Origin: Archangium primigenium
Lineage (GTDB): Bacteria > Myxococcota > Myxococcia > Myxococcales > Myxococcaceae
Length of the DNA stretch: 64,000 nt
Direction of reading: 5' to 3'
Assembly: GCF_016904885.1 (NCBI RefSeq)
Contig: NZ_JADWYI010000001.1
Coordinates: 2,108,001 to 2,172,000, forward strand
Positions 1 through 64,000 of the stretch are shown here, in pieces. The position numbers and the translations under genes were made by a program. The number at the start of each line of letters is the position of its first letter. The first letter of the stretch is position 1. The notes below the pieces were generated by a model. That model saw only the letters and a program-made list of their open reading frames with translations. It did not search any database and was not told the DNA's origin.

Positions 1-698
1 CCGAGCCCCACCTGGGCGGGCCCCTGGCCATTGCGCCAGAGCAGCAGCGCCACGAGGAGGATCATCCCCAGCGCCCTGAGGCACAGCCACGTCATGGCCC
101 CGGGCTGGAAGAGCGGCGCTCCCGCGCGGGGCCCCACCGGTACGGCCACCTCGCGCTCCTCGCCCGCGCGCTCCAGGGTGAAGCGCAGGGTCGTCTCCGC
201 GCCGCCCCCGGCCTCGCGGATGCGCGTGCGCAGGTCGCCCGCGGGGTCCTCCGCGGACAGCGGCGCGCCGTCGAGCGCGAGGATGCGGTCGCCCACCTCC
301 AGGCGTCCCTCGGCGGGGCGGCCCGGCGTCACGGCGGTGATGCGCGCGCCCCCGGTCGGGGCCCGCTCGTGCTGCACCCCGAGCCGGGCGGGCGATTGGG
401 GGGACTCCCGGGTCCAGCTGCTGCCCGTGGACGCCGCGAGCGCGACGAGGAAGAGCAGCACCTGGGCCCCGGCGCGCCCCGGCTGGCCCGCGCGCCACTC
501 CGTCCAGGGCCGCAGCAGCACGAGGCCCCCGAGCGCGAGCAGGACGGTGACGGCGACGAGCGGCGCGTGGCCGAGCGGGGCGAGGTTGGCCGGGACGAAG
601 ACCGTGGCGAGCACGAGCGCCGCCTCGGCGAGCGCCCGCCCGCGGGAGGGCGCGTGTTCAAGGAGCGCGGAGGGGTCGCGCGCGGTCCACCAGTTCAT
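1..698 (-). CDS. Partial membrane protein with PDZ-like domain, probable CPBP intramembrane protease (N-terminal part)
   Basis: Reading the minus strand from an ATG at 698 gives 232 codons without a stop before the window edge, so only the N-terminal part is present. Hydrophobic segments lie at about residues 22-38, 46-62 and 78-90. A PDZ-like stretch follows at about 105-190, containing EGRLEVGDRILALDG. The next membrane segment is WLCLRALGMILLVALLLW at about 204-221. In CPBP (CAAX/Abi) proteases such a helix precedes the glutamate-type catalytic core, which would lie beyond the edge. The start is 42 bases after the stop of the CLC channel gene, so the two probably share a transcript. The PDZ-type domain and membrane helices are seen; the protease identity is inferred. 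Confidence 0.72.
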   Translation of the reverse strand, partial: MNWWTARDPSALLEHAPSRGRALAEAALVLATVFVPANLAPLGHAPLVAVTVLLALGGLVLLRPWTEWRAGQPGRAGAQVLLFLVALAASTGSSWTRESPQSPARLGVQHERAPTGGARITAVTPGRPAEGRLEVGDRILALDGAPLSAEDPAGDLRTRIREAGGGAETTLRFTLERAGEEREVAVPVGPRAGAPLFQPGAMTWLCLRALGMILLVALLLWRNGQGPAQVGL

Positions 699-740
699 GG
701 CGGGACACGCTAGTCCGCTTCCCGGCCTCGGGGGGACACT

Positions 741-2828
741 CTAGTTGAGCACTTCCGTGGGGGCCACGGGGTGGGGGATGAGCGGCTTGCCCGCGTGGTA
801 CGAGTTGAGGAAGCGCCGCACGCGCGCGCGGGTGAGCAGCCCACACGTCAGGCTGCCCGGCGTGCCCTGCACGGGCAGCGCGTCCACGTCCTCCTGGTCC
901 ATCAGCTGCAGCGCGTGCGCCAGGTCCGTCTCCGGCGACAACAGGGGCACCTTGCGCGCCAGGTCGCTCGCCACGAGCACCGGGTAGAGCCCCTCGTCCC
1001 GCCAGATCTCCCGGAACTGGTCCAGCTCCACGATGCCGTAGAGCCGCCCGTTGCCATCGAGCACCGGCAGGGTGCCGCTCTCGGTGGTGATGACCTGGTC
1101 CATGAGCGGGCGCAGGTGCATGCCGGCGGGCACGGGGGACAGCTCGCGCATGAGCGCGCTCACGGGCGTGGTGGACAAGAGCTCCGCGTCCGTCTTCTGC
1201 TTGGGCGCGCGGCGCTCGATGAGGTAGTGGCACAGCGCCGAGGCGATGGTGCACGTCACCATGAGCGGCAGGATGATGGCGTGATTGCCGCTCAGCTCGT
1301 AGAGCATCATCATGCCCGTGAGCGGCCCGCGGGTGAGCGCCGCCATGGCGCCGCCCATGCCCACGATGGCGTAGGCGCCGCTGGGCCCGGTGCTGGCGGG
1401 AAACAGGTAGTGCACCACCGTGCCGAACGCGCCTCCGAGCATGGTGCCCATGAGCGCCGAGGGGAAGAAGGTGCCGCCCGAGCCGCCCGAGCCCAAGGTG
1501 ATGGCGGTGGCCACCAGCTTCACCCCGCACGCGGTGACGAGGAACACGAGGCTCAAGTGCCCGATGGCCGCCAGGTTGATGTAGTCGTGCCCGCTGCCCC
1601 ACACGGTGGGCGTGAGCATGGCGAGCACGCCCGCGCACAGGCCCCCGAGCCCCGCGCGCGTGGACAGGGTGCGCTGGCCGAGCCAGCGTGACAGCCGCCC
1701 CTCCATGCGCCCGGCGAAGAAGTCCTCCGAGTGGTGCAGCATGCGCACGAAGGTGTAGGCGAGCAGGCCGCACAGCAGCCCCAGCACCACGTAGCAGATG
1801 ACCTCCCAGCCGCTCACCATCTGGTAGCCCAGGCGGTTGATCATCGACGCGGTGCCCACCGTGCCCCGGCCCACCAGCGTGCCCGCCACGCTGGCGAGGA
1901 TGATGGGCGAGAAGACGCGCAGCTCGAACTCGCGCAGGATGATCTCCATCGCGAACACGGCCCCGGCGATGGGCGCGTTGAAGGACGCGGCGATGCCCGC
2001 CCCCGCGCCGCACGCCAGCAGGATGGCGAGCTCCCGGCGCGAGAAGCCCAGCGTGCGGCCCACCGTGGAGGCGAACGCGGCGCCGCCATAGACGATGGGG
2101 CCCTCGCGGCCCGCCGAGCCACCGCTGCCGATGGTGATGGCGCTGGCGACGAGCTTGAGCAGGCCGAAGCCGCCGGGCAGCTCCTGGTTGCTCTTCACCG
2201 CCTTGACGACCTCGGGCAGGCCATGGCCGTGGGTGTCCGGGTAGTCGCGCAGGATGCGCCCCACCACCAGGCCACCGAGGGACGGCATCAGCAGGAAGAC
2301 CCACCAGGGCAGCTCGGCCAATATCTCCGTGGTGTTGTGCGCGTGGCCGAACACGCGGTTGAGCGCCGTGAGCGCCACCAGCGGGTAGTAGAGCGCGAGC
2401 GCGCCGAGCACCAGCAGGGCGAGCAGGCGCAGCCGGCGCTTCACCTCGTCCCGGGGACCGCCCGGCTCGATGATGCGCGCGAGCACCAGCGCCCCCACCG
2501 CGAGCGGCGCGCCGATGATGGCGTACTCCAGGTGCCAGCGCGCCGTCATGAGCATGTCCCAGGCGGACAGCAGCATGCGCGAGCCGGGATTGCGCACGGC
2601 ATCGATCAACCAGACGACGTTGAAGGCGAAGCCCCGGATGACGCCGATGAGGTTGGAGAAGATGCCGGCGGCGAGGCCCGCGTACAGGCCCACCACCGCG
2701 CCTGCGATGGGCAGCACCGTGGGGCCGGGCAGGCGGATGCGGTTGAAGGCCTGCAGGGCCGTGTGGATCAGGCGCCGCAGATGCTCGCGCGAGAACAGTC
2801 GGGAAACGGGCGGAGGCTCGGCCTTCAT
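741..2828 (-). CDS. CLC-family chloride channel or Cl-/H+ antiporter with C-terminal CBS domains
   Basis: A 695-residue CLC protein that moves chloride across the inner membrane. The family signatures are present in order: GHGLPE (about 201-206, the GSGIP equivalent), GREGP (240-244, whose Glu is the gating residue in the family) and GSGGSGGTFFP (about 446-456). About ten helices span residues 35-535. Residues from about 555 to the end look like a CBS pair, common in regulated CLCs. The ATG at 2828 is preferred over longer in-frame extensions because the family-like sequence begins there. The start codon lies inside a 24-base motif that recurs before the receiver gene near 17.2 kb. Channel versus antiporter cannot be settled from sequence. 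Confidence 0.96.
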   Translation of the reverse strand: MKAEPPPVSRLFSREHLRRLIHTALQAFNRIRLPGPTVLPIAGAVVGLYAGLAAGIFSNLIGVIRGFAFNVVWLIDAVRNPGSRMLLSAWDMLMTARWHLEYAIIGAPLAVGALVLARIIEPGGPRDEVKRRLRLLALLVLGALALYYPLVALTALNRVFGHAHNTTEILAELPWWVFLLMPSLGGLVVGRILRDYPDTHGHGLPEVVKAVKSNQELPGGFGLLKLVASAITIGSGGSAGREGPIVYGGAAFASTVGRTLGFSRRELAILLACGAGAGIAASFNAPIAGAVFAMEIILREFELRVFSPIILASVAGTLVGRGTVGTASMINRLGYQMVSGWEVICYVVLGLLCGLLAYTFVRMLHHSEDFFAGRMEGRLSRWLGQRTLSTRAGLGGLCAGVLAMLTPTVWGSGHDYINLAAIGHLSLVFLVTACGVKLVATAITLGSGGSGGTFFPSALMGTMLGGAFGTVVHYLFPASTGPSGAYAIVGMGGAMAALTRGPLTGMMMLYELSGNHAIILPLMVTCTIASALCHYLIERRAPKQKTDAELLSTTPVSALMRELSPVPAGMHLRPLMDQVITTESGTLPVLDGNGRLYGIVELDQFREIWRDEGLYPVLVASDLARKVPLLSPETDLAHALQLMDQEDVDALPVQGTPGSLTCGLLTRARVRRFLNSYHAGKPLIPHPVAPTEVLN

Positions 2829-2847
2829 TGGTGTGCCTAATAAACGT
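2824..2847 (-). repeat. 24-base motif, copy 1, overlapping the CLC start codon
   Basis: Read on the minus strand the element has the core GGCACACC and runs through the ATGAA of the CLC start. It matches a second element at 17259-17282 at 17 of 24 positions, with the conserved blocks ACG, GGCAC, CC and TGAA. The core resembles a sigma-54 -24 box, but the spacing to the TG of a -12 box is one base short. Role unknown. Confidence 0.5.
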
Positions 2848-2943
2848 CCACCCCTGGAGGGTTTCAAGGACGTTGGAGTCGCCGCCGCTCGCCCGCGTGG
2901 ACGGGAGGGCTCCAATGGCACGCCCGCGACGGCCGCCTGGGCT

Positions 2944-3729
2944 TCACGGCGCGTGAACCCGGGTGGGGAGGTAGGCCCGGACCCAGGGGACCAGCGCGCC
3001 CACCAGCAGCCAGGGGCCCACATGGGACAGGGTGAGGTGCGCGGCTCCCCCCTCCGGACAGCGCAGGTGCACGAGGACGAGGCCCACCGCCCCCGCGGCC
3101 AGCCCCGCCGCCAGGGCACGGACAGGCTGGAAGGCGAGCCGTCGCAGGGCACCCAGGGTGACCCCCGCCGGCACGGCCGACACGAGCAGGCTGGTGCCGA
3201 TGCACCCGAGGCAGCCCGGCACGAGCGTGTGCACGGTGACGCCGGAGCCGCCGAGCACCAGCGCCCCGCCCACGCCGAGCGCACCCAGCGTCACGGGCAC
3301 CGCCAGGCGCCCCGGACGCCGCGCGGGCCGGAGCGCCCCCACGAGCCCGCCGCCCAGGGCGAGCAGCACCAGGACGGCCAGTCCGAGCCGCACCCCCGGG
3401 GGCGAGGTGTTGAGCAGTCGACCCATGTGCCAGGACACCGCCAGCGCGACGCCCATGACCCCGAGGCTCACGCCGAGCAGGCGCAGCGCCTCGTGCCACC
3501 AGGGCGGCGCCAGGGGTTGGGCGGCCAGGGCCTCGAGCGCGCGGTGACGGGCCCGCTCCAGACCCGGAGAGACGGGCGCCGTCGGCGGGGGCGCCGGGGG
3601 AGGAGCGCCGAGCGCGTCGAAGCCCGCGAGGAGCGCCTGGCAGTCCGCGCACGTGGCGCGGTGGGCCTCCAGGTCGGCGGGCAGCGGCGCGCCCAGGGCC
3701 TCGAGGACCCGCGAACAGTCGGGACTCAT
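2944..3729 (-). CDS. Zinc-finger anti-sigma factor with multiple membrane helices
   Basis: A 261-residue protein. Its N-terminus carries the anti-sigma zinc-finger pattern HRATCADC (His-x3-Cys-x2-Cys), followed by a proline-rich linker and six hydrophobic segments (about residue 90 to the end). ZAS-type anti-sigma factors hold their cognate ECF sigma at the membrane. The ATG at 3727-3729 overlaps the stop of the upstream sigma gene (ATGA), so the pair is translationally coupled. That coupling is the main reason to assign the partner. What signal releases the sigma factor is not visible. Confidence 0.85.
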   Translation of the reverse strand: MSPDCSRVLEALGAPLPADLEAHRATCADCQALLAGFDALGAPPPAPPPTAPVSPGLERARHRALEALAAQPLAPPWWHEALRLLGVSLGVMGVALAVSWHMGRLLNTSPPGVRLGLAVLVLLALGGGLVGALRPARRPGRLAVPVTLGALGVGGALVLGGSGVTVHTLVPGCLGCIGTSLLVSAVPAGVTLGALRRLAFQPVRALAAGLAAGAVGLVLVHLRCPEGGAAHLTLSHVGPWLLVGALVPWVRAYLPTRVHAP

Positions 3730-4337
3730 CCGTTCATCTCCGCTCGCAGGGAGGCGAGCAACTCGCGCAGCCGGGCATAGCCGCGATGGGCCCGGACCTT
3801 CACCGCCGACTCCGTGAGCCCCAGCACCTGGGCGATCTCCGCGAAGCCCAGGCCCTCGAAGCGGTGCAGGAGGATGGGCAGGCGCTGGCCCTCGGGCAGC
3901 TGCTCGAGCGCGCGCCGCACCGACTGCTCCAGGCCGTGGTCCCGGGGGCCGTCCTGCTCGGAGGCCACGTGCGCGGGCAGCTCCCCCCCGTCGGTGAGCT
4001 CCTCGGGGTGCTTGCCCCGCCGCCGCCAGTCCCGCGCCGCGTTGGTGGCGATGGCGTACACCCAGGGCTTCACCCGCGAGCCGGGCACGAAGCGCCCGCG
4101 TGCCTGGACGAGGGACAGGAAGGTCTGCTGGCACAAGTCCTCGGCCACCGGCACCTGGCCGGTGAGCCGCGTCAGGTAGCCCCTCAGGGGGCCCGCGTAA
4201 CGCTGGAAGAGCACCTCGAAGGCCTGGGCCTCGCCCTGGCAAAACCGCTCCATCAGCACCTCGTCCGAGTCACCGGCGGAGGGGTCGGAGGGCGCCGGGA
4301 CATGGGCGGTACGCGCGGGCGGGGAGGGCGGTTTCAC
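3726..4337 (-). CDS. ECF-type RNA polymerase sigma factor
   Basis: A sigma-70 family ECF factor of about 203 residues. Region 2 spans roughly residues 28-95, with FEVLFQRYAGPLRGYLTRL and the AEDLCQQTFL segment that binds core polymerase. Region 4 is near the C-terminus, with the helix-turn-helix GFAEIAQVLGLTESAVKVR. The start is uncertain: a GTG at 4337, a GTG at 4259 and an ATG at 4253 are in frame and none has a clear ribosome site; the longest is given. The gene overlaps the following anti-sigma gene by four bases. Autoregulation is typical of such pairs but no promoter was identified. Confidence 0.9.
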   Translation of the reverse strand: MKPPSPPARTAHVPAPSDPSAGDSDEVLMERFCQGEAQAFEVLFQRYAGPLRGYLTRLTGQVPVAEDLCQQTFLSLVQARGRFVPGSRVKPWVYAIATNAARDWRRRGKHPEELTDGGELPAHVASEQDGPRDHGLEQSVRRALEQLPEGQRLPILLHRFEGLGFAEIAQVLGLTESAVKVRAHRGYARLRELLASLRAEMNG

Positions 4338-4411
4338 GGAAAGGGGGGCGGGGGAGCGTCGGCGTGCGACGTCCCCCACTCTAGCGTGGCCGCGAAACGG
4401 GGCGGCCGGCT

Positions 4412-5476
<1,065 letters not shown>

Positions 5477-5509
5477 TCCGCATCAACACCTCCCCGTGTC
5501 ATGGCCGTG

Positions 5510-6943
5510 TCAGGCGCTCGGAGATTTCCGCAGGCCCTCCAGCCAGGTTTCGAATTCTGGATGCCCGTGCAGCGGGGCCAGGTCCTCGTCGGATGCGGCA
5601 TAGGACACATCCTCGAAGCCCAGCTCCACGGCGCGCCGCAACATGCGCACCGCGTCACCCAGATGACGCGCCCGGGCGTGCGCGCACGCCGCGTCATAGG
5701 CGAGGCGCGGAGCGGGCGCATGCGCGAGCCCCGCCTCGGACACCGCCGCCGCCTCGGAGAAGGCGCCTCGGGTGAAGAGCGTGCGTCCGGCGCACAGGAA
5801 GGCCGCCTCCGGCTGGACGCCAGGCAGCCCGAGCGCCGCCTGCACCCGCTCGGCGCGGATGAGGGAGCCGGCGTACTCGTGCAGCACGGTGGGGTGGTGC
5901 GTCTCGCTCCAGGCCATCTCCCACAACGCGAGCGCGCGCGGCTCGTCGCCCAGGAGCGAGAAGGCCGCGGCGAGCGCGTGCGTCTCCACCGGGTGGCGCC
6001 GCACCTGGGAGAAGTGATCCAACGCCGCGCGGCCCTGGCCCTCCTTGAGGGCGACCCAGCCGAGCAGGTGGTGGGCGCGCGAGACGAACTCCGGGGGCAA
6101 CTCCGGCGTCTCCAGCAGGCGTCGGCCCCCCGCGCGCGCCTCGTCCAGCCGCCCGTCCGCGAGCGCCCCGCGGGCCTGCTTCAGGGCGTCGGCGAGCGGG
6201 GCGGGCACCGGGCTCGGCTCCACCCGCAACTGGCCCCGCGCCGCGGAGAGGAACAGCCGCAGCGCCTGCAGTCCGTAGAGCCCGAAGAGCAGCGCGAGCA
6301 CCGGGGCGCGCTGGGCCCCGAAGGCCACCACCCCCACGCAGAGCACCAGCGCCCCGAACTGGGCGGCGAGGAAGCCCGCCTTGCCGAAGAAGCGCGTGGC
6401 GAGCGTCGTCACCAGGGTGCCCCCATCCAGGGTGGGCACGGGGATGAGGTTGAAGAGGGTCCAGAAGAAGTTGATGACGAAGCACCAGCTGAGCAGGAAG
6501 CGGGCGGCATGGGCGTCCGGGGGCGCCAAGTAGCGCCACGCGCCCAGGGCACCGAGCGCCAGGAAGAAGCCCGCCAGGGGGCCTCCGGCGGTGAACAGCG
6601 CGTGCTGGTACCAGCGCAGGGACGCCGGGGTCTGGGGCCGCGTGTGCCCGCCGAGCCACAGCAGCCGCACGCTCGGCCGCAGCCCGAAGGCGCGCAGCAT
6701 CAGCGCGTGCCCCAGCTCGTGCACCAGCACCGCGCTGAAGAGCAGCCCCACCCAGCCGAGCGCGACGAGCAGTGTGGTCCGGCCGTACGCGGGGTGGGCC
6801 GTGTCGTGCAACGCGACGTAGGGCCAGACGCCCGGCTCGAGCACGGGCATGTCCCGCACCATCAACGTGCTCAGGAGCACGCAGAAGAGCAGGTGCGAGA
6901 AGCGGACCTCGACGGGGATGTCTCCGAGGCGGAAGCGCAGCAT
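5510..6943 (-). CDS. M50 (site-2 type) intramembrane metalloprotease with helical repeat C-terminal domain
   Basis: A 477-residue protein. The membrane half has the M50 signatures: HELGH (75-79, zinc ligands and catalytic Glu) and NLIPVPTLDGG (165-175, whose Asp is the third zinc ligand). The C-terminal half (about 230-477) is soluble and rich in Ala/Leu helices resembling TPR repeats, with no PDZ or CBS domain. M50 proteases cut transmembrane segments of regulators such as anti-sigma factors. The start is the ATG at 6943, preceded by AAGG at a good distance; an upstream TTG is less likely. Targets are unknown, although an ECF sigma/anti-sigma pair lies 1.2 kb away. Confidence 0.9.
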   Translation of the reverse strand: MLRFRLGDIPVEVRFSHLLFCVLLSTLMVRDMPVLEPGVWPYVALHDTAHPAYGRTTLLVALGWVGLLFSAVLVHELGHALMLRAFGLRPSVRLLWLGGHTRPQTPASLRWYQHALFTAGGPLAGFFLALGALGAWRYLAPPDAHAARFLLSWCFVINFFWTLFNLIPVPTLDGGTLVTTLATRFFGKAGFLAAQFGALVLCVGVVAFGAQRAPVLALLFGLYGLQALRLFLSAARGQLRVEPSPVPAPLADALKQARGALADGRLDEARAGGRRLLETPELPPEFVSRAHHLLGWVALKEGQGRAALDHFSQVRRHPVETHALAAAFSLLGDEPRALALWEMAWSETHHPTVLHEYAGSLIRAERVQAALGLPGVQPEAAFLCAGRTLFTRGAFSEAAAVSEAGLAHAPAPRLAYDAACAHARARHLGDAVRMLRRAVELGFEDVSYAASDEDLAPLHGHPEFETWLEGLRKSPSA

Positions 6944-7032
6944 GGGGGCGACCTTAACCAAAGGCCGCCGTTCGCGCAGGCCGTGCCCCCGGGCTGGAAC
7001 AATCCAGCTAATCCGCTAGCGTGGGCCAGCAC

Positions 7033-8046
7033 ATGCTCCGCATCGGCCCCTACACGCTGCCCAACCCCTTCATCCTCGCGCCCATGGCGGGGGTGAGCGA
7101 GATGCCCTTTCGCGTCATCGCCTTCCAGATGGGGGCGGCGCTCTGCCCCACGGAGCTCGTGAGCTCCCAGGGGCTCATGCGCCTCAACCAGCGCACCCTG
7201 AAGTACCTGCGCTTCGATCCCGAGGTGGAGCGCCCCTACAGCCTCCAATTGTACGGGGGCGACCCGGAGGCCATGGCGCGCGCGGCGGTGACGGGCCAGC
7301 AGCACGGCGCGCGAATCATCGACATCAACATGGGCTGCCCGGTGAAGAAGATCACCAAGAACGGCGCGGGCAGCGCCCTCCTGTGCGACCCGGAGCGGGC
7401 GGGGCTCATCGTCCGGGGCATCCGCGAGGCCACGGGCCTGCCCGTCACCTGTAAAATCCGCTCGGGCTGGGACGCCACCCAGCAGAACTACCTGCGCATG
7501 GCCGAGGTGCTCTTCGACGCGGGGTGCGCCGCGCTCGCCGTGCACCCGCGCACCCGGGCCCAGGCCTACACGGGCCTGGCGGACTGGCGAGTCATCGCCG
7601 ACCTCAAGCAGCACTTCCCCGACCAGGTCATCATCGGCAACGGGGACGTGAAGACGTGCGAGGACGCGCGGCGCATGCTGGACACCACGGGCTGTGACTT
7701 CGTGATGATTGGCCGCGGGGCGCTCGGCAACCCCTGGCTCTTCCGGGAGCTGCTCGGCGGGCCCGCCCCCGAGCCCGAGGAGCGCTGCGAGGGCGTGCTG
7801 CGCCACTTCGAGGCCCACCTGCGCTTCGATGGCGAGTCCCTGTCCGGGGTGCGCACCTTCCGCAAGCACCTGGCCTGGTACGGCCATGGGCTGCGCGGCG
7901 CCGCCGCCTTCCGCCACGAGGTCAACCAGCTCGACTCGGTGGAGGCCGTGCGCGACGCCGTGCGCCGCTTCTTCGCCGCCGCGCGCGTGGACCCCCAGGG
8001 CCCGGGCGAGGAGCAGGACGTGGACTACCGCGCCGCGCTGGGCTGA
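7033..8046 (+). CDS. dusB: tRNA-dihydrouridine synthase
   Basis: A flavin enzyme of 337 residues that reduces specific uridines in tRNA to dihydrouridine. Family hallmarks are ILAPMAGVSEMPFR near the N-terminus (flavin site), NMGCPVKKITKNGAGSALL with the catalytic cysteine, CKIRSGWD, and VMIGRGALGNPW (phosphate of FMN). The ATG at 7033 is favoured because family members begin just there; a GTG four codons upstream is possible. The DusB subfamily assignment rests on overall pattern. The 3' end overlaps the convergent GH1 gene by 22 bases. Confidence 0.95.
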   Translation: MLRIGPYTLPNPFILAPMAGVSEMPFRVIAFQMGAALCPTELVSSQGLMRLNQRTLKYLRFDPEVERPYSLQLYGGDPEAMARAAVTGQQHGARIIDINMGCPVKKITKNGAGSALLCDPERAGLIVRGIREATGLPVTCKIRSGWDATQQNYLRMAEVLFDAGCAALAVHPRTRAQAYTGLADWRVIADLKQHFPDQVIIGNGDVKTCEDARRMLDTTGCDFVMIGRGALGNPWLFRELLGGPAPEPEERCEGVLRHFEAHLRFDGESLSGVRTFRKHLAWYGHGLRGAAAFRHEVNQLDSVEAVRDAVRRFFAAARVDPQGPGEEQDVDYRAALG

Positions 8047-9329
8047 AGCACCGGGGGCAGCCGCCGCGTGGTCGCCACCTCCTTGTAGTAGTGGCACGCC
8101 GGCGTGGGGCGGCGCTCGAGCGTGTCGAAGTCCACGTGGTACAGGCCGAAGCGCGGCCCCCAGCCCTCCAGCCACTCGAAGTTGTCGAGCAGGCTCCAAT
8201 AGAGGTAGCCGCGCACGTCCACGCCCTCGGCGCGCGCGGCGAGCACCTGGCTCAAGTGGTCGTGGAGGTAGGCCGCGCGGCGCTCGCCCCCGCGGTCATC
8301 CACGCCGTTCTCCGTCACCCACACCGGCAGCCCGTAGCGCTTGAGCTCGCGCAGCACCTGGCCGAAGCCCTCGGGCCACAGCTCCCAGCCAATGTCCGTG
8401 AGGCCCCGGCCGTGGGGGTCGCGGAACTGGAAGGCGAGGAAGGGCGCGCGGGTGAGGAAGCGCAGGTGGGCGCGCGTGTAGTAGTTCATCCCGATGAAGT
8501 CGCACGCGCCCCGGGCCCCGGGGATGTCCGCGCGCGCCGAGCCGATGCCCGGCATGTTCACCCGCAGCTTCCCGGACACCAGGGCCTCGTGGAAGGCGTG
8601 GTTGTAGGCCTGGGCGCCCAGCCGCACGATGGCCCGGTCCAGCGGGTGCCAGGGTCGGTCCGGCGCGAAGGCGAGCGTGTTCTGGGAGATGCCGATCTCC
8701 ACCCGGCCGAGCACCGCGAGCAGCTCCTCGCGCGCGGCCACGTGGGCGCGCACCATGTTGGTGAGCGCCGCCATCGTCTTGGGCCCGTCGGTGAGCCCCG
8801 GGGGCATGAGCCCCTGCAGGTAGCCGCCGAGCAGCAGCACCATGGGCTCGTTGAGGGTGATGACCAGGGCGTCCAGCCCCACGAGCAGGGGCGCCACCGC
8901 CCGCGCATAGGCGCGGAAGGCCTCCACGCTCTGGGGCAGGTGCCAGGGCGTGTCGCGGTGGAACCAGGTGGGGTGCGTGAAGTGGTGCAGCGTCACCACC
9001 GGGCGCAGGCCCCGGGCCTTCATCCGCAGCAGCCGCTCGCGGTAGCCCTCGAGCACGGCGCCGTCGATGAGGCCGCGCTCGGGCTCGATGCGCGCCCACT
9101 CCAGCGACATGCGGAAGGCCGTGGCCCCCACGTCCAGCGCCAGGCCGTAGTCCTCCTCGTACCGGTTCCAGTGGTCCACCGCGCGCCCGCATCTCGCGTG
9201 GGCCTCCTTGAGCTTTCCGCCGCGCTCCCACTCGGCCCAGTCGTTCTCGATGCCGCCCTCCACCTGGTACGCGGACGTGGCGACGCCGAAGGTGAAGTCG
9301 GGGGGGAAGGTCCTGTCGTGAGCACTCAT
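8025..9329 (-). CDS. Glycoside hydrolase family 1 beta-glucosidase
   Basis: A 434-residue GH1 enzyme expected to release terminal beta-linked glucose from short oligosaccharides. The acid/base Glu is in TLNEP (E161) and the nucleophile Glu in VTENG (E340); the N-terminal FTFGVATSAYQVEGG signature is present. There is no signal peptide, so it should act in the cytoplasm. The start at 9329 matches the family N-terminus; an ATG nine codons upstream is also open. Its tail overlaps dusB. It could complete digestion of glucan fragments produced by the secreted hydrolases near 36-60 kb, which is an inference. Confidence 0.95.
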   Translation of the reverse strand: MSAHDRTFPPDFTFGVATSAYQVEGGIENDWAEWERGGKLKEAHARCGRAVDHWNRYEEDYGLALDVGATAFRMSLEWARIEPERGLIDGAVLEGYRERLLRMKARGLRPVVTLHHFTHPTWFHRDTPWHLPQSVEAFRAYARAVAPLLVGLDALVITLNEPMVLLLGGYLQGLMPPGLTDGPKTMAALTNMVRAHVAAREELLAVLGRVEIGISQNTLAFAPDRPWHPLDRAIVRLGAQAYNHAFHEALVSGKLRVNMPGIGSARADIPGARGACDFIGMNYYTRAHLRFLTRAPFLAFQFRDPHGRGLTDIGWELWPEGFGQVLRELKRYGLPVWVTENGVDDRGGERRAAYLHDHLSQVLAARAEGVDVRGYLYWSLLDNFEWLEGWGPRFGLYHVDFDTLERRPTPACHYYKEVATTRRLPPVLQPSAAR

Positions 9330-9530
9330 CGCGAGCGCGACAGTACGCACGCGCATCCCCGCGCGCTACAGGCCTGAAGCCCTGTGTCGAAGTGCCGCGA
9401 AACGCGGCGAGGGCCGAGAATTCGGCTCCGGAGCGCACGCGCGTGGCGTTCATTCCCCCGTTTCGGGGCCTTCGAACGCGCGCGATGCCGAAAAATCGGC
9501 ACGCCACGCGTTGCACTACATCACCATGCG
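9330..9530. other. Non-coding stretch with a cluster of short hairpins
   Basis: No gene is supported here. Four perfect small hairpins follow each other: GCCGCG-AAA-CGCGGC (9394-9408), GCCGA-GAAT-TCGGC (9413-9426), CCCCG-TTT-CGGGG (9456-9468) and TGCCGA-AAAA-TCGGCA (9486-9501). A longer-range 10-bp stem (CGCGTGGCGT at 9440-9449 with ACGCCACGCG at 9501-9510) encloses the last two. The cluster sits between the divergent GH1 start and the promoter of the histone-like gene. It could be a structured RNA, an insulating terminator array or a protein-binding region; nothing in the sequence decides. Confidence 0.5.
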
Positions 9531-9559
9531 TTGACACACTGGCAAGGCATCTCTACTCT
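9531..9559 (+). promoter_or_regulatory. Sigma-70 type promoter for the histone-like gene
   Basis: A consensus -35 hexamer TTGACA (9531-9536) and a -10-like TACTCT (9554-9559) are separated by exactly 17 bases. Transcription would begin near 9566, giving a leader of about 65 bases before the ATG at 9633. This is one of the best vegetative promoter matches in the window, fitting an abundant DNA-binding protein. Confidence 0.7.
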
Positions 9560-9632
9560 TCACCACAAGCACTCCTCAGCCGAGTGCAGGCCCCACTCCT
9601 AGCGAGTGGCGGTAACAAACGGAGGCTTTAAG

Positions 9633-9872
9633 ATGGCCGCGAAGAAGAAGACCGCGAAGAAGCCGGCGACGAAGAAGACCGCGAAGACCGCGAAGACCGC
9701 CGCGAAGAAGACCACCCGCAAGACCGCCGCTCCCCGCACCGCGAAGAAGGCGGCCGGCAAGACCACGGCCAAGAAGGCCGCGGGCAAGAAGACCGCCGCC
9801 AAGAAGGCCCCCGCCCGCAAGCGGACGGCGAAGACGGCCCCCGAGGCCGCTCCCGCCGAGGACGAAGGCTAG
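9633..9872 (+). CDS. Histone H1-like Lys/Ala-rich DNA-binding protein
   Basis: A 79-residue, extremely basic protein made almost wholly of AAKK/TAKK-type repeats, ending in a short acidic tail (EAAPAEDEG). It resembles bacterial histone H1-like proteins that bind and compact DNA through a disordered lysine-rich domain. The ATG at 9633 has a ribosome site GGAGG (9621-9625) seven bases upstream, which decides it over an earlier in-frame GTG. A good promoter lies upstream and a terminator downstream, so it is probably a single-gene, highly expressed unit. Repetitive Lys codons (AAG) make it prone to repeat-number variation. Confidence 0.88.
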   Translation: MAAKKKTAKKPATKKTAKTAKTAAKKTTRKTAAPRTAKKAAGKTTAKKAAGKKTAAKKAPARKRTAKTAPEAAPAEDEG

Positions 9873-9900
9873 ACTCAGCCCACTGATCTGGCGCAGTTTG

Positions 9901-9939
9901 AACGGCTCGGCGGATTCTCCGCCGGGCCGTTCGTGTTTC
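9901..9939 (+). terminator. Rho-independent terminator after the histone-like gene
   Basis: AACGGCTCGGCGG (9901-9913) pairs with CCGCCGGGCCGTT (9919-9931), with one G-U pair and a five-base loop, followed by a T-rich run ending at 9939. It separates the histone-like gene from the next gene. Confidence 0.8.
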
Positions 9940-9961
9940 TAGCGCCAGAGGAGGCCGTGCC

Positions 9962-11425
9962 GTGGCTCTACGTCCCTCGGAGTGGGAGCAGGTGGTGGCG
10001 GAGGTGGCCGCGCGGCTGACGGGTGCGGTGGTGCAGAAGGCCTGGTGTCCGCTGCCCCGGCTCGTCTACCTGGAGTGCCGCGTGCCCGGGCGCTCCGTCC
10101 TCGTGTGCCTGTGCGCGGAGGGCGAGCTGTCGCGCCTCTCCGTCGCCGCCGAGCGCTTCCCCACGCCGGGTGAGCCCGCGCCCTTCCAGCGCTGGCTGCG
10201 CCAGGAACTGGTGGGGCTCAAGCTCGCCGGGCTCTCCTGGTCGGAGGCGGGCCGCACGGTGACGCTGGACCTGCAGAGCGACGAGTCGCGGCGGCGCCTG
10301 GTGCTGGAGGTGGGCGCGCCGGGGGGCCTGGTGCTGCTGGCGGCCGACTCCCAGCGGGTGTTGATGCTCTCGGGGGACGGCCTCGCCCAGCGCCGGGCCC
10401 TGCACCCCGGTGGACTGTGGGCCCCGCCCGCGCCCGTGAACGACGAGGTGATCGCCCGCACGCGCGCCCAACCCTCCCGGCTGGAGCCCAAGCCGGATGA
10501 CCTCCTGCCCCTGGCGGAGGCGGCCGAGCGGCTCCTCGGGCCCAAGGACAAGGCGAGCCGCGCGGAGATCATCCGTCGGCGGTTGGCGCTGCCCTACCGG
10601 GCGCGGCTCAAGCGCTCGGGGCGGACGCTGGAGAAGGTGCGCGCGGAGGCGGCGCGGGGCCCGGAGGCCGAGCGGCACCGCCAACTCGGCGAGCTGCTCA
10701 CGCAGAACCTCTACCAGCTCAAGCGCGGGGCCCGGGAGGTGGTGCTCACCTCTTATACGGAGGCGGGCATGGAGGAAGTCCACGTGACGCTGGACCCCAG
10801 GCGCACGCCCAAGGAGGAGGTGGAGTGGCACTTCCACCAGTACCGGCGGCTGATGCGGGGCGTGGAGCACGCGCGCCAGCGCGAGGCGGAGCTGGCGCGC
10901 GAGGTGGCGCACGCCCAGGAGGCGCTGCGGCAGGTGGAGGAGATGGACGAGGCGGCGCTGCTCGCGCAGGTGGAGGTGCTGCACCAGCCGGCGGGCGAGG
11001 ACGGTCCGCCCGAGGCCCGGCCCTTCAAGGAGTACGTGGGGCACGGGGGCCAGCGCATCTGGGTGGGCAAGGGCGGCGAGGACAACGACACGCTCACCTT
11101 CAAGGTGGCGCGGCCGGGACACCTGTGGCTGCACGCGCGGGGCCTGTCGGGCAGCCACGTGGTGGTGCCCCTGCCCAAGGGGGTGGAGGTGTCCCAGGAG
11201 GTGCTCCTGGACGCGGCGCACCTGGCGCTGCACCACTCGGGGGCCAAGGGCGAGCCGCGGGGCGAGGTGAGCTGGGTGCCGGTGAAGTTCGTCAAGAAGG
11301 TGAAGGGCGGTGCGCCGGGCCAGGTGCTCTACACCCGCGAGAAGACGCTGGTGGTGCGCCGCGAGGCCGAGCGCCTGGAGCGGCTGCTCAAGACGCGCGG
11401 CGGAGAGGCGCCCGTGGCCTCATGA
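9962..11425 (+). CDS. NFACT (RqcH/FbpA-like) RNA-binding protein
   Basis: A 487-residue protein of the NFACT family, whose bacterial members (RqcH) bind stalled large ribosomal subunits and add alanine tails for quality control. The C-terminal NFACT-R domain is clear from about residue 355, with GQRIWVGKGGEDNDTLTF and HLWLHARGLSGSHVVVPLP. The middle (about 300-345) is a helical coiled coil, and the N-terminal half fits NFACT-N, though its start differs from the usual LDG motif. The GTG start has AGGAGG seven bases upstream. The stop overlaps the ATG of the next gene. Function is inferred from the family. Confidence 0.88.
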   Translation: MALRPSEWEQVVAEVAARLTGAVVQKAWCPLPRLVYLECRVPGRSVLVCLCAEGELSRLSVAAERFPTPGEPAPFQRWLRQELVGLKLAGLSWSEAGRTVTLDLQSDESRRRLVLEVGAPGGLVLLAADSQRVLMLSGDGLAQRRALHPGGLWAPPAPVNDEVIARTRAQPSRLEPKPDDLLPLAEAAERLLGPKDKASRAEIIRRRLALPYRARLKRSGRTLEKVRAEAARGPEAERHRQLGELLTQNLYQLKRGAREVVLTSYTEAGMEEVHVTLDPRRTPKEEVEWHFHQYRRLMRGVEHARQREAELAREVAHAQEALRQVEEMDEAALLAQVEVLHQPAGEDGPPEARPFKEYVGHGGQRIWVGKGGEDNDTLTFKVARPGHLWLHARGLSGSHVVVPLPKGVEVSQEVLLDAAHLALHHSGAKGEPRGEVSWVPVKFVKKVKGGAPGQVLYTREKTLVVRREAERLERLLKTRGGEAPVAS

Positions 11426-11985
11426 CGGGCGAGGTGCCGCAGGGCTCCGTCTGTGCCCGCTGTCCGCGGCTGCTCGGGGCCTCGTGCTGCGAGGTGAAGG
11501 AGGGCGAGCGCCTGGCCACGCTCACGCGCGCGGACGTGGAGCGGATCCAGGCCCACACGCGGCTCGCCGCCCGGCGCTTCGTCGACGAGGAAGTCCTCTC
11601 GCACGAGGAGGCGGCGGAGTACGAGGCGCGCCGTCCGCTCTACCGGGGGTACTTCGCCCGCGCGCCGGTGCGGCTGACGCTGCGCACGCGCGCGGGCGCC
11701 TGTGTGTTCCACGCGCCGGGGAAGGGCTGCGTGCTGCCCGCGGAGGTGCGGCCCGTGGCGTGTCGGCTCTACCCCTTCGAGCGCTGGCCGGACGGCAGTT
11801 GGAGCGTGCAGATGGGCCGCTACGGGGACCTGTCCGAGGCCCGGGCCGGGGGCGATGCCTGCCTGGCGGTGGAGGAGGCCGACAGCATGGACGGCGTGCT
11901 GGAGCTGTTCGGCACCACGCGCGAGCAGGTGGAGGCCTTGGGGGAAGTGCTCGCCGGTGAGACGGGGCGACACGGCCGGGGTTGA
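11422..11985 (+). CDS. YkgJ-family cysteine cluster protein
   Basis: A 187-residue protein of the YkgJ family, thought to bind iron or zinc through conserved cysteines. The clusters are CARCPRLLGASCCEV near the N-terminus, CVFHAPGKGC in the middle and CVLPAEVRPVACRLYPF after it. The ATG overlaps the upstream stop (ATGA), so it is translationally coupled to the NFACT gene, which hints at a shared role in translation or RNA handling. No enzyme activity can be assigned. A second, shorter YkgJ-like gene lies near 53.4 kb. Confidence 0.85.
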   Translation: MTGEVPQGSVCARCPRLLGASCCEVKEGERLATLTRADVERIQAHTRLAARRFVDEEVLSHEEAAEYEARRPLYRGYFARAPVRLTLRTRAGACVFHAPGKGCVLPAEVRPVACRLYPFERWPDGSWSVQMGRYGDLSEARAGGDACLAVEEADSMDGVLELFGTTREQVEALGEVLAGETGRHGRG

Positions 11986-12123
11986 CGGGGTGACGGTGGC
12001 CGGGCGGGCGAGCGCCGCCGGCCTTGAGTCCCGGAGGCCGACGGGTACGATGGGGCCCGCGTGTCGTCGCTCCCGACCCCTCCTTCCTACTTCGTTCCAC
12101 GTGCTTCCTCCGCGGAGGAGGGC

Positions 12124-12948
12124 ATGTCGTCGGCCGTGCGTCGTGGGGTCGACGCTTCCCATCGCCTCGCCTCGGTGCCGCGCGAGCCGCCCGTGCGGCC
12201 GGTGGCCCTCGCGCCCGAATCGCCCGAGTCGCCCGAGGATTGGGCCTTCACGCCCGAGCCCACCCGGGAGGAGCTGTGGGCGCGCGCGGAGACGCTCGCC
12301 TACTACCTGTCCGCCAACCTGCGCATGCCGGTGCGGCTGTCGGTCACGGACAACCGCTCCACCATGGTGTCCTTCCGGCGCAGCGCCAACGTGCTGCAAC
12401 TGCGCCTGCACCACATGTTCCTGGACGCGCCCGAGGGCGTGGTGCGCGCGGTGGCGGACTACGCCGGCCGCGGCAACCGGGTCGCCGGCGGCGTGCTGGA
12501 CGACTACATCCGGGGCCAGCAGCCGCGCATCCGCCAGGAGCGCCACGCGGCCGAGGCCGACCTCGATCCGCGCGGCAGCCACTTCGACCTGCAGGTCCTC
12601 TTCGATCGCCTCAACGGCTCCTGCTTCCAGGACACCATCCAGGCGCGCATCGGCTGGGGCCGCATGCCCCCGCGCCGCCGCCGCAAGTCCATCCGCCTGG
12701 GGGTCTACGATCACCAGACGCGGGAGATCCGCATCCACCCGGCGCTGGATCGCCCCGAGGTGCCCTCCTTCTTCGTGGAGTTCATCATCTTCCACGAGAT
12801 GCTCCACCAGCTCTTCCCCAGCGCCAACGCCACGGGCCGCCGCGTGCACCATCCGCGCGCCTTCCGGGAGCGCGAGAAGACGTTCCCCCTCTACGCTGCC
12901 GCACTGCGTTGGGAACGGGAGAACCTGAACCTCTTGTTGCGCGGCTGA
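12124..12948 (+). CDS. Putative zinc metallopeptidase with HEMLH motif (SprT/zincin-like)
   Basis: A protein of about 274 residues with one clear catalytic-type motif, HEMLHQ (HExxH) near residue 222, preceded by the hydrophobic strand FFVEFIIF as in SprT-like and other zincins. A conserved basic patch (RMPPRRRRKSIRLG) precedes it and a third metal ligand may be the His in VHHPRAF. No signal peptide or membrane segment is seen. The start at 12124 has GGAGG five bases upstream; an in-frame GTG at 12061 is possible. Substrate and role are unknown; the peptidase assignment rests on the motif alone. Confidence 0.75.
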   Translation: MSSAVRRGVDASHRLASVPREPPVRPVALAPESPESPEDWAFTPEPTREELWARAETLAYYLSANLRMPVRLSVTDNRSTMVSFRRSANVLQLRLHHMFLDAPEGVVRAVADYAGRGNRVAGGVLDDYIRGQQPRIRQERHAAEADLDPRGSHFDLQVLFDRLNGSCFQDTIQARIGWGRMPPRRRRKSIRLGVYDHQTREIRIHPALDRPEVPSFFVEFIIFHEMLHQLFPSANATGRRVHHPRAFREREKTFPLYAAALRWERENLNLLLRG

Positions 12949-13037
12949 ACGCTCGGCGCTTTACCAATTTACCGATCGACCGGCTCGCGGCGACGTCGCT
13001 TGACCCTTTGTGTGGCTCGACCCGATTCTCCGCCGCC

Positions 13038-14468
<1,431 letters not shown>

Positions 14469-14479
14469 GACGGAAGTTC

Positions 14480-14507
14480 CCCGGGCCTTCTTCTCGGAAG
14501 GCCCGGG
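14480..14507. terminator. Bidirectional terminator hairpin between pyk and the HD-GYP gene
   Basis: A perfect 11-bp stem, CCCGGGCCTTC (14480-14490) with GAAGGCCCGGG (14497-14507), and a six-base loop sit between the two convergent genes. No long T-run follows on either strand, so termination strength is inferred from the stem. Confidence 0.7.
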
Positions 14508-14516
14508 CGGTAGCGC

Positions 14517-16079
14517 CTAGCCCGACTGGGCTTCCTTCTGCATGCGTTGGGCCACCTCGGCCTCCACGAAGATGCGGAACAGGTCGGCGTCGAGCTGACC
14601 GCTCTTCACCTCGCGCGAGAGGATGTCGAGCGCGAGCGTGTGCGGCACGGCCTTCTTGTAGGGCCGGTCGCTCGCGGTGAGCGCGTCGTAGATGTCGGTG
14701 ATGGACATCATGCGCGACTGCACGGGGATGGACAGCTCGGGCACGGCGCGCGGGTAGCCCGAGCCGTTGAGCTTCTCGTGGTGCGCGTAGGCGATCTCCG
14801 GCACGCGGCGCAGGTTGCGCGTCCAGGGAATCTGCGTGAGGAAGCGGTAGGTGTGCTCCACGTGGCTCTCGATCTCCCGGCGCTCCTCCTCGGAGAGCGT
14901 GCCCTTGGCGATCGACAGCGAGGTGATCTCCCGGTCGATGAGCAGGGGCCGCTCCTGGCCGAACGCGTCGTCGAAGCGCAGGTGCTTGAGCTCGTGCAGG
15001 CGCTCGAAGTTGCCCTGGGCGAGCACCGTGGGCCGATTGCAGGTGAGGACGAACTCGAGCACCTCGTCCAGGTGCTTCATCTCCTGGACGAGCCGGGCGT
15101 CCTCCTCGGCGTCGATCTCCGGGAGGTGGTGGGTGCCGCGCACCCGCACGGCGTCGAGCCGCCGACGGTAGCTCTTGAGCTGGAGGTCCTTGCGCGCGAG
15201 CTGGAAGCGCGCCTGCAGGGCGTCCATCTCCGAGGGGTAGAGCTTCTCGGCCTTGACGAGCACGGGCTCGCGCACGCCCACCTTGCCGAAGTCATGCAGG
15301 AGCGAGGCGTAGCGCAGCTCCTGCAACTCGCTGTGGCTGAAGCGGGTGTGGGCGTAGGGCCCGGTGTGCACGTGCTCGAGCGCGCGGGCGAGCGACACGG
15401 TGAGGTTGGCCACGCGGCCCGAGTGGCCCGCGGTGGTGGGGTCTCTCGACTCGATGGCCACCACGGAGGCGGAGACGAAGCCCTCGAACAGGCGGTTGAT
15501 GTCCTCGTGGAGCAGCGCGTTCTCGATGGCGCCGGCGGCCTGGGCGCCCAGGGCGAGCAGGAGCTCCTCGTCCTCGGAGTCGAAGGGCTGGCCGTTGAGC
15601 TTGTTGAGGGCCTGGATGACGCCCGTCACCTCGCCGTTGGCGTCGCGCATGGGCACGCAGAGCACGCTCTGGGTGCGGTAGCCGCTCAGGGTGTCGAAGG
15701 AGCGGTTGAAGCGCTCGTCGGCGTAGGCGTCCGGCAGGTTGATGACCTCGCCGGTCTCGGCCACCTGGCCGGCGATGCCGCTGCCCACCGGGAGGCGGAT
15801 TTCATTCTTGGAGCCCTGGGCCACCTTGCTCCAGAGCTGGTTGCGCTCGCGGTCCAGCACGAAGAGCGAGCACCGGTCGGCCTCCACCACCTTGCTGGCC
15901 TCGTAGAGGATGAGCGGCAGCAGCAAGTCCAGGTCCCGCTCGGCGCTCATGGCCTTGGCGACGTCCAGGATGGACGTCAGCTTCTTGAGGCGCCGATTGA
16001 GGTCGGGGGGGCTGGGCGGCGGCTGGCTCTGTGGAAGCACCAAGGAGGACTCCGGAAGGGGCGGGCGCGCGGACGACAA
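14517..16079 (-). CDS. GAF-domain HD-GYP protein, probable cyclic-di-GMP phosphodiesterase
   Basis: A 520-residue cytoplasmic protein. A GAF sensor domain occupies about residues 35-195. The HD-GYP domain follows, with HDFGK (262-266), a third histidine region HVEHTYRFL (about 406-414) and the family-defining HHEKLNGSGYP (433-443). Such domains hydrolyse cyclic di-GMP, lowering its level. About 140 residues separate the HD half from the next metal-binding helix, much longer than usual, suggesting an inserted subdomain (about 270-400). The gene is divergent from rpe. The signal sensed by the GAF domain is not predictable. Confidence 0.93.
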   Translation of the reverse strand: MSSARPPLPESSLVLPQSQPPPSPPDLNRRLKKLTSILDVAKAMSAERDLDLLLPLILYEASKVVEADRCSLFVLDRERNQLWSKVAQGSKNEIRLPVGSGIAGQVAETGEVINLPDAYADERFNRSFDTLSGYRTQSVLCVPMRDANGEVTGVIQALNKLNGQPFDSEDEELLLALGAQAAGAIENALLHEDINRLFEGFVSASVVAIESRDPTTAGHSGRVANLTVSLARALEHVHTGPYAHTRFSHSELQELRYASLLHDFGKVGVREPVLVKAEKLYPSEMDALQARFQLARKDLQLKSYRRRLDAVRVRGTHHLPEIDAEEDARLVQEMKHLDEVLEFVLTCNRPTVLAQGNFERLHELKHLRFDDAFGQERPLLIDREITSLSIAKGTLSEEERREIESHVEHTYRFLTQIPWTRNLRRVPEIAYAHHEKLNGSGYPRAVPELSIPVQSRMMSITDIYDALTASDRPYKKAVPHTLALDILSREVKSGQLDADLFRIFVEAEVAQRMQKEAQSG

Positions 16080-16153
16080 GGGCTCTTCTTAGCACGGCCC
16101 CGCCCGTGACCAACCGGCCCCTCCCGCCCGGACGCTCCTCGAACGAGCCAGTA

Positions 16154-16167
16154 CCCGGCGCGCCGGG
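16154..16167. repeat. 14-bp perfect palindrome in the rpe/HD-GYP divergent region
   Basis: CCCGGCGCGCCGGG is a perfect palindrome 20 bases before the rpe start. It could be an operator shared by the divergent genes, but pure G/C palindromes arise easily at this base composition. Confidence 0.3.
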
Positions 16168-16186
16168 AAGTGACTAAGTAGCCGGC

Positions 16187-16828
<642 letters not shown>

Positions 16829-16840
<12 letters not shown>

Positions 16841-17233
16841 AGCCTCGGCGCCCTGCGCGCTCAGGGCGAACAGGCCCGCCATACGGGCCACGCGCATCAT
16901 GAAGGTGTGGTCGAACGGCTTCACCTCGTAGGCGTCCGCGCCGAGCTCGAAGCACACATGGCGGGTGAACTGGTCCTCCACGCCGCTGAGGATGATGACC
17001 TTGCACGCGCGCGTCTCGGGATCCTGCTTGAGCCGGGCGAGCAGATCGCGACCGTCCTCGTGCTGGTGGATGTCGAGGATGATGACGGCGGGGCGGTGCT
17101 GCCGGGCCAGCTCCAGCACGTGGCGGGAGGTGGTGTCCGCCACGGAGGCGAGGCCCGTGCGGCGGGCCTCCCGGGCGAGCGCCGACACCACGAGGGGCTC
17201 ATCATCGGAGATCAGGACGATCGGAGAGAGCAT
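16829..17233 (-). CDS. Stand-alone response-regulator receiver protein
   Basis: A 134-residue receiver domain without output domain. Acidic residues D10/D11, the phosphoacceptor D54 ([10 protein letters not shown]) and K105 (YEVKPF) are in place. Such CheY-like proteins relay phosphate or bind targets directly. The ATG at 17233 starts just before the first strand; a longer form beginning at 17290 would add a tail containing LLGTPLN, encoded by the repeated 24-base motif. No histidine kinase is adjacent, so it is an orphan. Its stop overlaps the rpe 3' end. Confidence 0.9.
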
Positions 17234-17258
17234 GGGGGCCTCGGGGGTGGCTGCGCGG

Positions 17259-17282
17259 TTCAAAGGAGTGCCAAGCAAGCGT
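17259..17282 (-). repeat. 24-base motif, copy 2, upstream of the receiver gene
   Basis: The minus-strand element has core GGCACTCC and matches the CLC-start element (2824-2847) at 17 of 24 bases. It lies 25 bases upstream of the receiver ATG. In both places the frame that runs into the gene reads LLGTP, so either the DNA or a short peptide is conserved. Confidence 0.5.
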
Positions 17283-17405
17283 CGTTCCATCCGGGATTTC
17301 CGGGAAAATAGAGGGGTTAGGCGAGCGGGGCCTGGGTCATGCGGGACCGATGGGTCGCTCCCTACCCGGAAAACGGGGGGCGGATGAAAAGCGGAGGGAA
17401 GGGCG

Positions 17406-17434
17406 TTGACTCAGCCGGGCGGGTCGGGTACATC
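17406..17434 (+). promoter_or_regulatory. Promoter of tRNA-Pro
   Basis: TTGACT (17406-17411) and TACATC (17429-17434) are spaced by 17 bases, which puts the transcription start near 17441, about 46 bases before the tRNA. Confidence 0.6.
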
Positions 17435-17486
17435 CCCGCCTGCTTCGACGGCCCGAAAGCAGTTCCGGCGAAGGCACGTACGGTGA

Positions 17487-17564
<78 letters not shown>

Positions 17565-17566
17565 CA

Positions 17567-17619
17567 GAAGGGCGCGGATCCCACGGAGAAATCCACGGGG
17601 TCCGCGCCCTTCGCCTTTC
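17567..17619 (+). terminator. Terminator after tRNA-Pro
   Basis: A 16-bp stem with one mismatch, GAAGGGCGCGGATCCC (17567-17582) with GGGGTCCGCGCCCTTC (17597-17612), is followed by a short T-rich tract (CTTTCT). Confidence 0.8.
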
Positions 17620-17647
17620 TCAGGCAACGCGCCTCTTTCACGCCCTT

Positions 17648-18613
17648 CTAGTGCTCTTCCTCCGCGTCCGGCTCCTCGGGCTTCGCCGGTGCGTGGATGT
17701 TCCTGGGCTTGAGCAAGGTGAGGACGTTGCTGGCGCTCTGCTCGACAGGGGTCGTGCACCCGAGCTGGGCCATATACGCGACGAGGTAGTGTCCCTTGTC
17801 CCAGTTCTCCTCGTGGGTGAGTTCGAGTCGGCTGGTGCGCCGCTCCGATGCGCCCGAGCCCTGGGTGAGCGCCGGGGACTCTGCGTAATCGAGGCTCTTG
17901 CAGTCGCATCGCTTGTCATCGATGAGTCGGACGCACAAATGCCCAGTCACGCGGCCCTTCACGAGGTTGGTGACTTTGTAGGCCACCGTCACCTCGTCCT
18001 GTTCGTTCTGGGTGAGCTGAACCTCCTCGAGCTTGAACCAGGGACCGGTGGCTTCACCGCTATCGGCTGGAGAGACTTTGGGCTCGGGCCGAGCATCGGT
18101 CGGAAGCTCCTGTCCGGATTTGTCCATGAGAATGAGTGCGCTCAGCCGCTCGGCCGTGGGGAGGCAGGACGTCTTGCCCACGTAGAGTCGGAAGAACTCC
18201 GCCGCTCGCCAGCTTTCCGCGGAGAGGAAATCCGACTCGTCGGTCACCTGGTCGGAGTCTCCCGCCCGCAGGCTGAGCCGGTCGAAGACATTTCCCTGCT
18301 CGACCAGATATCCCTCCTTGTCCACGGAATCCAGACAGAGAAGTGCCCGGACGCGCTGGGCGCCCTGGTTGCGGACGTCGTACGAGAGGGTCAGCTTCGA
18401 CTCGTTTTCGTCATAGCGGAGCCTCACGTTCGACAGCGTGTAGGTCTCCTCGGGTGGCACGGGCGCGGCTCGTGCCGCCACGGCGGGGGGAGCGGAGGGC
18501 GTCGGCGGCGCAGCGGGTTGCTCGTCCTTCTTGCAACCCGCGTGCAGCACGGCGATGCCGGTGACAACGAGAACGCAACGAACGAGCGGGGTGAAGGGAA
18601 CCTTCTCGCGCAT
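17648..18613 (-). CDS. Lipoprotein with two copies of an unknown domain
   Basis: A 321-residue predicted lipoprotein. The N-terminus has a basic stretch, a hydrophobic core and lipobox LHAGC, followed by a Pro/Ala linker. The rest seems to be two related modules: about residues 63-170 (YTLSNVRLRYDENE...) and about 210-310 (FKLEEVQLTQNEQD...). Both continue with a strand of the type LTLSYDV/VTVAYKV and a cysteine near LLCLDSVD/HLCVRLID. No known family was recognised. The start at 18613 is chosen because it gives a proper signal peptide. It probably sits in a cell-envelope membrane facing the periplasm. Confidence 0.8.
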   Translation of the reverse strand: MREKVPFTPLVRCVLVVTGIAVLHAGCKKDEQPAAPPTPSAPPAVAARAAPVPPEETYTLSNVRLRYDENESKLTLSYDVRNQGAQRVRALLCLDSVDKEGYLVEQGNVFDRLSLRAGDSDQVTDESDFLSAESWRAAEFFRLYVGKTSCLPTAERLSALILMDKSGQELPTDARPEPKVSPADSGEATGPWFKLEEVQLTQNEQDEVTVAYKVTNLVKGRVTGHLCVRLIDDKRCDCKSLDYAESPALTQGSGASERRTSRLELTHEENWDKGHYLVAYMAQLGCTTPVEQSASNVLTLLKPRNIHAPAKPEEPDAEEEH

Positions 18614-18903
18614 GTTGGCAGTGAATCCCACACCTGCTCCTGTCTCAAGGGCAACGTGCCCACGGGCGGCCCGGCGTTCCACTCCACTCGCGCGGATGAC
18701 GACTGCCTCGACTTCAGCATGGAGGTGCTCCCGACAGCACGGTCAGCCTGTGTCTGAATAGCGATGCGAGCACCGATCGTCGCAAGAGCCCGGTGTATGG
18801 CATCACCCCGAGGAAACGGGACGTCCACGTCACCATCACGGAGAAGATGGGCAAACACAACGACCCGGCAGTTCCCGTCTTCAAGAAGACCGAGTCACCA
18901 TGA
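18614..18903 (+). pseudogene. Decayed gene fragment with frameshift, function unknown
   Basis: Protein-like sequence without a start codon is split over two frames. One frame (to about 18727) reads GPAFHSTRADDDCLDFSMEV; the other, from about 18728, continues DSTVSLCLNSDASTDRR and PVYGITPRKRDVHVTITEK, ending at a stop at 18901-18903. Joining them needs one frameshift. The third positions are less GC-rich than in flanking genes. I could not identify the family. It looks like the 3' remnant of a gene whose 5' part is lost. Confidence 0.5.
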
Positions 18904-19079
18904 ACTTCTCGGACTCGGACAACCCCATCCAAAACATCAACGCCTTCGCATTGCACGTTCTGCCGGATTGGGTCACCGCCGACTCGACCCTCACGGCCTT
19001 GATGCCGAGCCGCCGTGGCATGAGCGCCGCCACGCGCGCCTTCATCGAGGCCTGTCCCCTCGCGGTCTGGCTGGATTGA
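18900..19079 (+). pseudogene. C-terminal remnant of a LysR-type regulator
   Basis: An open frame of 59 codons contains HVLPDWVTADSTLTALMPS and RRGMSAATRAFIEACP, which match the end of LysR-type regulators (the last strand and helix of the effector domain). The DNA-binding domain and most of the effector domain are missing. The adjacent DUF1772 gene could have been its former target, as LysR genes often neighbour the genes they control; that is inference. Confidence 0.6.
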
Positions 19080-19089
19080 AAACCGCGCT

Positions 19090-19572
19090 TCAACGCGCCA
19101 CGAGGGCGAGGATGTGGAGCGCGGTCGCACCCGTGCAGGCGAGCGTTCGGACATGGTTCCAGCGCGTCCAGTCCTCCAGATAGCGGGCCCAGAGCGTCGC
19201 GCCCTCGGCGCTGGTGGGGGCGACGGCGGCCAGTGCGTTGTTGAGGGGGACGTTGAATGCCACCGTCACGGCGAACATGCCGAGCACCTGCAGGAGGCCA
19301 CCGAGCAGCATGGGCAGCGCGCCCGGTTCACCCCAGCGCATGAGGGCGAGACCCGCGAGCACGGCGCCCGCGACCGTGGTGCCCAGGAACACCGGCATGA
19401 ACAGCGAGCGCACGATCTCGACATTGATGGCGTTCATCGCCGAGATGCCCGCCGCCCGGTCGAGGCGGGCGAGCGAGGTCATGATGAAGGCGGAGAAGGC
19501 GAAATAGAGCCCGGCGAGCAGGCCATTGCCGAGGGCGGAGAACCAGAGCAATCCAGCCACGAGGGTTTTCAT
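19090..19572 (-). CDS. DUF1772 (anthrone oxygenase-like) membrane protein
   Basis: A 160-residue protein with four hydrophobic segments and the DUF1772 pattern, including GLYFAFSAFIM near the N-terminus and FNVPLNNALA in the third quarter. Some relatives act as cofactor-free anthrone oxygenases, but most are uncharacterised. It is flanked by the LysR remnant and diverges from the diiron oxygenase gene. Role here unknown. Confidence 0.82.
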   Translation of the reverse strand: MKTLVAGLLWFSALGNGLLAGLYFAFSAFIMTSLARLDRAAGISAMNAINVEIVRSLFMPVFLGTTVAGAVLAGLALMRWGEPGALPMLLGGLLQVLGMFAVTVAFNVPLNNALAAVAPTSAEGATLWARYLEDWTRWNHVRTLACTGATALHILALVAR

Positions 19573-19676
19573 CGTCAGGCCATTCCTTGCGCCCAGCCGA
19601 GGAGGAGTCCCGGGCGGGGGCGAGCGGGCCTTTTCTACGCGTGTGGGCGCGGACCCGCTATCCTCCCGGATCCCTT

Positions 19677-20558
19677 ATGGAACTTCGCGTTGGCCCGAGC
19701 GCCGTGCCTTCCTCGTCCGCGTCGCTGCCCGGGGCCTGGGGCCGCATCGATTGGTCTCCCCCCGTCCCCGACCATTTCCTCATCCCCGAGCATCACTACC
19801 GCATGCGCGGGGATTGCTCCTTCCTCACCCCCGGCCAGCGGGTGCGCCTCAACCATCTGGCGGTGCGCTTCAGTTGTGAGTCTTTCGTCCACTTCGAGCG
19901 CTACGTCATCGACTACCTCGAGCAGTACCCGGGTCGGCTCGCGCCCCTGACCGAGCGGCGGGTGCGCCGCTTCGTCGACGAGGAGCGCGTGCACGTGGAC
20001 GCCTTCTACGCCGTCCTGGAGCGTCTGCGCCCGGAGCTCCATGCCGGGCGCCAACTGCGGATGCACCGCTGGACCTGGGTGGACAGACTGCTGCTGCGGG
20101 TGTCTCCGTCCGTCACCTTCTTCCTGCTGGCGGCCATCTTCGAGGAGATGACGCTCTATGTCCCGGTGGTGATGGACGAGCGGCCCGAGCAGTCCTATGC
20201 GCCGCTGCACGAGGTGATGCGCCTGCACGCCCGGGAGGAGCGGGGCCACGTGGCCCTGGACGAGCGGGTGCTCGCCCACGCGGCCCAGCGGCAACCCCGC
20301 TGGCTCGTGAGCCTCCAGGTCGTGCTGACGCTCGGACTGCTCGTGAGCGTGGGGATGCAGATGAACCGGGCCTGGAAGCGGGGCGTCGAGCAGTTCGCCC
20401 GCGAGGAGGGACTTCGCCCCGCGCAGGCCCGCGCGCTCCTGGGCAAGCGCTTGTCCACCTCGGACGAGATGGGGTTGCGCAGCATCTCGGCCCGCCTGGC
20501 CCACTCGCCCCTGGGGGGCGCCCGCCTGCTGCGTGCCGTGCTGGACCGACTGACGTGA
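19677..20558 (+). CDS. AurF-like diiron oxygenase
   Basis: A 293-residue protein with the full ligand set of AurF-type N-oxygenases: E74 (HFERY), E103xxH106 (EERVH), E156 or E157 (IFEE) and H184-x3-E188-x2-H191 (HAREERGH). These enzymes use a non-haem di-iron centre to oxidise amines or other small substrates, often in natural-product pathways. The ATG at 19677 starts the conserved part. The next gene starts at a GTG overlapping this stop (GTGA), and a third gene is coupled after that. No carrier protein or synthase is nearby, so the substrate is open. Family membership is well supported by the ligands. Confidence 0.85.
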   Translation: MELRVGPSAVPSSSASLPGAWGRIDWSPPVPDHFLIPEHHYRMRGDCSFLTPGQRVRLNHLAVRFSCESFVHFERYVIDYLEQYPGRLAPLTERRVRRFVDEERVHVDAFYAVLERLRPELHAGRQLRMHRWTWVDRLLLRVSPSVTFFLLAAIFEEMTLYVPVVMDERPEQSYAPLHEVMRLHAREERGHVALDERVLAHAAQRQPRWLVSLQVVLTLGLLVSVGMQMNRAWKRGVEQFAREEGLRPAQARALLGKRLSTSDEMGLRSISARLAHSPLGGARLLRAVLDRLT

Positions 20559-21949
20559 GCGCGCTCCCCCAGGTGGACTACGTGGGCGAGCCGCGGGGGC
20601 TGCTCCAGCGGCTCCACGAGCTCATCCAGATGGCGCGCGAGAGCATCGTGCTGCAGATGTACCTCTTCGCCGCCGATGGCCATCTGTCGCTGCTGCGCCC
20701 GGGGCATGCGACCTTCCCCCTCGCGGGCACGGTCGGCGGATGGCTCCTGGAGAAGCGGCGACGCGAGCCGCACGTCCTCATCGTCGTGCTGCTCGACACC
20801 AACACGCCCGATGATCCGACCCGGGTGCGCCTGCCGGGTGAGCTGGTGCGCCACCAACTGGAGCGTGCGGGGGTGCTGGTGCTCAACGCCAACCTCTTCC
20901 ACACCCGCTTCGACGCCCGGCGCACCTGGCTGCCCGGCATGGACTTCCATCGGCGCTGGCGCGAGTTCGGCGCGCGGGACTGGGTGGCCCGGCAGCAGCG
21001 CTGGCAGACGCTCCACAACGTGGAGGACCACCGCAAGAACCTCGTCATCGATCAGGGCGCGTGGGGGGCGGTCACCTCGCACAACCTCTTCGACGCGGCG
21101 GCCGCCTGGCACGAGAACCTGCTGTGCTTCGACGGCGAGGCCGCGCGGGCCCTGTGGCACACCGCCCGCCGCGCGCTCCAGCTCGCCCTGGAGATTCCCC
21201 AGCGGCTGGACGAGGCCCAGCGCACCGCCCTCCTGGCCCTGCTGTCCCGCGAGGCCCGGGGCTCGCCCCCCTTCCAGCCCCAGCCCCCGCGCCCCGAGTT
21301 GGAGGCGTTGACGGCCCCCGAGGCCCCCGCGCTGCCTCCGCCCGCGCCGCGGCGGGCGCGGGTCCGGGTGCTGGACAGCGAGCACATCCGCCCCTGCCTG
21401 GAAGCCGCCATCACGCGCGTGCCGCCTGGCGGCCACATCGCCGTGGCCACCACCTACTTCTCGGACCTGGAGATGCTCGAGCGGCTGTTCTCCGCGGCGC
21501 GTGCCGGGGTCTCCGTGCGGGTGCTCATCGACGACCTGTGCGCCCTGCCGCTGCCCGCTCCGCACGCCTTCGCCGTGCGCCAGTTCGTCAACCGTCGGGT
21601 GATCGAGGCCGCCCGCACCCGGGCGCCTTCCGGCTTCGAGCTGCGGATCCACGCCTCGGGCGCGGGGGCGATGATGCACCTCAAGACGGCGGCCTTCTCC
21701 AGCGAGCAAGGGGCCGTGCTCATTGGCGGGCAGGCCAACTACACGCCCAACTCCTTCAACGGCGCGTGGTGGGAGACGGACGTGGAGGTCGAGAGTCCCG
21801 AGCTGGTGGCGGACTTCCTCGCCCACTTCGACGCCCTGTGGCGGCTGCCCACGTGCGCGCCTCCGGCCCCGAGACCTCGGGGATTGCCGTGGGCGCAGGT
21901 GAGTCTGGCCTTGCTCGCGTTGCTGGCGCGCTGTGGATGGCGGCCATGA
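20555..21949 (+). CDS. Phospholipase D-like (HKD) protein with atypical second motif
   Basis: A 464-residue PLD-superfamily protein, related to cardiolipin synthases in layout. The first HKD motif is complete (H159, K161, D166 in HRKNLVID). The second has H375 and K377 but Ser at the Asp position (HLKTAAFS), then GGQANYTPNSF. A Pro-rich linker (about 238-266) separates the halves and a hydrophobic tail (about 445-460) may anchor the protein. The GTG start overlaps the stop of the oxygenase gene. It may transfer or hydrolyse a phosphodiester, or a related bond, on the product of its neighbours; the substrate is unknown. Confidence 0.85.
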   Translation: MSALPQVDYVGEPRGLLQRLHELIQMARESIVLQMYLFAADGHLSLLRPGHATFPLAGTVGGWLLEKRRREPHVLIVVLLDTNTPDDPTRVRLPGELVRHQLERAGVLVLNANLFHTRFDARRTWLPGMDFHRRWREFGARDWVARQQRWQTLHNVEDHRKNLVIDQGAWGAVTSHNLFDAAAAWHENLLCFDGEAARALWHTARRALQLALEIPQRLDEAQRTALLALLSREARGSPPFQPQPPRPELEALTAPEAPALPPPAPRRARVRVLDSEHIRPCLEAAITRVPPGGHIAVATTYFSDLEMLERLFSAARAGVSVRVLIDDLCALPLPAPHAFAVRQFVNRRVIEAARTRAPSGFELRIHASGAGAMMHLKTAAFSSEQGAVLIGGQANYTPNSFNGAWWETDVEVESPELVADFLAHFDALWRLPTCAPPAPRPRGLPWAQVSLALLALLARCGWRP

Positions 21950-22932
21950 CGCCCGCCTTCTCCATCACCCCGACGCCTGTCGAGCGGGCCCGGTGGGTGT
22001 CCGAGTCGGTGGGCCGGGAGGTGTACGTCAAGCGGGAGGGCGCCACCCATGCGCTGTATGGGGGCAACAAGGCGCGCAAGCTCGCGACCCTGCTCGCCGA
22101 TGCGCGCGCGCGGGAGGCCACGGACCTCGTCAGCGTGGGGGCCGCGGGCTCCCACCACCTGCTGGCCACCGCGGTTCACGGACGGGCGGCCGGCTTCGAG
22201 GTCACCGCCGTGGTCGTCCCGGGCCCCGACTCCCCCGAGGCGCGTGACTCCCTGCGGGCCACGGCCGCCCAGGGCTGTCGGCTGCTGCCCGTGAGCGGCG
22301 AATGGGCCGCCGTGCCCCGGCTGCTCGGCGTGCTGTGGGCGCTGAAGCGGCGCGGCCGGAGGCCCTACTTCCTGCCTCCGGGAGGCAGCTCGGTGGTGGG
22401 GGCCCTGGGCTACGTGGCCGCGGTGCAGGAACTGGCGCTGCAGCACGCCCGCGGGGAACTGCCCGAGTGGCCCGAGGCGATGGTGTGCGTGCTCGGCTCG
22501 GGGGGCATGCTGGCGGGGCTCGCGGCGGGCGTGCATCTGGTCGGGCGCCCGTGCCGGGTGGTGGGCGTGGCCGTCTGGAGCGCCTGGGCGGCGCACCGGG
22601 GCGCGCTCGCGTGGATGGCGCGGCGCACCCTGACCCGCGCGGCCGGCGCGAGTGCTCCGTGCTCCCTCGAGGTGGAGCGGGGACAGTTGGGCGCCGGTTA
22701 TGGACAGCCCACCGAGGCGGCCCTGGAGGCCCGGAGCCTCTTCGCCCGGGATGGGGTGGCGCTGGACCTGACCTATACCGCCAAGGCCGCCGCGGGATTG
22801 CTGGCCCTCGCGCGCGCGCCCTCGGGACCGCGCCGGCTGCTCTTCTGGCACTCGCTCTCGTCGGCGCCGCTCGGGCCGTTGCTCGAGGGGGGACCGCCTC
22901 CCTCAGCGCGTGTGCGCGCGCTCCTGCGCTGA
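21946..22932 (+). CDS. PLP-dependent enzyme of the ACC deaminase/D-cysteine desulfhydrase family
   Basis: A 328-residue fold-type II PLP enzyme. The cofactor lysine is in YGGNKARKL (K42) and a Gly-rich phosphate loop follows later (LGSGGMLAG). The family's usual substrate-loop sequence is replaced by VGAAGSHHLLA, so its activity may differ from ACC deaminase or D-cysteine desulfhydrase. The ATG overlaps the PLD-like stop (ATGA); an ATG three codons upstream is possible. The gene converges on the asparagine synthetase gene with a 30-base overlap. It probably acts on a small amino acid linked to this cluster. Confidence 0.85.
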   Translation: MTPAFSITPTPVERARWVSESVGREVYVKREGATHALYGGNKARKLATLLADARAREATDLVSVGAAGSHHLLATAVHGRAAGFEVTAVVVPGPDSPEARDSLRATAAQGCRLLPVSGEWAAVPRLLGVLWALKRRGRRPYFLPPGGSSVVGALGYVAAVQELALQHARGELPEWPEAMVCVLGSGGMLAGLAAGVHLVGRPCRVVGVAVWSAWAAHRGALAWMARRTLTRAAGASAPCSLEVERGQLGAGYGQPTEAALEARSLFARDGVALDLTYTAKAAAGLLALARAPSGPRRLLFWHSLSSAPLGPLLEGGPPPSARVRALLR

Positions 22933-24861
22933 CAGCGGGGGCGGGCTCCAGACGGGCAGCTCACACAGGCCGCCGCCCAGGAACAGGTGGTGCCAGAGTT
23001 GGGTCGTCACCACCCCGGACAGGCCCGCCTCCAGCACGTAGCGCCGGGGCGCGAAGGCGGGTTGCCGGGCGATGCACGCCTGGGCCCGGGCCACGCCTTC
23101 CGGGGAGAACCAGGCGGCGGCACGCAGGGACTCGGGCGACAGCAACTGCTCGGCCCACCGGGGCCGGTGCGGACCGTGGAAGACGGGGTGGGCGCGGAAC
23201 ATCGCCTTGGGGCGGCGGGCCAGGGTCGCGGGCACCCGGCGCGCGGCCAGCTCGCGCAGCAGCCACTTGTCCGTCAGCCCCCGCAGTTTGTAGCGCGGCG
23301 ACAGGCTCGCGGCGAAGTCGATGACCTCCTCGTCGAGGAAGGGATAGCGCGCCTCCACGCCGGAGTGCATGGAGACCCGGTCCCCCTTGTCCGCCAGCAG
23401 GTGGCCCGCGAGCAGCAGTTTGTACTCGACGTAGAGGGACTGGTGCAGCGGGTGCCAGCGGTGGCGCCTCGGGTGGTGCAGGTCCAGCTCCTCGAGGGGC
23501 GAGGCGTCCCCGAGCCGTTCCCACAGGGCCTCGCCGTAGAGGTGTTCCCGCGCACGCGAGAGTGGATCGAAGAGATCCTCCTGGGCGCCGCGGCCCGGGC
23601 CGAGCAGCGCTGGCAGGGGCAGGCGCTGTCCCCCCACGAGCCCGAAGAGCACGCGTCGCAACAGGCGCGGCCCCCATGCGCCCGCGTGCGATTCCACCCA
23701 CGACAGGACCCGGTGCGATTTGTACCAGGGGTAGCCCGCGAAGGCCTCGTCGGCGCCCTCGCCGGTGAGCACCGCCTTGTGGCCCCGCTCGCGCACCCGG
23801 GCGGCGAGTCGCAGCAGGCACGCCGCGGCGGTGTCGAACACGGGGCCCTCGGCGGCGGTGACGAGCGCGGGGAAGGTCTCGGCGATGGTGGTGGGGTCCA
23901 GGGCCACGGTGTCGAGCTCGGCCCCCACGGCGCGGGCGGCGGCGGTGGCCTGGGGCCGCTCGTCGAGCCCCGCCCCCACCAGGCCAATGGTGAAGGCCCG
24001 GGGCACGGGGTGACCCTGGCGGGCCGCGAGCGCCAGGGCCACGGTGGAGTCCAGTCCTCCGCTGAGGTAGGCTCCGACCGGAGCGTCGGCACGCAGTCGG
24101 CGGGCCACGGCGCGCGAGAGCACGGCCTCCAATTCGTCCACGAGCACCTCGGTGCGCTCCTCCTGGCGCTCCTCGCCCGTGTCCGGGAAGTCGAGGTCCC
24201 AATAGCGGCGCGGGAGGACCCGGCCCTCGCGGACCTCGAGGAAGTGGCCGGGCGGCACGGGCCGGATGCCCTCGAAGAAGGAGCGGAAGGCGGGCGCGGC
24301 GAGGAAGCAGAAGAGGTGGTCCACCCCCCGGACATCCGGACGCGCGGGGACGAGCCCCGAGGCGAGCAGGGCCTTCACCTCGGACGCCCAGAGCAGCCAG
24401 CCGTCGCGCTCGGTGTAGTACAGCGGGCAGATGCCCACGCGATCCCTCGCGAGCCACAAGGTCCGGCGGGGGCGGTCCCACAGCGAGACGGCGAACTGAC
24501 CCCGGGCCCGCGCGAAGGTGCCCGCGCCATGTTCCTCGTAGAGGTGCACCCACGCCTCGGTGTCACAGCGCGAGGCGAAGACGTGGCCCCGGGCGCTCAA
24601 CTCCTCTCGCAGCGTGGGGGCGTCATAGAGCTCGCCATTGCTGGCCACCCAGATGTCCGCGCGCTCGTTGGCCAGGGGTTGGCGCCCTCCCTCGGGGTCC
24701 ACCAGGGCGAGCCGACGCGCACACAGCGCCAGGCCGGGCTCCTGGTGAAGATGCTCGTCGTCCGGTCCGCGATGCGCGAGGGCTCGCGCCATGGCCACGA
24801 GGCGCTCGCGGGGAAACGAACGCCTTGCCTCCAGGTCCACGGCCCCGGCGATTCCACACAT
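22903..24861 (-). CDS. asnB: Glutamine-dependent asparagine synthetase (or related amidotransferase)
   Basis: A 652-residue class-II amidotransferase. Mature Cys2 (MCGIAGA) is the glutaminase nucleophile, and the ATP-pyrophosphatase motif SGGLDS is at 267-272. The late motif SMHSGVEARYPFLDEEV is typical of AsnB. It makes asparagine from aspartate, glutamine and ATP, although close relatives amidate peptides or natural products. Its tail-to-tail overlap with the PLP gene and closeness to the oxygenase cluster leave a specialised role open. The start is fixed by the catalytic Cys. Confidence 0.92.
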   Translation of the reverse strand: MCGIAGAVDLEARRSFPRERLVAMARALAHRGPDDEHLHQEPGLALCARRLALVDPEGGRQPLANERADIWVASNGELYDAPTLREELSARGHVFASRCDTEAWVHLYEEHGAGTFARARGQFAVSLWDRPRRTLWLARDRVGICPLYYTERDGWLLWASEVKALLASGLVPARPDVRGVDHLFCFLAAPAFRSFFEGIRPVPPGHFLEVREGRVLPRRYWDLDFPDTGEERQEERTEVLVDELEAVLSRAVARRLRADAPVGAYLSGGLDSTVALALAARQGHPVPRAFTIGLVGAGLDERPQATAAARAVGAELDTVALDPTTIAETFPALVTAAEGPVFDTAAACLLRLAARVRERGHKAVLTGEGADEAFAGYPWYKSHRVLSWVESHAGAWGPRLLRRVLFGLVGGQRLPLPALLGPGRGAQEDLFDPLSRAREHLYGEALWERLGDASPLEELDLHHPRRHRWHPLHQSLYVEYKLLLAGHLLADKGDRVSMHSGVEARYPFLDEEVIDFAASLSPRYKLRGLTDKWLLRELAARRVPATLARRPKAMFRAHPVFHGPHRPRWAEQLLSPESLRAAAWFSPEGVARAQACIARQPAFAPRRYVLEAGLSGVVTTQLWHHLFLGGGLCELPVWSPPPLSAQERAHTR

Positions 24862-24891
24862 GACCGGGAATCTACAGCGGCGCCGGGGGAC

Positions 24892-25188
24892 TTACCCTCT
24901 CGATCGATCCACGAGGTACCAGAGCAGCGCGGTGGCGAGGCTGCTGGGAACGAGCAGGCTGCCGGCCTCCAGGGAGGACTTCACGCCGTTTCCGCCCTCG
25001 CTGGTGAGCACCAGCACCCCGATCGCCATGACTCCGGTGAGGAGGAACACGAGCGCGCGCCGTCCCTTCCGCTCCGGGGGCGGCAGGCGCTGGAGGACCC
25101 GCATCTGGAAGCCATCATCCGGAAGCGAGGGCAGGCCCTGGTGCCGCAGGAGCGTGTCGAGCCGGGTCTCCTCATCACGGTCATTCAT
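24892..25188 (-). CDS. Small membrane protein coupled to an ECF sigma factor, possible anti-sigma
   Basis: A 98-residue protein with an acidic/basic N-terminal helix (about 1-40) and two hydrophobic segments (about 43-60 and 77-92). Its ATG overlaps the stop of the ECF sigma gene. Position suggests it restrains the sigma factor at the membrane, but it lacks the zinc-finger Cys/His pattern of the anti-sigma at 2944-3729, so it would work by a different contact. Confidence 0.7.
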   Translation of the reverse strand: MNDRDEETRLDTLLRHQGLPSLPDDGFQMRVLQRLPPPERKGRRALVFLLTGVMAIGVLVLTSEGGNGVKSSLEAGSLLVPSSLATALLWYLVDRSRG

Positions 25189-25733
25189 GGGACCTCCTCG
25201 AGTTGCCGGCGCAGCTTCTCCTTGGCGCGCGCGACGTGGGTCTTGAGCGTCCCCAGGGGGCAGTCGAGGACGTGGGCCGCCTCCTCGTGGGTCAGCTCGT
25301 TGGCGTAGGTGAGCACGAGCGCCGCCCGCTCGCGGGGCTTGAGCGCGACCAGGGCCCGCTCCAGGTCATGGCGCTCCAGAATCATGTCCGGCGGGGCCTC
25401 CCCGGTGTCTCCGGCTTCCAGGAGCGGGGGCTCCATGGGGACCTCGCGACTGCCTCGGTCGCGGCTGAAGAAGGCGTTGCACGCGATGCGGTAGAGCCAC
25501 GAGGAGAACTTCGCGCCCCCCCGGTAGCCCCTCAGTCCCTGGTAGGCGCGCAGGAACGTCTCCTGCGCCAGATCATCGGCCCGTGCCACATCTCCCCCGG
25601 TCAGGCGGCGCAGCAGGCCCCGCACCGCGGACTGATGGCGCTGCATCAGCTCGCCAAAGGCCCGCCGGTCATCCCGGAGGAGCACCCGGGTGATGAGCTC
25701 GGCGTCCGAGGGGACTTCAGGGGACGGGGACAT
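25185..25733 (-). CDS. ECF-type RNA polymerase sigma factor
   Basis: A 182-residue sigma factor. Region 2 contains LTGGDVARADDLAQETFLRA and FSSWLYRIACNAFF; region 4 contains the helix-turn-helix LTHEEAAHVLDCPLGTLKTH. Length and layout fit ECF sigma factors. It is followed by a coupled small membrane protein and preceded, 12 bases away, by a DUF6249-like gene on the same strand, so the three may form one operon. Confidence 0.93.
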   Translation of the reverse strand: MSPSPEVPSDAELITRVLLRDDRRAFGELMQRHQSAVRGLLRRLTGGDVARADDLAQETFLRAYQGLRGYRGGAKFSSWLYRIACNAFFSRDRGSREVPMEPPLLEAGDTGEAPPDMILERHDLERALVALKPRERAALVLTYANELTHEEAAHVLDCPLGTLKTHVARAKEKLRRQLEEVP

Positions 25734-25745
25734 GGACGGAGGCGC

Positions 25746-26375
25746 TCAGGACCGAGGCTCGGGCGAAAGCGCGGTGGCCCAGGGCCCCTTGCCGTTGCGC
25801 AGACGCCAGACGAGCACATGTCCTAGGCCGATGAACAGCAGCATGGCGCCCGCGCCCCAGGCCCCTTCCTCTCCCGGGATCATCGCCAGGAACAGCGCCA
25901 GCCCCAGTCCCGACGCGGACAGGATGATGCCTCGGCGCAGGTCGGAGGGCTCGTTCCGGGGCGGCGTGAGCAACCCCGGGGGAATCTCCGCCCCCTTCTC
26001 CACCACCAGCCGCACCGTCTCGTGGATCCGGCGCGCCTTGCGATCCGCGGCCCACAGCCAGGCCAGGAAGCCCGTCAGCACACAACTGAAGAAGACGGTG
26101 CAGAGGACCACGGGCGTGGGATCGAAGCGCGCCTGCCGCGACTCGCGGGACTGGAGCAGCGAGAAGAGCTGATCCTGGCTGAGCCGTCCCGATGAGGACT
26201 CCAGGTGCTTCGCCTGGGCGTCGACCTCGGCTTCCACCGCCGCCAGCTCGGCTTCCACCGCCGCCCGATGCGCCTCGAGTTCGGGGGGAGGGGGAGGGGG
26301 AGGGGGTTGGGACCAGGCCTGACCCGCTCCCAGCAGGGTGGCCATGAGACACATCTGGAGCATCTGACGCTTCAT
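25746..26375 (-). CDS. DUF6249-like membrane protein
   Basis: A 209-residue protein with a signal peptide ending near AWSQ, a polyproline run, a helical region (about 33-70, ELEAHRAAVEAELAAVEAE) likely to be a coiled coil, a first membrane helix (about 90-112), the DUF6249 segment HETVRLVVEKGAEIPPGLL, and two more hydrophobic segments. Such proteins commonly sit beside ECF sigma factors, as here. The ATG at 26375 gives the signal peptide. Role unknown; it could sense envelope conditions for the sigma module. Confidence 0.75.
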   Translation of the reverse strand: MKRQMLQMCLMATLLGAGQAWSQPPPPPPPPELEAHRAAVEAELAAVEAEVDAQAKHLESSSGRLSQDQLFSLLQSRESRQARFDPTPVVLCTVFFSCVLTGFLAWLWAADRKARRIHETVRLVVEKGAEIPPGLLTPPRNEPSDLRRGIILSASGLGLALFLAMIPGEEGAWGAGAMLLFIGLGHVLVWRLRNGKGPWATALSPEPRS

Positions 26376-26575
26376 ACGCGAGGAATCCCGCCTGTCGGTT
26401 GGTGGCGGTGAGACTCGCGGAGAGGGCGTCCTGGATTCAGGCGCTGATTTTTTCCCGTGTCCGCCCGACGTGCCGGGGTGCACGCCAGGAGTCCGGGTCC
26501 AGCGACTCCTGAGGTGTGGGTTCCTCTCATCCAGGCGGCATCCCGGGAGCCACACGGGATGCGCCCGTCCACGGC

Positions 26576-27754
26576 CTACTTCTTCTTGACCTTGATCGAC
26601 GAGGTGAGGTCGTTGAAGTTGTACGTCGTCAGGTTCGGCACGTCGCAGCCGCAGGCCAGCGCGCCACCGAGGAAGTTGGCGTCGTTGAACACGGTCCACT
26701 CGTAGCCGGAGGTCACGACCTTGATCGAGGAGATGCGGTCGTTCCACGCCGCGCCGACGAAGGAGTTGTCGCCGGTGAGGCAGAAGCTCTCGCCCCGGTA
26801 GTCCGCGTCGGCGTAGAAGCAGACGCCGGAGGCGGTGGTGCTGCCGCCGTAGATGGCGCGGATGGCCGACAGGTCGCCCGCGGTGAAGCTGTTGACGCGG
26901 TCGTTGCCGACCAGCTCGGGCGGGAAGCCATTCTTGGGCACGTAGTCCCAGCGGCCGTTCACGTAGTAGTTGCGGTAGTGCATCATCGACTCGAAGTCGT
27001 ACGCGCCGATGGGCGTGCCCGCCGAGCCCCGATCGATCTCGTTCTGGCTGCCGCCCGCGTTGACGGTGACCCACTGGTCGCGGTCCTGACGCACCTGCTC
27101 GTGCGCGAGGCCCACCGCGTGGCCGAGCTCGTGCCGGGCGGGGTTCACGCCGCAGCCCTTGCCCAGGGACAGGTCCTGCCGCCCGCCAATCTTGCCGACG
27201 TAGCTCCAGCAGCCGTCGCTGGTGATGATGCGCACGTAATCGGTCTGGTTGGTCCGGGCCACCCAGCGGATGGAGGTCTTCGCGTCGTAGTCGGCCTTGG
27301 CGCCGGCGAAGGCCGTGCGCGTCTCCGACGAGGCGGCGGAATCGATCTCGTACGGAATGACGCCCCCGGGCCACTTCTGACCGGTGGCGTTGACGATGCC
27401 GGAGCCCATGGGACGCACGCGCTCGGCGCCGTCCAGGTGCAGGATCACCTGCTTGTCCGCGCTCAGCACCTGCTTGCCCGAGACCTCACCGATCACCTGA
27501 TCGCCGACGAAGGCGTAGTTGCCCTTGAGGACCGCCGTGACGGGAGCCTCGAAGCCGGCCAGTCGGACCTGGAAGGACTGTCCTTTCGGGTACTGGGAGT
27601 TGTACACGGCGTCGTTCTCCGCCGCGCGCTCCTGCTCGCTCATCTCCGATTGGGACGCTTGTTGTTGCGGGAGGGCCTCCTCCTGCTGTCCACATGCGGT
27701 CCCCAGCAGACCCAAGGCAAGAAAAGCCACGTGACGCATTCCACGGTTGAGCAT
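26576..27754 (-). CDS. Astacin-family (M12A) metalloprotease lipoprotein with beta/gamma-crystallin-like domain
   Basis: A 392-residue secreted lipoprotein. The signal peptide ends in lipobox LGTAC (Cys21). The catalytic domain (about 120-305) has the astacin zinc site HELGHAVGLAHE (208-219) and Met-turn SMMHY (256-260). Residues 50-115 are a likely propeptide. The C-terminal 85 residues (VCFYADADYRGESFC onward) look like a beta/gamma-crystallin or I36-type domain, which may bind calcium or stabilise the enzyme. GAGG lies five bases before the ATG. It is a candidate predation or extracellular-digestion enzyme. It diverges from the CAP gene across an AT-rich region. Confidence 0.93.
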   Translation of the reverse strand: MLNRGMRHVAFLALGLLGTACGQQEEALPQQQASQSEMSEQERAAENDAVYNSQYPKGQSFQVRLAGFEAPVTAVLKGNYAFVGDQVIGEVSGKQVLSADKQVILHLDGAERVRPMGSGIVNATGQKWPGGVIPYEIDSAASSETRTAFAGAKADYDAKTSIRWVARTNQTDYVRIITSDGCWSYVGKIGGRQDLSLGKGCGVNPARHELGHAVGLAHEQVRQDRDQWVTVNAGGSQNEIDRGSAGTPIGAYDFESMMHYRNYYVNGRWDYVPKNGFPPELVGNDRVNSFTAGDLSAIRAIYGGSTTASGVCFYADADYRGESFCLTGDNSFVGAAWNDRISSIKVVTSGYEWTVFNDANFLGGALACGCDVPNLTTYNFNDLTSSIKVKKK

Positions 27755-28019
27755 GTTGTCCTCGTCGGATGGTGCGGCACGGGGGCGGGAGTGCGGCTCG
27801 CGCACCCTCCCGGACGTCGTTGCCGCGATTGGCGCCGATAAATTGACGTAAACGGGTAAAGTCAGCAAGAGCTGTTTGAATCGTTTAAGCAGATAAATGG
27901 GCTTTACTGTTCAAATGTAAAATTCCGGTTCGTGGGGGTCCCTCGCGGTGGAAATGGAGGCCTGGGGTGCGTGTTGGGTACGGGTACGCTGTCCCTTGCC
28001 CGTCGAGGACTCCCCGTCC
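27755..28019. promoter_or_regulatory. AT-rich divergent control region with an imperfect operator-like dyad
   Basis: The region from about 27835 to 27930 is far more AT-rich than its surroundings and lies between the divergent astacin and CAP genes. It contains the 21-bp imperfect palindrome CTGTTTGAATCGTTTAAGCA(G) at 27872-27892 (7 of 9 arm positions pair) and a half-site-like CTGTTCAAA shortly after. It probably holds both promoters; exact -35/-10 elements are not certain. Confidence 0.5.
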
Positions 28020-28613
28020 ATGCGTCCCTTTCGAGTCGTGCTCTCCGCGTTCTCCCTGCTGGCGCTCACCGCCTCGAGTGCCTTCGCGCGCAATCCCACC
28101 GAGCTCCCGGTGGACGCCGCCTACCGCAAGGCCTTCCGGGAGACGATCCTCGCCCGGCACAACGAGTATCGGGCCCGGCATGGCGTTCCTCCCTTGAAGT
28201 GGAGTGACAGCATCGCGAAGTACGCGGCCACGCGCGCGAAGACGCGGGCCCAGCAGGACGGCCTCTCCGCGGGTCACTCCGGGCTCGCCCCGGGGTATGG
28301 GGAGAACCTCTACTGGGGGGGCAGCAGTGGCGCGGGCTCGGCCGTGCCTGCCGCCACGGATGCCGCCGAGCGCGCGACCAAGAGCTGGTACGACGAGATC
28401 AAGGACTACGACTACAAGAACCCGACGTTCAGTCCCAAGGTCGGCCACTTCACGCAGATGATCTGGAAGAACACCACGGAAGTGGGCTGCGCGGTCTTCA
28501 GTCTCAAAGGCAGTCAGTGGCTGGAGACGTATGTCGCCTGTGAGTACCAGCCCCCGGGCAATGTCATGGGCCAGTTCGCCGCGAACGTTCCGCCGCCCAA
28601 GAAGAAGGGCTGA
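28020..28613 (+). CDS. Secreted CAP (SCP/PR-1) domain protein
   Basis: A 197-residue secreted protein. A signal peptide (cleavage near SSAFA) is followed by a CAP domain with HNEYRARHGVPPL, the central YGENLYWG motif, GHFTQMIWKNTTEVGC and YVACEYQPPGN, the usual CAP signatures. CAP proteins bind lipids, sterols or small ligands outside the cell; bacterial roles are mostly unknown. The ATG at 28020 gives the signal peptide. It converges on the porin gene. Confidence 0.92.
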   Translation: MRPFRVVLSAFSLLALTASSAFARNPTELPVDAAYRKAFRETILARHNEYRARHGVPPLKWSDSIAKYAATRAKTRAQQDGLSAGHSGLAPGYGENLYWGGSSGAGSAVPAATDAAERATKSWYDEIKDYDYKNPTFSPKVGHFTQMIWKNTTEVGCAVFSLKGSQWLETYVACEYQPPGNVMGQFAANVPPPKKKG

Positions 28614-28667
28614 GCCAATCCGCGGGGTGACGGCGATGAAGCGCGCAGGTGCGCAACGACTGTCGCG

Positions 28668-30101
28668 CTAGAAGGAGACCTGGGCGCGCAGACTCACGGT
28701 CTGGCCATCGTCCGCGCCCGTGAAGTCTCCGTCGCGGTTGTCGGTGTGCCAGCGGATGGCATTCAACATCAGACGGCTGAAGCTGTTGAGGTACCAGTTC
28801 ACCCCCGCGGTCGCCGCCCAGCCCCGGCCCGCGGGCGCGGCGTGGGTGAAGCCCAGGGACTCGTAGCGGGCCGTCAGCTCGAGAGCGCCGGGTCCCTGGT
28901 CGACGACGGACCGGCGGACCTGGGGCTGGGTGAAGTTGCCGAAGCGGGGGTTGTAGGGCGGCGTCTCCCCGGTGATGAACCAGCCGGCCGCGACGCTCCA
29001 GGCCCGGGTGATGAAGGGGGACGGGGCCTCCAGCCGGACCTCGCGCTGGCCCAGCTCGGCCATGAGCCACACCGGGCCCGCGTACCCCCCGAGCTCGGCT
29101 CCGTAGCCGGTGTCTCCGGTGGCGCCGGTGAGGGGACCCGTCGACACGCGCAGGTTGCCGTTGAACCGGCCTCCGATGGTGGTGTTGCGGGTGACGGTGC
29201 CCGCCACCGGGGAGAGTTGCTCGGTGAAGCCCCACGCGCCGAGGTGGAGGACGACGCGTGCCGTCTTCACCGGATTCCAATGGACGCGGGCGAGCACGGT
29301 GCGGCTGTCGCTGACGGAGTAATTACTGTCGACGTCGTCTCCGGTGAGCGTGAGGGAGGCATGCCAGGTGGGCCCGAAGAGCCGGCCCTGGGCGCCAATG
29401 CCGTAGAAGCCCCGCTGGGGAAGGATGGCCGTGCCGACGACGGTGCGCTCCAGGAAGGGCGTCGCGTCCGAGCCCGTCGAGGCATCGAGTCCCCGGTCGT
29501 TGAAGAGGTTGCCGATGCGCAGGTCGTAGTCGAGCCCCACCACCTTGTGGCGCCAGCCCAGGAAGGCGGTGACCACGTCGATGCCGTTCTCCGCGAAGTC
29601 GGTCTCGAACTGGTAGAAGAAGTGCGCGCCCACGCCTCCCTCGATGCCGAGTCGCAGCGCGCGTGAGCCCGTGGTCGTGAGGTCGCGGGCCTCGTAGCGC
29701 GAGCCGCTCGTGTGGGAGGCATCCAGCAGGATGCGCCCGCGCGGCTTGAAGGAGAAGACGCCATCGGCCGAGCGGAAGATGGGCGCGCCGGCGCCCCACT
29801 CGACTTGCAGGTCCGTGGCCTTGGCGGCGGGGTCCTTCGCGGGAACGGACGCGGCCCGGGCCGTCTCCACGGGGGCCGTGGCCGGGCCGGGTGGCACGAG
29901 CTGCGGCGCGATGGGCGTCATGCCAGCGCGCACCCGCGTGAGCTGCTCATGGTCCTGCGCCTGGAGCTGCTCGAGCGCCTCCAGTCGGGCGCGGAGCATC
30001 TCGAGCTCCACCTGCTGCGCGCGGAGCCGCTCGCCCGCCGCGTCGTCCGGAGGCGTGGCCAGCAGCAGCGCGCCGACGACGACGGGGGCTAGAAGATCCA
30101 C
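28668..30101 (-). CDS. OprO/OprP-type outer-membrane porin of an ABC uptake operon
   Basis: A 477-residue protein with a signal peptide ([13 protein letters not shown]), a short coiled coil (about 25-60, KD-type Glu/Leu/Arg repeat) as in trimeric OprP-like porins, and a long beta-barrel with alternating strands ending in Phe (SLRAQVSF). OprO/P proteins carry anions such as phosphate across the outer membrane. The GTG start overlaps the ABC ATPase stop by 13 bases, so porin and inner-membrane transporter are made together, which suggests a dedicated substrate. Which anion is not evident. Confidence 0.85.
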   Translation of the reverse strand: MDLLAPVVVGALLLATPPDDAAGERLRAQQVELEMLRARLEALEQLQAQDHEQLTRVRAGMTPIAPQLVPPGPATAPVETARAASVPAKDPAAKATDLQVEWGAGAPIFRSADGVFSFKPRGRILLDASHTSGSRYEARDLTTTGSRALRLGIEGGVGAHFFYQFETDFAENGIDVVTAFLGWRHKVVGLDYDLRIGNLFNDRGLDASTGSDATPFLERTVVGTAILPQRGFYGIGAQGRLFGPTWHASLTLTGDDVDSNYSVSDSRTVLARVHWNPVKTARVVLHLGAWGFTEQLSPVAGTVTRNTTIGGRFNGNLRVSTGPLTGATGDTGYGAELGGYAGPVWLMAELGQREVRLEAPSPFITRAWSVAAGWFITGETPPYNPRFGNFTQPQVRRSVVDQGPGALELTARYESLGFTHAAPAGRGWAATAGVNWYLNSFSRLMLNAIRWHTDNRDGDFTGADDGQTVSLRAQVSF

Positions 30102-31144
30102 AGGTGCTCCCGGGGGATCGCGAGCATGTACTCACCCGGGGACAGCGCCTCGCGCGTGGAGGCCCGCACGGGATGGCCCGCGAGCTGGAAGTGGTGCTCC
30201 CACCGGCCCCCCACGTAGAGGGAGCTGGCCAGGTGCGCGGGAAGGCGGTTCTCGCCCGGGCCGGACGCCAGGGCGATCTCCTCCACGCGGATGACGCCGG
30301 TGGCCGCCTCGCTGCCCTCGGTCGCCGACTGCTGACGGCCCCACAGGGACAGGCCGCCAATCTCCAACCGGGCCTCGTTGCCCCGGCGCTCGAGGATGCG
30401 TCCCTTCAGGGTGTTGTTGACCCCCATGAAGTCCGCGGCGAAGAGGCTGCGCGGCTCGGTGTAGAGCTGCTGCGGCGTGCCGTCCTGCACCATGCGTCCC
30501 CCGTCCAGCAGCATGATGCGGTCGGCGATGGCCATGGCCTCCACCTGATCATGCGTGACGAAGACGGCGGTGAGCCCCAGCCGCTTGATGAGCCCGCGGA
30601 TCCACACCCGGGCCTCCTCGCGCAGCTTCGCGTCCAGGTTGGACAGGGGCTCGTCCAGGAGCACCAGGGGCGGGCTGTAGACGAGCGCCCGCGCCAGCGC
30701 CACGCGCTGCTGCTGGCCTCCCGAGAGCTGGCTGGGCAGCCGATCGCCATACCCCGCCAGACCCACGCCCTCGAGCACCTCGCGCACCTTGTGCTCGATG
30801 TCCGCCTTGGACTGATGGCGCAGCTTCAGCCCGTAGGCGATGTTCTCGAACACCGTCTTGTGGGGCCAGAGCGCATAGGACTGGAACACGAGCCCCAGGT
30901 CGCGCTGCTCGGGCGGCAGGTTCACCTTCGCCGCCGCGTCGAAGACCTTGCGCTCACCGATCTGGATCCGGCCCTGGATGGGCGTCTCCAGCCCGGCGAT
31001 GGAGCGCAGCAGCGTGGACTTGCCGCTGCCGGAGCGGCCGAGCAGCGCCACCACCTCGCCGTCCCGGAAGTCGGCGGTGATGCCCTTGAGGATGTCGTTG
31101 GTGCCGAGCCGGACATGGATGTCCTCGACGAGCAGCCTAGCCAT
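30089..31144 (-). CDS. ABC importer ATP-binding protein
   Basis: A 351-residue ATPase with Walker A (GRSGSGKST), signature LSGGQQQR, Walker B (LVLLDEP) and switch His (VFVTHD). The C-terminal third has a TOBE-type regulatory region. It resembles FbpC/PotA-like ATPases of iron(III), spermidine or phosphonate importers. The ATG overlaps the permease stop by eight bases. Together with the double permease and binding protein it forms a complete importer. Confidence 0.95.
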
Positions 31145-32807
31145 GGTGTGCCTTCCTTCCGAACAGGGTGACCAACAAGAGACCGCAGCCGACCATCGCG
31201 ATGTTGATGGCCGAGAGCGCGACGACGATGTCCACCGCGCCCGCGGCCCAGAGGGACACGAGCAGCGAGCCAATGACTTCCGTGCCCGGGCCCAGCAGGT
31301 AGACACCCGTGGAGTACTCGCGCACGAAGGTGATGAAGACGAGCAGCCAACTGCCCACCAGTCCCGCGCGGATGAGGGGCAGGGTGACGTCCCGGCTGAC
31401 GCGCGCCGGCGTGGCGCCCACCACCCGGCCCGCCTCCTCCAGCTCCGGTCCAATCTGCAGCAGGCTTCCGGAGACCAGACGCATGCCGTAGGCCATCCAC
31501 ACCAGCGTGTAGGCCACCCACATGGCCAACAGCGTCTGCCGGAAGGGTTGCAGCGGCGGGAAGAACAAGAAGACCCAGAAGATGGCCAGACCCGCGACGA
31601 TGCCCGGCATGGCGCGGGGTAGGAGCACCATGTAGTCGATGGCTCGCGCCCAGCGTGACTGCCAGCGGTGCACCGCGAGGTTGATGAGCGTGTAGACGGC
31701 CACCGAGGCGGCGCCGCCCACGGCCGCCAGCACCAGGGTGTTGGTGATGCCCCGGACGAGGTTGGGGTAGTTCGCCAGCTCCTGGAAGTGCTCCAGGGTC
31801 AGCGCGCCGGTGATGCTCACGCCCTCGCCCCAGGTGGACAGGAAGGCGCGCAGCACCAGCGCGCACACCGGGGCCACGACCACGCCGAGCAGCCAGAGCG
31901 TGATGAACGCCAACGCGGGCCAGCGCCACCCGCCCAGGGAGATGGGCCGCGAGCTCTGGGCCTTTCCCTTGATGGACACGTACCGGTTGGCGCCCTGGAG
32001 CAGTTTGTTCTGCAGCCACACCAGCGGCACCGCGATGAAGACGATGACCATCACCACCACCGCCATGAGCTGGTAGGAGGGGATGCCCAGCACGTTGGTC
32101 AGCTTGTAGAGGTAGGTGGCCAGCACCAGCTCGCCCTTGGGGTCCGCGAGCACGAGCGGCAGGCCGAACAGCTCGAAGCCCAGGAAGAAGACCAGCACGG
32201 CGGCGTACAGCAGCGCGGGGCGGATCATCGGCAGGCTGACGGTGAGGGCCACGCGCAGGGGGCCCGCGCCCGTGGAGCGCGCCGCCTCCTCCACGTCCGA
32301 GCCCAGGCTGCGCAGGGCCGTGGCCGCGTAGAGGAACACGTGGGGCGCGTGGGTGAGGCCCGCGATGACGATGAGCGACGTGCGCGAGTAGATGTCCCAG
32401 GGCAGCACGCCCAGGTGGCTCTTCACCCACAGGCTGAGCAGACCCACCGGGCCGAACGCCACCACGAAGCCAAACGCCAGCACGATGGAGGAGATGAACA
32501 TCGGCGTGAGGATGAGGGGCTCGAGCCACCGCCGACCAGGCAGGTCGGTGCGCACCAACAGGAAGGCGAGCAGCGCGCCCACCGGCAGGGCGATGAGGGA
32601 CATGCCCGTGGCCACCAGCACCGAGTTGCCCAGGGCGCGGTAGAAGTCCGGGTCGTCGAAGACGAACTGGTAGGCGCCCACGCTCGGGTGCACGTTGCGG
32701 GCGAAGAAGGGGCCGTCGAGGAAGCTCTGCCAGACGACCAGCAGCAGCGGCGCGAGGATGCCCACGGCGGACGCCAGGACGATCCCGATTCGGGTCGAAC
32801 GATTCAT
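31137..32807 (-). CDS. ABC importer permease with two fused modules (FbpB type)
   Basis: A 556-residue inner-membrane protein made of two homologous permease halves. Each has an EAA loop that docks the ATPase: EEAARSTGAGPLRVALTVS (first half, about 195-215) and EEAGRVVGATPARVSRDVT (second half, about 465-485). About twelve membrane helices are visible. Such fused permeases serve iron(III) and 2-aminoethylphosphonate-type systems. The gene lies between the binding protein and ATPase genes on the same strand. Confidence 0.95.
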   Translation of the reverse strand: MNRSTRIGIVLASAVGILAPLLLVVWQSFLDGPFFARNVHPSVGAYQFVFDDPDFYRALGNSVLVATGMSLIALPVGALLAFLLVRTDLPGRRWLEPLILTPMFISSIVLAFGFVVAFGPVGLLSLWVKSHLGVLPWDIYSRTSLIVIAGLTHAPHVFLYAATALRSLGSDVEEAARSTGAGPLRVALTVSLPMIRPALLYAAVLVFFLGFELFGLPLVLADPKGELVLATYLYKLTNVLGIPSYQLMAVVVMVIVFIAVPLVWLQNKLLQGANRYVSIKGKAQSSRPISLGGWRWPALAFITLWLLGVVVAPVCALVLRAFLSTWGEGVSITGALTLEHFQELANYPNLVRGITNTLVLAAVGGAASVAVYTLINLAVHRWQSRWARAIDYMVLLPRAMPGIVAGLAIFWVFLFFPPLQPFRQTLLAMWVAYTLVWMAYGMRLVSGSLLQIGPELEEAGRVVGATPARVSRDVTLPLIRAGLVGSWLLVFITFVREYSTGVYLLGPGTEVIGSLLVSLWAAGAVDIVVALSAINIAMVGCGLLLVTLFGRKAHHG

Positions 32808-32826
32808 GCGGAAGCTCTCCGGGCGT

Positions 32827-33909
32827 TCAGCGGCCGCGCACGATGCGCTTCCACTGCTTGAGGAAGCGCAGGCGGGTGAGCTGGTCGAGGTTGGCCAACA
32901 GCTTCGGTCCCACGCGGATGGCGCGGATCTGCTCGGCGGGAGGACTGGGCACGTCGTTGGGGATGTCCGTGCGCACCGGCTCCATGTCCCGCTCGGCCAG
33001 CATCGCCTGGCCCCGCTTGGACAACAGGAAGTCCAAGAACAGCTTCGCGGCGTTGGGGTGGCGCGCCTCGGCGGGAATGAAGGCGATGCGCGACATCGTC
33101 AGCGTGAAGTCGGACGGGAAGATGATGCCCAGGGACGGGTCCTTCTTCTGCCGCCTCAACGCGTACGAGCCAATCATGTTGTAGACGAGCAGGTGCTCTC
33201 CGGAGATGAGCCGCTCCATCATCGCGCCCGTGGACGTGTAGAGCCGCGGTGAGGTGCCCGCCATGGCCTCCACGAGCTTCCATGTGTCGCGGCTGATCTC
33301 CACGTCCTGGGAGATGTAGAGAAAGCCCACGCCGCTGCGCTCCGGGTCGTAGCTGGCCACCTTGCCCTGGTAGAAGTCCTTCTTGGTGCGCAGCAGCGTC
33401 TCCAGCTCCGCGCGCGTGTGCGGCACGTCCTCCGCCGGCATCAGCCGCTTGTTGTAGGCGATGACGAGCGGCTCGGCGGTGACGCCGTAACCCTCGTTCT
33501 TCCACACCGCCCAGTCGGGCAGGTTCGGCTTCTCCGGTGAGGCGTAGGCCTGGGCATAGCCGTCATTGATGAGCTTGACCTGGAGGTCCATGGCCGAGCT
33601 CCACACGAGATCAGCCGAGCCTTGACCGGCCGCCACCTCGGCGATGAAGCGGCTGTAGATCTCCGTGGAGTTCTGATCCGCGTACTCGACCTTCACCCCG
33701 GGGTAGGTGTTCTCGAACTCGCGGATGAGGGGGGCGACCTCGCTGGAGTCGGTGGCCGAGTAGATGCTCACCGTGCCTTCCTTGCGCGCCTCCTCGATGA
33801 TGCGCGCGTAGGAGCGGGGATAGCCGTCGGGGAGCGAGGGCGCCGGGCCCTCGGCCGCGGAACCCACCAGCGGCAGCGCCGCCAGCAAGACCATCAGGAG
33901 TCGTTTCAA
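32827..33909 (-). CDS. Periplasmic solute-binding protein of the ABC importer (FbpA-like)
   Basis: A 360-residue protein with an N-terminal signal peptide (MVLLAALPLVGSAA) and a type-II binding fold of the iron(III)/polyamine group: EARKEGTVSIYSATDSSEV near the start and ADLVWSSAMDLQVKLI, then FLDFLLSKRGQAML late. No conserved Tyr pair typical of ferric binding was confirmed, so the ligand may be an organic anion. It is the first gene of the porin/ABC operon and is divergent from a two-component system, 108 bases away. Confidence 0.92.
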   Translation of the reverse strand: MKRLLMVLLAALPLVGSAAEGPAPSLPDGYPRSYARIIEEARKEGTVSIYSATDSSEVAPLIREFENTYPGVKVEYADQNSTEIYSRFIAEVAAGQGSADLVWSSAMDLQVKLINDGYAQAYASPEKPNLPDWAVWKNEGYGVTAEPLVIAYNKRLMPAEDVPHTRAELETLLRTKKDFYQGKVASYDPERSGVGFLYISQDVEISRDTWKLVEAMAGTSPRLYTSTGAMMERLISGEHLLVYNMIGSYALRRQKKDPSLGIIFPSDFTLTMSRIAFIPAEARHPNAAKLFLDFLLSKRGQAMLAERDMEPVRTDIPNDVPSPPAEQIRAIRVGPKLLANLDQLTRLRFLKQWKRIVRGR

Positions 33910-34017
33910 GGGAGCCTCACGGGTGTCGGGGAACTGCGGGACCCGTCTTCACTTGCAAGGCCTCACGATATGGAACGATGCTGTCACCAGCCTGTCGCGC
34001 GTTTGGAGGTCGCTCGC

Positions 34018-34683
34018 TTGCGCATCCTGCTCATCGAGGACAACGCGGCCCTGGCGCGTGGACTCACCGCGTCACTGCGCGCGTCTGGGTTTGCGGTGGA
34101 TCACGTGACGCATGGCGTCGCGGCCCTCGAGGAATCCGAGCTCGTTCCCTACAACCTGATGATCCTGGACGTGGGGCTGCCGGACATGAGCGGCTTCGAG
34201 GTGCTCAAGCGTTTGCGGCAGCGCGGCGCGACGACGCCGGTGTTGATCCTCACGGCGCGGGCGGCACTCACCGACAGGGTGACGGGGTTGGATCTGGGCG
34301 CGGATGACTACCTGCCCAAACCCTTCGAGCCCGCCGAGCTGGAAGCCCGCGTGCGGGCGCTGTTGCGTCGTGGACAAGGCCAGGCGGCGCCCGCGTTGAC
34401 GCTGGGCGGACTGGTGTTCGACCGCTCCGCGGGCACCGCCACGTTGCATGGTCGGCCGCTGGACTTGCGTCGGAGGGAGTGGTCGGTGTTGGAGAGCTTG
34501 ATGATCCGCGCGGGCAAGGTCGTCACCAAGGAGCGCTTGAGCGCCGAGGTGTTTGGTCACGATGAGCCGGTGGGGCCCAATGCCCTGGAGGTCTACGTGG
34601 GGCGGCTGCGCAAGAAGCTGGAGCCGGATGGCCCCACCATCCGGACCATCCGGGGCCTCGGCTACCTGCTCGACGGGTCGTGA
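34018..34683 (+). CDS. OmpR-family response regulator (TctD-like)
   Basis: A 221-residue regulator with receiver domain (DN acidic pair near residue 8, phosphoacceptor Asp in LMILDVGLPD, Lys in DYLPKPF) and a C-terminal winged helix (about 125-221, ending TIRTIRGLGYLL). The start is a TTG at 34018 with GGAGG eight bases upstream; no better ATG fits the domain boundary. It is followed nine bases later by its likely kinase. Divergence from the ABC operon makes that operon its probable target. Confidence 0.92.
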   Translation: MRILLIEDNAALARGLTASLRASGFAVDHVTHGVAALEESELVPYNLMILDVGLPDMSGFEVLKRLRQRGATTPVLILTARAALTDRVTGLDLGADDYLPKPFEPAELEARVRALLRRGQGQAAPALTLGGLVFDRSAGTATLHGRPLDLRRREWSVLESLMIRAGKVVTKERLSAEVFGHDEPVGPNALEVYVGRLRKKLEPDGPTIRTIRGLGYLLDGS

Positions 34684-34692
34684 GGTCGCGGC

Positions 34693-36087
34693 ATGAGTCC
34701 CTCCTCCCTCACCACGCGGCTCGTCGTGGCCCTCGCGGGCGCGCTGGCGGTGTTGGCGCTCGTGCTGGGCCTGGGGGGCGCCTGGCTGATTCATGGGGTG
34801 GTGGAGCGCAGCGGGGATCGGGTCCTCGCGGGCTCGGTGGGGGCCATCGCGGAGACCCTGGCCCTGGAGGATGGAGAGCTCACGCTGGACCTGCCGCCCG
34901 CGGCCTTCGGCATGTTGGAGAACGCCGAGCACGACAACGTCTACTACGCCGTCCGGCACCAGGGGCGGCTCGTCACCGGCTACGCCGACCTGCCCTTCGC
35001 CGAGCACGTCCCCCCGCGCGACACCGTGGCCTTCCGGTACGAGGCGTTCCGGGGTCAATCGGTGCGCATCGCCACCGTGAGCCGGCTGATTCCCCGACTC
35101 AAGGGGGCCGTGGTGGTCCAGGTGGCGGAGACACTCCAGGCGCGCGATGCGCTGCGCGCGCGCATGGTGGGCGGGTTGGCGCTCCTGGAGGGGGCGCTGT
35201 TGCTGGGGGCCGCGCTGGCGGCCCGGCCCGCGCTGCGCTGGGGCTTGCGGCCCCTGGCCAGGTCTCGTGCCCTGGTGGAGGAGAAGGCGCGCGCCGCGCC
35301 CGTGGAGCTCACAGCGCTGCCGCTCGCGCCCGTGCCCTCGGAGATCCGCCCCTTCGTCGAGGCGGTCAATGCCTTGCTGGCGCGCCTGGAGGAGTCCACC
35401 GTGCGCATGCGCCGCTTCACGGGGGATGCCTCGCATCAGATGCGCACGCCCCTGGCGGTGCTGCGCATGCATCTGGCGCTCGCGCTGCGTCCGGAGGCGA
35501 CGGAGGCCGAGCGCGCCGCGGCCCTGCGTGACGTGGAGGGCGCGACCCTGTCCCTGGAACGGCTGTTGACGCAGCTCCTCGCGCTGGTGCGCGCCGAGGA
35601 GCGTGGCGCCCTGCCCGCGCTCCAGCGGGTGGAGCTGAATGGCGCCGTGGCCCAGGTGACGGCGGACTTCGTTCCCCAGGCCCTGCGGGCGCGGGTGGAG
35701 GTCCACTTCGAGGGGCACGCGTCGGAGGTGTTCGTGCGCGCCGACCCGGTGCTGGTGCGCGAGGTGGTGGGCAACCTGCTGGACAACGCCCTCCGGTATC
35801 ACCGGCCGGGCGGTCTGGTGGCGGTGCGGGTCGTGTGTGTGGACGCGGTCCCTTGGTTGGAGGTCGAGGACAACGGGCCCGGCATTCCCCCGGAGGAGCG
35901 CGAGCGGGTCTTCCAACGCTTCCACCGGCTGCCCCGGGATCAATCCCAGTCAGGCAGCGGCCTGGGTTTGTCCATTGTCCGCTCGCTGGCGGAGCACATG
36001 GCGGCGGAGGTCGTCCTGCGCGACGGCCGGGAGGGCGTGGGCCTCACGGCCGCCGTGCGCTTCCAGTCCTGGCCCACGCGTGCCTGA
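34693..36087 (+). CDS. Membrane sensor histidine kinase (TctE-like)
   Basis: A 464-residue sensor kinase. Two membrane helices (about 10-35 and 155-182) enclose a periplasmic sensor of the TctE/2CSK type. The phospho-His is in DASHQMRTPLAVLR, and the ATP-binding domain has NLLDNALRY (N box), DNGPGIP (G1) and SGSGLGLSIV (G2). TctE-type kinases usually respond to small carboxylates, and their targets are often transporter genes with porins, as here. The link to the ABC/porin operon is by position. Confidence 0.93.
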   Translation: MSPSSLTTRLVVALAGALAVLALVLGLGGAWLIHGVVERSGDRVLAGSVGAIAETLALEDGELTLDLPPAAFGMLENAEHDNVYYAVRHQGRLVTGYADLPFAEHVPPRDTVAFRYEAFRGQSVRIATVSRLIPRLKGAVVVQVAETLQARDALRARMVGGLALLEGALLLGAALAARPALRWGLRPLARSRALVEEKARAAPVELTALPLAPVPSEIRPFVEAVNALLARLEESTVRMRRFTGDASHQMRTPLAVLRMHLALALRPEATEAERAAALRDVEGATLSLERLLTQLLALVRAEERGALPALQRVELNGAVAQVTADFVPQALRARVEVHFEGHASEVFVRADPVLVREVVGNLLDNALRYHRPGGLVAVRVVCVDAVPWLEVEDNGPGIPPEERERVFQRFHRLPRDQSQSGSGLGLSIVRSLAEHMAAEVVLRDGREGVGLTAAVRFQSWPTRA

Positions 36088-36117
36088 CCGCGGGCAGACG
36101 CGTGGGGGAGCGACAGG

Positions 36118-38181
36118 CTACTGGCGGATGAGCCGGATGGCGTCGACGGCGATGTTGTAGGCGCTGCTGGCCGCGTTCTTGCCCGTCACGGTGAAGGTGA
36201 ACGCCTTGGGCTCCAGGGTCGTGAACGTCACCGTGCCCAGGTCCGTCTCCGCGTAGACCGTCCCGCTGGAGTACTCGTCCTGGGGCGTGCCCTGGGGCGC
36301 GCCGTCGATGTCGAGCTGGTACTGGCCCCGGGCATTGTTCTTCTTGGTCCGCACCTTGACCTGGAAGGCGCCGATCGTCCGGGGGTACAGGACGTAGGTG
36401 ACCTTGCCGCCCACCGCCTGGGTGTTGTGGTAGCGCAGGCTGCCCTTCTCCGCCTGGGCATCGATGTTCGTCGAGGAGGTGTCGTCGGCCTGGCTGGGCT
36501 GGATGTTCTCCGCCTGGTAGACCAGCACGTTGCCCTCATGCTCCGCCGTGCTTCCCAGCCGCCGCTGGATCTGGTCGACGTAGAGCGACTGCGGGGACAA
36601 GAGATTGCCGGACGAGGCCGTCTCCGCGAAGTCCACCGGGGCCGTCTTCGTCGTGGTGGACAGGTCCACGCCGGTGGCGCTGCCCCGCACGCCAATCACA
36701 TACCCCTGGCCATACTGCTGGGAGCGGATGATGGACGTGGTGCCGGAGCGGTACTGCGAGCCGTTGGTGTTCCAGAACACGCTCTGGGTGGTGGTGACCC
36801 CGTGGCTCGTCGTGCCGTAGGGCGAGCGGTCGGCCGCCTCGAACTTCTCCTGGTGCAGGGTGAGGTTGTCCATCAGGTTGGCGGCGCTCAGGTGCATGTG
36901 GAAGTCAGACACCAGGTCGCCATTGGAGGCGCGGTTGTTGAACAGCACGTTGCCGGTGGCCTGCGTGGAGCGGAAGTCGAAGTTGTGCCGTCCCCCAAAG
37001 GCCACGCTGTCCTTGATCAACCCGTCACTGCCGCGGATGGAATACAGGTAGCCATTGCCGCCCTCGCCCTTGTACTGCGGCTTGTTCAGCTCGCAGGCAT
37101 CCACGGTGATGTTGCGCGTGAAGAGCATGTCGATGCCGTTGGAGAGCATGTGGATGTCCCGCGTGTTGGACGCGGGGCGATAGGATTTGACGTTGACCAC
37201 CCACCCGTCGACCGTGTGGTTGAGCTGGATGAGCGAGGCGTCGTGCATCTCGTAGGCCCCGGTCCCGGGCGTGCTGAAGTCCGTGCCGCCGGTCCCCGGC
37301 GTCGAGTTCTCGCGCATGCCGATGGCCAGGTTCTCGATGCCCACCTCGGACAGGTGGGCCGCCACCTTGTAGACCCGCGCGTTGTCCCGCGTCTTCATGT
37401 CCAGCCGCAGGGGGATGTCGATGGACAGGGTCTTCGCGGTGGCGTCCACGGCGGTGATGCGCCGGTAGAAGGAGGCGCCCGGCAGTGACGTCCAGTCACT
37501 GCCCATGCCGAGCTCCTGGCTGAGCGCCTCGGTGAGATCCGCGCGGATGACGATCCACTGGTCCACGGCGAAGCCGCTCACGCTGGCCACGGGAACGCGG
37601 GTGGTGAGGGTGGGCAGGTTCGCCGTCACCGCGGTGCTGGTCGCGGAGGAGGGCGTCCAGGAGACCGCCGACGTCTGGGGCGCCACCCGGATGACGCTGC
37701 GCGCGCGCATGTCCGTTCCGGCGTTGTAGAGGAACGTCTCCGTGGCGCCGTGTCCCCGGAGCACCACGTTGCTCTTGTTGAGCCACAGGGCGTGGTTCTT
37801 GCCGGCGGGCGGCGACACCTTGTAGGTCCCCGCGGGCAGCAACACCACGGCGCCTCCGCTGCGCGCTCCCGCGTCATCGATGGCGCGCTGGAGCACCGCC
37901 GTCACGTCCGAGGCGCCCGTGCGGTCCGCGTAGTAGGGCGCCGCGGTCACGTCGATCACCGCGTCCATCCGCACGGGCGGCTCGGCCCTCCGCGCGCGAT
38001 AGCCCGCGTAGGAGAAGTCGTGCAGGAACTGGGCGGAGTTGCCCGGGTTCGTGTACCCGGGCTGCCAGGTGGTCGGGTACAGCACGCTGCGCCAGGCGGC
38101 GTCCGCCTCGCCGGGCGCCGCGGTCCCCAACGCCACCCCCATGAGCAGGCACATCGAGCGCAATCCTGGCTTCGCGTTCAT
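36118..38181 (-). CDS. Secreted right-handed beta-helix polysaccharide enzyme with C-terminal golvesin/CBM-like domain
   Basis: A 687-residue protein. A signal peptide ends near GEADAAW. The middle (about 60-540) has the pectate-lyase/GH28-type beta-helix layout: a start repeat (ADRTGASDVTAVLQRAID, VVLLPAGTYKVSPP) and many short turns with Asn ladders. The last 150 residues (YQAENIQP... to IRLI) resemble golvesin-like or CBM domains. Catalytic residues cannot be assigned by eye, so lyase versus hydrolase is open. AT-rich sequence lies upstream. It lies at the edge of the polysaccharide-degrading region, convergent with the histidine kinase gene. Confidence 0.8.
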   Translation of the reverse strand: MNAKPGLRSMCLLMGVALGTAAPGEADAAWRSVLYPTTWQPGYTNPGNSAQFLHDFSYAGYRARRAEPPVRMDAVIDVTAAPYYADRTGASDVTAVLQRAIDDAGARSGGAVVLLPAGTYKVSPPAGKNHALWLNKSNVVLRGHGATETFLYNAGTDMRARSVIRVAPQTSAVSWTPSSATSTAVTANLPTLTTRVPVASVSGFAVDQWIVIRADLTEALSQELGMGSDWTSLPGASFYRRITAVDATAKTLSIDIPLRLDMKTRDNARVYKVAAHLSEVGIENLAIGMRENSTPGTGGTDFSTPGTGAYEMHDASLIQLNHTVDGWVVNVKSYRPASNTRDIHMLSNGIDMLFTRNITVDACELNKPQYKGEGGNGYLYSIRGSDGLIKDSVAFGGRHNFDFRSTQATGNVLFNNRASNGDLVSDFHMHLSAANLMDNLTLHQEKFEAADRSPYGTTSHGVTTTQSVFWNTNGSQYRSGTTSIIRSQQYGQGYVIGVRGSATGVDLSTTTKTAPVDFAETASSGNLLSPQSLYVDQIQRRLGSTAEHEGNVLVYQAENIQPSQADDTSSTNIDAQAEKGSLRYHNTQAVGGKVTYVLYPRTIGAFQVKVRTKKNNARGQYQLDIDGAPQGTPQDEYSSGTVYAETDLGTVTFTTLEPKAFTFTVTGKNAASSAYNIAVDAIRLIRQ

Positions 38182-38343
38182 CTGGTTTCCCCGGGTGAGA
38201 CGAGTCTGGCGGCGGTTTATGACACGGTTTGTAGAGCCGCAAAACGAGTTTAACTTGTAATTTTGTGTGGGACGGCCTGTGCTCGTGTGCCCTCCGCGAG
38301 TGCCTGACGCGCCCAGGCGAGAGCGGGTAGACTCCCAGGGCCG

Positions 38344-40566
38344 ATGCCCAAGACCCCTTCGCCAGAGTCCGGCCCGTCGTCCGGGTCCGCGAAGAACCCT
38401 TCTCCGAAGTCCGGTGGGGGCTTGAAGGGCGTGCTGCGCCGCGCGCTGGGCGGAGGCAACCGGGACGCTCCCCGGAAACGGGCGCCCGCGTCGGCCCCCG
38501 AGCCCGCGCCGGAGGTCCGCCCGTCGGACGGCGCGTTCCTGGACGAGGCCCCCACGGATGCGGGGTACCGCACGGGCATGCGCACCCGGCTCCTGGGCGA
38601 GGCCACGGAGATCACCGCCTTCCATCAGGCCCGGCGGGAAGCGCAGCTGCTCGGGCAGATGGAGCACAAGGGCGAGGGCGCGGCGCGCATCGTGAGCCAG
38701 CTCAACGAGCAGCTCAGCGGCTCCCAGGGCGCGGAGTTCAAGGGCCTGCTGTCGCGCGAGCTCAGGCCCCAGCTGGATCGGCTCGCGGATCAGGTGGAGC
38801 AGGCGACCACGGAGAACCGGCGCAAGATGGCCGCGCTCGTGGCGCGCTCGGCCCATCTGGCCGGCGGCGAGAGCGCCGCGACGTTCGAGAAGCTGCTCAC
38901 CGCCACGGCCAGCGCCGAGGCGCGGTATCTGGAGTCGTGCGCGCGCACGGGTCCCCTCGCCGCCGCGAAGGAGTTCCAGGCCGCGTTGCGCGCCGCCGCG
39001 AGCCAGCCCTACCGCGCCGCGGTGCTGGAGAAGTGCCGCCCCCTGCTCCAGCGGCTCGCGGGGGAGGCGCTCGACCTGCCCTCGCGGGAACTGCATGCCG
39101 TCCTGCTCCAGTTCATGCGCGCCGCGGACACGCTGGGCCGGATGGAATGCAACACGATGGCGAAGATCTTCCTCGACGGCGCGCTCGGCGGAGGCCGGCC
39201 CGACGCGGCGGAGCGCTTCGCCGTGGCCCTGGGCCCCGCGCTGCGCGACGCGCCCTGGGGCGGCAACTGGGTCGTCCGCGTGCTGTTGAACCTCACCGAG
39301 CGCGCCCTGCCGCAGCCCGCCCAGACGCTGGCGGACCTGCTCCAGCAGGCCATCCGGGAGGCGCGCGAGCGCTGTGGTCCCCTGCTGCGCGCGGTCCAGA
39401 TCGCGGCGGACAAGAGCGAGCTGCTGGAGCAGAGCCTGAAGCTCGACGCGCAGGTGGCGCCGCTGGCCGCGCTGACGCCCGCCTGCGCGCTGCTGCTCGC
39501 GGCCCGCGGGTCGGTGCCCGGGGGCGGCAATGGACCCCTGGTCACCGAGGCGCTCGTGAGCGTGGCGGCCCTGGATGCGGTGGGCGCCACGGACAACGGG
39601 CAGAAGCTCTTGCGCTACACGCTCATCCGGGAGGAGCAGGGCGAGCCGAGCTTCCTGGGCATCGTGCCCGTGGTCTCCCGGCCCCTGGGGCATCCGCGCC
39701 TGTTGCAGCTCATCACCGAGAGCGGGCTCGTCACCGCGAACTACCAGAACGGGGGCGGGCTGTTCATCCAGCGCGTGGCCCGCCAGGTCTTCCGGGCGCT
39801 GAGCGCGCCCGTGGTGGCGCGCTGCCAGAAGGGGGAAGGGGAGGAGGCCCGGCGGTTGTTGAGCTCCGCCCTCTGCGTGCATGCGCCGCTCTATGGCATG
39901 GACCTGAACGGCGGGCGCTTCGCCGCGGACATCCTCGAGCGTCTGCGCAGCAATCCCCAACCGGACCAGGTGGCGCGTGTCCTCGAGGAGCTGGAGGACG
40001 TGGCGAAGAAGAACCCCAGTCCGTACCGCACCGGCTATGTCGAGAGCCTGCGCTCGCTCGTCGTCGCGCTGGCGGAGCGGGATCCCCTCGCGGCCCCCCA
40101 GCCCGGATTGCAGCGGCGCGTGGGCGCGGCCCCGAAGATGAAGGCCACGGAGGCCGAGCGCACGCACATCGTCGAGGTGAAGAAGCTCGAGGCCGAGCGG
40201 GAGGCGGTACGGGCGGCCAAGGCCGCGCCGCCCGCTCCCGCGCGCGCGACGGGCGCACGCCCAGGCGCGCCAGGGCCCGCGAAGGGGCCCGCGAAGGCGC
40301 CCGCCCGGGCCACCGCGGCGCCGTCGGCCGCGCCTCCTCCGGCCGCGGCGCCTCCTCCCGCGCCGCCGCCCCGGCCCGCGGCGGACCTGAAGTCCGGCAT
40401 GGCGCCGATGAACGCGCGCGAAGCCGAGCGCACGCACATCGTCCAGACGCGTCAACTCGAGGCGAAGCGCGAGGCCCAACGCGCGGACTCCCGGAGCCAG
40501 GGCGCGCGCGAGTCCGCGCCGGCGTCCCCACCTCCTTCTGGCCGGGGCGGCCCCCTGCGCGGCTGA
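38344..40566 (+). CDS. Conserved-looking protein of unknown function with a duplicated C-terminal motif
   Basis: A 740-residue protein I do not recognise. Residues 1-60 are Ser/Pro-rich and disordered. About 75-590 are helical, Ala/Leu-rich, without signal peptide or membrane segment. The Pro/Ala-rich tail holds two related motifs, EAERTHIVEVKKLEAERE (about 601-618) and EAERTHIVQTRQLEAKRE (about 697-714), separated by a low-complexity linker. The repeats look like short linear binding motifs. The base composition matches the neighbours. It interrupts the run of glycoside hydrolase genes but has no obvious sugar-related feature. Confidence 0.8.
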   Translation: MPKTPSPESGPSSGSAKNPSPKSGGGLKGVLRRALGGGNRDAPRKRAPASAPEPAPEVRPSDGAFLDEAPTDAGYRTGMRTRLLGEATEITAFHQARREAQLLGQMEHKGEGAARIVSQLNEQLSGSQGAEFKGLLSRELRPQLDRLADQVEQATTENRRKMAALVARSAHLAGGESAATFEKLLTATASAEARYLESCARTGPLAAAKEFQAALRAAASQPYRAAVLEKCRPLLQRLAGEALDLPSRELHAVLLQFMRAADTLGRMECNTMAKIFLDGALGGGRPDAAERFAVALGPALRDAPWGGNWVVRVLLNLTERALPQPAQTLADLLQQAIREARERCGPLLRAVQIAADKSELLEQSLKLDAQVAPLAALTPACALLLAARGSVPGGGNGPLVTEALVSVAALDAVGATDNGQKLLRYTLIREEQGEPSFLGIVPVVSRPLGHPRLLQLITESGLVTANYQNGGGLFIQRVARQVFRALSAPVVARCQKGEGEEARRLLSSALCVHAPLYGMDLNGGRFAADILERLRSNPQPDQVARVLEELEDVAKKNPSPYRTGYVESLRSLVVALAERDPLAAPQPGLQRRVGAAPKMKATEAERTHIVEVKKLEAEREAVRAAKAAPPAPARATGARPGAPGPAKGPAKAPARATAAPSAAPPPAAAPPPAPPPRPAADLKSGMAPMNAREAERTHIVQTRQLEAKREAQRADSRSQGARESAPASPPPSGRGGPLRG

Positions 40567-40752
40567 CCCGCGGGCGCTCCCTGTCTGGGTATGACTTGCC
40601 GCGGCATGTCTTCTCCCGGCGCTGGACAGACACGAAGCTGTCTTCAAAGTAAAACCTGAAAGAATTGACAGGGTGGGAAGGGGTATGCGCTACTCCGCCG
40701 CCGCGCGGCTGGCGGGTGGAGTGCCGCCGCGCGTCACGCGAGGAATCCCGAC

Positions 40753-42654
40753 ATGAAGAGTCATCACAGCGCGCTGGGACGAGCCGTTTCCCTGTCCATG
40801 GCCATGGGTCTGCTCGCGGGGACGTCCGCGATGGCGGGTCCGACGGCCCAGGTCATCTGGAGCTCCGAGAAGAATCCCGGAGACGGCGCCTGGTTCAACG
40901 GGCCCATGACGGTGCCCTACGCCCTGAGCGCCCAGGCGTCCGCGGCGTTCACCAACCCCACCAGCACGGCGGCCACGACGCTCAACGTGGACCCGGGCGA
41001 CCAATACCAGACCATGTTGGGCATCGGGACCTCCCTCGAGGAGTCCACGGTCTTCAACCTCTCGCGCATGTCCGCGACGAAGCGGACCGAGGTCCTCAAG
41101 AAGCTGCTCGACCCCACGACGGGCTCGGGCATGAACCTGGTGCGCATCACGTTCGGGGCCTCGGACTTCACCGGCCGGACGTTCTACACCTACGATGACG
41201 TGCCCTATGGGCAGACGGACCCCAACCTGACGTCCTTCTCCATCCAGAAGGACATCGACTACAACATCGTCGCCACCCTCAAGCAGGCCCTGGCGGTGAA
41301 CCCCAACCTGAAGATCTTCGCGAGCCCCTGGAGCCCGCCCGCGTGGATGAAGGACAACAAGAGCCTCATCGGCGGCAACCTGCTGTCCCAGTATATCCCC
41401 CAGCTCGCGACGTACTTCCGCAGGGCCGTGCAGGCCTACCAGGCCCAGGGCATTCCCATCCATGGCCTGACGCTGCAGAACGAGCCCCTGTACCAGGCGC
41501 CCGACTACCCCAGCACCTATGTCTCCTCGGACCAGGAGCGGCAGCTGCTCGTGGCCGTGCGCAATGAGTTGAATGCCAATGGCCTGAGCGCCGTGAAGCT
41601 GTGGGCGTATGACCATAACTTCGACTCGGCCATGTCCTACGTGACGCCCATCCTCAACAACGCGGCGGCCAACGCCGCCACGGATGGCGTGGCCTTCCAC
41701 GACTACGCGGGCGATCCGAGCGCCATGACGCAGGTGCGCAATGCCTGGCCCTCCAAGACCATGCTGATGACGGAGCGCTCCTGGTGGGGCACCACCGGCG
41801 CGGATCGCATGGCGCAGTACTTCCGCAACTGGGCCAGCGGCTACAACGCCTGGGTGACGATGTTGGACAGCAACATCAAGCCCGAGCAGTGGACGGGCAC
41901 GCCCGGCCCCACGATGTTCATCCAGAACGCCTATACCTACGACACCTACTGGGCCTTGCCCGAGGTCTCGCTCATCGGCCAGTTCTCCAAGTACGTGAAG
42001 CCCGGCGCCCGGCGCATCTTCAGCACCTACGGCTCGGCCGCCACCGTGACGAACGTGGCCTTCCTCAACCCGGACAACAGCCTGGTGGCCGTGGTCATCA
42101 ACCAGACGGGCTCGAGCCAGCGCTTCAAGCTCGTCTCCGAGGGTCAGGAGCTCCTCGCCACGCTGCCCGCAAAGACCGTGGGCACGTACACGTGGCCCCG
42201 CCAGGGCTCGGGCACGGCGACCAACCTGCTCGCCAACCCGGGCTTCGAGACCGGCACGGCCGCGTCGAGCTGGGGCTCGGAGTGGCACAGCGGTGAGGTG
42301 GGCTACAAGGTCGACACCGACTACCCCTACGCGGGCAGCTACAAGCTCACCCTGTTCGCCCCCTCCGCCTACCAGCAGGTGTTCGGCCAGGTGAAGAGCG
42401 TGGCCAATGGCACCTACCGGGCCAGCGTCTGGGTGCGCTCGGGTGGCGGACAGAAGATCCTGCGCCTGTATGCCAAGGGCCACGGCGGCGCCGAGCTCAC
42501 CGCGGAGATCGGTGCCAGCGTCGTCTCGAACTACACGCAGTACGTCATCAACAACATCCCGGTGACCACGGGCAGCGTGGAGGTGGGCGTCTACACCGAT
42601 GCCAACGCCTCCAACTGGGCGGCGTTCGACAACTTCGAGCTGGTGAAGAACTAG
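40753..42654 (+). CDS. Secreted GH30 glycosidase with C-terminal carbohydrate-binding domain
   Basis: A 633-residue secreted enzyme. The signal peptide ends near SAMA. The GH30 catalytic domain (about 75-470) has the acid/base Glu in LTLQNEP (E244) and the nucleophile Glu in LMTERSWWG (E341), plus ASPWSPPAWMK. GH30 members include endo-beta-1,6-glucanases, glucosylceramidases and xylanases; the layout fits a beta-1,6-glucanase acting on fungal wall glucan, but that is inferred. About residues 493-633 (NPGFETGTAASSW...) are a CBM4/9-like domain. A strong GC hairpin follows the stop. Confidence 0.92.
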   Translation: MKSHHSALGRAVSLSMAMGLLAGTSAMAGPTAQVIWSSEKNPGDGAWFNGPMTVPYALSAQASAAFTNPTSTAATTLNVDPGDQYQTMLGIGTSLEESTVFNLSRMSATKRTEVLKKLLDPTTGSGMNLVRITFGASDFTGRTFYTYDDVPYGQTDPNLTSFSIQKDIDYNIVATLKQALAVNPNLKIFASPWSPPAWMKDNKSLIGGNLLSQYIPQLATYFRRAVQAYQAQGIPIHGLTLQNEPLYQAPDYPSTYVSSDQERQLLVAVRNELNANGLSAVKLWAYDHNFDSAMSYVTPILNNAAANAATDGVAFHDYAGDPSAMTQVRNAWPSKTMLMTERSWWGTTGADRMAQYFRNWASGYNAWVTMLDSNIKPEQWTGTPGPTMFIQNAYTYDTYWALPEVSLIGQFSKYVKPGARRIFSTYGSAATVTNVAFLNPDNSLVAVVINQTGSSQRFKLVSEGQELLATLPAKTVGTYTWPRQGSGTATNLLANPGFETGTAASSWGSEWHSGEVGYKVDTDYPYAGSYKLTLFAPSAYQQVFGQVKSVANGTYRASVWVRSGGGQKILRLYAKGHGGAELTAEIGASVVSNYTQYVINNIPVTTGSVEVGVYTDANASNWAAFDNFELVKN

Positions 42655-42661
42655 TCCCCGC

Positions 42662-42693
42662 GCGGACCGGTCCGGCTCCCCGGACCGGTCCGC
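42662..42693 (+). terminator. Long perfect hairpin after the GH30 gene
   Basis: GCGGACCGGTCCGG (42662-42675) pairs perfectly with CCGGACCGGTCCGC (42680-42693), leaving a four-base loop. It lies seven bases after the GH30 stop. No T-run follows, so it may also protect the mRNA end. Confidence 0.65.
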
Positions 42694-42911
42694 CGTGGGT
42701 GCAGTCAGGCTGTTTGACTTCCACCTTCATGGCACCGCGTGGCATCTGGTGCGCCGCGTCATGGTGTGTCAGCCCTTCTCCCTCGTTGAGAGGTTGAGAC
42801 GCGGGCCAACCATGCTAAGAGCGCGCCTGGGTAGGAGACCGCACCACCCCTGCCCCCTCGGGCGATGTCCGGGCGCGTGTCCTCCTCAATCCAAGATAAG
42901 GAGCGCACGTG

Positions 42912-44624
42912 ATGAAGACGCAATGGATGCCGCGCCGGATGCTCGTGATGGGCATGGCCCTTTTGTCGTGGGGCGGGCTCGCGGGCTGTTCGAAGAGCAA
43001 GCAGCAGGAAGGGGAGGGCAAGGGCACGGCCGCGGCTCCGGTGCAGAAGAGCAAGGTGCTCACGGTCGCCCAGGAGGCGCAGGCCTCGTGGATTCGCAAC
43101 TTCAATCCCCTGCTCGCGCCGGGCACCGCGCGCTGGCCCTCGCGCTCGGGTGTCTATGAGCCCCTGTTCGTCTTCAACACGCTCAAGGGCGAGAACGTGC
43201 CCTGGCTGGCGTCCAAGTATGAGTGGAGCGCGGACAACAAGAAGGTCACCTATTCCCTCCGGCCTGAGGTGAAGTGGTCGGATGGTCAGCCCTTCGTGGC
43301 CAAGGACGTGGTGTTCACGTTCGAGTTGCTGCGCAAGCACAAGGCGCTGGACCTGTTCGGCGTGTGGTCCTTCGTGGAGGGCGTGACCGCTCCGGACGAG
43401 CACACGGTCGAGTTCACGCTGACGCGCGCCTACGTGCCCGGCCTCATCTACATCTCCCAGCAGCCCATCGTGCCCGAGCACAAGTGGAAGGACGTGGAGG
43501 ATCCGGTCACCTACAAGAACGAGAACCCGGTCGCCACGGGCCCGTTCACCGAGGTGAAGGTCTTCCAGAACCAGATCTTCGAGCTCGGCCGCAACCCCAA
43601 TTACTGGCAGCCGGGCAAGCCCGCCATCGAGGGCCTGCGCTTCCCGGCCTACCCCGGCAATGATCAGGCGAACCTCGCGCTGCTCAATGGCGAGATCGAC
43701 TGGGCGGGCAACTTCGTGCCCGACGTGGACAAGGTCTACGTGAGCAAGAACAAGGAGCACAACCACTACTGGTTCCCGCTGGTGGGCAACACGGTGATGC
43801 TCTACGTGAACACCACCAAGAAGCCCTTCGACGACGTGCGCGTGCGCAAGGCGTTCAGCATGGCGATCGACCGCGACCAGCTCGTCAAGGTGGCCATGTA
43901 CAACTACACCAAGCCCGCGGATGCCTCGGGCCTGTGTGACACCCACGAGCGTTGGCGCAACGCCGCGGCCCTGGCCGATGGCGCCGGGGACTGGACCAAG
44001 CTCAACGTGGAGAAGGCCAACGCGATGCTCGACGAGGCCGGCTACAAGCGCGGCGCGGACGGCGTGCGCGTGGGTCCGGACAACAAGCCCCTGCGCTACG
44101 ACATCAACGTGGTGACGGGCTGGTCGGACCAGGTGCGCGCCGTGCAGATCATGGCGCAGAACCTCAAGGCCCTGGGTGTAGACGCCACGCTCAAGACGTA
44201 TGACTTCAGCCCCTACTTCGAGCGCATGCAGAAGGGGGAGTTCGACCTGACCATCGGCTGGACGTCCGAGGAGCCCTCGCCCTACTACTTCTACCGGGAC
44301 CTGATGAGCCCCGAGACCCTCAAGCCCGTGGGCGAGCTGTCCGCGCGCAACTGGCACCGCTTCTCGAGCAAGGAGGCCGACGCCCTCTTCAAGGCCTTCG
44401 AGACCACCAGCGACGAGGCCGAGCAGCGCAAGCTCGCCGACCAGATGCAGGTGCTCTTCGTGCAGAACGCGCCCGCCATCCCGCTCTACCCCAACCCGTC
44501 CTGGGGTGAGTACAACACGCGCCGCTTCACGGGCTTCCCCAACGCGCAGAACCCCTACGCGAAGCTGTCGCCCAACAGCCCTCCGGAGAACCTCTTCGTT
44601 CTCACCGAGGTGAAGCCCAACTGA
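42912..44624 (+). CDS. Oligopeptide/oligosaccharide ABC-type solute-binding lipoprotein
   Basis: A 570-residue lipoprotein (lipobox LAGC near residue 26) of the family 5 (OppA/DppA/CbtA) binding proteins. Family marks are the NPLLAPGTARWPSRSGVYEP start, YSLRPEVKWSDGQPF, the NPNYW motif and the C-terminal IPLYPNPSWGEYN. No permease or ATPase genes are adjacent. Surrounding GH30 and GH3 genes suggest a cello- or gluco-oligosaccharide ligand rather than peptide; some family-5 proteins do bind these. AAGGAG lies eight bases before the ATG at 42912. Confidence 0.92.
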   Translation: MKTQWMPRRMLVMGMALLSWGGLAGCSKSKQQEGEGKGTAAAPVQKSKVLTVAQEAQASWIRNFNPLLAPGTARWPSRSGVYEPLFVFNTLKGENVPWLASKYEWSADNKKVTYSLRPEVKWSDGQPFVAKDVVFTFELLRKHKALDLFGVWSFVEGVTAPDEHTVEFTLTRAYVPGLIYISQQPIVPEHKWKDVEDPVTYKNENPVATGPFTEVKVFQNQIFELGRNPNYWQPGKPAIEGLRFPAYPGNDQANLALLNGEIDWAGNFVPDVDKVYVSKNKEHNHYWFPLVGNTVMLYVNTTKKPFDDVRVRKAFSMAIDRDQLVKVAMYNYTKPADASGLCDTHERWRNAAALADGAGDWTKLNVEKANAMLDEAGYKRGADGVRVGPDNKPLRYDINVVTGWSDQVRAVQIMAQNLKALGVDATLKTYDFSPYFERMQKGEFDLTIGWTSEEPSPYYFYRDLMSPETLKPVGELSARNWHRFSSKEADALFKAFETTSDEAEQRKLADQMQVLFVQNAPAIPLYPNPSWGEYNTRRFTGFPNAQNPYAKLSPNSPPENLFVLTEVKPN

Positions 44625-44631
44625 TGCGGCG

Positions 44632-44663
44632 GGGGAGGCGGGCCCCGAGGGGCCCTCCTCCCC
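44632..44663. terminator. Terminator hairpin between the binding-protein and GH3 genes
   Basis: GGGGAGG and GGGCCC arms pair with GGGCCC and CCTCCCC (one mismatched position between the two stem parts), with a very short loop. It is located between two convergent genes. Confidence 0.6.
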
Positions 44664-44669
44664 GTCGTC

Positions 44670-46994
44670 TCATTTCAGGGTGGCGATCCACGCGTCCAGC
44701 GTCGCGTCCGTCAGCTTGCCCTGGGTGAAGTTCACCACCTTGTAGGCCGGCATGTCGTGGATGAAGACGAGCGTGGAGTCCTCGCCCTTCTTCCGGGCCG
44801 CCCGCTGCTCCTCGGTGAGGCCCGGAGGCTCGGGCGGCTTGTTGTCCGGGGAGTAGCCCAGGAAGGACTCCAGCAGGCGCGAGTACACGGCCTTGCCCTT
44901 GGGGTGGTCGAGGAACTCCTTGACCGTGGAGTCGCGCGTCAGCGTCACCGGCGCGCGCCGGGTGCTTTGCACCTGCACGGTCTGGTGGAGCGGCAGATCC
45001 CTCGACGAGCCGCCCACGAGGATCTCGAACGCGCCGGAGTTCACCGCCCAGTCATGCTGGGTGCTGTCGAAGTAGGCGAAGTCGCGCCGGCTCAGCTCGA
45101 AGCGCACCGTCTTCTCCTGGCCCGCCTCGAGCGCCACCTTGGTGAAGGCCTTGAGTTCCTTGGGCGGACGCACCACGCGCGGCTGGACCTCGCGCACGTA
45201 GAGCTGGACGACTTCCTTGCCCGCCACCTTGCCCGTGTTCTTCACCTTCAGCTCGACGCTCAGCGTCTCCGTCTCCTGGAGCGAGGCCGCGCCGAGCTTG
45301 AGGTCCGAGTAGGCGAAGGTCGTGTAGCTCAGGCCAAAGCCAAACGGGAACAGGGGCGTGAGGGCCCGCTTGTCGTAGTAGCGGTAGCCAATGAAGATGC
45401 CCTCGCCGTAGTTGGCCTGCTGGTTCAGCCCGGGGAACTCCAGCGCGGTGGGCGTGTCCTCCAGGCGCATGGGGAACGTTTCGGACAGCTTGCCCGAGGG
45501 GTTCACCTGGCCCAGCAGCACGTCGGCCAGCGCGGCGCCTCCGGCCTGTCCGGTCAGGTAGCCCTCGACGATGCCCTGGACCTTGTCCGCCCAGGGCATG
45601 GTGATGGCCGAGCCGTTGAGCAGCACCACCACCACGCGCGACTGCACCTGGCTCACCGCCTCGATGAGGCGCACGTGGCCCTCGGGCATGTCCAGGCTGG
45701 CGCGGTCGAAGCCCTCGGACTCGTGGCTGTCCGGCAGGCCCGCGAACACGATGGCCACCTCCGCGCCGCGCGCCAGCGTGCGCGCCTCCTCCAGCAGCGT
45801 CTCGGAGGTGATGCCTTCCAGGTCATAGCCCGCGGCGTAGCCGAAGCGCGCCTCGCCGCCGCCCATCCGCACCAGCTCGTCATAGGCGCGCGTCTGGCGC
45901 GTGGGGTTGACCTGCGAGCTGCCCGCGCCCTGGTAGCGCGGCGTCTTGGCGAACGCGCCAATCACGGCCACCTTGCCCGTGCCGCGCGGGTCCACCGGCA
46001 GCACGCCCTGCTCGTTCTTGAGCAGGATGATGCTCTCGCCCGCGGCCCGGCGCGCCAGCTCCTGGTGCTGCTCCACCTCGTAGGTGGTCCCCGGCCGGTG
46101 GCTGTCCCGCGCCCGCAGGACGACGGTGAGCAGGCCCGTGACGACCTCGTCCAGACGCTCCACGGACAGCCGACCCTGCTCCACGGCGGCGATGATCTTC
46201 TGGCGGTTCACCTCGCCACTGCCGGGCATCTCCAGGTTCAAGCCCGCCTTGACGCCCTGGACCCGGTCGCTCACGGCGCCCCAGTCGGAGACCACGAAGC
46301 CCTCGAAGCCCCACTCATCCCGGAGGATGCGCTCGAGCAGCACGTCGTTCTCGGAGGCGTACACGCCGTTGACCTTGTTGTAGGCGCACATCACCGACCA
46401 CGGCTGCGCCTCCTTGATCGCGATCTCGAACGCCGGCAGGTAGATTTCGTGCAGCGTGCGCTCGTCCAGGTTCGAGCTGCTGATCATCCGCTCGTGTTCC
46501 TGGTTGTTCACCGCGAAGTGCTTGAGCGAGGTGCCCACGCCCTGGCCCTGCACGCCCTGGATGTACGCGGCCGCGAGCTGCCCGGCCAGCAGGGGATCCT
46601 CGGAGAAGTACTCGAAGTTGCGGCCGCCCAGGGGCGAGCGCTTCATGTTGATGCCCGGGCCCAGCAGCAACTGCACGTCGTGGGTCTGGGCCTCGCGCGC
46701 CAGTGCCTCGCCCACCTGCTTGAGCAGCTCCGTGTTCCAGCTGGAGGCGAGCGCCGAGGCGGTCGGAAAACACGTCGCGGGCACGCTGTCCGCGGTGTTG
46801 GGCCCCGTGGCCCGGCGCAGTCCGTGCGGACCGTCCGCCATGAAGATGGAGGGCACGCCCAGCCGCTCGATGGCGTGCGTGGTCCACGCGCCATTCCCAG
46901 ACAACAACCGGGCCTTCTCCTCCACGGTCATCTGGGACACCAGTCCCTGGGCTTTCGTTTTGTACTTCTTGGACTCGCTGGAAGGTGCGGACAT
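44670..46994 (-). CDS. Glycoside hydrolase family 3 beta-glucosidase
   Basis: A 774-residue GH3 enzyme with the full three-domain layout: TIM-like barrel with substrate motif KHFAVNNQEHER and nucleophile Asp in GFVVSDWGA (D237), alpha/beta sandwich (about 360-560), and fibronectin-III-like domain (about 600-715). A further C-terminal piece of about 60 residues follows. There is no signal peptide, so it is probably cytoplasmic, cleaving imported gluco-oligosaccharides. The ATG at 46994 is chosen because the family sequence begins just after it. It is convergent with the binding-protein gene. Confidence 0.95.
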   Translation of the reverse strand: MSAPSSESKKYKTKAQGLVSQMTVEEKARLLSGNGAWTTHAIERLGVPSIFMADGPHGLRRATGPNTADSVPATCFPTASALASSWNTELLKQVGEALAREAQTHDVQLLLGPGINMKRSPLGGRNFEYFSEDPLLAGQLAAAYIQGVQGQGVGTSLKHFAVNNQEHERMISSSNLDERTLHEIYLPAFEIAIKEAQPWSVMCAYNKVNGVYASENDVLLERILRDEWGFEGFVVSDWGAVSDRVQGVKAGLNLEMPGSGEVNRQKIIAAVEQGRLSVERLDEVVTGLLTVVLRARDSHRPGTTYEVEQHQELARRAAGESIILLKNEQGVLPVDPRGTGKVAVIGAFAKTPRYQGAGSSQVNPTRQTRAYDELVRMGGGEARFGYAAGYDLEGITSETLLEEARTLARGAEVAIVFAGLPDSHESEGFDRASLDMPEGHVRLIEAVSQVQSRVVVVLLNGSAITMPWADKVQGIVEGYLTGQAGGAALADVLLGQVNPSGKLSETFPMRLEDTPTALEFPGLNQQANYGEGIFIGYRYYDKRALTPLFPFGFGLSYTTFAYSDLKLGAASLQETETLSVELKVKNTGKVAGKEVVQLYVREVQPRVVRPPKELKAFTKVALEAGQEKTVRFELSRRDFAYFDSTQHDWAVNSGAFEILVGGSSRDLPLHQTVQVQSTRRAPVTLTRDSTVKEFLDHPKGKAVYSRLLESFLGYSPDNKPPEPPGLTEEQRAARKKGEDSTLVFIHDMPAYKVVNFTQGKLTDATLDAWIATLK

Positions 46995-47151
46995 GTCGTT
47001 GGGGGCCCTCGGCGCCGTGTGCGGCGGTTGCGGGCCGGAAACACTACACGAGGATGTCCGCCTCCGGGCTCCAGAGAAATCCACACCGAAAAGCAATACC
47101 TCTGGATTCTTCTCGCCCCAACGGCCGCAAAGGCCTAACACGGTGCGTCGC

Positions 47152-47183
47152 GGCGGCCGGGGGGCGTGTCCTCCCCGGCCGCC
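47152..47183 (-). terminator. Hairpin downstream of the GH26-like gene
   Basis: GGCGGCCGGGG (47152-47162) pairs perfectly with CCCCGGCCGCC (47173-47183) around a ten-base loop, just past the GH26-like stop. No T-run follows. Confidence 0.55.
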
Positions 47184-47189
47184 AGGGGC

Positions 47190-48566
47190 CTACTTCGCGG
47201 TGAAGGTCGTGTCGTTGCGGTACAGCAACGTCTTCGACCAGTCCGCGGTGAACACCAGCGTGTCGACGCGGTAGGTGCCCGTGGGCTCGGACGTGGGGAT
47301 GACGAACGTGGAGCCGTAGGCGCGCGTCTGTCCCGCCGTGAAGGCTTGCGCGGTGTAGGCCTTCTCGGAGATCAGCGCGCGTGTGGAGGCATTGCGAATC
47401 TCATACTTCACCACCACGGTGGTGGCGTCCGGCGACGTGACGCTGGCGTTCACCTGGAAGCCCTGGCCCCGGGTGACGGGGTTGGCGCTGACGGTGGCCT
47501 GGGTGGTGGTCACCTGCGGGGCCGGGTTGGTGGGCGGCGACTGCGTGAAGCGGCTCTTGAAGAGGGCGGCCGCGTTGGGGAACTCGGTCTTGAAGGTGTT
47601 GCCCCCGCTGTCGTCGACGTTCGACAACTGGTGGTGCCCATCCCCCGCCTGGACGTCGAAGTACGAGTGGTAGCCGACATTGTTGGTGGGGTCGAAGATG
47701 AAGTCGAGCATCTGCCCGACGTAGTAGGTGTCATCCCCGCCGCCCGTGGTGGCGGCGTCGTTCACGCCCCACTCCGGAATGGACAGCCGCTTGCCGTGGG
47801 CGCGCGCGAAGTCGCGGAACTTGAGCAGCGCCGGCGCGAACTGACTGCTCCAGACGCCCTGCCAGCGGCTCAGCGCGCACGTGCCCGTGCACCCCGCCGG
47901 AATGGGGTACTGGCCATTCCAACCCTGGTCATACATGTCCAGGCCGATGTAATCGACATACGCGTCACCCGGGTAGGTGGTGGACAGGTCGCCCGCCGCG
48001 ATGTCGTAGTTGGGATTCCAGTCGAACTCGAAGCCGGCCGAGGGCTGCGCGGCCCGCATGGCCGTCACGATCTTGCGAAAGCAGCCCGCGAAGTTCGCCT
48101 GCTGTCCGTTGCCCGAGTACCACGGCATCCAACTGCCGCTGAACTCCCAGCCCAGGCGGATGATGGTGCCCTGCAGCTTGTAGGCGACGAGGTTGTTGGC
48201 GAGCGTCCGGAAGCGCGTGTCGTAGGCGCCCTGGGCACACTGGGCGAGCGAGCCCTGGCCGCTGGGGAACATGGACACCGAGTAGTTGAACCGCCGGCCC
48301 GCCTTGGCCTGCACCCAGGCGCTCCAGGACTGCAATTGCCAGGTGGGGTTCTCGATGTTGTTCCAGGAGTCCTTGGCCTGGTGTCCCTGGCCCATGCGCA
48401 CGTCGTAGCCGAGCCACATGGAGTAGGCGTTGACGGCGTTGGGCTGGGAAAACACCTCGCCCCGGTACACCCCCGTGAGGGGCTGCGCCGAGGCGTTCGT
48501 GGCGACGCCCAGGCCCGCGCAGGCCAGGGTCGAGGCGAGGGTGAGACAGAGGGACTTGAGGGTCAT
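47190..48566 (-). CDS. Secreted GH26-like endo-glycosidase with C-terminal beta-sandwich domain
   Basis: A 458-residue secreted enzyme with signal peptide (cleavage near NASA). The catalytic domain has two glutamates placed as in clan GH-A: IRLGWEFSGSWMPWY (E141, acid/base) and LSIPEWGVND (E265, nucleophile). The layout recalls GH26 mannanases and beta-glucanases, though the usual HEMNG at the acid/base site is replaced by GWEFSG. Residues about 340-458 form a beta-sandwich (YEIRNASTRALISEK... to VFTADWS), likely carbohydrate binding. GGAG lies nine bases before the ATG at 48566; an ATG three codons upstream is possible. Confidence 0.82.
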   Translation of the reverse strand: MTLKSLCLTLASTLACAGLGVATNASAQPLTGVYRGEVFSQPNAVNAYSMWLGYDVRMGQGHQAKDSWNNIENPTWQLQSWSAWVQAKAGRRFNYSVSMFPSGQGSLAQCAQGAYDTRFRTLANNLVAYKLQGTIIRLGWEFSGSWMPWYSGNGQQANFAGCFRKIVTAMRAAQPSAGFEFDWNPNYDIAAGDLSTTYPGDAYVDYIGLDMYDQGWNGQYPIPAGCTGTCALSRWQGVWSSQFAPALLKFRDFARAHGKRLSIPEWGVNDAATTGGGDDTYYVGQMLDFIFDPTNNVGYHSYFDVQAGDGHHQLSNVDDSGGNTFKTEFPNAAALFKSRFTQSPPTNPAPQVTTTQATVSANPVTRGQGFQVNASVTSPDATTVVVKYEIRNASTRALISEKAYTAQAFTAGQTRAYGSTFVIPTSEPTGTYRVDTLVFTADWSKTLLYRNDTTFTAK

Positions 48567-48656
48567 CGCAGGCATCTCCCAGGGAGGCGGCTTTCGCCGT
48601 TATTCCCGTTTTGTCGGAGTGTGGGATGCGATGGGTCCCGTGTCAACGCGCCGCGC

Positions 48657-49967
48657 TCAGTAGTTCACCTGGAGCTGCACGCGCGTCAGGTCTCCGCGCT
48701 GCTGGATGTAGGGCGCGCGGGAGGAGGTGCGATCGGAGATGGCGTACGCGGCCGTCAGCTCGAGCGCCTTGTAGATCTGCCACTCCACGCCCATCTCCAG
48801 CTCGCGGACGTCGTAGCGCGGGGCGTTGGTCTCGAACTTCTTGCCGCCCTCGTAGAGGGTCCCGCGCACGTAGGGGATGAGGGTGACGCCCAGCACGCCA
48901 TCCAGCTTGTACATGAGCTGCGCATAGCCGCCGCGCAGGGGACGGCTGGCCACGGTGAAGGCCTCATCCCCGCCGCCCAGCGACGGCCCACGGCCCACGT
49001 TGTACTCGGCGACGAAGCCGAGCGGCTGGGGGTAGATCATCAGGCTGAGGTTGGCGCGGGTGTCGACGAGATCATTGGCCCCGTCGAGCAGGGCGTAGGG
49101 CGCCGTCGCGGTGGGGGTGACCGTGACGTTGTAGCGGCCGTAATAGCCGCCCACGCCCACCTCGACGAACTGCTTGCCGAAGAGGAAGGGCCAGGTCACG
49201 CGGGCCACGACGTGGGGCGTGTCGTTGCGCTCGGCGCGGTTGGCCGTCTGGCCGTTGTAGATGCCCGTGCCCACCACGCCGTAGTCACCCGAGCCCTTGA
49301 GGCCACTGTCGACCAGGTGCTTGAAGCGCTGGCGGATCTCGTCCGGCGCCCAGTAGAAGAAGACACCCAGGTCGCGCTCGTCCTTGACCGCGCTGTTGAT
49401 GGCGTCGTTGCGGTCGAAGGGGAGGCGGTTCTGGCTCGACTGGAGGTTCTCGAAGCCGAACGGCACCTTGGACTGACCCACGCGCAGGCGGAACTCCTTG
49501 CGCGAGTCCAGGAAGACGTCGGCGTACCAGTCGCGCATGATGGCGACGTTGTACTGGTCCGAGATGACCGAGGCGAAGTCGGGCTGCAGGTAGACAGACA
49601 CCCGCTCGTGCACGTCTCCGAAGAGGATGACGCGCGCGCGCCGGATGCCAAAGCCCGTGTTCTTGCCGAGGAACCGGTCACCCTGGTCGTTGATGAGCTC
49701 CTCGTTGACGCGGAAGCTCGGCAGCCGGTTGTAGCGGAACTGGGTGTAGCCGCGGATGCGAAGCTTGTCGTACCAGTGCGACTCCTTCTTCGGCTCCGCG
49801 GGGGGCGGCTGGAGCGCCGGAGAGGGAGGCTCGGCGGGCGTCTTGGGTTGCTCCGCGGCGGGGGGCGGCTGGAGATCCGGGGCGGCGGGCTCGGACTGCT
49901 GGGCGAGCGCGGCGGGGGTCTGCAGGAGCACGAAGAGGAGGGTACGGAGGGACACGGGAATGTGCAT
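48657..49967 (-). CDS. OprO/OprP-type porin with proline-rich N-terminus
   Basis: A 436-residue outer-membrane protein. A signal peptide (ending AALAQ) precedes a Pro-rich periplasmic linker (about 24-58) and a barrel starting LRIRGYTQFRYNRLP, with FRLRVGQSKVPFGFENLQS typical of the OprO/P family and a C-terminal LQVNY. These porins form channels for anions or small solutes. The gene is divergent from a second, related porin gene, with a 275-base region between them containing direct repeats. Confidence 0.88.
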   Translation of the reverse strand: MHIPVSLRTLLFVLLQTPAALAQQSEPAAPDLQPPPAAEQPKTPAEPPSPALQPPPAEPKKESHWYDKLRIRGYTQFRYNRLPSFRVNEELINDQGDRFLGKNTGFGIRRARVILFGDVHERVSVYLQPDFASVISDQYNVAIMRDWYADVFLDSRKEFRLRVGQSKVPFGFENLQSSQNRLPFDRNDAINSAVKDERDLGVFFYWAPDEIRQRFKHLVDSGLKGSGDYGVVGTGIYNGQTANRAERNDTPHVVARVTWPFLFGKQFVEVGVGGYYGRYNVTVTPTATAPYALLDGANDLVDTRANLSLMIYPQPLGFVAEYNVGRGPSLGGGDEAFTVASRPLRGGYAQLMYKLDGVLGVTLIPYVRGTLYEGGKKFETNAPRYDVRELEMGVEWQIYKALELTAAYAISDRTSSRAPYIQQRGDLTRVQLQVNY

Positions 49968-50072
49968 GGCGTGAAGAAGCGGATCCGCCGGGGAGGGGCA
50001 CCCGGTGCGGAGCGCGATCCCTCACGTACACAGTCGCGGATGAGGGGACAACGGTGGGACGACCGCGTCGCC

Positions 50073-50114
50073 AAAGTGTCACCGGGCACCTGCTTCTGTG
50101 TCGAAAGTGTCACC
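50073..50114. promoter_or_regulatory. Pair of 11-bp direct repeats between divergent porin genes
   Basis: AAAGTGTCACC occurs at 50073-50083 and again at 50104-50114, starts 31 bases apart (about three helical turns), in the same orientation, with a partial copy GTGTCGA at 50098-50104. This suggests binding of an activator or repressor to one DNA face. It does not match the Pho box layout (11-base period). Confidence 0.55.
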
Positions 50115-50242
50115 AACACGCTGCTTGCCCGGTCACACGGGCGGTGTCGGCCGATTCCGGGGAACCCCGGGGCGAATCGTTCCATCAGGACGGGCGAATC
50201 CTTTTCGTGAACCGCCCCCGGATCCCCAACGTGAATGCCTTG

Positions 50243-51655
50243 ATGCGCAGGCCCTGGCTTCCTGGTCGTCTTCTTCGTCCCTCCCTCGCCCGGTCGGTGT
50301 TGACCGCTTCCTGCCTGGTCTTGTCCGCGGGCGCCTGGGCCCAGCAGGGGCCCGTGCCCCAACCCCATGCGGATCCGCCGAAAGACGACACGCCGCGAGA
50401 CCCCGCCCTCAATCCCGCCACGACCGCGGCGCCCCCTCCCGCGCCCGTGCCTCCTCCCGCGTCCACGCCGCCCCCTTCTTTCACCGCGGGCGCCGAGGGC
50501 TTCACTCTCTCCAGCGCGGACAAGCAATACCAACTCAAACTGCGTGGCATCCTCCAGTCGGATGCGCGCTTCTTCGCCCAGGGCAAGGAGCGCGCGGGCA
50601 ACAACACCTTCCTGGTGCGCCGCTTCCAGCCGACCTTCGACGGCACGCTGGCGGGCCTGGTCGACTTCCGGTTCCAGCTGGATCTGGCCCCCAATTCCCA
50701 ACCCATCCAGGACGGCTACGCGGAGATCCACCCGGCCCGCCAGTTCCGGATCCGGGTGGGCAAGTTCAAGGCCCCGGTGGGCCTCGAGCGGCTCCAGCCC
50801 GTCACGGCCCTCCTCTTCCCGGAGTTCGCGCTGCCCACCAGCCTGGTGCCCAACCGCGAGGTGGGCATCCAGTTCGCCGGAGATTTCTCCGGAGGTGTGC
50901 TGAGCTACGCCCTGGGGGCCTTCAACGGCTCGCCCGACAACGGCGCCGCGGACCTCAACGTCGACGACAACGTGGAATTGGAGGGCCGGCTCTTCGCGCA
51001 CCCGTTCCGCAATGGCTCGGTGGATGCGCTCAAGGGGCTCGGCCTGGGCATCTCCGGCACGGCGGGCAGTGAGTACGGCACCCTGGGCGCCACCCAGGAG
51101 TCCGTGCTGCGCGCCGAGGGTCAGCAGACGTTCTTCTCGTACCTCACGGGCACCACCCTGGAGACCACGGTGGTCGCCAGCGGTCGTCACTACCGCTTCT
51201 CCCCGCAGGCCTACTACTACAACGGCCCCCTGGGGCTGATGGCCGAGTACGCCTCCTCCACGCAGGACGTGCGGCGGGGCGCGGACGTGGCCCGGTTGAC
51301 GAACGACGCCTGGCAGCTGTCCGCCTCCTACGTCCTCTTCGGCGGCAAGGCCTCCTACGAGGGCGTGAAGCCCTTCCACCCGGTGCTCCCCAGCGAGGGC
51401 CACTGGGGCGCCGTGGAGGTGGGCGCCCGCTACTCCGGGCTGCGCGTCGACCCGCGCGCCTTCCCGCTCTTCGCGGACCCCTCGCGCTCGGCCAGCGGTG
51501 CGCAGTCCTGGGGCGCCGTCGCCCATTGGTACTTGAGTGGCAACGCCCGCATCACCTTCAGCACGGAGCGCACCACCTTCGCGGGCGGCGCGGCGGATGG
51601 CGGCGACCGTCCCACGGAGATCGCCTTCTTCAACCGCGTCCAGGCCTACTTCTAG
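50243..51655 (+). CDS. OprO/OprP-type porin
   Basis: A 470-residue outer-membrane protein. A signal peptide ends near AWAQ and is followed by a very Pro-rich stretch (about 38-75), then a barrel beginning LKLRGILQSDARFF, with the family motif FRIRVGKFKAPVGLERLQ and a C-terminal FNRVQAYF. It is related to the divergent porin but clearly different in sequence. The ATG at 50243 or a GTG four codons upstream may start it. Together with the sugar-degrading genes it may admit oligosaccharides or anions. Confidence 0.88.
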   Translation: MRRPWLPGRLLRPSLARSVLTASCLVLSAGAWAQQGPVPQPHADPPKDDTPRDPALNPATTAAPPPAPVPPPASTPPPSFTAGAEGFTLSSADKQYQLKLRGILQSDARFFAQGKERAGNNTFLVRRFQPTFDGTLAGLVDFRFQLDLAPNSQPIQDGYAEIHPARQFRIRVGKFKAPVGLERLQPVTALLFPEFALPTSLVPNREVGIQFAGDFSGGVLSYALGAFNGSPDNGAADLNVDDNVELEGRLFAHPFRNGSVDALKGLGLGISGTAGSEYGTLGATQESVLRAEGQQTFFSYLTGTTLETTVVASGRHYRFSPQAYYYNGPLGLMAEYASSTQDVRRGADVARLTNDAWQLSASYVLFGGKASYEGVKPFHPVLPSEGHWGAVEVGARYSGLRVDPRAFPLFADPSRSASGAQSWGAVAHWYLSGNARITFSTERTTFAGGAADGGDRPTEIAFFNRVQAYF

Positions 51656-51704
51656 GCGACGGTCCGCCGGGGACCCGGGCGGGTGAGGTACTGTGCGCGC
51701 CCCC

Positions 51705-52958
51705 ATGGGTTCCGCACCTGCCTCCAGCCCCCGCCCGCGCTCCCTCGCCACCGCCGCGCTCTGCCTGTACGCGGTGGGTCTGTTCCTGGCGGAGGGGGTC
51801 TTGCAGGCGGGGGCCGCGCTGGCGGTGGCGCTGACGCTGGGGCTGCTCGTCTCGCGTCGGCTCCGGTTGGCGCCCGACGTACGGGCCTACGCGCTGGCCA
51901 GCGGCGCGTTGTGTCTGTGGCAGCTCGTGTCTCCTGGGGTGGCCCTGCTGACGGGGGCCGCCGAGCGGTGGCCCCGGAGTTCGCGCTACGGCCAGACGCT
52001 GGACACCCTGGCGGGCGCGGCGGTGGCGTGCGTCGGCACGCTGGGCGTGCCCTGGGTGGCCCTGGGCGTCATCGTCGCGGTGGGGTGGGGCGTGGCGGCG
52101 GTGCTGGGGGTGTACCAGCACTTCGTGCCCTGGGCGTGGGAGCCGCCCGCCTTCCTCAAGCTGAGCCGGGAGCGGCTGCACGAGAACTTCGGCACCGAGG
52201 AGTCTCCCCACTACGCCTCCGGCGGCTTCTTCTTCCACCGGCTGCGCTTCGCGCATGGCGCGGTCTCCGTCCTCGGTCCCGCCCTGGCGATGGTGGGGCG
52301 CGCCCGGTCGCTGCGCACCCGGGGCCTGGCGGCCCTCGTGGTGCTGGCCCTGCTCGTGTCCACCTACGTGTCCTTCGCGCGGGCGGCGCTCGGCGCGGCG
52401 GTGGTCGTGTGCGTGCTGGCGTTGCTGTTGTTGATGCGCGGCACCGCGCGCCGGGTGGGGCTCGGGGTGGCCGTGGCGCTGGTGGTCGCGGTGCTGGTGA
52501 CGCCCGCCTGGAGCGAGCGGGCGGGCCGGGCGCTCGAGAACGTGGTGAGTGGCGAGCGTGCCCTGGCGATGTCCGTGGGCTGGCGCCTGGTGCGCGAGCA
52601 TCCACTCGTGGGTGTGGGGTTCGGCAACCACAAGCCCGCGGCCCTGCGCACCCAGGCGGAGACCCACATCACGGATCTGCTGGCCACGGACGCGCACAAC
52701 CTGTGGCTGACGACGTGGGCGGAGACGGGGCTGATCGGCCTCGTGTTACAGGCCGCGGTCCATGGGCTCCTGGCCCGGGCCCTCTTGCGCCGCCACCGCG
52801 GCGGCTCGCTGGCCGCCACGGGGGCGCTGTTGTCCTTCGTGGGCTTTCACATCCTGTCGCTCGTCCACTACCTGCCCTTCCACTCCAGCGTGCACCTGTC
52901 CTTCGCGTTCGTGTGGGGCCTGGGATTGAGCGAGGGCGGTGAGATCCTCCGGGACTGA
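51705..52958 (+). CDS. O-antigen ligase/polymerase-like (Wzy_C) membrane protein
   Basis: A 417-residue protein with ten or more hydrophobic segments. The Wzy_C/WaaL region is seen in the C-terminal half, with the periplasmic loop HPLVGVGFGNHKPAAL and HNLWLTTWAETGLIGL, whose conserved His/Glu are typical of the family. Such proteins link O-antigen to lipid A core or polymerise glycans at the periplasmic face. No other polysaccharide biosynthesis genes are adjacent. The start at 51705 is used; a GTG four codons upstream is possible. Confidence 0.88.
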   Translation: MGSAPASSPRPRSLATAALCLYAVGLFLAEGVLQAGAALAVALTLGLLVSRRLRLAPDVRAYALASGALCLWQLVSPGVALLTGAAERWPRSSRYGQTLDTLAGAAVACVGTLGVPWVALGVIVAVGWGVAAVLGVYQHFVPWAWEPPAFLKLSRERLHENFGTEESPHYASGGFFFHRLRFAHGAVSVLGPALAMVGRARSLRTRGLAALVVLALLVSTYVSFARAALGAAVVVCVLALLLLMRGTARRVGLGVAVALVVAVLVTPAWSERAGRALENVVSGERALAMSVGWRLVREHPLVGVGFGNHKPAALRTQAETHITDLLATDAHNLWLTTWAETGLIGLVLQAAVHGLLARALLRRHRGGSLAATGALLSFVGFHILSLVHYLPFHSSVHLSFAFVWGLGLSEGGEILRD

Positions 52959-52973
52959 GCCGTCGTGTGACGT

Positions 52974-53231
52974 TCAGCGCGCGTCCACCGCCGTGGCGCC
53001 GTGCGTGCCCCGCCGCCCATGATCGCGGGCCTCACGCTCATGGCGCTCCCGCTTGGCGCGCTCACGGCGCTCGCGCTCGGCGCGCTCACGGGCCTCACGC
53101 TCGCGGTTCGCGGGGTCCACCGTTGCCGGGTGGCCACTGGGCGGGCGGGGGTCGCGCCTCGAATCGGCCAGCGCGGGCATGCTCGCGTACAGGGTGAAGG
53201 CGATGGACATCCACGTGAACACGGTCTTCAT
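52974..53231 (-). CDS. Small secreted Arg/Glu-rich protein
   Basis: An 85-residue protein with a clear signal peptide (MSIAFTLYASMPALA) and a mature part dominated by an Arg/Glu/Ala helix (AERERRERAKRERHERE). Upstream GAGGAG at about seven bases supports the start. It could bind polyanions such as DNA or polysaccharide outside the inner membrane. The bias of the DNA (repeated GAGCGC-type hexamers) makes a false gene possible, but the signal peptide and ribosome site argue for it. Confidence 0.6.
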   Translation of the reverse strand: MKTVFTWMSIAFTLYASMPALADSRRDPRPPSGHPATVDPANREREARERAERERRERAKRERHEREARDHGRRGTHGATAVDAR

Positions 53232-53391
53232 GGGGAGGCTCCTCGGAGTTGGCTCGCTCCGTGTCGTGCTGAGTCCGACGAGGCGCCCGGTGCCTTATTC
53301 GGACCGGTGGGATGTCGAAGTATTTCGTCAGCGGCCAGGCAGGCGAGCGTGCCATTGGCGTCCCTGGAGGGGGCGGATACGCTGCCGCGCC

Positions 53392-53760
53392 ATGTCGCTC
53401 GAGACCCTTTGCCGCGCCTGCGGCCTGTGCTGCGACGGCTCGCTGTTCTCCCGGGTGCCCCTGGCTCCCTCGGAGCGCGTGCCCGAGACCGCGCTCGCCG
53501 TGGTGACCAACGACAAGGGGGGGCGCCACGTGCCCCAGCGGTGCGCGGCGCTCTCGGGCACGGTGTGTCAGGTCTATGCCGAGCGGCCGCTCGCCTGCCG
53601 CCGGTACGAGTGCCTGCTGTTCGGGGCGCTGCGCTCGGGGGAGGTGTCCCTGGACGAGGCGCTCGCGGTGGTCACCCAGGCGCGGGCGCTGGGCCAGGAG
53701 GGCGCCCCCGAGGCTGTCCGGGAGCGCTACCTCTCGTTCCACTTCGGCAGGCGGCCGTGA
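53392..53760 (+). CDS. Small YkgJ-family cysteine cluster protein
   Basis: A 122-residue protein with cysteines arranged as CRACGLCCDG at the N-terminus, then QRCAALSGTVC and ERPLACRRYEC, the metal-binding pattern of the YkgJ family. It is shorter than the YkgJ-like protein at 11422-11985. It ends directly against the stop of the convergent GH5-like gene. Function unknown. Confidence 0.85.
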   Translation: MSLETLCRACGLCCDGSLFSRVPLAPSERVPETALAVVTNDKGGRHVPQRCAALSGTVCQVYAERPLACRRYECLLFGALRSGEVSLDEALAVVTQARALGQEGAPEAVRERYLSFHFGRRP

Positions 53761-55017
53761 CTACTCGGCCTGGGTGGCCTGGAGCGTGGTCGCGGTCCAC
53801 ATCCGCTTGAGCTCGCTGTACGCGGAGCGGTAGTAGCGCCCGCTGGTCTCTCCGTCCAAGAGCGCCGTGGACAGGCCGAACCACTCCTCGTTCAGGAAGT
53901 AGTCGGGGCCGAGGTTCGCGTTGGTGTAGCCCCCGGTGTTGTGGACATCGCGAGGCCCGGCGCCGTCCTTCCACCACTCGTCGTTCCACTCGAACGCCAC
54001 GCCGCCCAGCAGCTTGTTGCTCGTCGAGCGCGCGCTGAGGTTGGGCAGCATCGTGTTCTCCCAGCGGCTCTTGTAGAACGCGGCCTGCTGCTGCTGCGCG
54101 AACGTCGAGCCCCGGCCCTCGGGGTTGGAGGTGTCACAGCCCTGGTTGTGCTGGCAGGCGTCATAGCCAAACTCCGTGAACAGGAGCGGCTTGTTGAGCG
54201 GGTAGCCCTGGATGATGTTCTTGAAGCCCTGCTCGGTGTTGTACATGTTGATGGACCAGACATCCACGAGCGGCGCCCGGTTGAGCAGGCCGCTGTTGTG
54301 GATGTCCAGCTGGGGGTTGTCCCCGATGACCACCGTGTAGGGATGGGCGGCGTCGGCCTGCTGGTCCGCCTCGCGGATGGCCTCGCCGTAGAAGTCGAAC
54401 ATCGCCTCGGCGGAGATGGGCCCGCGGTTCCACTCGAAGTTGTTCTCGTTGCCGAACGCCCACATGAGCACCATGGGGAACTCGGTGCGGTTCTTGAAGA
54501 CGTTGATGATGTTGCGAAAGCGCAGCTTGTGCCGCGTGCGCGCGTCCTTGCCGAACTTCACCTGCTGCCCCGAGCGCAGGTCCACGTTGGCGGGCAGGAA
54601 GTAGTTCATGATGACGTAGATGCCCTGCCGGTCCGCCTCGTCCAGCACGGCGCGGTAGTTGGCGAGCACCGTGGCATCCACCCGCGAGGGGTCCGTCGAG
54701 GGATCGTTCTGCTCCTCCCAGTTCTGGAACAGCCGGTCGTACAGGACGTAGACCCGCAGGGTGTTGACGCCCATCTCCTTCATCTTGGCCAGGTCGCTGA
54801 ACGCCACCGCCCGGTTCATCGTCCAGTCATCGGGCCAGTTGTTGGGCCCCGTCCGGGGGACCGGGTGGTAGTTGACGCCCTTGACGGTGAAGGGTTTGGC
54901 GTTGACCAGCAGTTGCTTGTTGGAGAGGGTCAGGGACTCCGGAGCGCGTCTGGCATTGGCCTCGGGTGCCACGGCCAGCACGGACAGCATGCTCATCCCC
55001 ACGAGGAACCGGTTCAT
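53761..55017 (-). CDS. Secreted GH5/GH2-type (clan GH-A) glycosidase or glucanosyltransferase
   Basis: A 418-residue secreted TIM-barrel enzyme with signal peptide (cleavage near EANA). The N-terminal PFTVKGVNYHPVP, the acid/base Glu in LMWAFGNENNFEW (E191) and the nucleophile Glu in LLFTEFGYDA (E282) fit clan GH-A and resemble GH2/GH5 enzymes and glucanosyltransferases acting on beta-1,3-glucan. Four cysteines near 288-297 and elsewhere may form disulfides. GAAAGGAAGG upstream of the ATG gives a good ribosome site. The substrate is inferred to be a beta-glucan. Confidence 0.85.
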   Translation of the reverse strand: MNRFLVGMSMLSVLAVAPEANARRAPESLTLSNKQLLVNAKPFTVKGVNYHPVPRTGPNNWPDDWTMNRAVAFSDLAKMKEMGVNTLRVYVLYDRLFQNWEEQNDPSTDPSRVDATVLANYRAVLDEADRQGIYVIMNYFLPANVDLRSGQQVKFGKDARTRHKLRFRNIINVFKNRTEFPMVLMWAFGNENNFEWNRGPISAEAMFDFYGEAIREADQQADAAHPYTVVIGDNPQLDIHNSGLLNRAPLVDVWSINMYNTEQGFKNIIQGYPLNKPLLFTEFGYDACQHNQGCDTSNPEGRGSTFAQQQQAAFYKSRWENTMLPNLSARSTSNKLLGGVAFEWNDEWWKDGAGPRDVHNTGGYTNANLGPDYFLNEEWFGLSTALLDGETSGRYYRSAYSELKRMWTATTLQATQAE

Positions 55018-55089
55018 GCGGAAGCCTTCCTTTCAGCGGTGAGGGCGCCCGTATAACACCGGATTCCTGGTATTTGTGGATTTACTCGT

Positions 55090-56259
55090 TTAGAAGGCCC
55101 CGAAGGTGGGCGGTCGGGTGCTGGTGAAAAAATCCTGGAAGGACAGTTGGAAGCGCAGCGCGCTGCCGGGCTCTCCGTCGAAGGTGCCGTCCTTGTGTCC
55201 GAGCACCACGAGCGACTCGTCGCGCAGGACGGACAGGTGCACCAGGGAGATGGCGCCCGGACGGCTCAAGCCGTGCGTGTCCTTCCAGACCTCCAGGTTC
55301 TCCTCGCGCCCGGCCTGGAGGGCGTCCCAGGACAGTTGCAGCAGGCGCAGGGACACGGGCGCGTCCGCGGTGGCGGAGCGGTGGCGTTTGTAGCCCACGG
55401 CGAGCCCCGAGGCGCCGCCCATGAGCGCGACGGGGCCGGGCTGGAAGGTGCGGTCGATGAGCCGGCTCTCCGCCCGCCAGGGGCAGCCGCGGCCCGGCAG
55501 CCGGGTGACGTAGACGAGGGACTCGGCGGTGGGCGTGTCGGAGCGCTCGGGCGCGCTCCACGCGAAGAAGTGACAGCCCGACCATTCCACGCTCGCATAC
55601 GAGGCGTGCTCGTCCGGGGGCGCCAGCACCGTGGGCGCCGCCTGGGTGGTGAAGAAGTCCGGGTAGGTGGCCGTGAACCGGGTGCCCTCGCCCACCTCTC
55701 CCGGGATGATGCCGGACTTGGTGCCCTCGACCACGAGCGCGTCCCCTGACACCGCGAGGCTGGCCTGGGTGATGCCACCCGGCAGGCAGGTGCCCATGCC
55801 GCGAGGACAGATGGACGCGCTCAAGCTCTCGCGTCGCAGGACGTCGAGCGAGTCGGGGGCGAGGTGCCACAGATTGAACCGGCTGCCCGTGGCCGCCGGG
55901 GAGTCGCCTGTCAGGGAATGGCCCACCGCGAGGCCCTTGTCCCCGGCGACGAGCGAGAGCGTGGGCGGCGCGTGGGACGTGTCCAGCAGGCGGTGTTGCT
56001 CCTCGAAGGGACAGGTGCCCAGGCTCGTGCGGTGCAGGCGGATATCGTGGACGGGGGCGGCTGACCTCGCGCCGTCGCGGGCCTCCGCCGTCAGCGAGTA
56101 GAGGCAGCCCTTCCATTCGGCGCTCGCGCCGGGGGACGCCGTGAGAAGGGCGCGTCGGGGCTCGTCCGTGAGGGGGGGCTCGCCCCCCGGGGGGGGAGCT
56201 CCGCACCCCAGAATCCAGAGCGCGGCGACCAGCGAACGTCCCCATTTCGTGTCACGCAT
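55090..56259 (-). CDS. Lipoprotein with a tandem-duplicated module, function unknown
   Basis: A 389-residue predicted lipoprotein (lipobox ILGC). The mature part is two copies of a module of about 170 residues. Matching segments are AEWKGCLYSLTAEA / VEWSGCHFFAWSAP, GDKGLAVGHSL / GASGLAVGYKR, ALVVEGTKSG / SLVVLGHKDG, and YPDFFTTQAAPT / FQDFFTSTRPPT. Each copy has two cysteines (GC... and CPF/CPW) that could pair. No family was recognised; the strand-rich pattern resembles beta-propeller or immunoglobulin-like folds. AGGA upstream of the ATG at 56259 supports the start. Confidence 0.8.
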   Translation of the reverse strand: MRDTKWGRSLVAALWILGCGAPPPGGEPPLTDEPRRALLTASPGASAEWKGCLYSLTAEARDGARSAAPVHDIRLHRTSLGTCPFEEQHRLLDTSHAPPTLSLVAGDKGLAVGHSLTGDSPAATGSRFNLWHLAPDSLDVLRRESLSASICPRGMGTCLPGGITQASLAVSGDALVVEGTKSGIIPGEVGEGTRFTATYPDFFTTQAAPTVLAPPDEHASYASVEWSGCHFFAWSAPERSDTPTAESLVYVTRLPGRGCPWRAESRLIDRTFQPGPVALMGGASGLAVGYKRHRSATADAPVSLRLLQLSWDALQAGREENLEVWKDTHGLSRPGAISLVHLSVLRDESLVVLGHKDGTFDGEPGSALRFQLSFQDFFTSTRPPTFGAF

Positions 56260-56401
56260 GCGGGTGTCCTCATGGGGCGGCGGGAGGTCGACAGCGCCCC
56301 GCGTCATTGAATTCATTCTTCCAGGCCGTTCGCAGGTGTCCCGCCGACCGGGGCCGCTGTCCTTTGTGTGACGCGCGCGGGGATTGGAGAATGATGGCGC
56401 C

Positions 56402-57499
56402 ATGTCTTCCTCCCTTCCTGTCGTTGGAAAGGTTCCCCACGCGTCGCTGTGGCTCGAGGGGTTTGGTCTGGTGCCGGTCGCGGGCGGCGCGCTCCTGGTG
56501 GGGGGCAATGCCTGGTTTCCGGACGGCATCGGCGCCACCTGTCGGCCTTCCGACACCGTGCTGTTCTGGGAGCTGGCGACCCGCCAGTGGCATCCCCTGC
56601 CACCTCTGCCCCAGCCGAGGTTGGGTCATGCCACGGTGGCCCTGCCGGACGGGCGGGTGCGGGTGCTGGGCGGCAAGACGCCCGAGGCGCACGAATCGCG
56701 CACCACGCTGGTGTGGGAGCCCGGAAGCCGCCGCTTCCAGGAGGGGCCGCCCCTGCTCGCGGCGCGCTCGGGCCCCATCGCCGCGGGCTTCGCGGACGGG
56801 GCGGTGCTGGTGCTCGGGACGGACTTCGACGAGGACTTCGAGCGGGGCACGCGGGCGGAGTTCCTCGGACCCGAGGCGGAGGCCTGGGCGCCCGCGGGAC
56901 AGACGGCGCGCCTCTTCCACCCCGGTCCGGTGTGCGTGAGTGGGTCGCGCGCGCTCATCGCCGGCGGGCGCGACAACGGCTTCGGGTTCGCCATCGTCGA
57001 GGGCGTCCACTATGCGCCGCCGTTGGACCAGATGACCGAGGTCTGGGACCGGGAGCGCCGGGTCTGGCGGCAGGCCCTTCCCCTGACGGAGTCTCGAGAC
57101 GGGGCCCTGGGCGTCACCCTGTCGGATGGGCGCGTCCTGGTCGTGGGGGGCTGGCGCCAGGGTCACGTGCTGGCCTCCGCCGAGGTGTGGGACCCCCGCA
57201 CGGAGGCGTGGAGCGCCACGGGGAGCCTCGCGACGCCCCGCTCGGGTTTCGCGCTGACGGCGCTTCCCGGGGGGCGGGCGTTGGTCTCCGGCGGGCTCAC
57301 CGAGACCTCGGACACGGGCACCCCCACGGTGGAGATCTGGGACCCCCTCCAGGGGACGTGGGCTCCGGGCACGCCCCTGCGCATCGAGCGGGCGGGACAG
57401 CAACTGGTGGAGGTGGACCCCGGGCGGTTCCTGGTCGTGGGCTGCACCCGGACCCCCGACGGGGGCTTGGAAACGACCTGGGAACTCTGGGAGGCGTGA
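56402..57499 (+). CDS. Kelch-repeat-like beta-propeller protein
   Basis: A 365-residue protein with about six repeats of the type LPDGRVRVLGG.., DGAVLVLG.., DGRVLVVGGW, GGRALVSGGL, each followed by a strand of the type VWDPR..W. This is the Kelch/galactose-oxidase propeller pattern (GG pair then W). No signal peptide is seen, so it is cytoplasmic or exported by another route. Possible role in protein binding. In myxobacteria such propellers often occur in lipoproteins, but no lipobox is present here. Confidence 0.82.
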   Translation: MSSSLPVVGKVPHASLWLEGFGLVPVAGGALLVGGNAWFPDGIGATCRPSDTVLFWELATRQWHPLPPLPQPRLGHATVALPDGRVRVLGGKTPEAHESRTTLVWEPGSRRFQEGPPLLAARSGPIAAGFADGAVLVLGTDFDEDFERGTRAEFLGPEAEAWAPAGQTARLFHPGPVCVSGSRALIAGGRDNGFGFAIVEGVHYAPPLDQMTEVWDRERRVWRQALPLTESRDGALGVTLSDGRVLVVGGWRQGHVLASAEVWDPRTEAWSATGSLATPRSGFALTALPGGRALVSGGLTETSDTGTPTVEIWDPLQGTWAPGTPLRIERAGQQLVEVDPGRFLVVGCTRTPDGGLETTWELWEA

Positions 57500-57591
57500 A
57501 GGGAGCGGCCAGCCAGGCCCTCGCTGGGAGTGCCGTGCGTGCAGGGGCGCCCTACCTTCCGGGGACGCAACGGACGCGGGAGGCAGGGCGC

Positions 57592-58449
57592 ATGAACTGG
57601 CGGGACGGCCGACGCAGCTCGAATGTGGAGGATCGGCGGGGGCAGGGCGTGGGACGGCCCCTGGCCATGGGCGGCGGGGTGCTCACCCTGGTGGCCGCCG
57701 TGGTGGTGTACCTGCTCGGGGGCGACCCCGGCGTGGTGCTTTCCGGAGACCCCTCGGGCGCGCCGACCCAGGTGGGCACGGGCGGCTCGGGCGGGCAGGG
57801 GGACCCGGCGCAGGAGGAACTCAAGGAGTTCGTCTCCGTGGTGCTCGCGGACACCGAGGACACCTGGCCCGCGCTGCTGTCCGCCGAGGGCGTGCGGTAC
57901 GTGCAGCCCCGGCTCGTCCTCTTCTCCGAGGCCGTGCAGTCGGCCTGTGGCTTCCAGGAGAGCGCGGTGGGCCCCTTCTACTGTCCGGGAGACCAGCGCG
58001 TGTACCTGGACCTGGGCTTCTTCCGGCAGTTGGAGCAGCAGCTCGACGCGCCCGGGGACTTCGCCCGGGCCTACGTGGTGGCGCACGAGGTGGGTCACCA
58101 CGTGCAGAACCTGCTCGGCATCTCCGCGCGGGTCCACGAAGCGCGCGGCTCGCGGCGGGACGCCAACGCGCTGTCCGTCCGTCAGGAGTTGCAGGCGGAC
58201 TGCTTCGCCGGCATCTGGGCCCACCATGCCCAGAAGCAGCGGCACGTGCTGGAGCCGGGGGACGTGGAGAAGGGGTTGAACGCGGCCTCGGCCATTGGCG
58301 ACGACACGCTGCAGCGCCGCGCGGGAGGCCACGTGGTGCCCGAGTCCTTCACCCATGGTTCGTCCGAGCAGCGGGTCGCCTGGTTCCGGCGGGGCCTGGA
58401 GCAGGGCACGCTCGAGGCCTGCGACACGTTCCGCGCGGGAGCGCCGTGA
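57592..58449 (+). CDS. YpfJ-type putative neutral zinc metallopeptidase
   Basis: A 285-residue protein. The N-terminus (MNWRDGRRSSNVEDRRG) and one membrane helix (about 25-42) match the YpfJ family exactly. The zinc motif is HEVGHHVQ (about residue 165), followed by LQADCFAGIWAHHA and GTLEACDTF. The active domain should face the periplasm. The ATG has GGGAGG about nine bases upstream. Substrates are not known for the family. Confidence 0.93.
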   Translation: MNWRDGRRSSNVEDRRGQGVGRPLAMGGGVLTLVAAVVVYLLGGDPGVVLSGDPSGAPTQVGTGGSGGQGDPAQEELKEFVSVVLADTEDTWPALLSAEGVRYVQPRLVLFSEAVQSACGFQESAVGPFYCPGDQRVYLDLGFFRQLEQQLDAPGDFARAYVVAHEVGHHVQNLLGISARVHEARGSRRDANALSVRQELQADCFAGIWAHHAQKQRHVLEPGDVEKGLNAASAIGDDTLQRRAGGHVVPESFTHGSSEQRVAWFRRGLEQGTLEACDTFRAGAP

Positions 58450-58491
58450 CGCCCCTTTCCCGCCGGGCGCCAGGTGGCGGAGGATGGCGCC

Positions 58492-58875
58492 ATGCGCATC
58501 GAACACGTGGCGCTCTGGACGCGGGACATCGAGCGGCTTCGCTCCTTCTATGAGACGTACTTCCGGGCCAGCGCCGGGCCCCGGTACGTCAATGAGCGCA
58601 AGCGCTTCACGTCGTACTTCCTGAGCTTCGAGTCGGGGGCGCGGCTGGAGATCATGTCCCGGCCCGACGTGGAGGCGCCCGTCGCGGACGCGCCGCCCGT
58701 GGGCTATGCCCACCTCGCGGTCTCGTTGGGCTCGCGCGAGGCGGTGGATGCGATGGCGGAGCGCTTCCGGCGCGAGGGTCATCCCGTGGTGGACGGCCCT
58801 CGCCAGACGGGGGACGGGTACTACGAGTGTGTGGTGCTCGACCCCGAGGGCAACCGCATCGAAGTCACCGTGTGA
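58492..58875 (+). CDS. VOC (glyoxalase/bleomycin-resistance) superfamily protein
   Basis: A 127-residue protein with two beta-alpha-beta-beta-beta units. Putative metal ligands are His5 (MRIEHVALWT), Glu in RLEIMSRP, His in YAHLAVS and Glu near the end (GNRIEVTV). Family members are lyases, isomerases or resistance proteins; the function cannot be fixed by sequence alone. GGAGG eight bases before the ATG supports the start. Confidence 0.9.
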   Translation: MRIEHVALWTRDIERLRSFYETYFRASAGPRYVNERKRFTSYFLSFESGARLEIMSRPDVEAPVADAPPVGYAHLAVSLGSREAVDAMAERFRREGHPVVDGPRQTGDGYYECVVLDPEGNRIEVTV

Positions 58876-59053
58876 GGGCTCCCTAAAGACAGACGCCGCC
58901 CGGGCCCTGTTCACTTGTGCGCCCGGGTCGGGTGTCCGACGGCGCGGCGTGTTGAGTCATGTCCGCTTGGGCGCCGGGGCCATTTGTCTCGTGTGCCTTC
59001 CCCGCTAGCGTGGCGCGCCACGCGGTTGGGGGAGTGGCCCGAGGAGGATGCCC

Positions 59054-60367
59054 ATGATGATGCGCGAGAGGCTGGCGTTGAGTGTCCTGGTGCTGACCGT
59101 GGGAAGCACGGCCTGTCGGGACTCCGAGGTCTCCCCACAGGGGTCGTCCGCGCCGCCCGCCCCGCCCACCCGGGGCGCCAAGGTGGCCTGGGTGGAGTAC
59201 CAGGCCGAGGCGGGCCAGACGAACGCGCGGCGGGAGGCCACCGCCATCGAGGCCGAGGCCGTGGGCCGTGAGGCGGTCCGGCTGGAGAAGGTGGGGGACT
59301 TCGTGGCCTTCACCGCCACCAAGGCCGCCAATTCCATCGTCGTGCGTCTGTCCATTCCCGACGCGCCGACGGGGGGAGGCCTCGACGCCACCCTGGGCCT
59401 CTACGTGAAGGGCCAGCGCGTCCAGACGCTCCCGGTGACCTCGCGCTACTCCTGGGTGTACCAGGGCGCGGGCCTCGACCCGTCCGACGACCCGGCCCGG
59501 GGCGAGCCGCATGCCTTCTTCGACGAGGTGCGCGCCCGGGTGGACGGCTTTCCCGCGGGCACGGAGGTGAAGCTCCAGAAGGATGACGAGGACACCGCGG
59601 CGTTCTACGTGATCGACCTCGTCGACCTGGAGCTGGTCGCGCCGCCCCTGTCGAAGCCGGCGGACCTCCTCTCCATCACCGACCACGGCGCGACGCCGGA
59701 CGATGGCGGGGATGATGGGGAGGCCATCCAGCGGGCCCTCGACGCGGCGGTGGCGGAGGGGTGGGCGGGCGTCTGGATTCCGCCGGGCACGTTCCGCGTC
59801 GACGCGGAGCGGTTGTCGCTCCAGGGCCTCCAGGTGCGAGGCGCGGGCATGTGGTACTCCCGCCTCCAGGGCAGGCGGAGCACGCTGTCCTGCCCGGGCG
59901 CGGGCGGCTGCCACTTCGCCGACTTCTCGCTCCTCGGCGAGGGGTCGCTCCCCGACGCCCACGCGCCCGCCCATGGGTTTCACGGGGAGCTGGGCGAGGA
60001 CACGGTCATCGAGAACGTCTGGGTCGAGCACGTGGAGGCGGGCATCTGGTCCGGCGCCGAGGGCTCCGCGCACCCGACGGATGGCCTGGTCGTCAAGGGC
60101 TCGCGCTTTCGCAACCTCACCGGGCAGGGCATCCACCTCGCCCACGGCACGCGCAACTCGGTGGTGGAGCACTCGCACTTCCGCAACACGGGGGCCGACG
60201 CGCTGGTCATCGGCGCCGAGGGCGTGGCGGGAGAGGCCGCCGGCCATGACAACGTCTTGCGCCACAACAGCGTGCAGATGTCCTGGCGGGGCAGCTGCTT
60301 CGCCCTCCTCGGCGGCTCCGGCAACACGCTCGAGGACAGTACCTGCGAGGGCGACACGGGCGGTTAG
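59054..60367 (+). CDS. GH87/mycodextranase-like beta-helix lipoprotein, truncated at the C-terminus
   Basis: A 437-residue lipoprotein (lipobox GSTAC, Cys21). Residues about 45-195 are a CBM35-like domain (VGDFVAFTATKAANSIVVRL, SIPDAPTGGGLDATL). A beta-helix then starts with ITDHGATPDDGGDDGEAI and WIPPGTFRV, as in GH87 alpha-1,3-glucanases and mycodextranases. The family usually continues about 150-200 residues further; here it stops at EDSTCEGDTGG, 14 bases before the stop of the convergent kinase gene. Catalytic residues may be missing, so activity is doubtful. GAGGAGG six bases before the ATG at 59054 marks the start. Confidence 0.8.
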   Translation: MMMRERLALSVLVLTVGSTACRDSEVSPQGSSAPPAPPTRGAKVAWVEYQAEAGQTNARREATAIEAEAVGREAVRLEKVGDFVAFTATKAANSIVVRLSIPDAPTGGGLDATLGLYVKGQRVQTLPVTSRYSWVYQGAGLDPSDDPARGEPHAFFDEVRARVDGFPAGTEVKLQKDDEDTAAFYVIDLVDLELVAPPLSKPADLLSITDHGATPDDGGDDGEAIQRALDAAVAEGWAGVWIPPGTFRVDAERLSLQGLQVRGAGMWYSRLQGRRSTLSCPGAGGCHFADFSLLGEGSLPDAHAPAHGFHGELGEDTVIENVWVEHVEAGIWSGAEGSAHPTDGLVVKGSRFRNLTGQGIHLAHGTRNSVVEHSHFRNTGADALVIGAEGVAGEAAGHDNVLRHNSVQMSWRGSCFALLGGSGNTLEDSTCEGDTGG

Positions 60368-60381
60368 GCCCGCGGGGGGGC

Positions 60382-62094
60382 TCAGCGCTTGCCCGGGACG
60401 TGGGCCGCCGGCTCCTGCTCCGGCGCTTCCTCCGGCGCCTCCAGGCTCCCCGTGGAGATCAGCACCCCCGTGGGCTCCTCGCTGGTGGCGAACACCGGGC
60501 CTTCCGGACGCGTCTCGTGGTCGCGGTCTCCGGAGGTGGGCGCCAGGCGCCGCAGCGCCATGGCCTCCTGGACCAGGCGCGCCAGCTCCTCCTGGCCCTG
60601 GGGGTAGGGGGCCGCCGCTCCCGTCAGCTCGCACAGCCGCTCGCGCAGCCGCAGGCCCCGGGGCGTGCGCTCCGACACCCGCCACTCCAACAGGCCCATG
60701 ATGGCGGCATCCAGCTGGGGGGGAATCTCCGGACGGTAGGTGGAGGGCGGCAGGAGGAAGGCGGGCGGACTGCTGCGCAGGGTGTCCGAGGCATCCTCTC
60801 CATGGAAGACGCGCCGGCCGGTGAGGGCTTCGTGCAGCGTGAGGCCGAGCGCGAAGAGGTCCGCCCGGCCATCGAAGGGCTCGCCCCGGGCCTGCTCTGG
60901 CGCCATGTAGCCGAGCTTGCCGCGCACGCGGTCCGCCTGGGTGAGGCGCACGTGGATGGCCGCCCGGGCCACGCCGAAGTCCCCGAGCTTCACCTCGCCG
61001 ATGCGCGACAGCAGGATGTTGGGGGGATTGACGTCGCGGTGCACGAGGTTGAGCGGGGTGCCATCGCTCGCGGTGCGCCGGTGCACGTAGTCGAGCGCCT
61101 GGCCCATCTCCGCCCCGATGAGCGCCACCGCCGCCGGGGGCAGCCGGCCGTGCACCTTGATGAGCTCGCGCAGCGACACCCCCTCGATGTGCTCCAGGGC
61201 CATGAAGTAGGTGTCCTCGAAGCGGCCCACGTCGAGCACCTGGACGATGTTGGGGTGGTTGAGCAGCGACACCAGCTCCGCCTCGCGCCGGAACAGCGTC
61301 ACGAAGTCCTCGTCCTCGGCGTACGCCGGGAGGATGCGCTTGATGGCCACCACCTTCTCGAAGCCGCCCTCGGGGCTGTACGTGGCGCGGAACACCTCGG
61401 CCATGCCGCCCACGCCCAGCCGCTCGTGCAGGAAGTACTTGCCGAGCAAGTCCTTGGCGCGCACCGCCCGGAGCGCCTCCTCCGCCTTGCTCGTGAGGTG
61501 GCTGGCCACGAGCGCCGCCATCCACCCGGTGATGAAGTAGTAGCCGGCGCGCTGCACCATGAGGGTGGGGGTGAACATGAGCGGCAGGGGTCCACTCATG
61601 CGCGGCAGGGCCACGAAGAAGTAGAGCGCCAGCATCTCCGCGGCCACCAGGCCCCCCGCGAAGAGCGCCAGCTTGAGGTTGGAGCGCAGGGCCGCGAGCA
61701 CGATGATGGCGCTCCACAGCACGGCCGAGGGGTTGGACAGGGCCTGCTCGGCGTCCGCGAAGACGATGTCGAAGAGGAACAGCCCGCCGACGGCGGTGTT
61801 CTCCAGGCACACGTTGAACCAGGCCAGCGCCGGGTGGAACCAGCCGCGCTTGAGCCGCCGGTACATCCACCCGTAGTAGGCGGAGTAGGCGCCGCACATG
61901 GCCATCACGGACAGCGCCCGGGGCCAGCCCAGCACCGGGGCGAGCCCCAGCGCCGACATGAAGAAGAGGAAGCACACCCCGCTGTTGAACCGGGCCACGG
62001 AGGTCTCCCGGGCGGCGGCGTCCGCCCGGAGGTGCTCGGCGAGCAGCTGGCTGCCGAGCGGTGCGACATTACCTGGACGGTCGGTGGGAGCCAT
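60382..62094 (-). CDS. Ser/Thr protein kinase with N-terminal membrane domain
   Basis: A 570-residue protein. The first 205 residues hold about six membrane helices, and the kinase domain follows at about 219-500. Kinase motifs are GVGGMAEVF (Gly loop), K252 (VVAIKR), HRDVNPPN (catalytic Asp354) and DFG (372-374). The C-terminal tail is acidic and Pro-rich. Most bacterial PknB-type kinases have the kinase first and one membrane helix later, so this order is reversed and may sense membrane state. The ATG at 62094 has GGGGGAG upstream. Substrates unknown. Confidence 0.93.
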   Translation of the reverse strand: MAPTDRPGNVAPLGSQLLAEHLRADAAARETSVARFNSGVCFLFFMSALGLAPVLGWPRALSVMAMCGAYSAYYGWMYRRLKRGWFHPALAWFNVCLENTAVGGLFLFDIVFADAEQALSNPSAVLWSAIIVLAALRSNLKLALFAGGLVAAEMLALYFFVALPRMSGPLPLMFTPTLMVQRAGYYFITGWMAALVASHLTSKAEEALRAVRAKDLLGKYFLHERLGVGGMAEVFRATYSPEGGFEKVVAIKRILPAYAEDEDFVTLFRREAELVSLLNHPNIVQVLDVGRFEDTYFMALEHIEGVSLRELIKVHGRLPPAAVALIGAEMGQALDYVHRRTASDGTPLNLVHRDVNPPNILLSRIGEVKLGDFGVARAAIHVRLTQADRVRGKLGYMAPEQARGEPFDGRADLFALGLTLHEALTGRRVFHGEDASDTLRSSPPAFLLPPSTYRPEIPPQLDAAIMGLLEWRVSERTPRGLRLRERLCELTGAAAPYPQGQEELARLVQEAMALRRLAPTSGDRDHETRPEGPVFATSEEPTGVLISTGSLEAPEEAPEQEPAAHVPGKR

Positions 62095-62207
62095 GGCTCC
62101 CCCATTCTCTTGCAGGCCGTGGCCCAAGGCGAGTTCCCTCCCCCGAGGCCACTTTTCGAGTGGTCCACCCGCGGCCCGCCACTCGTGCGGGAAGGGGGGG
62201 CCGTCCC

Positions 62208-63554
62208 TCAGTTCCGGGGCGCGCTGGCCGGGAGCACCCGGGACGCCGCGCCCAGCAGGCCGTTCATGGCCTTGAGGGCCTGGTGGACCGCGCCGCGGGC
62301 GAACCGGCTGCCCTCCATCATCTGCTTGAGGGTGGCGTGCGACTCGCTCACGGCCTTGAAGGCGTACGGGAGCATCTCGGTCTCGTACGCCTGCAGGGCG
62401 GCGATCACCGACTTCTCCCCCTCGCTCACGCCGATGAGCCGCTGGGCGAGCAGGAGCGCGTCGCGCAGGGTGATGGTGGCCCCGTGCTCGCGCGGAGGCA
62501 CCATGCCGTGGACGGCATCCCCGAGCAGGGTCACGGGCCGCGTGCCCCAGTGGGCGTGGGGCACGGCGGTGCGCAGGGGATTGAGGCCGAGGTGGGACGG
62601 GGGCGTGCGTTCGATCATCCGGCGCAGGGCGGGGTGCCACGTGCGCGCCGTCTCGAACGCGATCTGCTTGAGCACGCCCACGTCCACCCGCTCCCCGTCT
62701 CCGGCGCGCGCGAAGTGCGCGGTCGGGGCGATCAACCCCCAGGCGACGTGATCCGGCGGCAGGTCCGCGCCGGGGCCGGGCGCCGCGCACGCGTGGGCGG
62801 CACCGGCGCGGAACTCCTGGCGGCTGAGCACCAGCATGGCGCTCGCCTTGTCCAAGACGAGCACCTGGGACTCGAGCCCCACGGCCTCGATCTCCCGGCG
62901 CGTGTCCGGGGTGAGCAGCATCCGGCCGGTGAGCTCCCGGTAGCCGGTGTCGAGCTGCTCGGCGTGCTGGGGCAGCAACTGGCGCCGCACCCGGGACGTC
63001 GTGCCATCGGCTCCCACGAGCACGTCCGCCACCACCGAGGTGCCATCCGCGAAGTGCACGCGCACCTCGCCCGTGTCCCGCTCCTCGTAGCGCTCGAACA
63101 CCTTGCCATGGTGCACGGCGTCCTCGAGCCCGGCGCTCAGCAGCCGGTGCAGGGTGAGCCGATCGATGGAGTAGCTCGACTCACGCTTGCCGGAGATCGC
63201 GGCGGTGGACAACAGGAGCGTCTCCAGCCGCTCGCTCACCGTCCGGGACGGCTTCCACTCCTGCAAGGAGGCGCGCAGCCAGCCGAGGTGATCCGCGGGC
63301 AGGGTCTGCTCCAGGGCATGAAGGCTGGGCGGATGCAGGGGCACCCGGTAGCCCTGATGACGCAGGCCAGAGGCGGTGTCTTGCTCATACACCGCGACGC
63401 TCACACCCGCCTTGCGCAATCCCTGGGCGAGCGTCAGCCCCCCGATTCCCGCGCCGATGATCACCACTCGGGGCGGCTTGCCCTGGCGCGTGGGTCCGGA
63501 CGCTTCCTGGATGGAGTTTCCTCGGAATGGACACCGCTGTTCTTGTGGACTCAT
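62208..63554 (-). CDS. FAD-dependent monooxygenase (PHBH-type)
   Basis: A 448-residue flavoprotein. The N-terminal FAD fold has VVIIGAGIGGLTLAQGLRKAG-type sequence (GxGxxG, about residues 31-44) and the second FAD motif VTLLGDAVHGMVPPREHGA near 325. Such enzymes hydroxylate aromatic or polyketide-like substrates using NAD(P)H and oxygen. It is a single gene next to an operator-like dyad, with no pathway genes nearby. The ATG at 63554 is preceded by GGGGGAG; a GTG at 63587 is possible. Confidence 0.93.
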   Translation of the reverse strand: MSPQEQRCPFRGNSIQEASGPTRQGKPPRVVIIGAGIGGLTLAQGLRKAGVSVAVYEQDTASGLRHQGYRVPLHPPSLHALEQTLPADHLGWLRASLQEWKPSRTVSERLETLLLSTAAISGKRESSYSIDRLTLHRLLSAGLEDAVHHGKVFERYEERDTGEVRVHFADGTSVVADVLVGADGTTSRVRRQLLPQHAEQLDTGYRELTGRMLLTPDTRREIEAVGLESQVLVLDKASAMLVLSRQEFRAGAAHACAAPGPGADLPPDHVAWGLIAPTAHFARAGDGERVDVGVLKQIAFETARTWHPALRRMIERTPPSHLGLNPLRTAVPHAHWGTRPVTLLGDAVHGMVPPREHGATITLRDALLLAQRLIGVSEGEKSVIAALQAYETEMLPYAFKAVSESHATLKQMMEGSRFARGAVHQALKAMNGLLGAASRVLPASAPRN

Positions 63555-63623
63555 GTCTCCCCCTGAGCGAGTCGTGGGTTCACCCACTTGTTTCTCATCT
63601 TCGCGCGTCTTGGCGAGATTCTC

Positions 63624-63652
63624 ACCTCGCTGAGCAACTGAGCAGGCGAGGT
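63624..63652. promoter_or_regulatory. Operator-like dyad between the monooxygenase and lipoprotein genes
   Basis: ACCTCGC (63624-63630) and GCGAGGT (63646-63652) form a perfect 7-bp inverted repeat with 15 bases between, the centre holding two TGAGCA copies. It lies 70 bases upstream of the monooxygenase start, so it may control either divergent gene. No regulator gene is adjacent within the window. Confidence 0.4.
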
Positions 63653-63768
63653 CGATGAAACTGTTTTCTTTTGGTGAGGGTGGAAGGGAATACGGGAGGG
63701 GGTCTGGAGAGGTACACTTCGCCGTGACTCATCCCCCATCCCCCTCCCTCCTTCTGCTCGAGCCATCC

Positions 63769-64000
63769 ATGGTGAATCCCCCAACCCGCTCGCGGCTCGC
63801 GAGCCTGCTGATTGCTTCCCTCCTGTTGTCGGTCGCGGCCTGTGGTGGCGGCGACGGACCCTCGATTCCCTCCAAACCCGACGCGGGACTCGATTCGGAA
63901 AAGACCGACGGTGGCGGGTCCACCTCGCCCGACGCGGGGCCCCTGGGCCGCTGTGGCGACGGCATCAAGCAGGGCAACGAGGCCTGTGACGACGGCAACA
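63769..64000 (+). CDS. Partial DUF4215 Cys-rich lipoprotein (N-terminal part)
   Basis: An ATG at 63769 opens 77 codons running to the window edge. A signal peptide with lipobox SVAAC precedes an Asp/Gly/Ser-rich linker. The sequence then reads CGDGIKQGNEACDDGN, the exact start of a DUF4215 (myxobacterial Cys-rich) repeat. These repeats occur in surface and secreted proteins of myxobacteria, often in large tandem arrays. The rest of the gene is outside the window. Confidence 0.8.
   Translation, partial: MVNPPTRSRLASLLIASLLLSVAACGGGDGPSIPSKPDAGLDSEKTDGGGSTSPDAGPLGRCGDGIKQGNEACDDGN

Follow-up and report, generated by a model that had tools for sequence, protein, structure and literature searches.

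The window, the whole 64 kb stretch of DNA that was analysed, comes from a myxobacterial genome of approximately 9.5 Mb (G000), and the segment of interest (9390–9512) is flanked by a divergent beta-glucosidase-type gene on the minus strand, named by eye, and by a gene on the plus strand (9633–9872, ATG at 9633) for a lysine/alanine-rich histone H1-like protein of 79 aa that begins with MAAKKKTAKKPATKK. Scores of the latter against Pfam HC2 (19.8 bits, cut-off of 40) and against the NCBIfam histone H1-like model (18.5 bits, cut-off of 80) fall below the respective cut-offs. Direct reading of the sequence places a GGAGG ribosome-binding site at 9621–9625 (+), kept in the aligned relatives, and a strong intrinsic-terminator-like hairpin lies directly 3' of the gene at 9899–9933 (+). 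The near-consensus promoter that the first-pass annotation had pointed out holds up as a predicted sigma-70-type promoter (9531–9559, +) composed of TTGACA at 9531–9536, a 17-bp spacer and TACTCT at 9554–9559; its -35 TTGACA is found in 10/10 aligned H1 loci (the window's own counted) and its -10 reads TACCAT in several relatives. A stricter promoter scan reported no site at 9531–9559.

The same annotation had described 9390–9512 as a hairpin cluster and its count is exact: the segment holds four perfect stems, each 5 bp or longer and closed by a loop of 3–4 nt, at 9394–9408 (6 bp), 9413–9426 (5 bp), 9456–9468 (5 bp) and 9486–9501 (6 bp), together with a 10-bp perfect long-range stem formed by 9440–9449 and 9501–9510. 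The density does exceed chance: dinucleotide shuffles of the segment contain 0.99 such hairpins on average and four or more in 61 of 3000 cases, which makes the density moderately unusual but not rare. Three non-overlapping 123-bp stretches with at least four hairpins were found in the 64 kb window (9394, 41674 and 56116), meaning that such a cluster is uncommon, yet not unique. The folding energy of the segment gave z = -2.2 as RNA (5/200 shuffles as low) and z = -2.8 as DNA (2/200). Hairpin density by itself is a weak signal, and the notable point is the presence of one palindrome in two of the four hairpins, the one at 9413–9426 and the core at 9487–9500 contained in the fourth hairpin being copies of a single GAGGCCGAAAAATCGGCCTC-like element.

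These copies are referred to here as the predicted distal operator (9410–9429, core GCCGAGAATTCGGC at 9413–9426) and the predicted proximal operator (9484–9503, core GCCGAAAAATCGGC at 9487–9500). With a 20-position matrix whose training set consisted solely of 25 unique H1 sites, the window's own not among them, they score 22.0 and 22.3 respectively and are the only two sites in the 64 kb to reach at least 15. In an alignment with nine relatives the proximal copy, the stretch that follows it and the -35 TTGACA are strongly conserved, while the other hairpins vary freely. The sequence that separates the proximal operator from the -35 (9504–9530, +) ends in TACATCACCATGCG and holds a near direct repeat (CCACGCGTTG/CCATGCGTTG). 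It is invariant or almost so at most columns of 9508–9530 in an 18-row alignment and may be the binding site of a second regulator.

H1 loci were collected by means of the promoter pattern TCACCATGCGTTGACACA in one genome per species, which returned 32 stretches, 25 of them counted as named Myxococcaceae H1 loci (Myxococcus, Corallococcus, Archangium, Pyxidicoccus, Hyalangium, Citreicoccus and MAGs). When up to two mismatches are allowed, 25/25 of these loci have the proximal palindrome at -34 to -36 relative to the promoter pattern and 24/25 have the distal one close to -110 or -121, the spacing between them being approximately 75 or 86–87 bp, i.e., two classes that differ by 11–12 bp or about one helical turn; a third palindrome was found at -146 in two H1 loci. 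Both palindromes also occur in L150 (the end of a MAG contig) and in L151. The latter record (BNCN01000019.1) bears the label Comamonas sp. KCTC 72670, but its H1 locus is of the Myxococcus type, and it is probably mislabelled or contaminated. Five stretches are unrelated (L144, L153, L162, L172 and L173), one of which, L172, contains a one-mismatch chance match. No site was found within 350 bp upstream of the H1-like paralogues located elsewhere in the relatives (seven loci; the start of the paralogue at an eighth locus, L012, was not found).

Three readings of the cluster had been offered initially: a structured RNA from an upstream start, a terminator array and a protein-binding DNA platform. 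A structured 5' leader RNA or riboswitch would agree with the dense hairpins and with the folding energy (z = -2.2 to -2.7), but is very unlikely, since in an alignment of 18 H1 loci (the window, 13 of the 25 named loci and four further H1 loci) every covariation measure lies at or below the shuffled mean: 66.6% of cells are paired in the originally annotated structure and 66.8% in shuffles, two-sided pair changes number 8 against 8.2, and the covariation score reaches 0.066 where shuffles give 0.073. Of the five stems, three are not conserved (9394–9408, 59.6% of cells paired; 9456–9468, 43.3%; the long-range stem 9440–9510, 46.5%), the long stem being largely kept only in its 3' arm, which adjoins the conserved promoter block. 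The two palindromes remain near-unchanged across loci without compensation, the proximal one having 96.7% of its stem cells paired and zero compensatory changes; conservation is seen for these two elements as sequence but neither as covariation nor for the other two hairpins and the long stem. In the consensus fold the two operators form pairs with one another, which two copies of one palindrome are able to do, and one of the 17 pairs shows a compensatory change. An Rfam search of the whole window returned nothing at 9390–9512 and only a tRNA at 17487. Also speaking against a leader RNA, the conserved promoter sits downstream of the hairpins, and the palindrome stands upstream of the promoters of unrelated genes as well, with flips in orientation. 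An array of terminators preventing read-through between the two divergent genes is hardly credible: the hairpins of this intergenic gap are indeed G+C-rich, but no terminator-like site (a G+C-rich stem with a T run after it) was found at 9390–9512 on either strand, the flanking genes diverge so that no transcription there is in need of termination, and the same sites stand at promoters elsewhere.

The palindrome is widespread in the family. The pattern GGCCGRAAAATCGGCC, with at most one mismatch, has 703 matches in 94 Myxococcaceae genomes versus 33 for the reversed pattern, or approximately 7.5 matches per genome, three of the 94 genomes being without a match; in 85 genomes from elsewhere in the phylum there are 79 matches versus 14. 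Eighty of these places were read for target genes, with gene calls made by codon composition and by eye. Genes recurring next to the palindrome are smc, pomY followed by pomZ, dnaE, pilM (a non-chromosome gene) and a gene for a SNF2-type helicase, together with ORFs of 130 aa (with paired CxxC), 92 aa, 169–176 aa (coiled-coil) and 196 aa, and single genomes add HU (L064), scpA (L190), a deoxynucleoside kinase (L189) and a class II ribonucleotide reductase (L068). Several of the 80 places have no clear target gene, and some of the genome-wide matches are located inside coding sequence (e.g., L103 and L106) and look like chance. At L060 (G002:C1:11608100-11612500), in one relative, two near-identical copies 65 bp apart stand several hundred bases before an oxidoreductase-like gene. 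Pfam confirms SMC, PilM, HU, the deoxynucleoside kinase and the class II ribonucleotide reductase; the remaining names rest on reading of the sequences and, for pomY, also on the published layout. The gene at the head of the pom operon was initially taken for PomX, a name dropped in favour of PomY, whose coiled-coil and HEAT layout is described in PMC10307791.

The target list derives from pattern matches, and the upstream regions of its genes were scored with the H1-trained matrix, taking the best score in 280 bp upstream at thresholds of 19.5 and 15; at loci near contig ends the upstream window may be misplaced, mainly losing true sites. Within the family, smc has a site in 12/16 loci at both thresholds, and in 13/16 in total when L200, at a contig end, is included with its score of 31.5. 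The corresponding numbers at 19.5 and 15 are 13/20 and 17/20 for pomY, 7/12 and 8/12 for the coiled-coil ORF (the AT-hook ORF below), 9/21 and 12/21 for the 130-aa ORF (the zinc-finger ORF below) and 3/16 and 4/16 for dnaE. No site was found upstream of recA (0/17) or ftsZ (0/19) in the family, and among background windows 0/603 reach 19.5 and 3/603 reach 15. Outside the family nothing scores at least 15: smc 0/11, dnaE 0/12, recA 0/13 (including a second copy from one genome), ftsZ 0/11, pomY 0/5, the zinc-finger ORF 0/4 and the AT-hook ORF 0/1. Three matches of the ftsZ set, having no locus or a partial gene, were left unscored. The site is absent at smc in 3/16 family genomes and at dnaE in 12/16, the window's own genus included, three of whose four members have no more than a decayed copy at that position. 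As in the operators of a regulon, one motif stands before orthologous genes across genera at a conserved distance, and it is absent from unrelated promoters and from background.

The coiled-coil ORF contains the AT-hook RGRPPK in 12/12 sequences (L055, L100, L111, L121, L128, L185, L281, L283, L284 and L286–L288), has no Pfam or NCBIfam match and is likely an uncharacterised chromosome protein. The zinc-finger ORF (L053, L182–L184 and L293–L317), with its pair of CxxC motifs and its basic stretch, is likewise without a Pfam or NCBIfam match and is present in 21/23 family genomes and in 4/16 genomes of other families; in three genomes it is preceded by a doubled operator with copies 82 bp apart. 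The orientation of the A-tract flips between orthologous zinc-finger-ORF sites, which speaks for a palindrome of DNA, as expected if it is bound in that form. The 92-aa ORF has no Pfam match, and the 196-aa ORF, for which a HolA/HolB-like identity was considered and dropped on rereading, resembles by eye only a degenerate sigma-54-activator AAA domain.

With these data the platform reading can be weighed together with that of a mobile repeat. As a binding platform the cluster was described in terms that approach what is observed for two of the four hairpins, but a general nucleoid-associated protein (such as CdbA, CarD or the H1-like protein itself) suits the sites less well than a specific regulator and is unlikely. 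The central A-tract would suit AT-hook or minor-groove binders, and one target does encode an AT-hook protein; against this, there are only about 7.5 one-mismatch matches per family genome, and sites this few, mostly at promoters, are better explained by a sequence-specific regulator. In the case of CdbA of Myxococcus xanthus, which shares with the present sites the bacterial family and a connection to chromosome biology, passages of PMC7156744 report 569 peaks and a GC-rich direct repeat with a 4-bp gap, in contrast with the inverted repeat with an A-tract centre found here, and the bound promoters given there do not include chromosome-organisation or division genes. That the palindrome is a dispersed repeat of the REP/MITE type that came to lie before genes is extremely improbable: such repeats are also short palindromes in several copies per genome, but would not be expected before the same orthologous genes and, from genus to genus, at near-fixed distances (smc, -38 to -68; pomY, mostly -123 to -208) with flanks that differ between genes.

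Binding of the palindrome by a dedicated regulator agrees with the general features of operators of dimeric transcription factors, which are inverted repeats with a short fixed spacer, sometimes doubled, in the promoters of a conserved gene set; unlike those already described, this one was matched to no known factor or published consensus in the literature searched. The DdiA/LexA DNA-damage response of M. xanthus (PMC12288472) likewise involves regulators of DNA-related genes in the same family, and a term search of that paper returned no binding motif. The palindrome is missing upstream of recA in all 17 family loci. Cell-cycle regulons are represented in alphaproteobacteria by those of CtrA and GcrA, and the present gene set would resemble them in placing genes of replication, the chromosome and division under a single regulator, but differs in motif and lineage. 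Neither the exact motif strings nor a description of such a regulon was found in the literature searched, of which most subscription papers were not part; the general kind, an operator set of a bacterial regulator, is known, while the factor and the gene combination appear to be undescribed. Two candidates for the regulator itself were considered and set aside. The zinc-finger ORF, suggested by its doubled operator in some genomes, is not singled out by co-occurrence, as it is present in a family genome without a motif match at one mismatch (G009) and in the 4/16 other-family genomes, and an XRE-type regulator gene divergent from pomY occurs in one genome (L175), with a different gene at that place in L108.

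The position of the sites may give an indication of the sign of regulation. Relative to predicted promoters, with the start assumed to lie 7 nt after the -10 (four loci each for the zinc-finger ORF, pomY and smc), the site centres are near -73 and -147 at H1, near -53 at the zinc-finger ORF, at about -105 to -108 at pomY and at about +16 to +20 at smc. Sites upstream of the predicted -35, as in the first three cases, suit an activator, and a site near +17, as in smc, suits a repressor; this mixed placement is compatible with either sign and only weakly favours a dual regulator that activates H1. From upstream an activator might touch RNA polymerase from the same helix face, the -53 site of the zinc-finger ORF and the -73 site of H1 being 20 bp apart, and the double site at H1, in rough helical register, suggests two bound dimers at operators that may act together some 7–8 helical turns apart. 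The smc promoters (L195, L196, L199–L204, L207, L114, L120 and L139) share another conserved block, approximately GGTCA-CGCTTGATC, at and just upstream of the predicted -35, which is possibly another regulatory element.

In conclusion, 9413–9426 and 9487–9500 are most probably, judging from conservation and placement, operators of a putative regulator, probably dimeric, that would bind the palindrome by recognising (GA)GGCCGA-AAAA-TCGGCC(TC) and co-regulate chromosome and division genes in Myxococcaceae. The proposed set would comprise the genes for the H1-like histone, SMC, the AT-hook protein, the zinc-finger ORF, PilM and the SNF2-type helicase and the pomY-pomZ operon, joined by dnaE in some genera and by HU, scpA, the deoxynucleoside kinase and the class II ribonucleotide reductase in single genomes, and may be co-regulated with growth or the cell cycle. 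A more far-reaching proposal, to which we give somewhat less than an even chance on these sequence comparisons, is that a dedicated Myxococcaceae transcription factor acts as a chromosome-cycle regulator through this one palindromic operator, timing the supply of the histone-like protein, the SMC condensin, PomYZ and the AT-hook protein and, in some genera, that of the products of replication and dNTP-supply genes.

To our knowledge, no transcriptional regulator of Myxococcus is known to tie together chromosome organisation, replication and division-site placement. The palindrome could serve as DNA bait for fishing out the protein, and comes with a list of targets, among which the zinc-finger ORF, the 92-aa ORF and the AT-hook protein become candidates for chromosome or cell-cycle functions. 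If true, such a regulator would be a bacterial equivalent of an S-phase gene programme, with an origin independent of CtrA.

Follow-up and report, generated by a model that had tools for sequence, protein, structure and literature searches.

A rare four-gene cassette of Archangium primigenium that may make a small N-oxidized amino-acid-derived metabolite

Analysis of a 64,000-nucleotide stretch of the Archangium primigenium genome (hereafter, the window) revealed a compact 5.2 kb unit (positions 19677-24861) of four genes encoding an AurF-like oxygenase, a PLD-like protein, a PLP enzyme and an AsnB-type amidotransferase, which is conserved as a unit in three genomes with the active-site residues kept except at one position of the PLP enzyme. 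Our leading, though still tentative, interpretation is that this rare self-contained cassette makes a small N-oxidized amino-acid-derived metabolite. As a biosynthetic unit the cassette would be minimal: it encodes neither a synthetase nor a carrier, and thus does not bear the features by which biosynthetic gene clusters are usually recognized, and it joins a known nitrogen-hydroxylating module to a lipid-type transferase fold.

The first three genes are located on the forward strand and encode an AurF-like non-heme di-iron N-oxygenase (19677..20558, 293 aa), a PLD-superfamily protein (20555..21949, 464 aa) and a PLP fold-type II enzyme (21946..22932, 328 aa). They are connected by 4-base overlaps of the stop codon of one gene with the start codon of the next, GTG for the PLD gene (GTGA, 20555-20558) and ATG for the PLP gene (ATGA, 21946-21949). 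The fourth gene, encoding an AsnB-type glutamine-hydrolyzing amidotransferase (22903..24861, 652 aa), is located on the reverse strand and converges on the PLP gene, the two having the 30 bases at 22903-22932 in common. Third-position GC content of ~0.9 in all four genes fits coding sequence in the 9.49 Mb host genome. The coordinates, strands and overlaps given in the first-pass annotation are all borne out by the open reading frames of the window, and its family names for the four genes agree with Pfam and NCBIfam profile scans.

The same annotation treated the three forward-strand genes as a unit, and these genes are indeed neighbors in two other genomes, contrary to the outcome that, by the annotation's own criterion, would have spoken against a unit. 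When 96 genomes of the family and 195 genomes of Myxococcota were searched for the AurF-like and PLD subfamilies, both were detected in exactly the same three of the 195 genomes (A. primigenium, Archangium lansinium MIWBW and a Myxococcales MAG). The latter two genomes each carry the four genes in the same order and with AsnB convergent, at a protein identity to the window of 84-86% (AurF), 78% (PLD), 72% (PLP) and 78-82% (AsnB) for A. lansinium, and of 44, 49, 45 and 47%, respectively, for the MAG. The AurF/PLD overlap is GTGA in both; the PLD/PLP overlap is ATGA in A. lansinium (with the PLP start inferred, locus L013 12240) and GTGA in the MAG, and the convergent PLP/AsnB overlap extends over 36 and 15 bases, respectively. 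Since this layout, including the short overlaps and the convergence of AsnB, is maintained in two other genomes at down to 44-49% identity, it is not due to chance. The order and overlaps of the trio recur, AsnB also belongs with it, and a real unit of four genes, rather than of the trio alone, is well supported.

The flanks of the cassette differ in all three genomes: in the window, its neighbors are an ECF sigma/anti-sigma pair and an anthrone-oxygenase-like gene; A. lansinium has genes for an alpha/beta hydrolase and an ABC transporter there, and the MAG has pseudouridine-synthase and RNase H/helicase genes. The DNA match of A. lansinium spans 19726-24882 of the window, almost exactly the four genes, and is located apart from the matches of that genome to the other flanking genes of the window. 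None of the genes conserved across the three loci encodes a carrier protein, transporter or regulator, a point against our leading interpretation. On the upstream side, the anthrone-oxygenase-like gene (PF08592, 19090-19572) is divergent from the cassette and not conserved with it, and the synteny that the window shows with relatives of the same genus and of Archangium type (83-86% DNA identity) ends at 17620, ~2 kb before the cassette. On the other side, an anti-sigma-like gene (24892-25188, reverse strand) adjoins an ECF sigma factor gene (25185-25733, reverse strand; Pfam sigma70 r2/r4). This pair, on the AsnB strand and 30 bases upstream of AsnB, possibly drives AsnB in the window; neither of the two other genomes has it beside the cassette, and similar sequence occurs elsewhere in related genomes, which places it outside the conserved unit. 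A perfect 21-base tandem repeat (1.9 copies) is found further on at 26226-26265, and the promoter/terminator and tandem-repeat scans yielded nothing bearing on the cassette.

These comparisons leave hardly any credibility to the four genes being independent housekeeping genes that became neighbors by accident. The cassette AsnB is the sole AsnB homologue in the host genome (at E<=1e-10) and could, in that case, supply asparagine, but the AurF and PLD genes are absent from most relatives, and the persistence of order, overlaps and convergence at such divergence and between different flanks contradicts this explanation. Moreover, the same threshold yields no AsnB homologue in G002, a related genome, which makes a general asparagine supply an unlikely role of AsnB in the family.

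The linkage appears to be a property of a particular AurF subfamily. A profile search detected AurF-like proteins in general in 51 of the 195 Myxococcota genomes, and PLD, PLP and AsnB partners accompany none of the 20 other AurF-like loci in the phylum for which up to 20 kb of surrounding sequence was fetched; thus, the linkage is specific to the cassette AurF subfamily and not something that AurF-like genes show in general. The AurF, PLD and PLP genes are under purifying selection (NG86 dN/dS between the window and A. lansinium of ~0.19, ~0.33 and ~0.33, respectively). Searches outside Myxococcota were shallow: a genome-contig scan with two strict peptide patterns, which may miss distant relatives, returned only the two myxobacterial loci; plasmids gave no AurF match, and their matches to PLD were limited to distant domains (27% and 24% identity), and viral contigs gave neither an AurF nor a PLD match. 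The patchy presence in 3/195 genomes could also suggest a role in anti-phage defense, with a PLD-type nuclease at the core of the cassette and other genes modifying small molecules. A PADLOC scan revealed only marginal matches, all of them for PLD and including a very weak similarity to DrmC (E 0.0034), but no match for the AurF, PLP or AsnB proteins, and the examined flanks consist largely of ordinary cellular genes, none of them recognized as a known defense or mobile gene, so that we consider a defense function very unlikely.

The AurF-like protein of the window scores 28.8 bits (E 8.6e-7) against PF11583, just under the gathering score of 29.6, which is exceeded by both orthologous loci in the genome search (37.0 and 32.3 bits). 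An alignment of the window protein with its orthologues in the other two cassettes and 13 more AurF-like proteins of the phylum, in which one AurF-family member matches AurF itself (3chh, E 8.6e-36), places E74, E103, H106, E157, H184, E188 and H191 in the iron-ligand columns. These three His and four carboxylates (pattern E...ExxH...E...HxxxExxH) are invariant in the three cassette copies, and the same set has been reported for AurF, CmlI and DnfA (PMC9478400). Six of these ligands had been named correctly before, and of E156 and E157, both considered earlier, the alignment points to E157, which is aligned with Glu in all but two divergent members. E156 and E68 were set aside as iron ligands, as the alignment favors E157 and E74. 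The AlphaFold model of this protein (pLDDT 60) is too weak for ligand geometry; the predicted helical bundle matches AurF 3chu and 2jcd with VIA-align Z of 11.8 and 11.7, tied with other di-iron bundles, and Foldseek with the same model gave no match at E<=0.001. The complete ligand set supports AurF-type N-oxidation, as had been proposed, as the probable activity of this protein.

The second component of the putative nitrogen-handling module, AsnB, is a full-length protein with both active sites, as judged by Cys2 (MCG start), the PP-loop SGGLDST and the GEG..DE motifs; the N-terminal Cys is kept in the other cassette copies. It matches Asn_synthase with 250 bits and passes the asparagine synthase model TIGR01536 (391.9 bits, cut-off 267.1). 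Its best solved-structure match, slightly preferred, is the hydroxyamidotransferase 7ylz. This match was dropped as proof of a hydroxyamidotransferase because an unrelated AsnB paralogue has the same top match and the order is reversed for the MAG orthologue, with E. coli AsnB (1ct9) ahead; having failed these controls, it leaves the AsnB sequence alone not favoring hydroxylamine over ammonia. The AsnB of A. lansinium (locus L011 11543-13497) is interrupted by a frameshift at about residue 205, reflecting either an assembly error or real decay to a pseudogene.

The PLP enzyme (PF00291, PALP, 114.5 bits) is assigned by sequence similarity to fold-type II and, within it, to the D-cysteine desulfhydrase / ACC deaminase group. 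It matches D-cysteine desulfhydrase 4d97 (E 2e-48) and scores 151.8 bits against the D-cysteine desulfhydrase model TIGR01275, below the cut-off of 289.4, and is thus related to this family but not a member of it. Its nearest non-cassette relative found in the family (40%; G073:C2:144000-163900, locus L095) is located in an NRPS cluster, which also includes a methyltransferase gene and a PhyH dioxygenase. Comparison of key columns among the three cassette copies and this relative showed that the enzyme keeps K42, S69, Y252 and Y277, and that N70 of the SNH motif near the cofactor is replaced by His in the window copy alone (22153-22155), being Asn in the two other cassette copies and in the NRPS-linked relative. 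Residues 32-33 are G-A in the window copy and D-Q in both other cassette copies. Taken with the frameshift in the A. lansinium AsnB, the N70H replacement implies that not every cassette copy need be fully active, which counts against our leading interpretation.

The NRPS-linked relative counts in favor of our leading interpretation, but it also speaks for a more ordinary N-oxidized or amidated amino-acid antimetabolite, in which AsnB would merely amidate and PLD would act as a phosphodiesterase for release or self-protection. This possibility agrees with AsnB passing TIGR01536 and with the use of AurF homologues and other N-oxygenases in antibiotic pathways (PMC5719088, PMC7966384). The unit, however, contains no carrier protein, peptide synthetase or exporter, and we regard an antimetabolite of this kind as quite unlikely.

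The PLD-like protein (PLDc_2, 65.6 bits) contains a complete first HKD motif (H159, K161, D166) and a second one with H375 and K377 present and the Asp absent in all three cassette copies, among which the HKD residues are invariant. Its C-terminal segment is hydrophobic in all three copies, which would be consistent with membrane contact. For its low-confidence model (pLDDT 57.7), Foldseek places phosphatidylserine synthase 3hsi first (E 1.6e-10), with 8yr6, a phosphatidylserine synthase in complex with CDP-DG, also among the best matches. By VIA-align, this low-confidence model aligns with E. coli PssA at Z 17.1-17.4 over 333-340 residues and with F13, PLD and PLD3 folds at Z 18-20, close to or above PssA; matches to the nucleases PLD3/4 and to viral F13 are likewise seen.

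These features bring forward a lipid head-group pathway, in which the PLD-like protein would act as a phosphatidyltransferase adding a small amino acid or amino alcohol to CDP-diacylglycerol or a phospholipid, and the AurF-like, PLP and AsnB enzymes would tailor the head group on the membrane. The phosphatidylserine synthase matches, the two HKD motifs and the hydrophobic C-terminus are in line with such a pathway; nevertheless, PLD, PLD3/4 and F13 folds align equally well or better with a model of modest quality, the Asp is missing from the second HKD, and PLD genes are common (15 PLDc_2 matches in the host genome). On balance we consider it a possible but unlikely explanation. A version in which AurF, AsnB and PLP build a hydroxamate or N-hydroxy-amino-acid head group and a PssA-like PLD fixes it to a phospholipid, yielding a membrane lipid or a lipid-linked warhead, is in our estimate distinctly improbable. 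If the lipid link is true, it would constitute a new way of placing an N-O group on a membrane lipid, and no description of such a lipid type was found. The lipid-linked product suggested in the first-pass annotation gains some support from the match of the modeled two-HKD fold to phosphatidylserine synthase and phospholipase D folds; given the PLD3/4 and F13 matches, which also count against our leading interpretation, the lipid role is no more than a candidate one.

For the leading interpretation, a small N-oxidized amino-acid-derived metabolite, we infer the substrates, order of steps and product as follows. With O2 at its di-iron site, the AurF-like enzyme would hydroxylate a nitrogen in a TsnB7-like manner; this nitrogen would most likely belong to the amide in the glutamine side chain or to one like it. 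The N-terminal domain of AsnB would hydrolyze the resulting (hydroxy)amide, and its C-terminal domain would transfer NH2OH or NH3 onto an ATP-activated carboxylate to form a hydroxamate or amide. The PLP enzyme may supply the acceptor by eliminating or replacing a beta substituent of a small, perhaps D-configured, amino acid. In the manner of phosphatidylserine synthase, the PLD-like enzyme would attach a phosphodiester group (probably phosphatidyl) to the product or remove one from it. Phosphodiester (possibly phosphatidyl) transfer and the preparation of a small amino-acid acceptor would be the simplest roles for the PLD and PLP enzymes, respectively.

The first-pass annotation knew of no pathway with this set of genes, but the AurF-like plus AsnB-like half corresponds to a known hydroxamate-forming module of trichostatin, benzohydroxamate, actinonin and matlystatin pathways (PMC5719088, PMC13418202). 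In trichostatin biosynthesis, TsnB7 with its helper TsnB6 hydroxylates the amide of glutamine, and the AsnB-like TsnB9 moves hydroxylamine to a carboxylate (PMC5719088); for benzohydroxamate, reconstitution of the three enzymes together has been achieved (PMC13418202), and the glutamine amide is also reported to be hydroxylated by DnfAB (PMC11160463). Given the known pairing of AurF-like and AsnB-like enzymes (TsnB7/TsnB9, ActI/ActJ, MatA/MatC) and the reaction reported for DnfAB, an N-O containing amide (hydroxamate) would, by analogy, be the most likely feature of the product.

Each of the known systems matches the cassette in part. The Alcaligenes Dnf (Dirammox) cluster dnfABC likewise combines a glutamine amidotransferase with a di-iron enzyme of AurF type whose 3-His/4-carboxylate set is identical, and also encodes PLP enzymes; unlike the cassette, its DnfC is a class I GATase (PF00117) rather than AsnB-type, and it has the 2Fe-2S reductase DnfB and no PLD. 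PssA (3hsi, 8yr6) is the best Foldseek match of the modeled cassette PLD and would have a two-HKD PLD fold in common with it, at ~14% identity and with the difference that the second HKD of the latter is without Asp. D-cysteine desulfhydrase and ACC deaminase (4d97, 1j0a) have in common with the cassette PLP enzyme the fold type II, the catalytic Lys, the Ser and both Tyr, whereas the cassette enzyme is well below every specific NCBIfam cut-off, has a G before SNH and, in the window, carries N70H. In the actinonin (ActI/ActJ) and matlystatin (MatA/MatC) systems, as in the cassette, an AurF homologue occurs with an AsnB-like enzyme, and neither system has a TsnB6 helper; these enzymes, unlike those of the cassette, are proposed to act on alkylsuccinyl-CoA in NRPS/PKS clusters, and the available text of PMC5719088 mentions no PLD or PLP partner. 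A family scan of the four conserved genes detected no TsnB6-like helper, and the lack of such a helper or of an electron-transfer gene counts against our leading interpretation, even though the actinonin and matlystatin clusters also do without TsnB6. No cluster with all four families is described in the literature searched, which covered few subscription journals, and no precedent was found for the four-gene combination. Another close parallel is provided by the Streptomyces TsnB6-TsnB7-TsnB9 module (SaAmOx-AS, SaAmOx and SaHAT), where an AurF-type oxygenase and an AsnB-type (hydroxy)amidotransferase are encoded together, just as an AurF-like and an AsnB-type gene both belong to the conserved unit of all three genomes. 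Compared with this module, the cassette is without a polyketide synthase and adds the PLD-like and PLP genes, which are the new part beside a known AurF/AsnB module.
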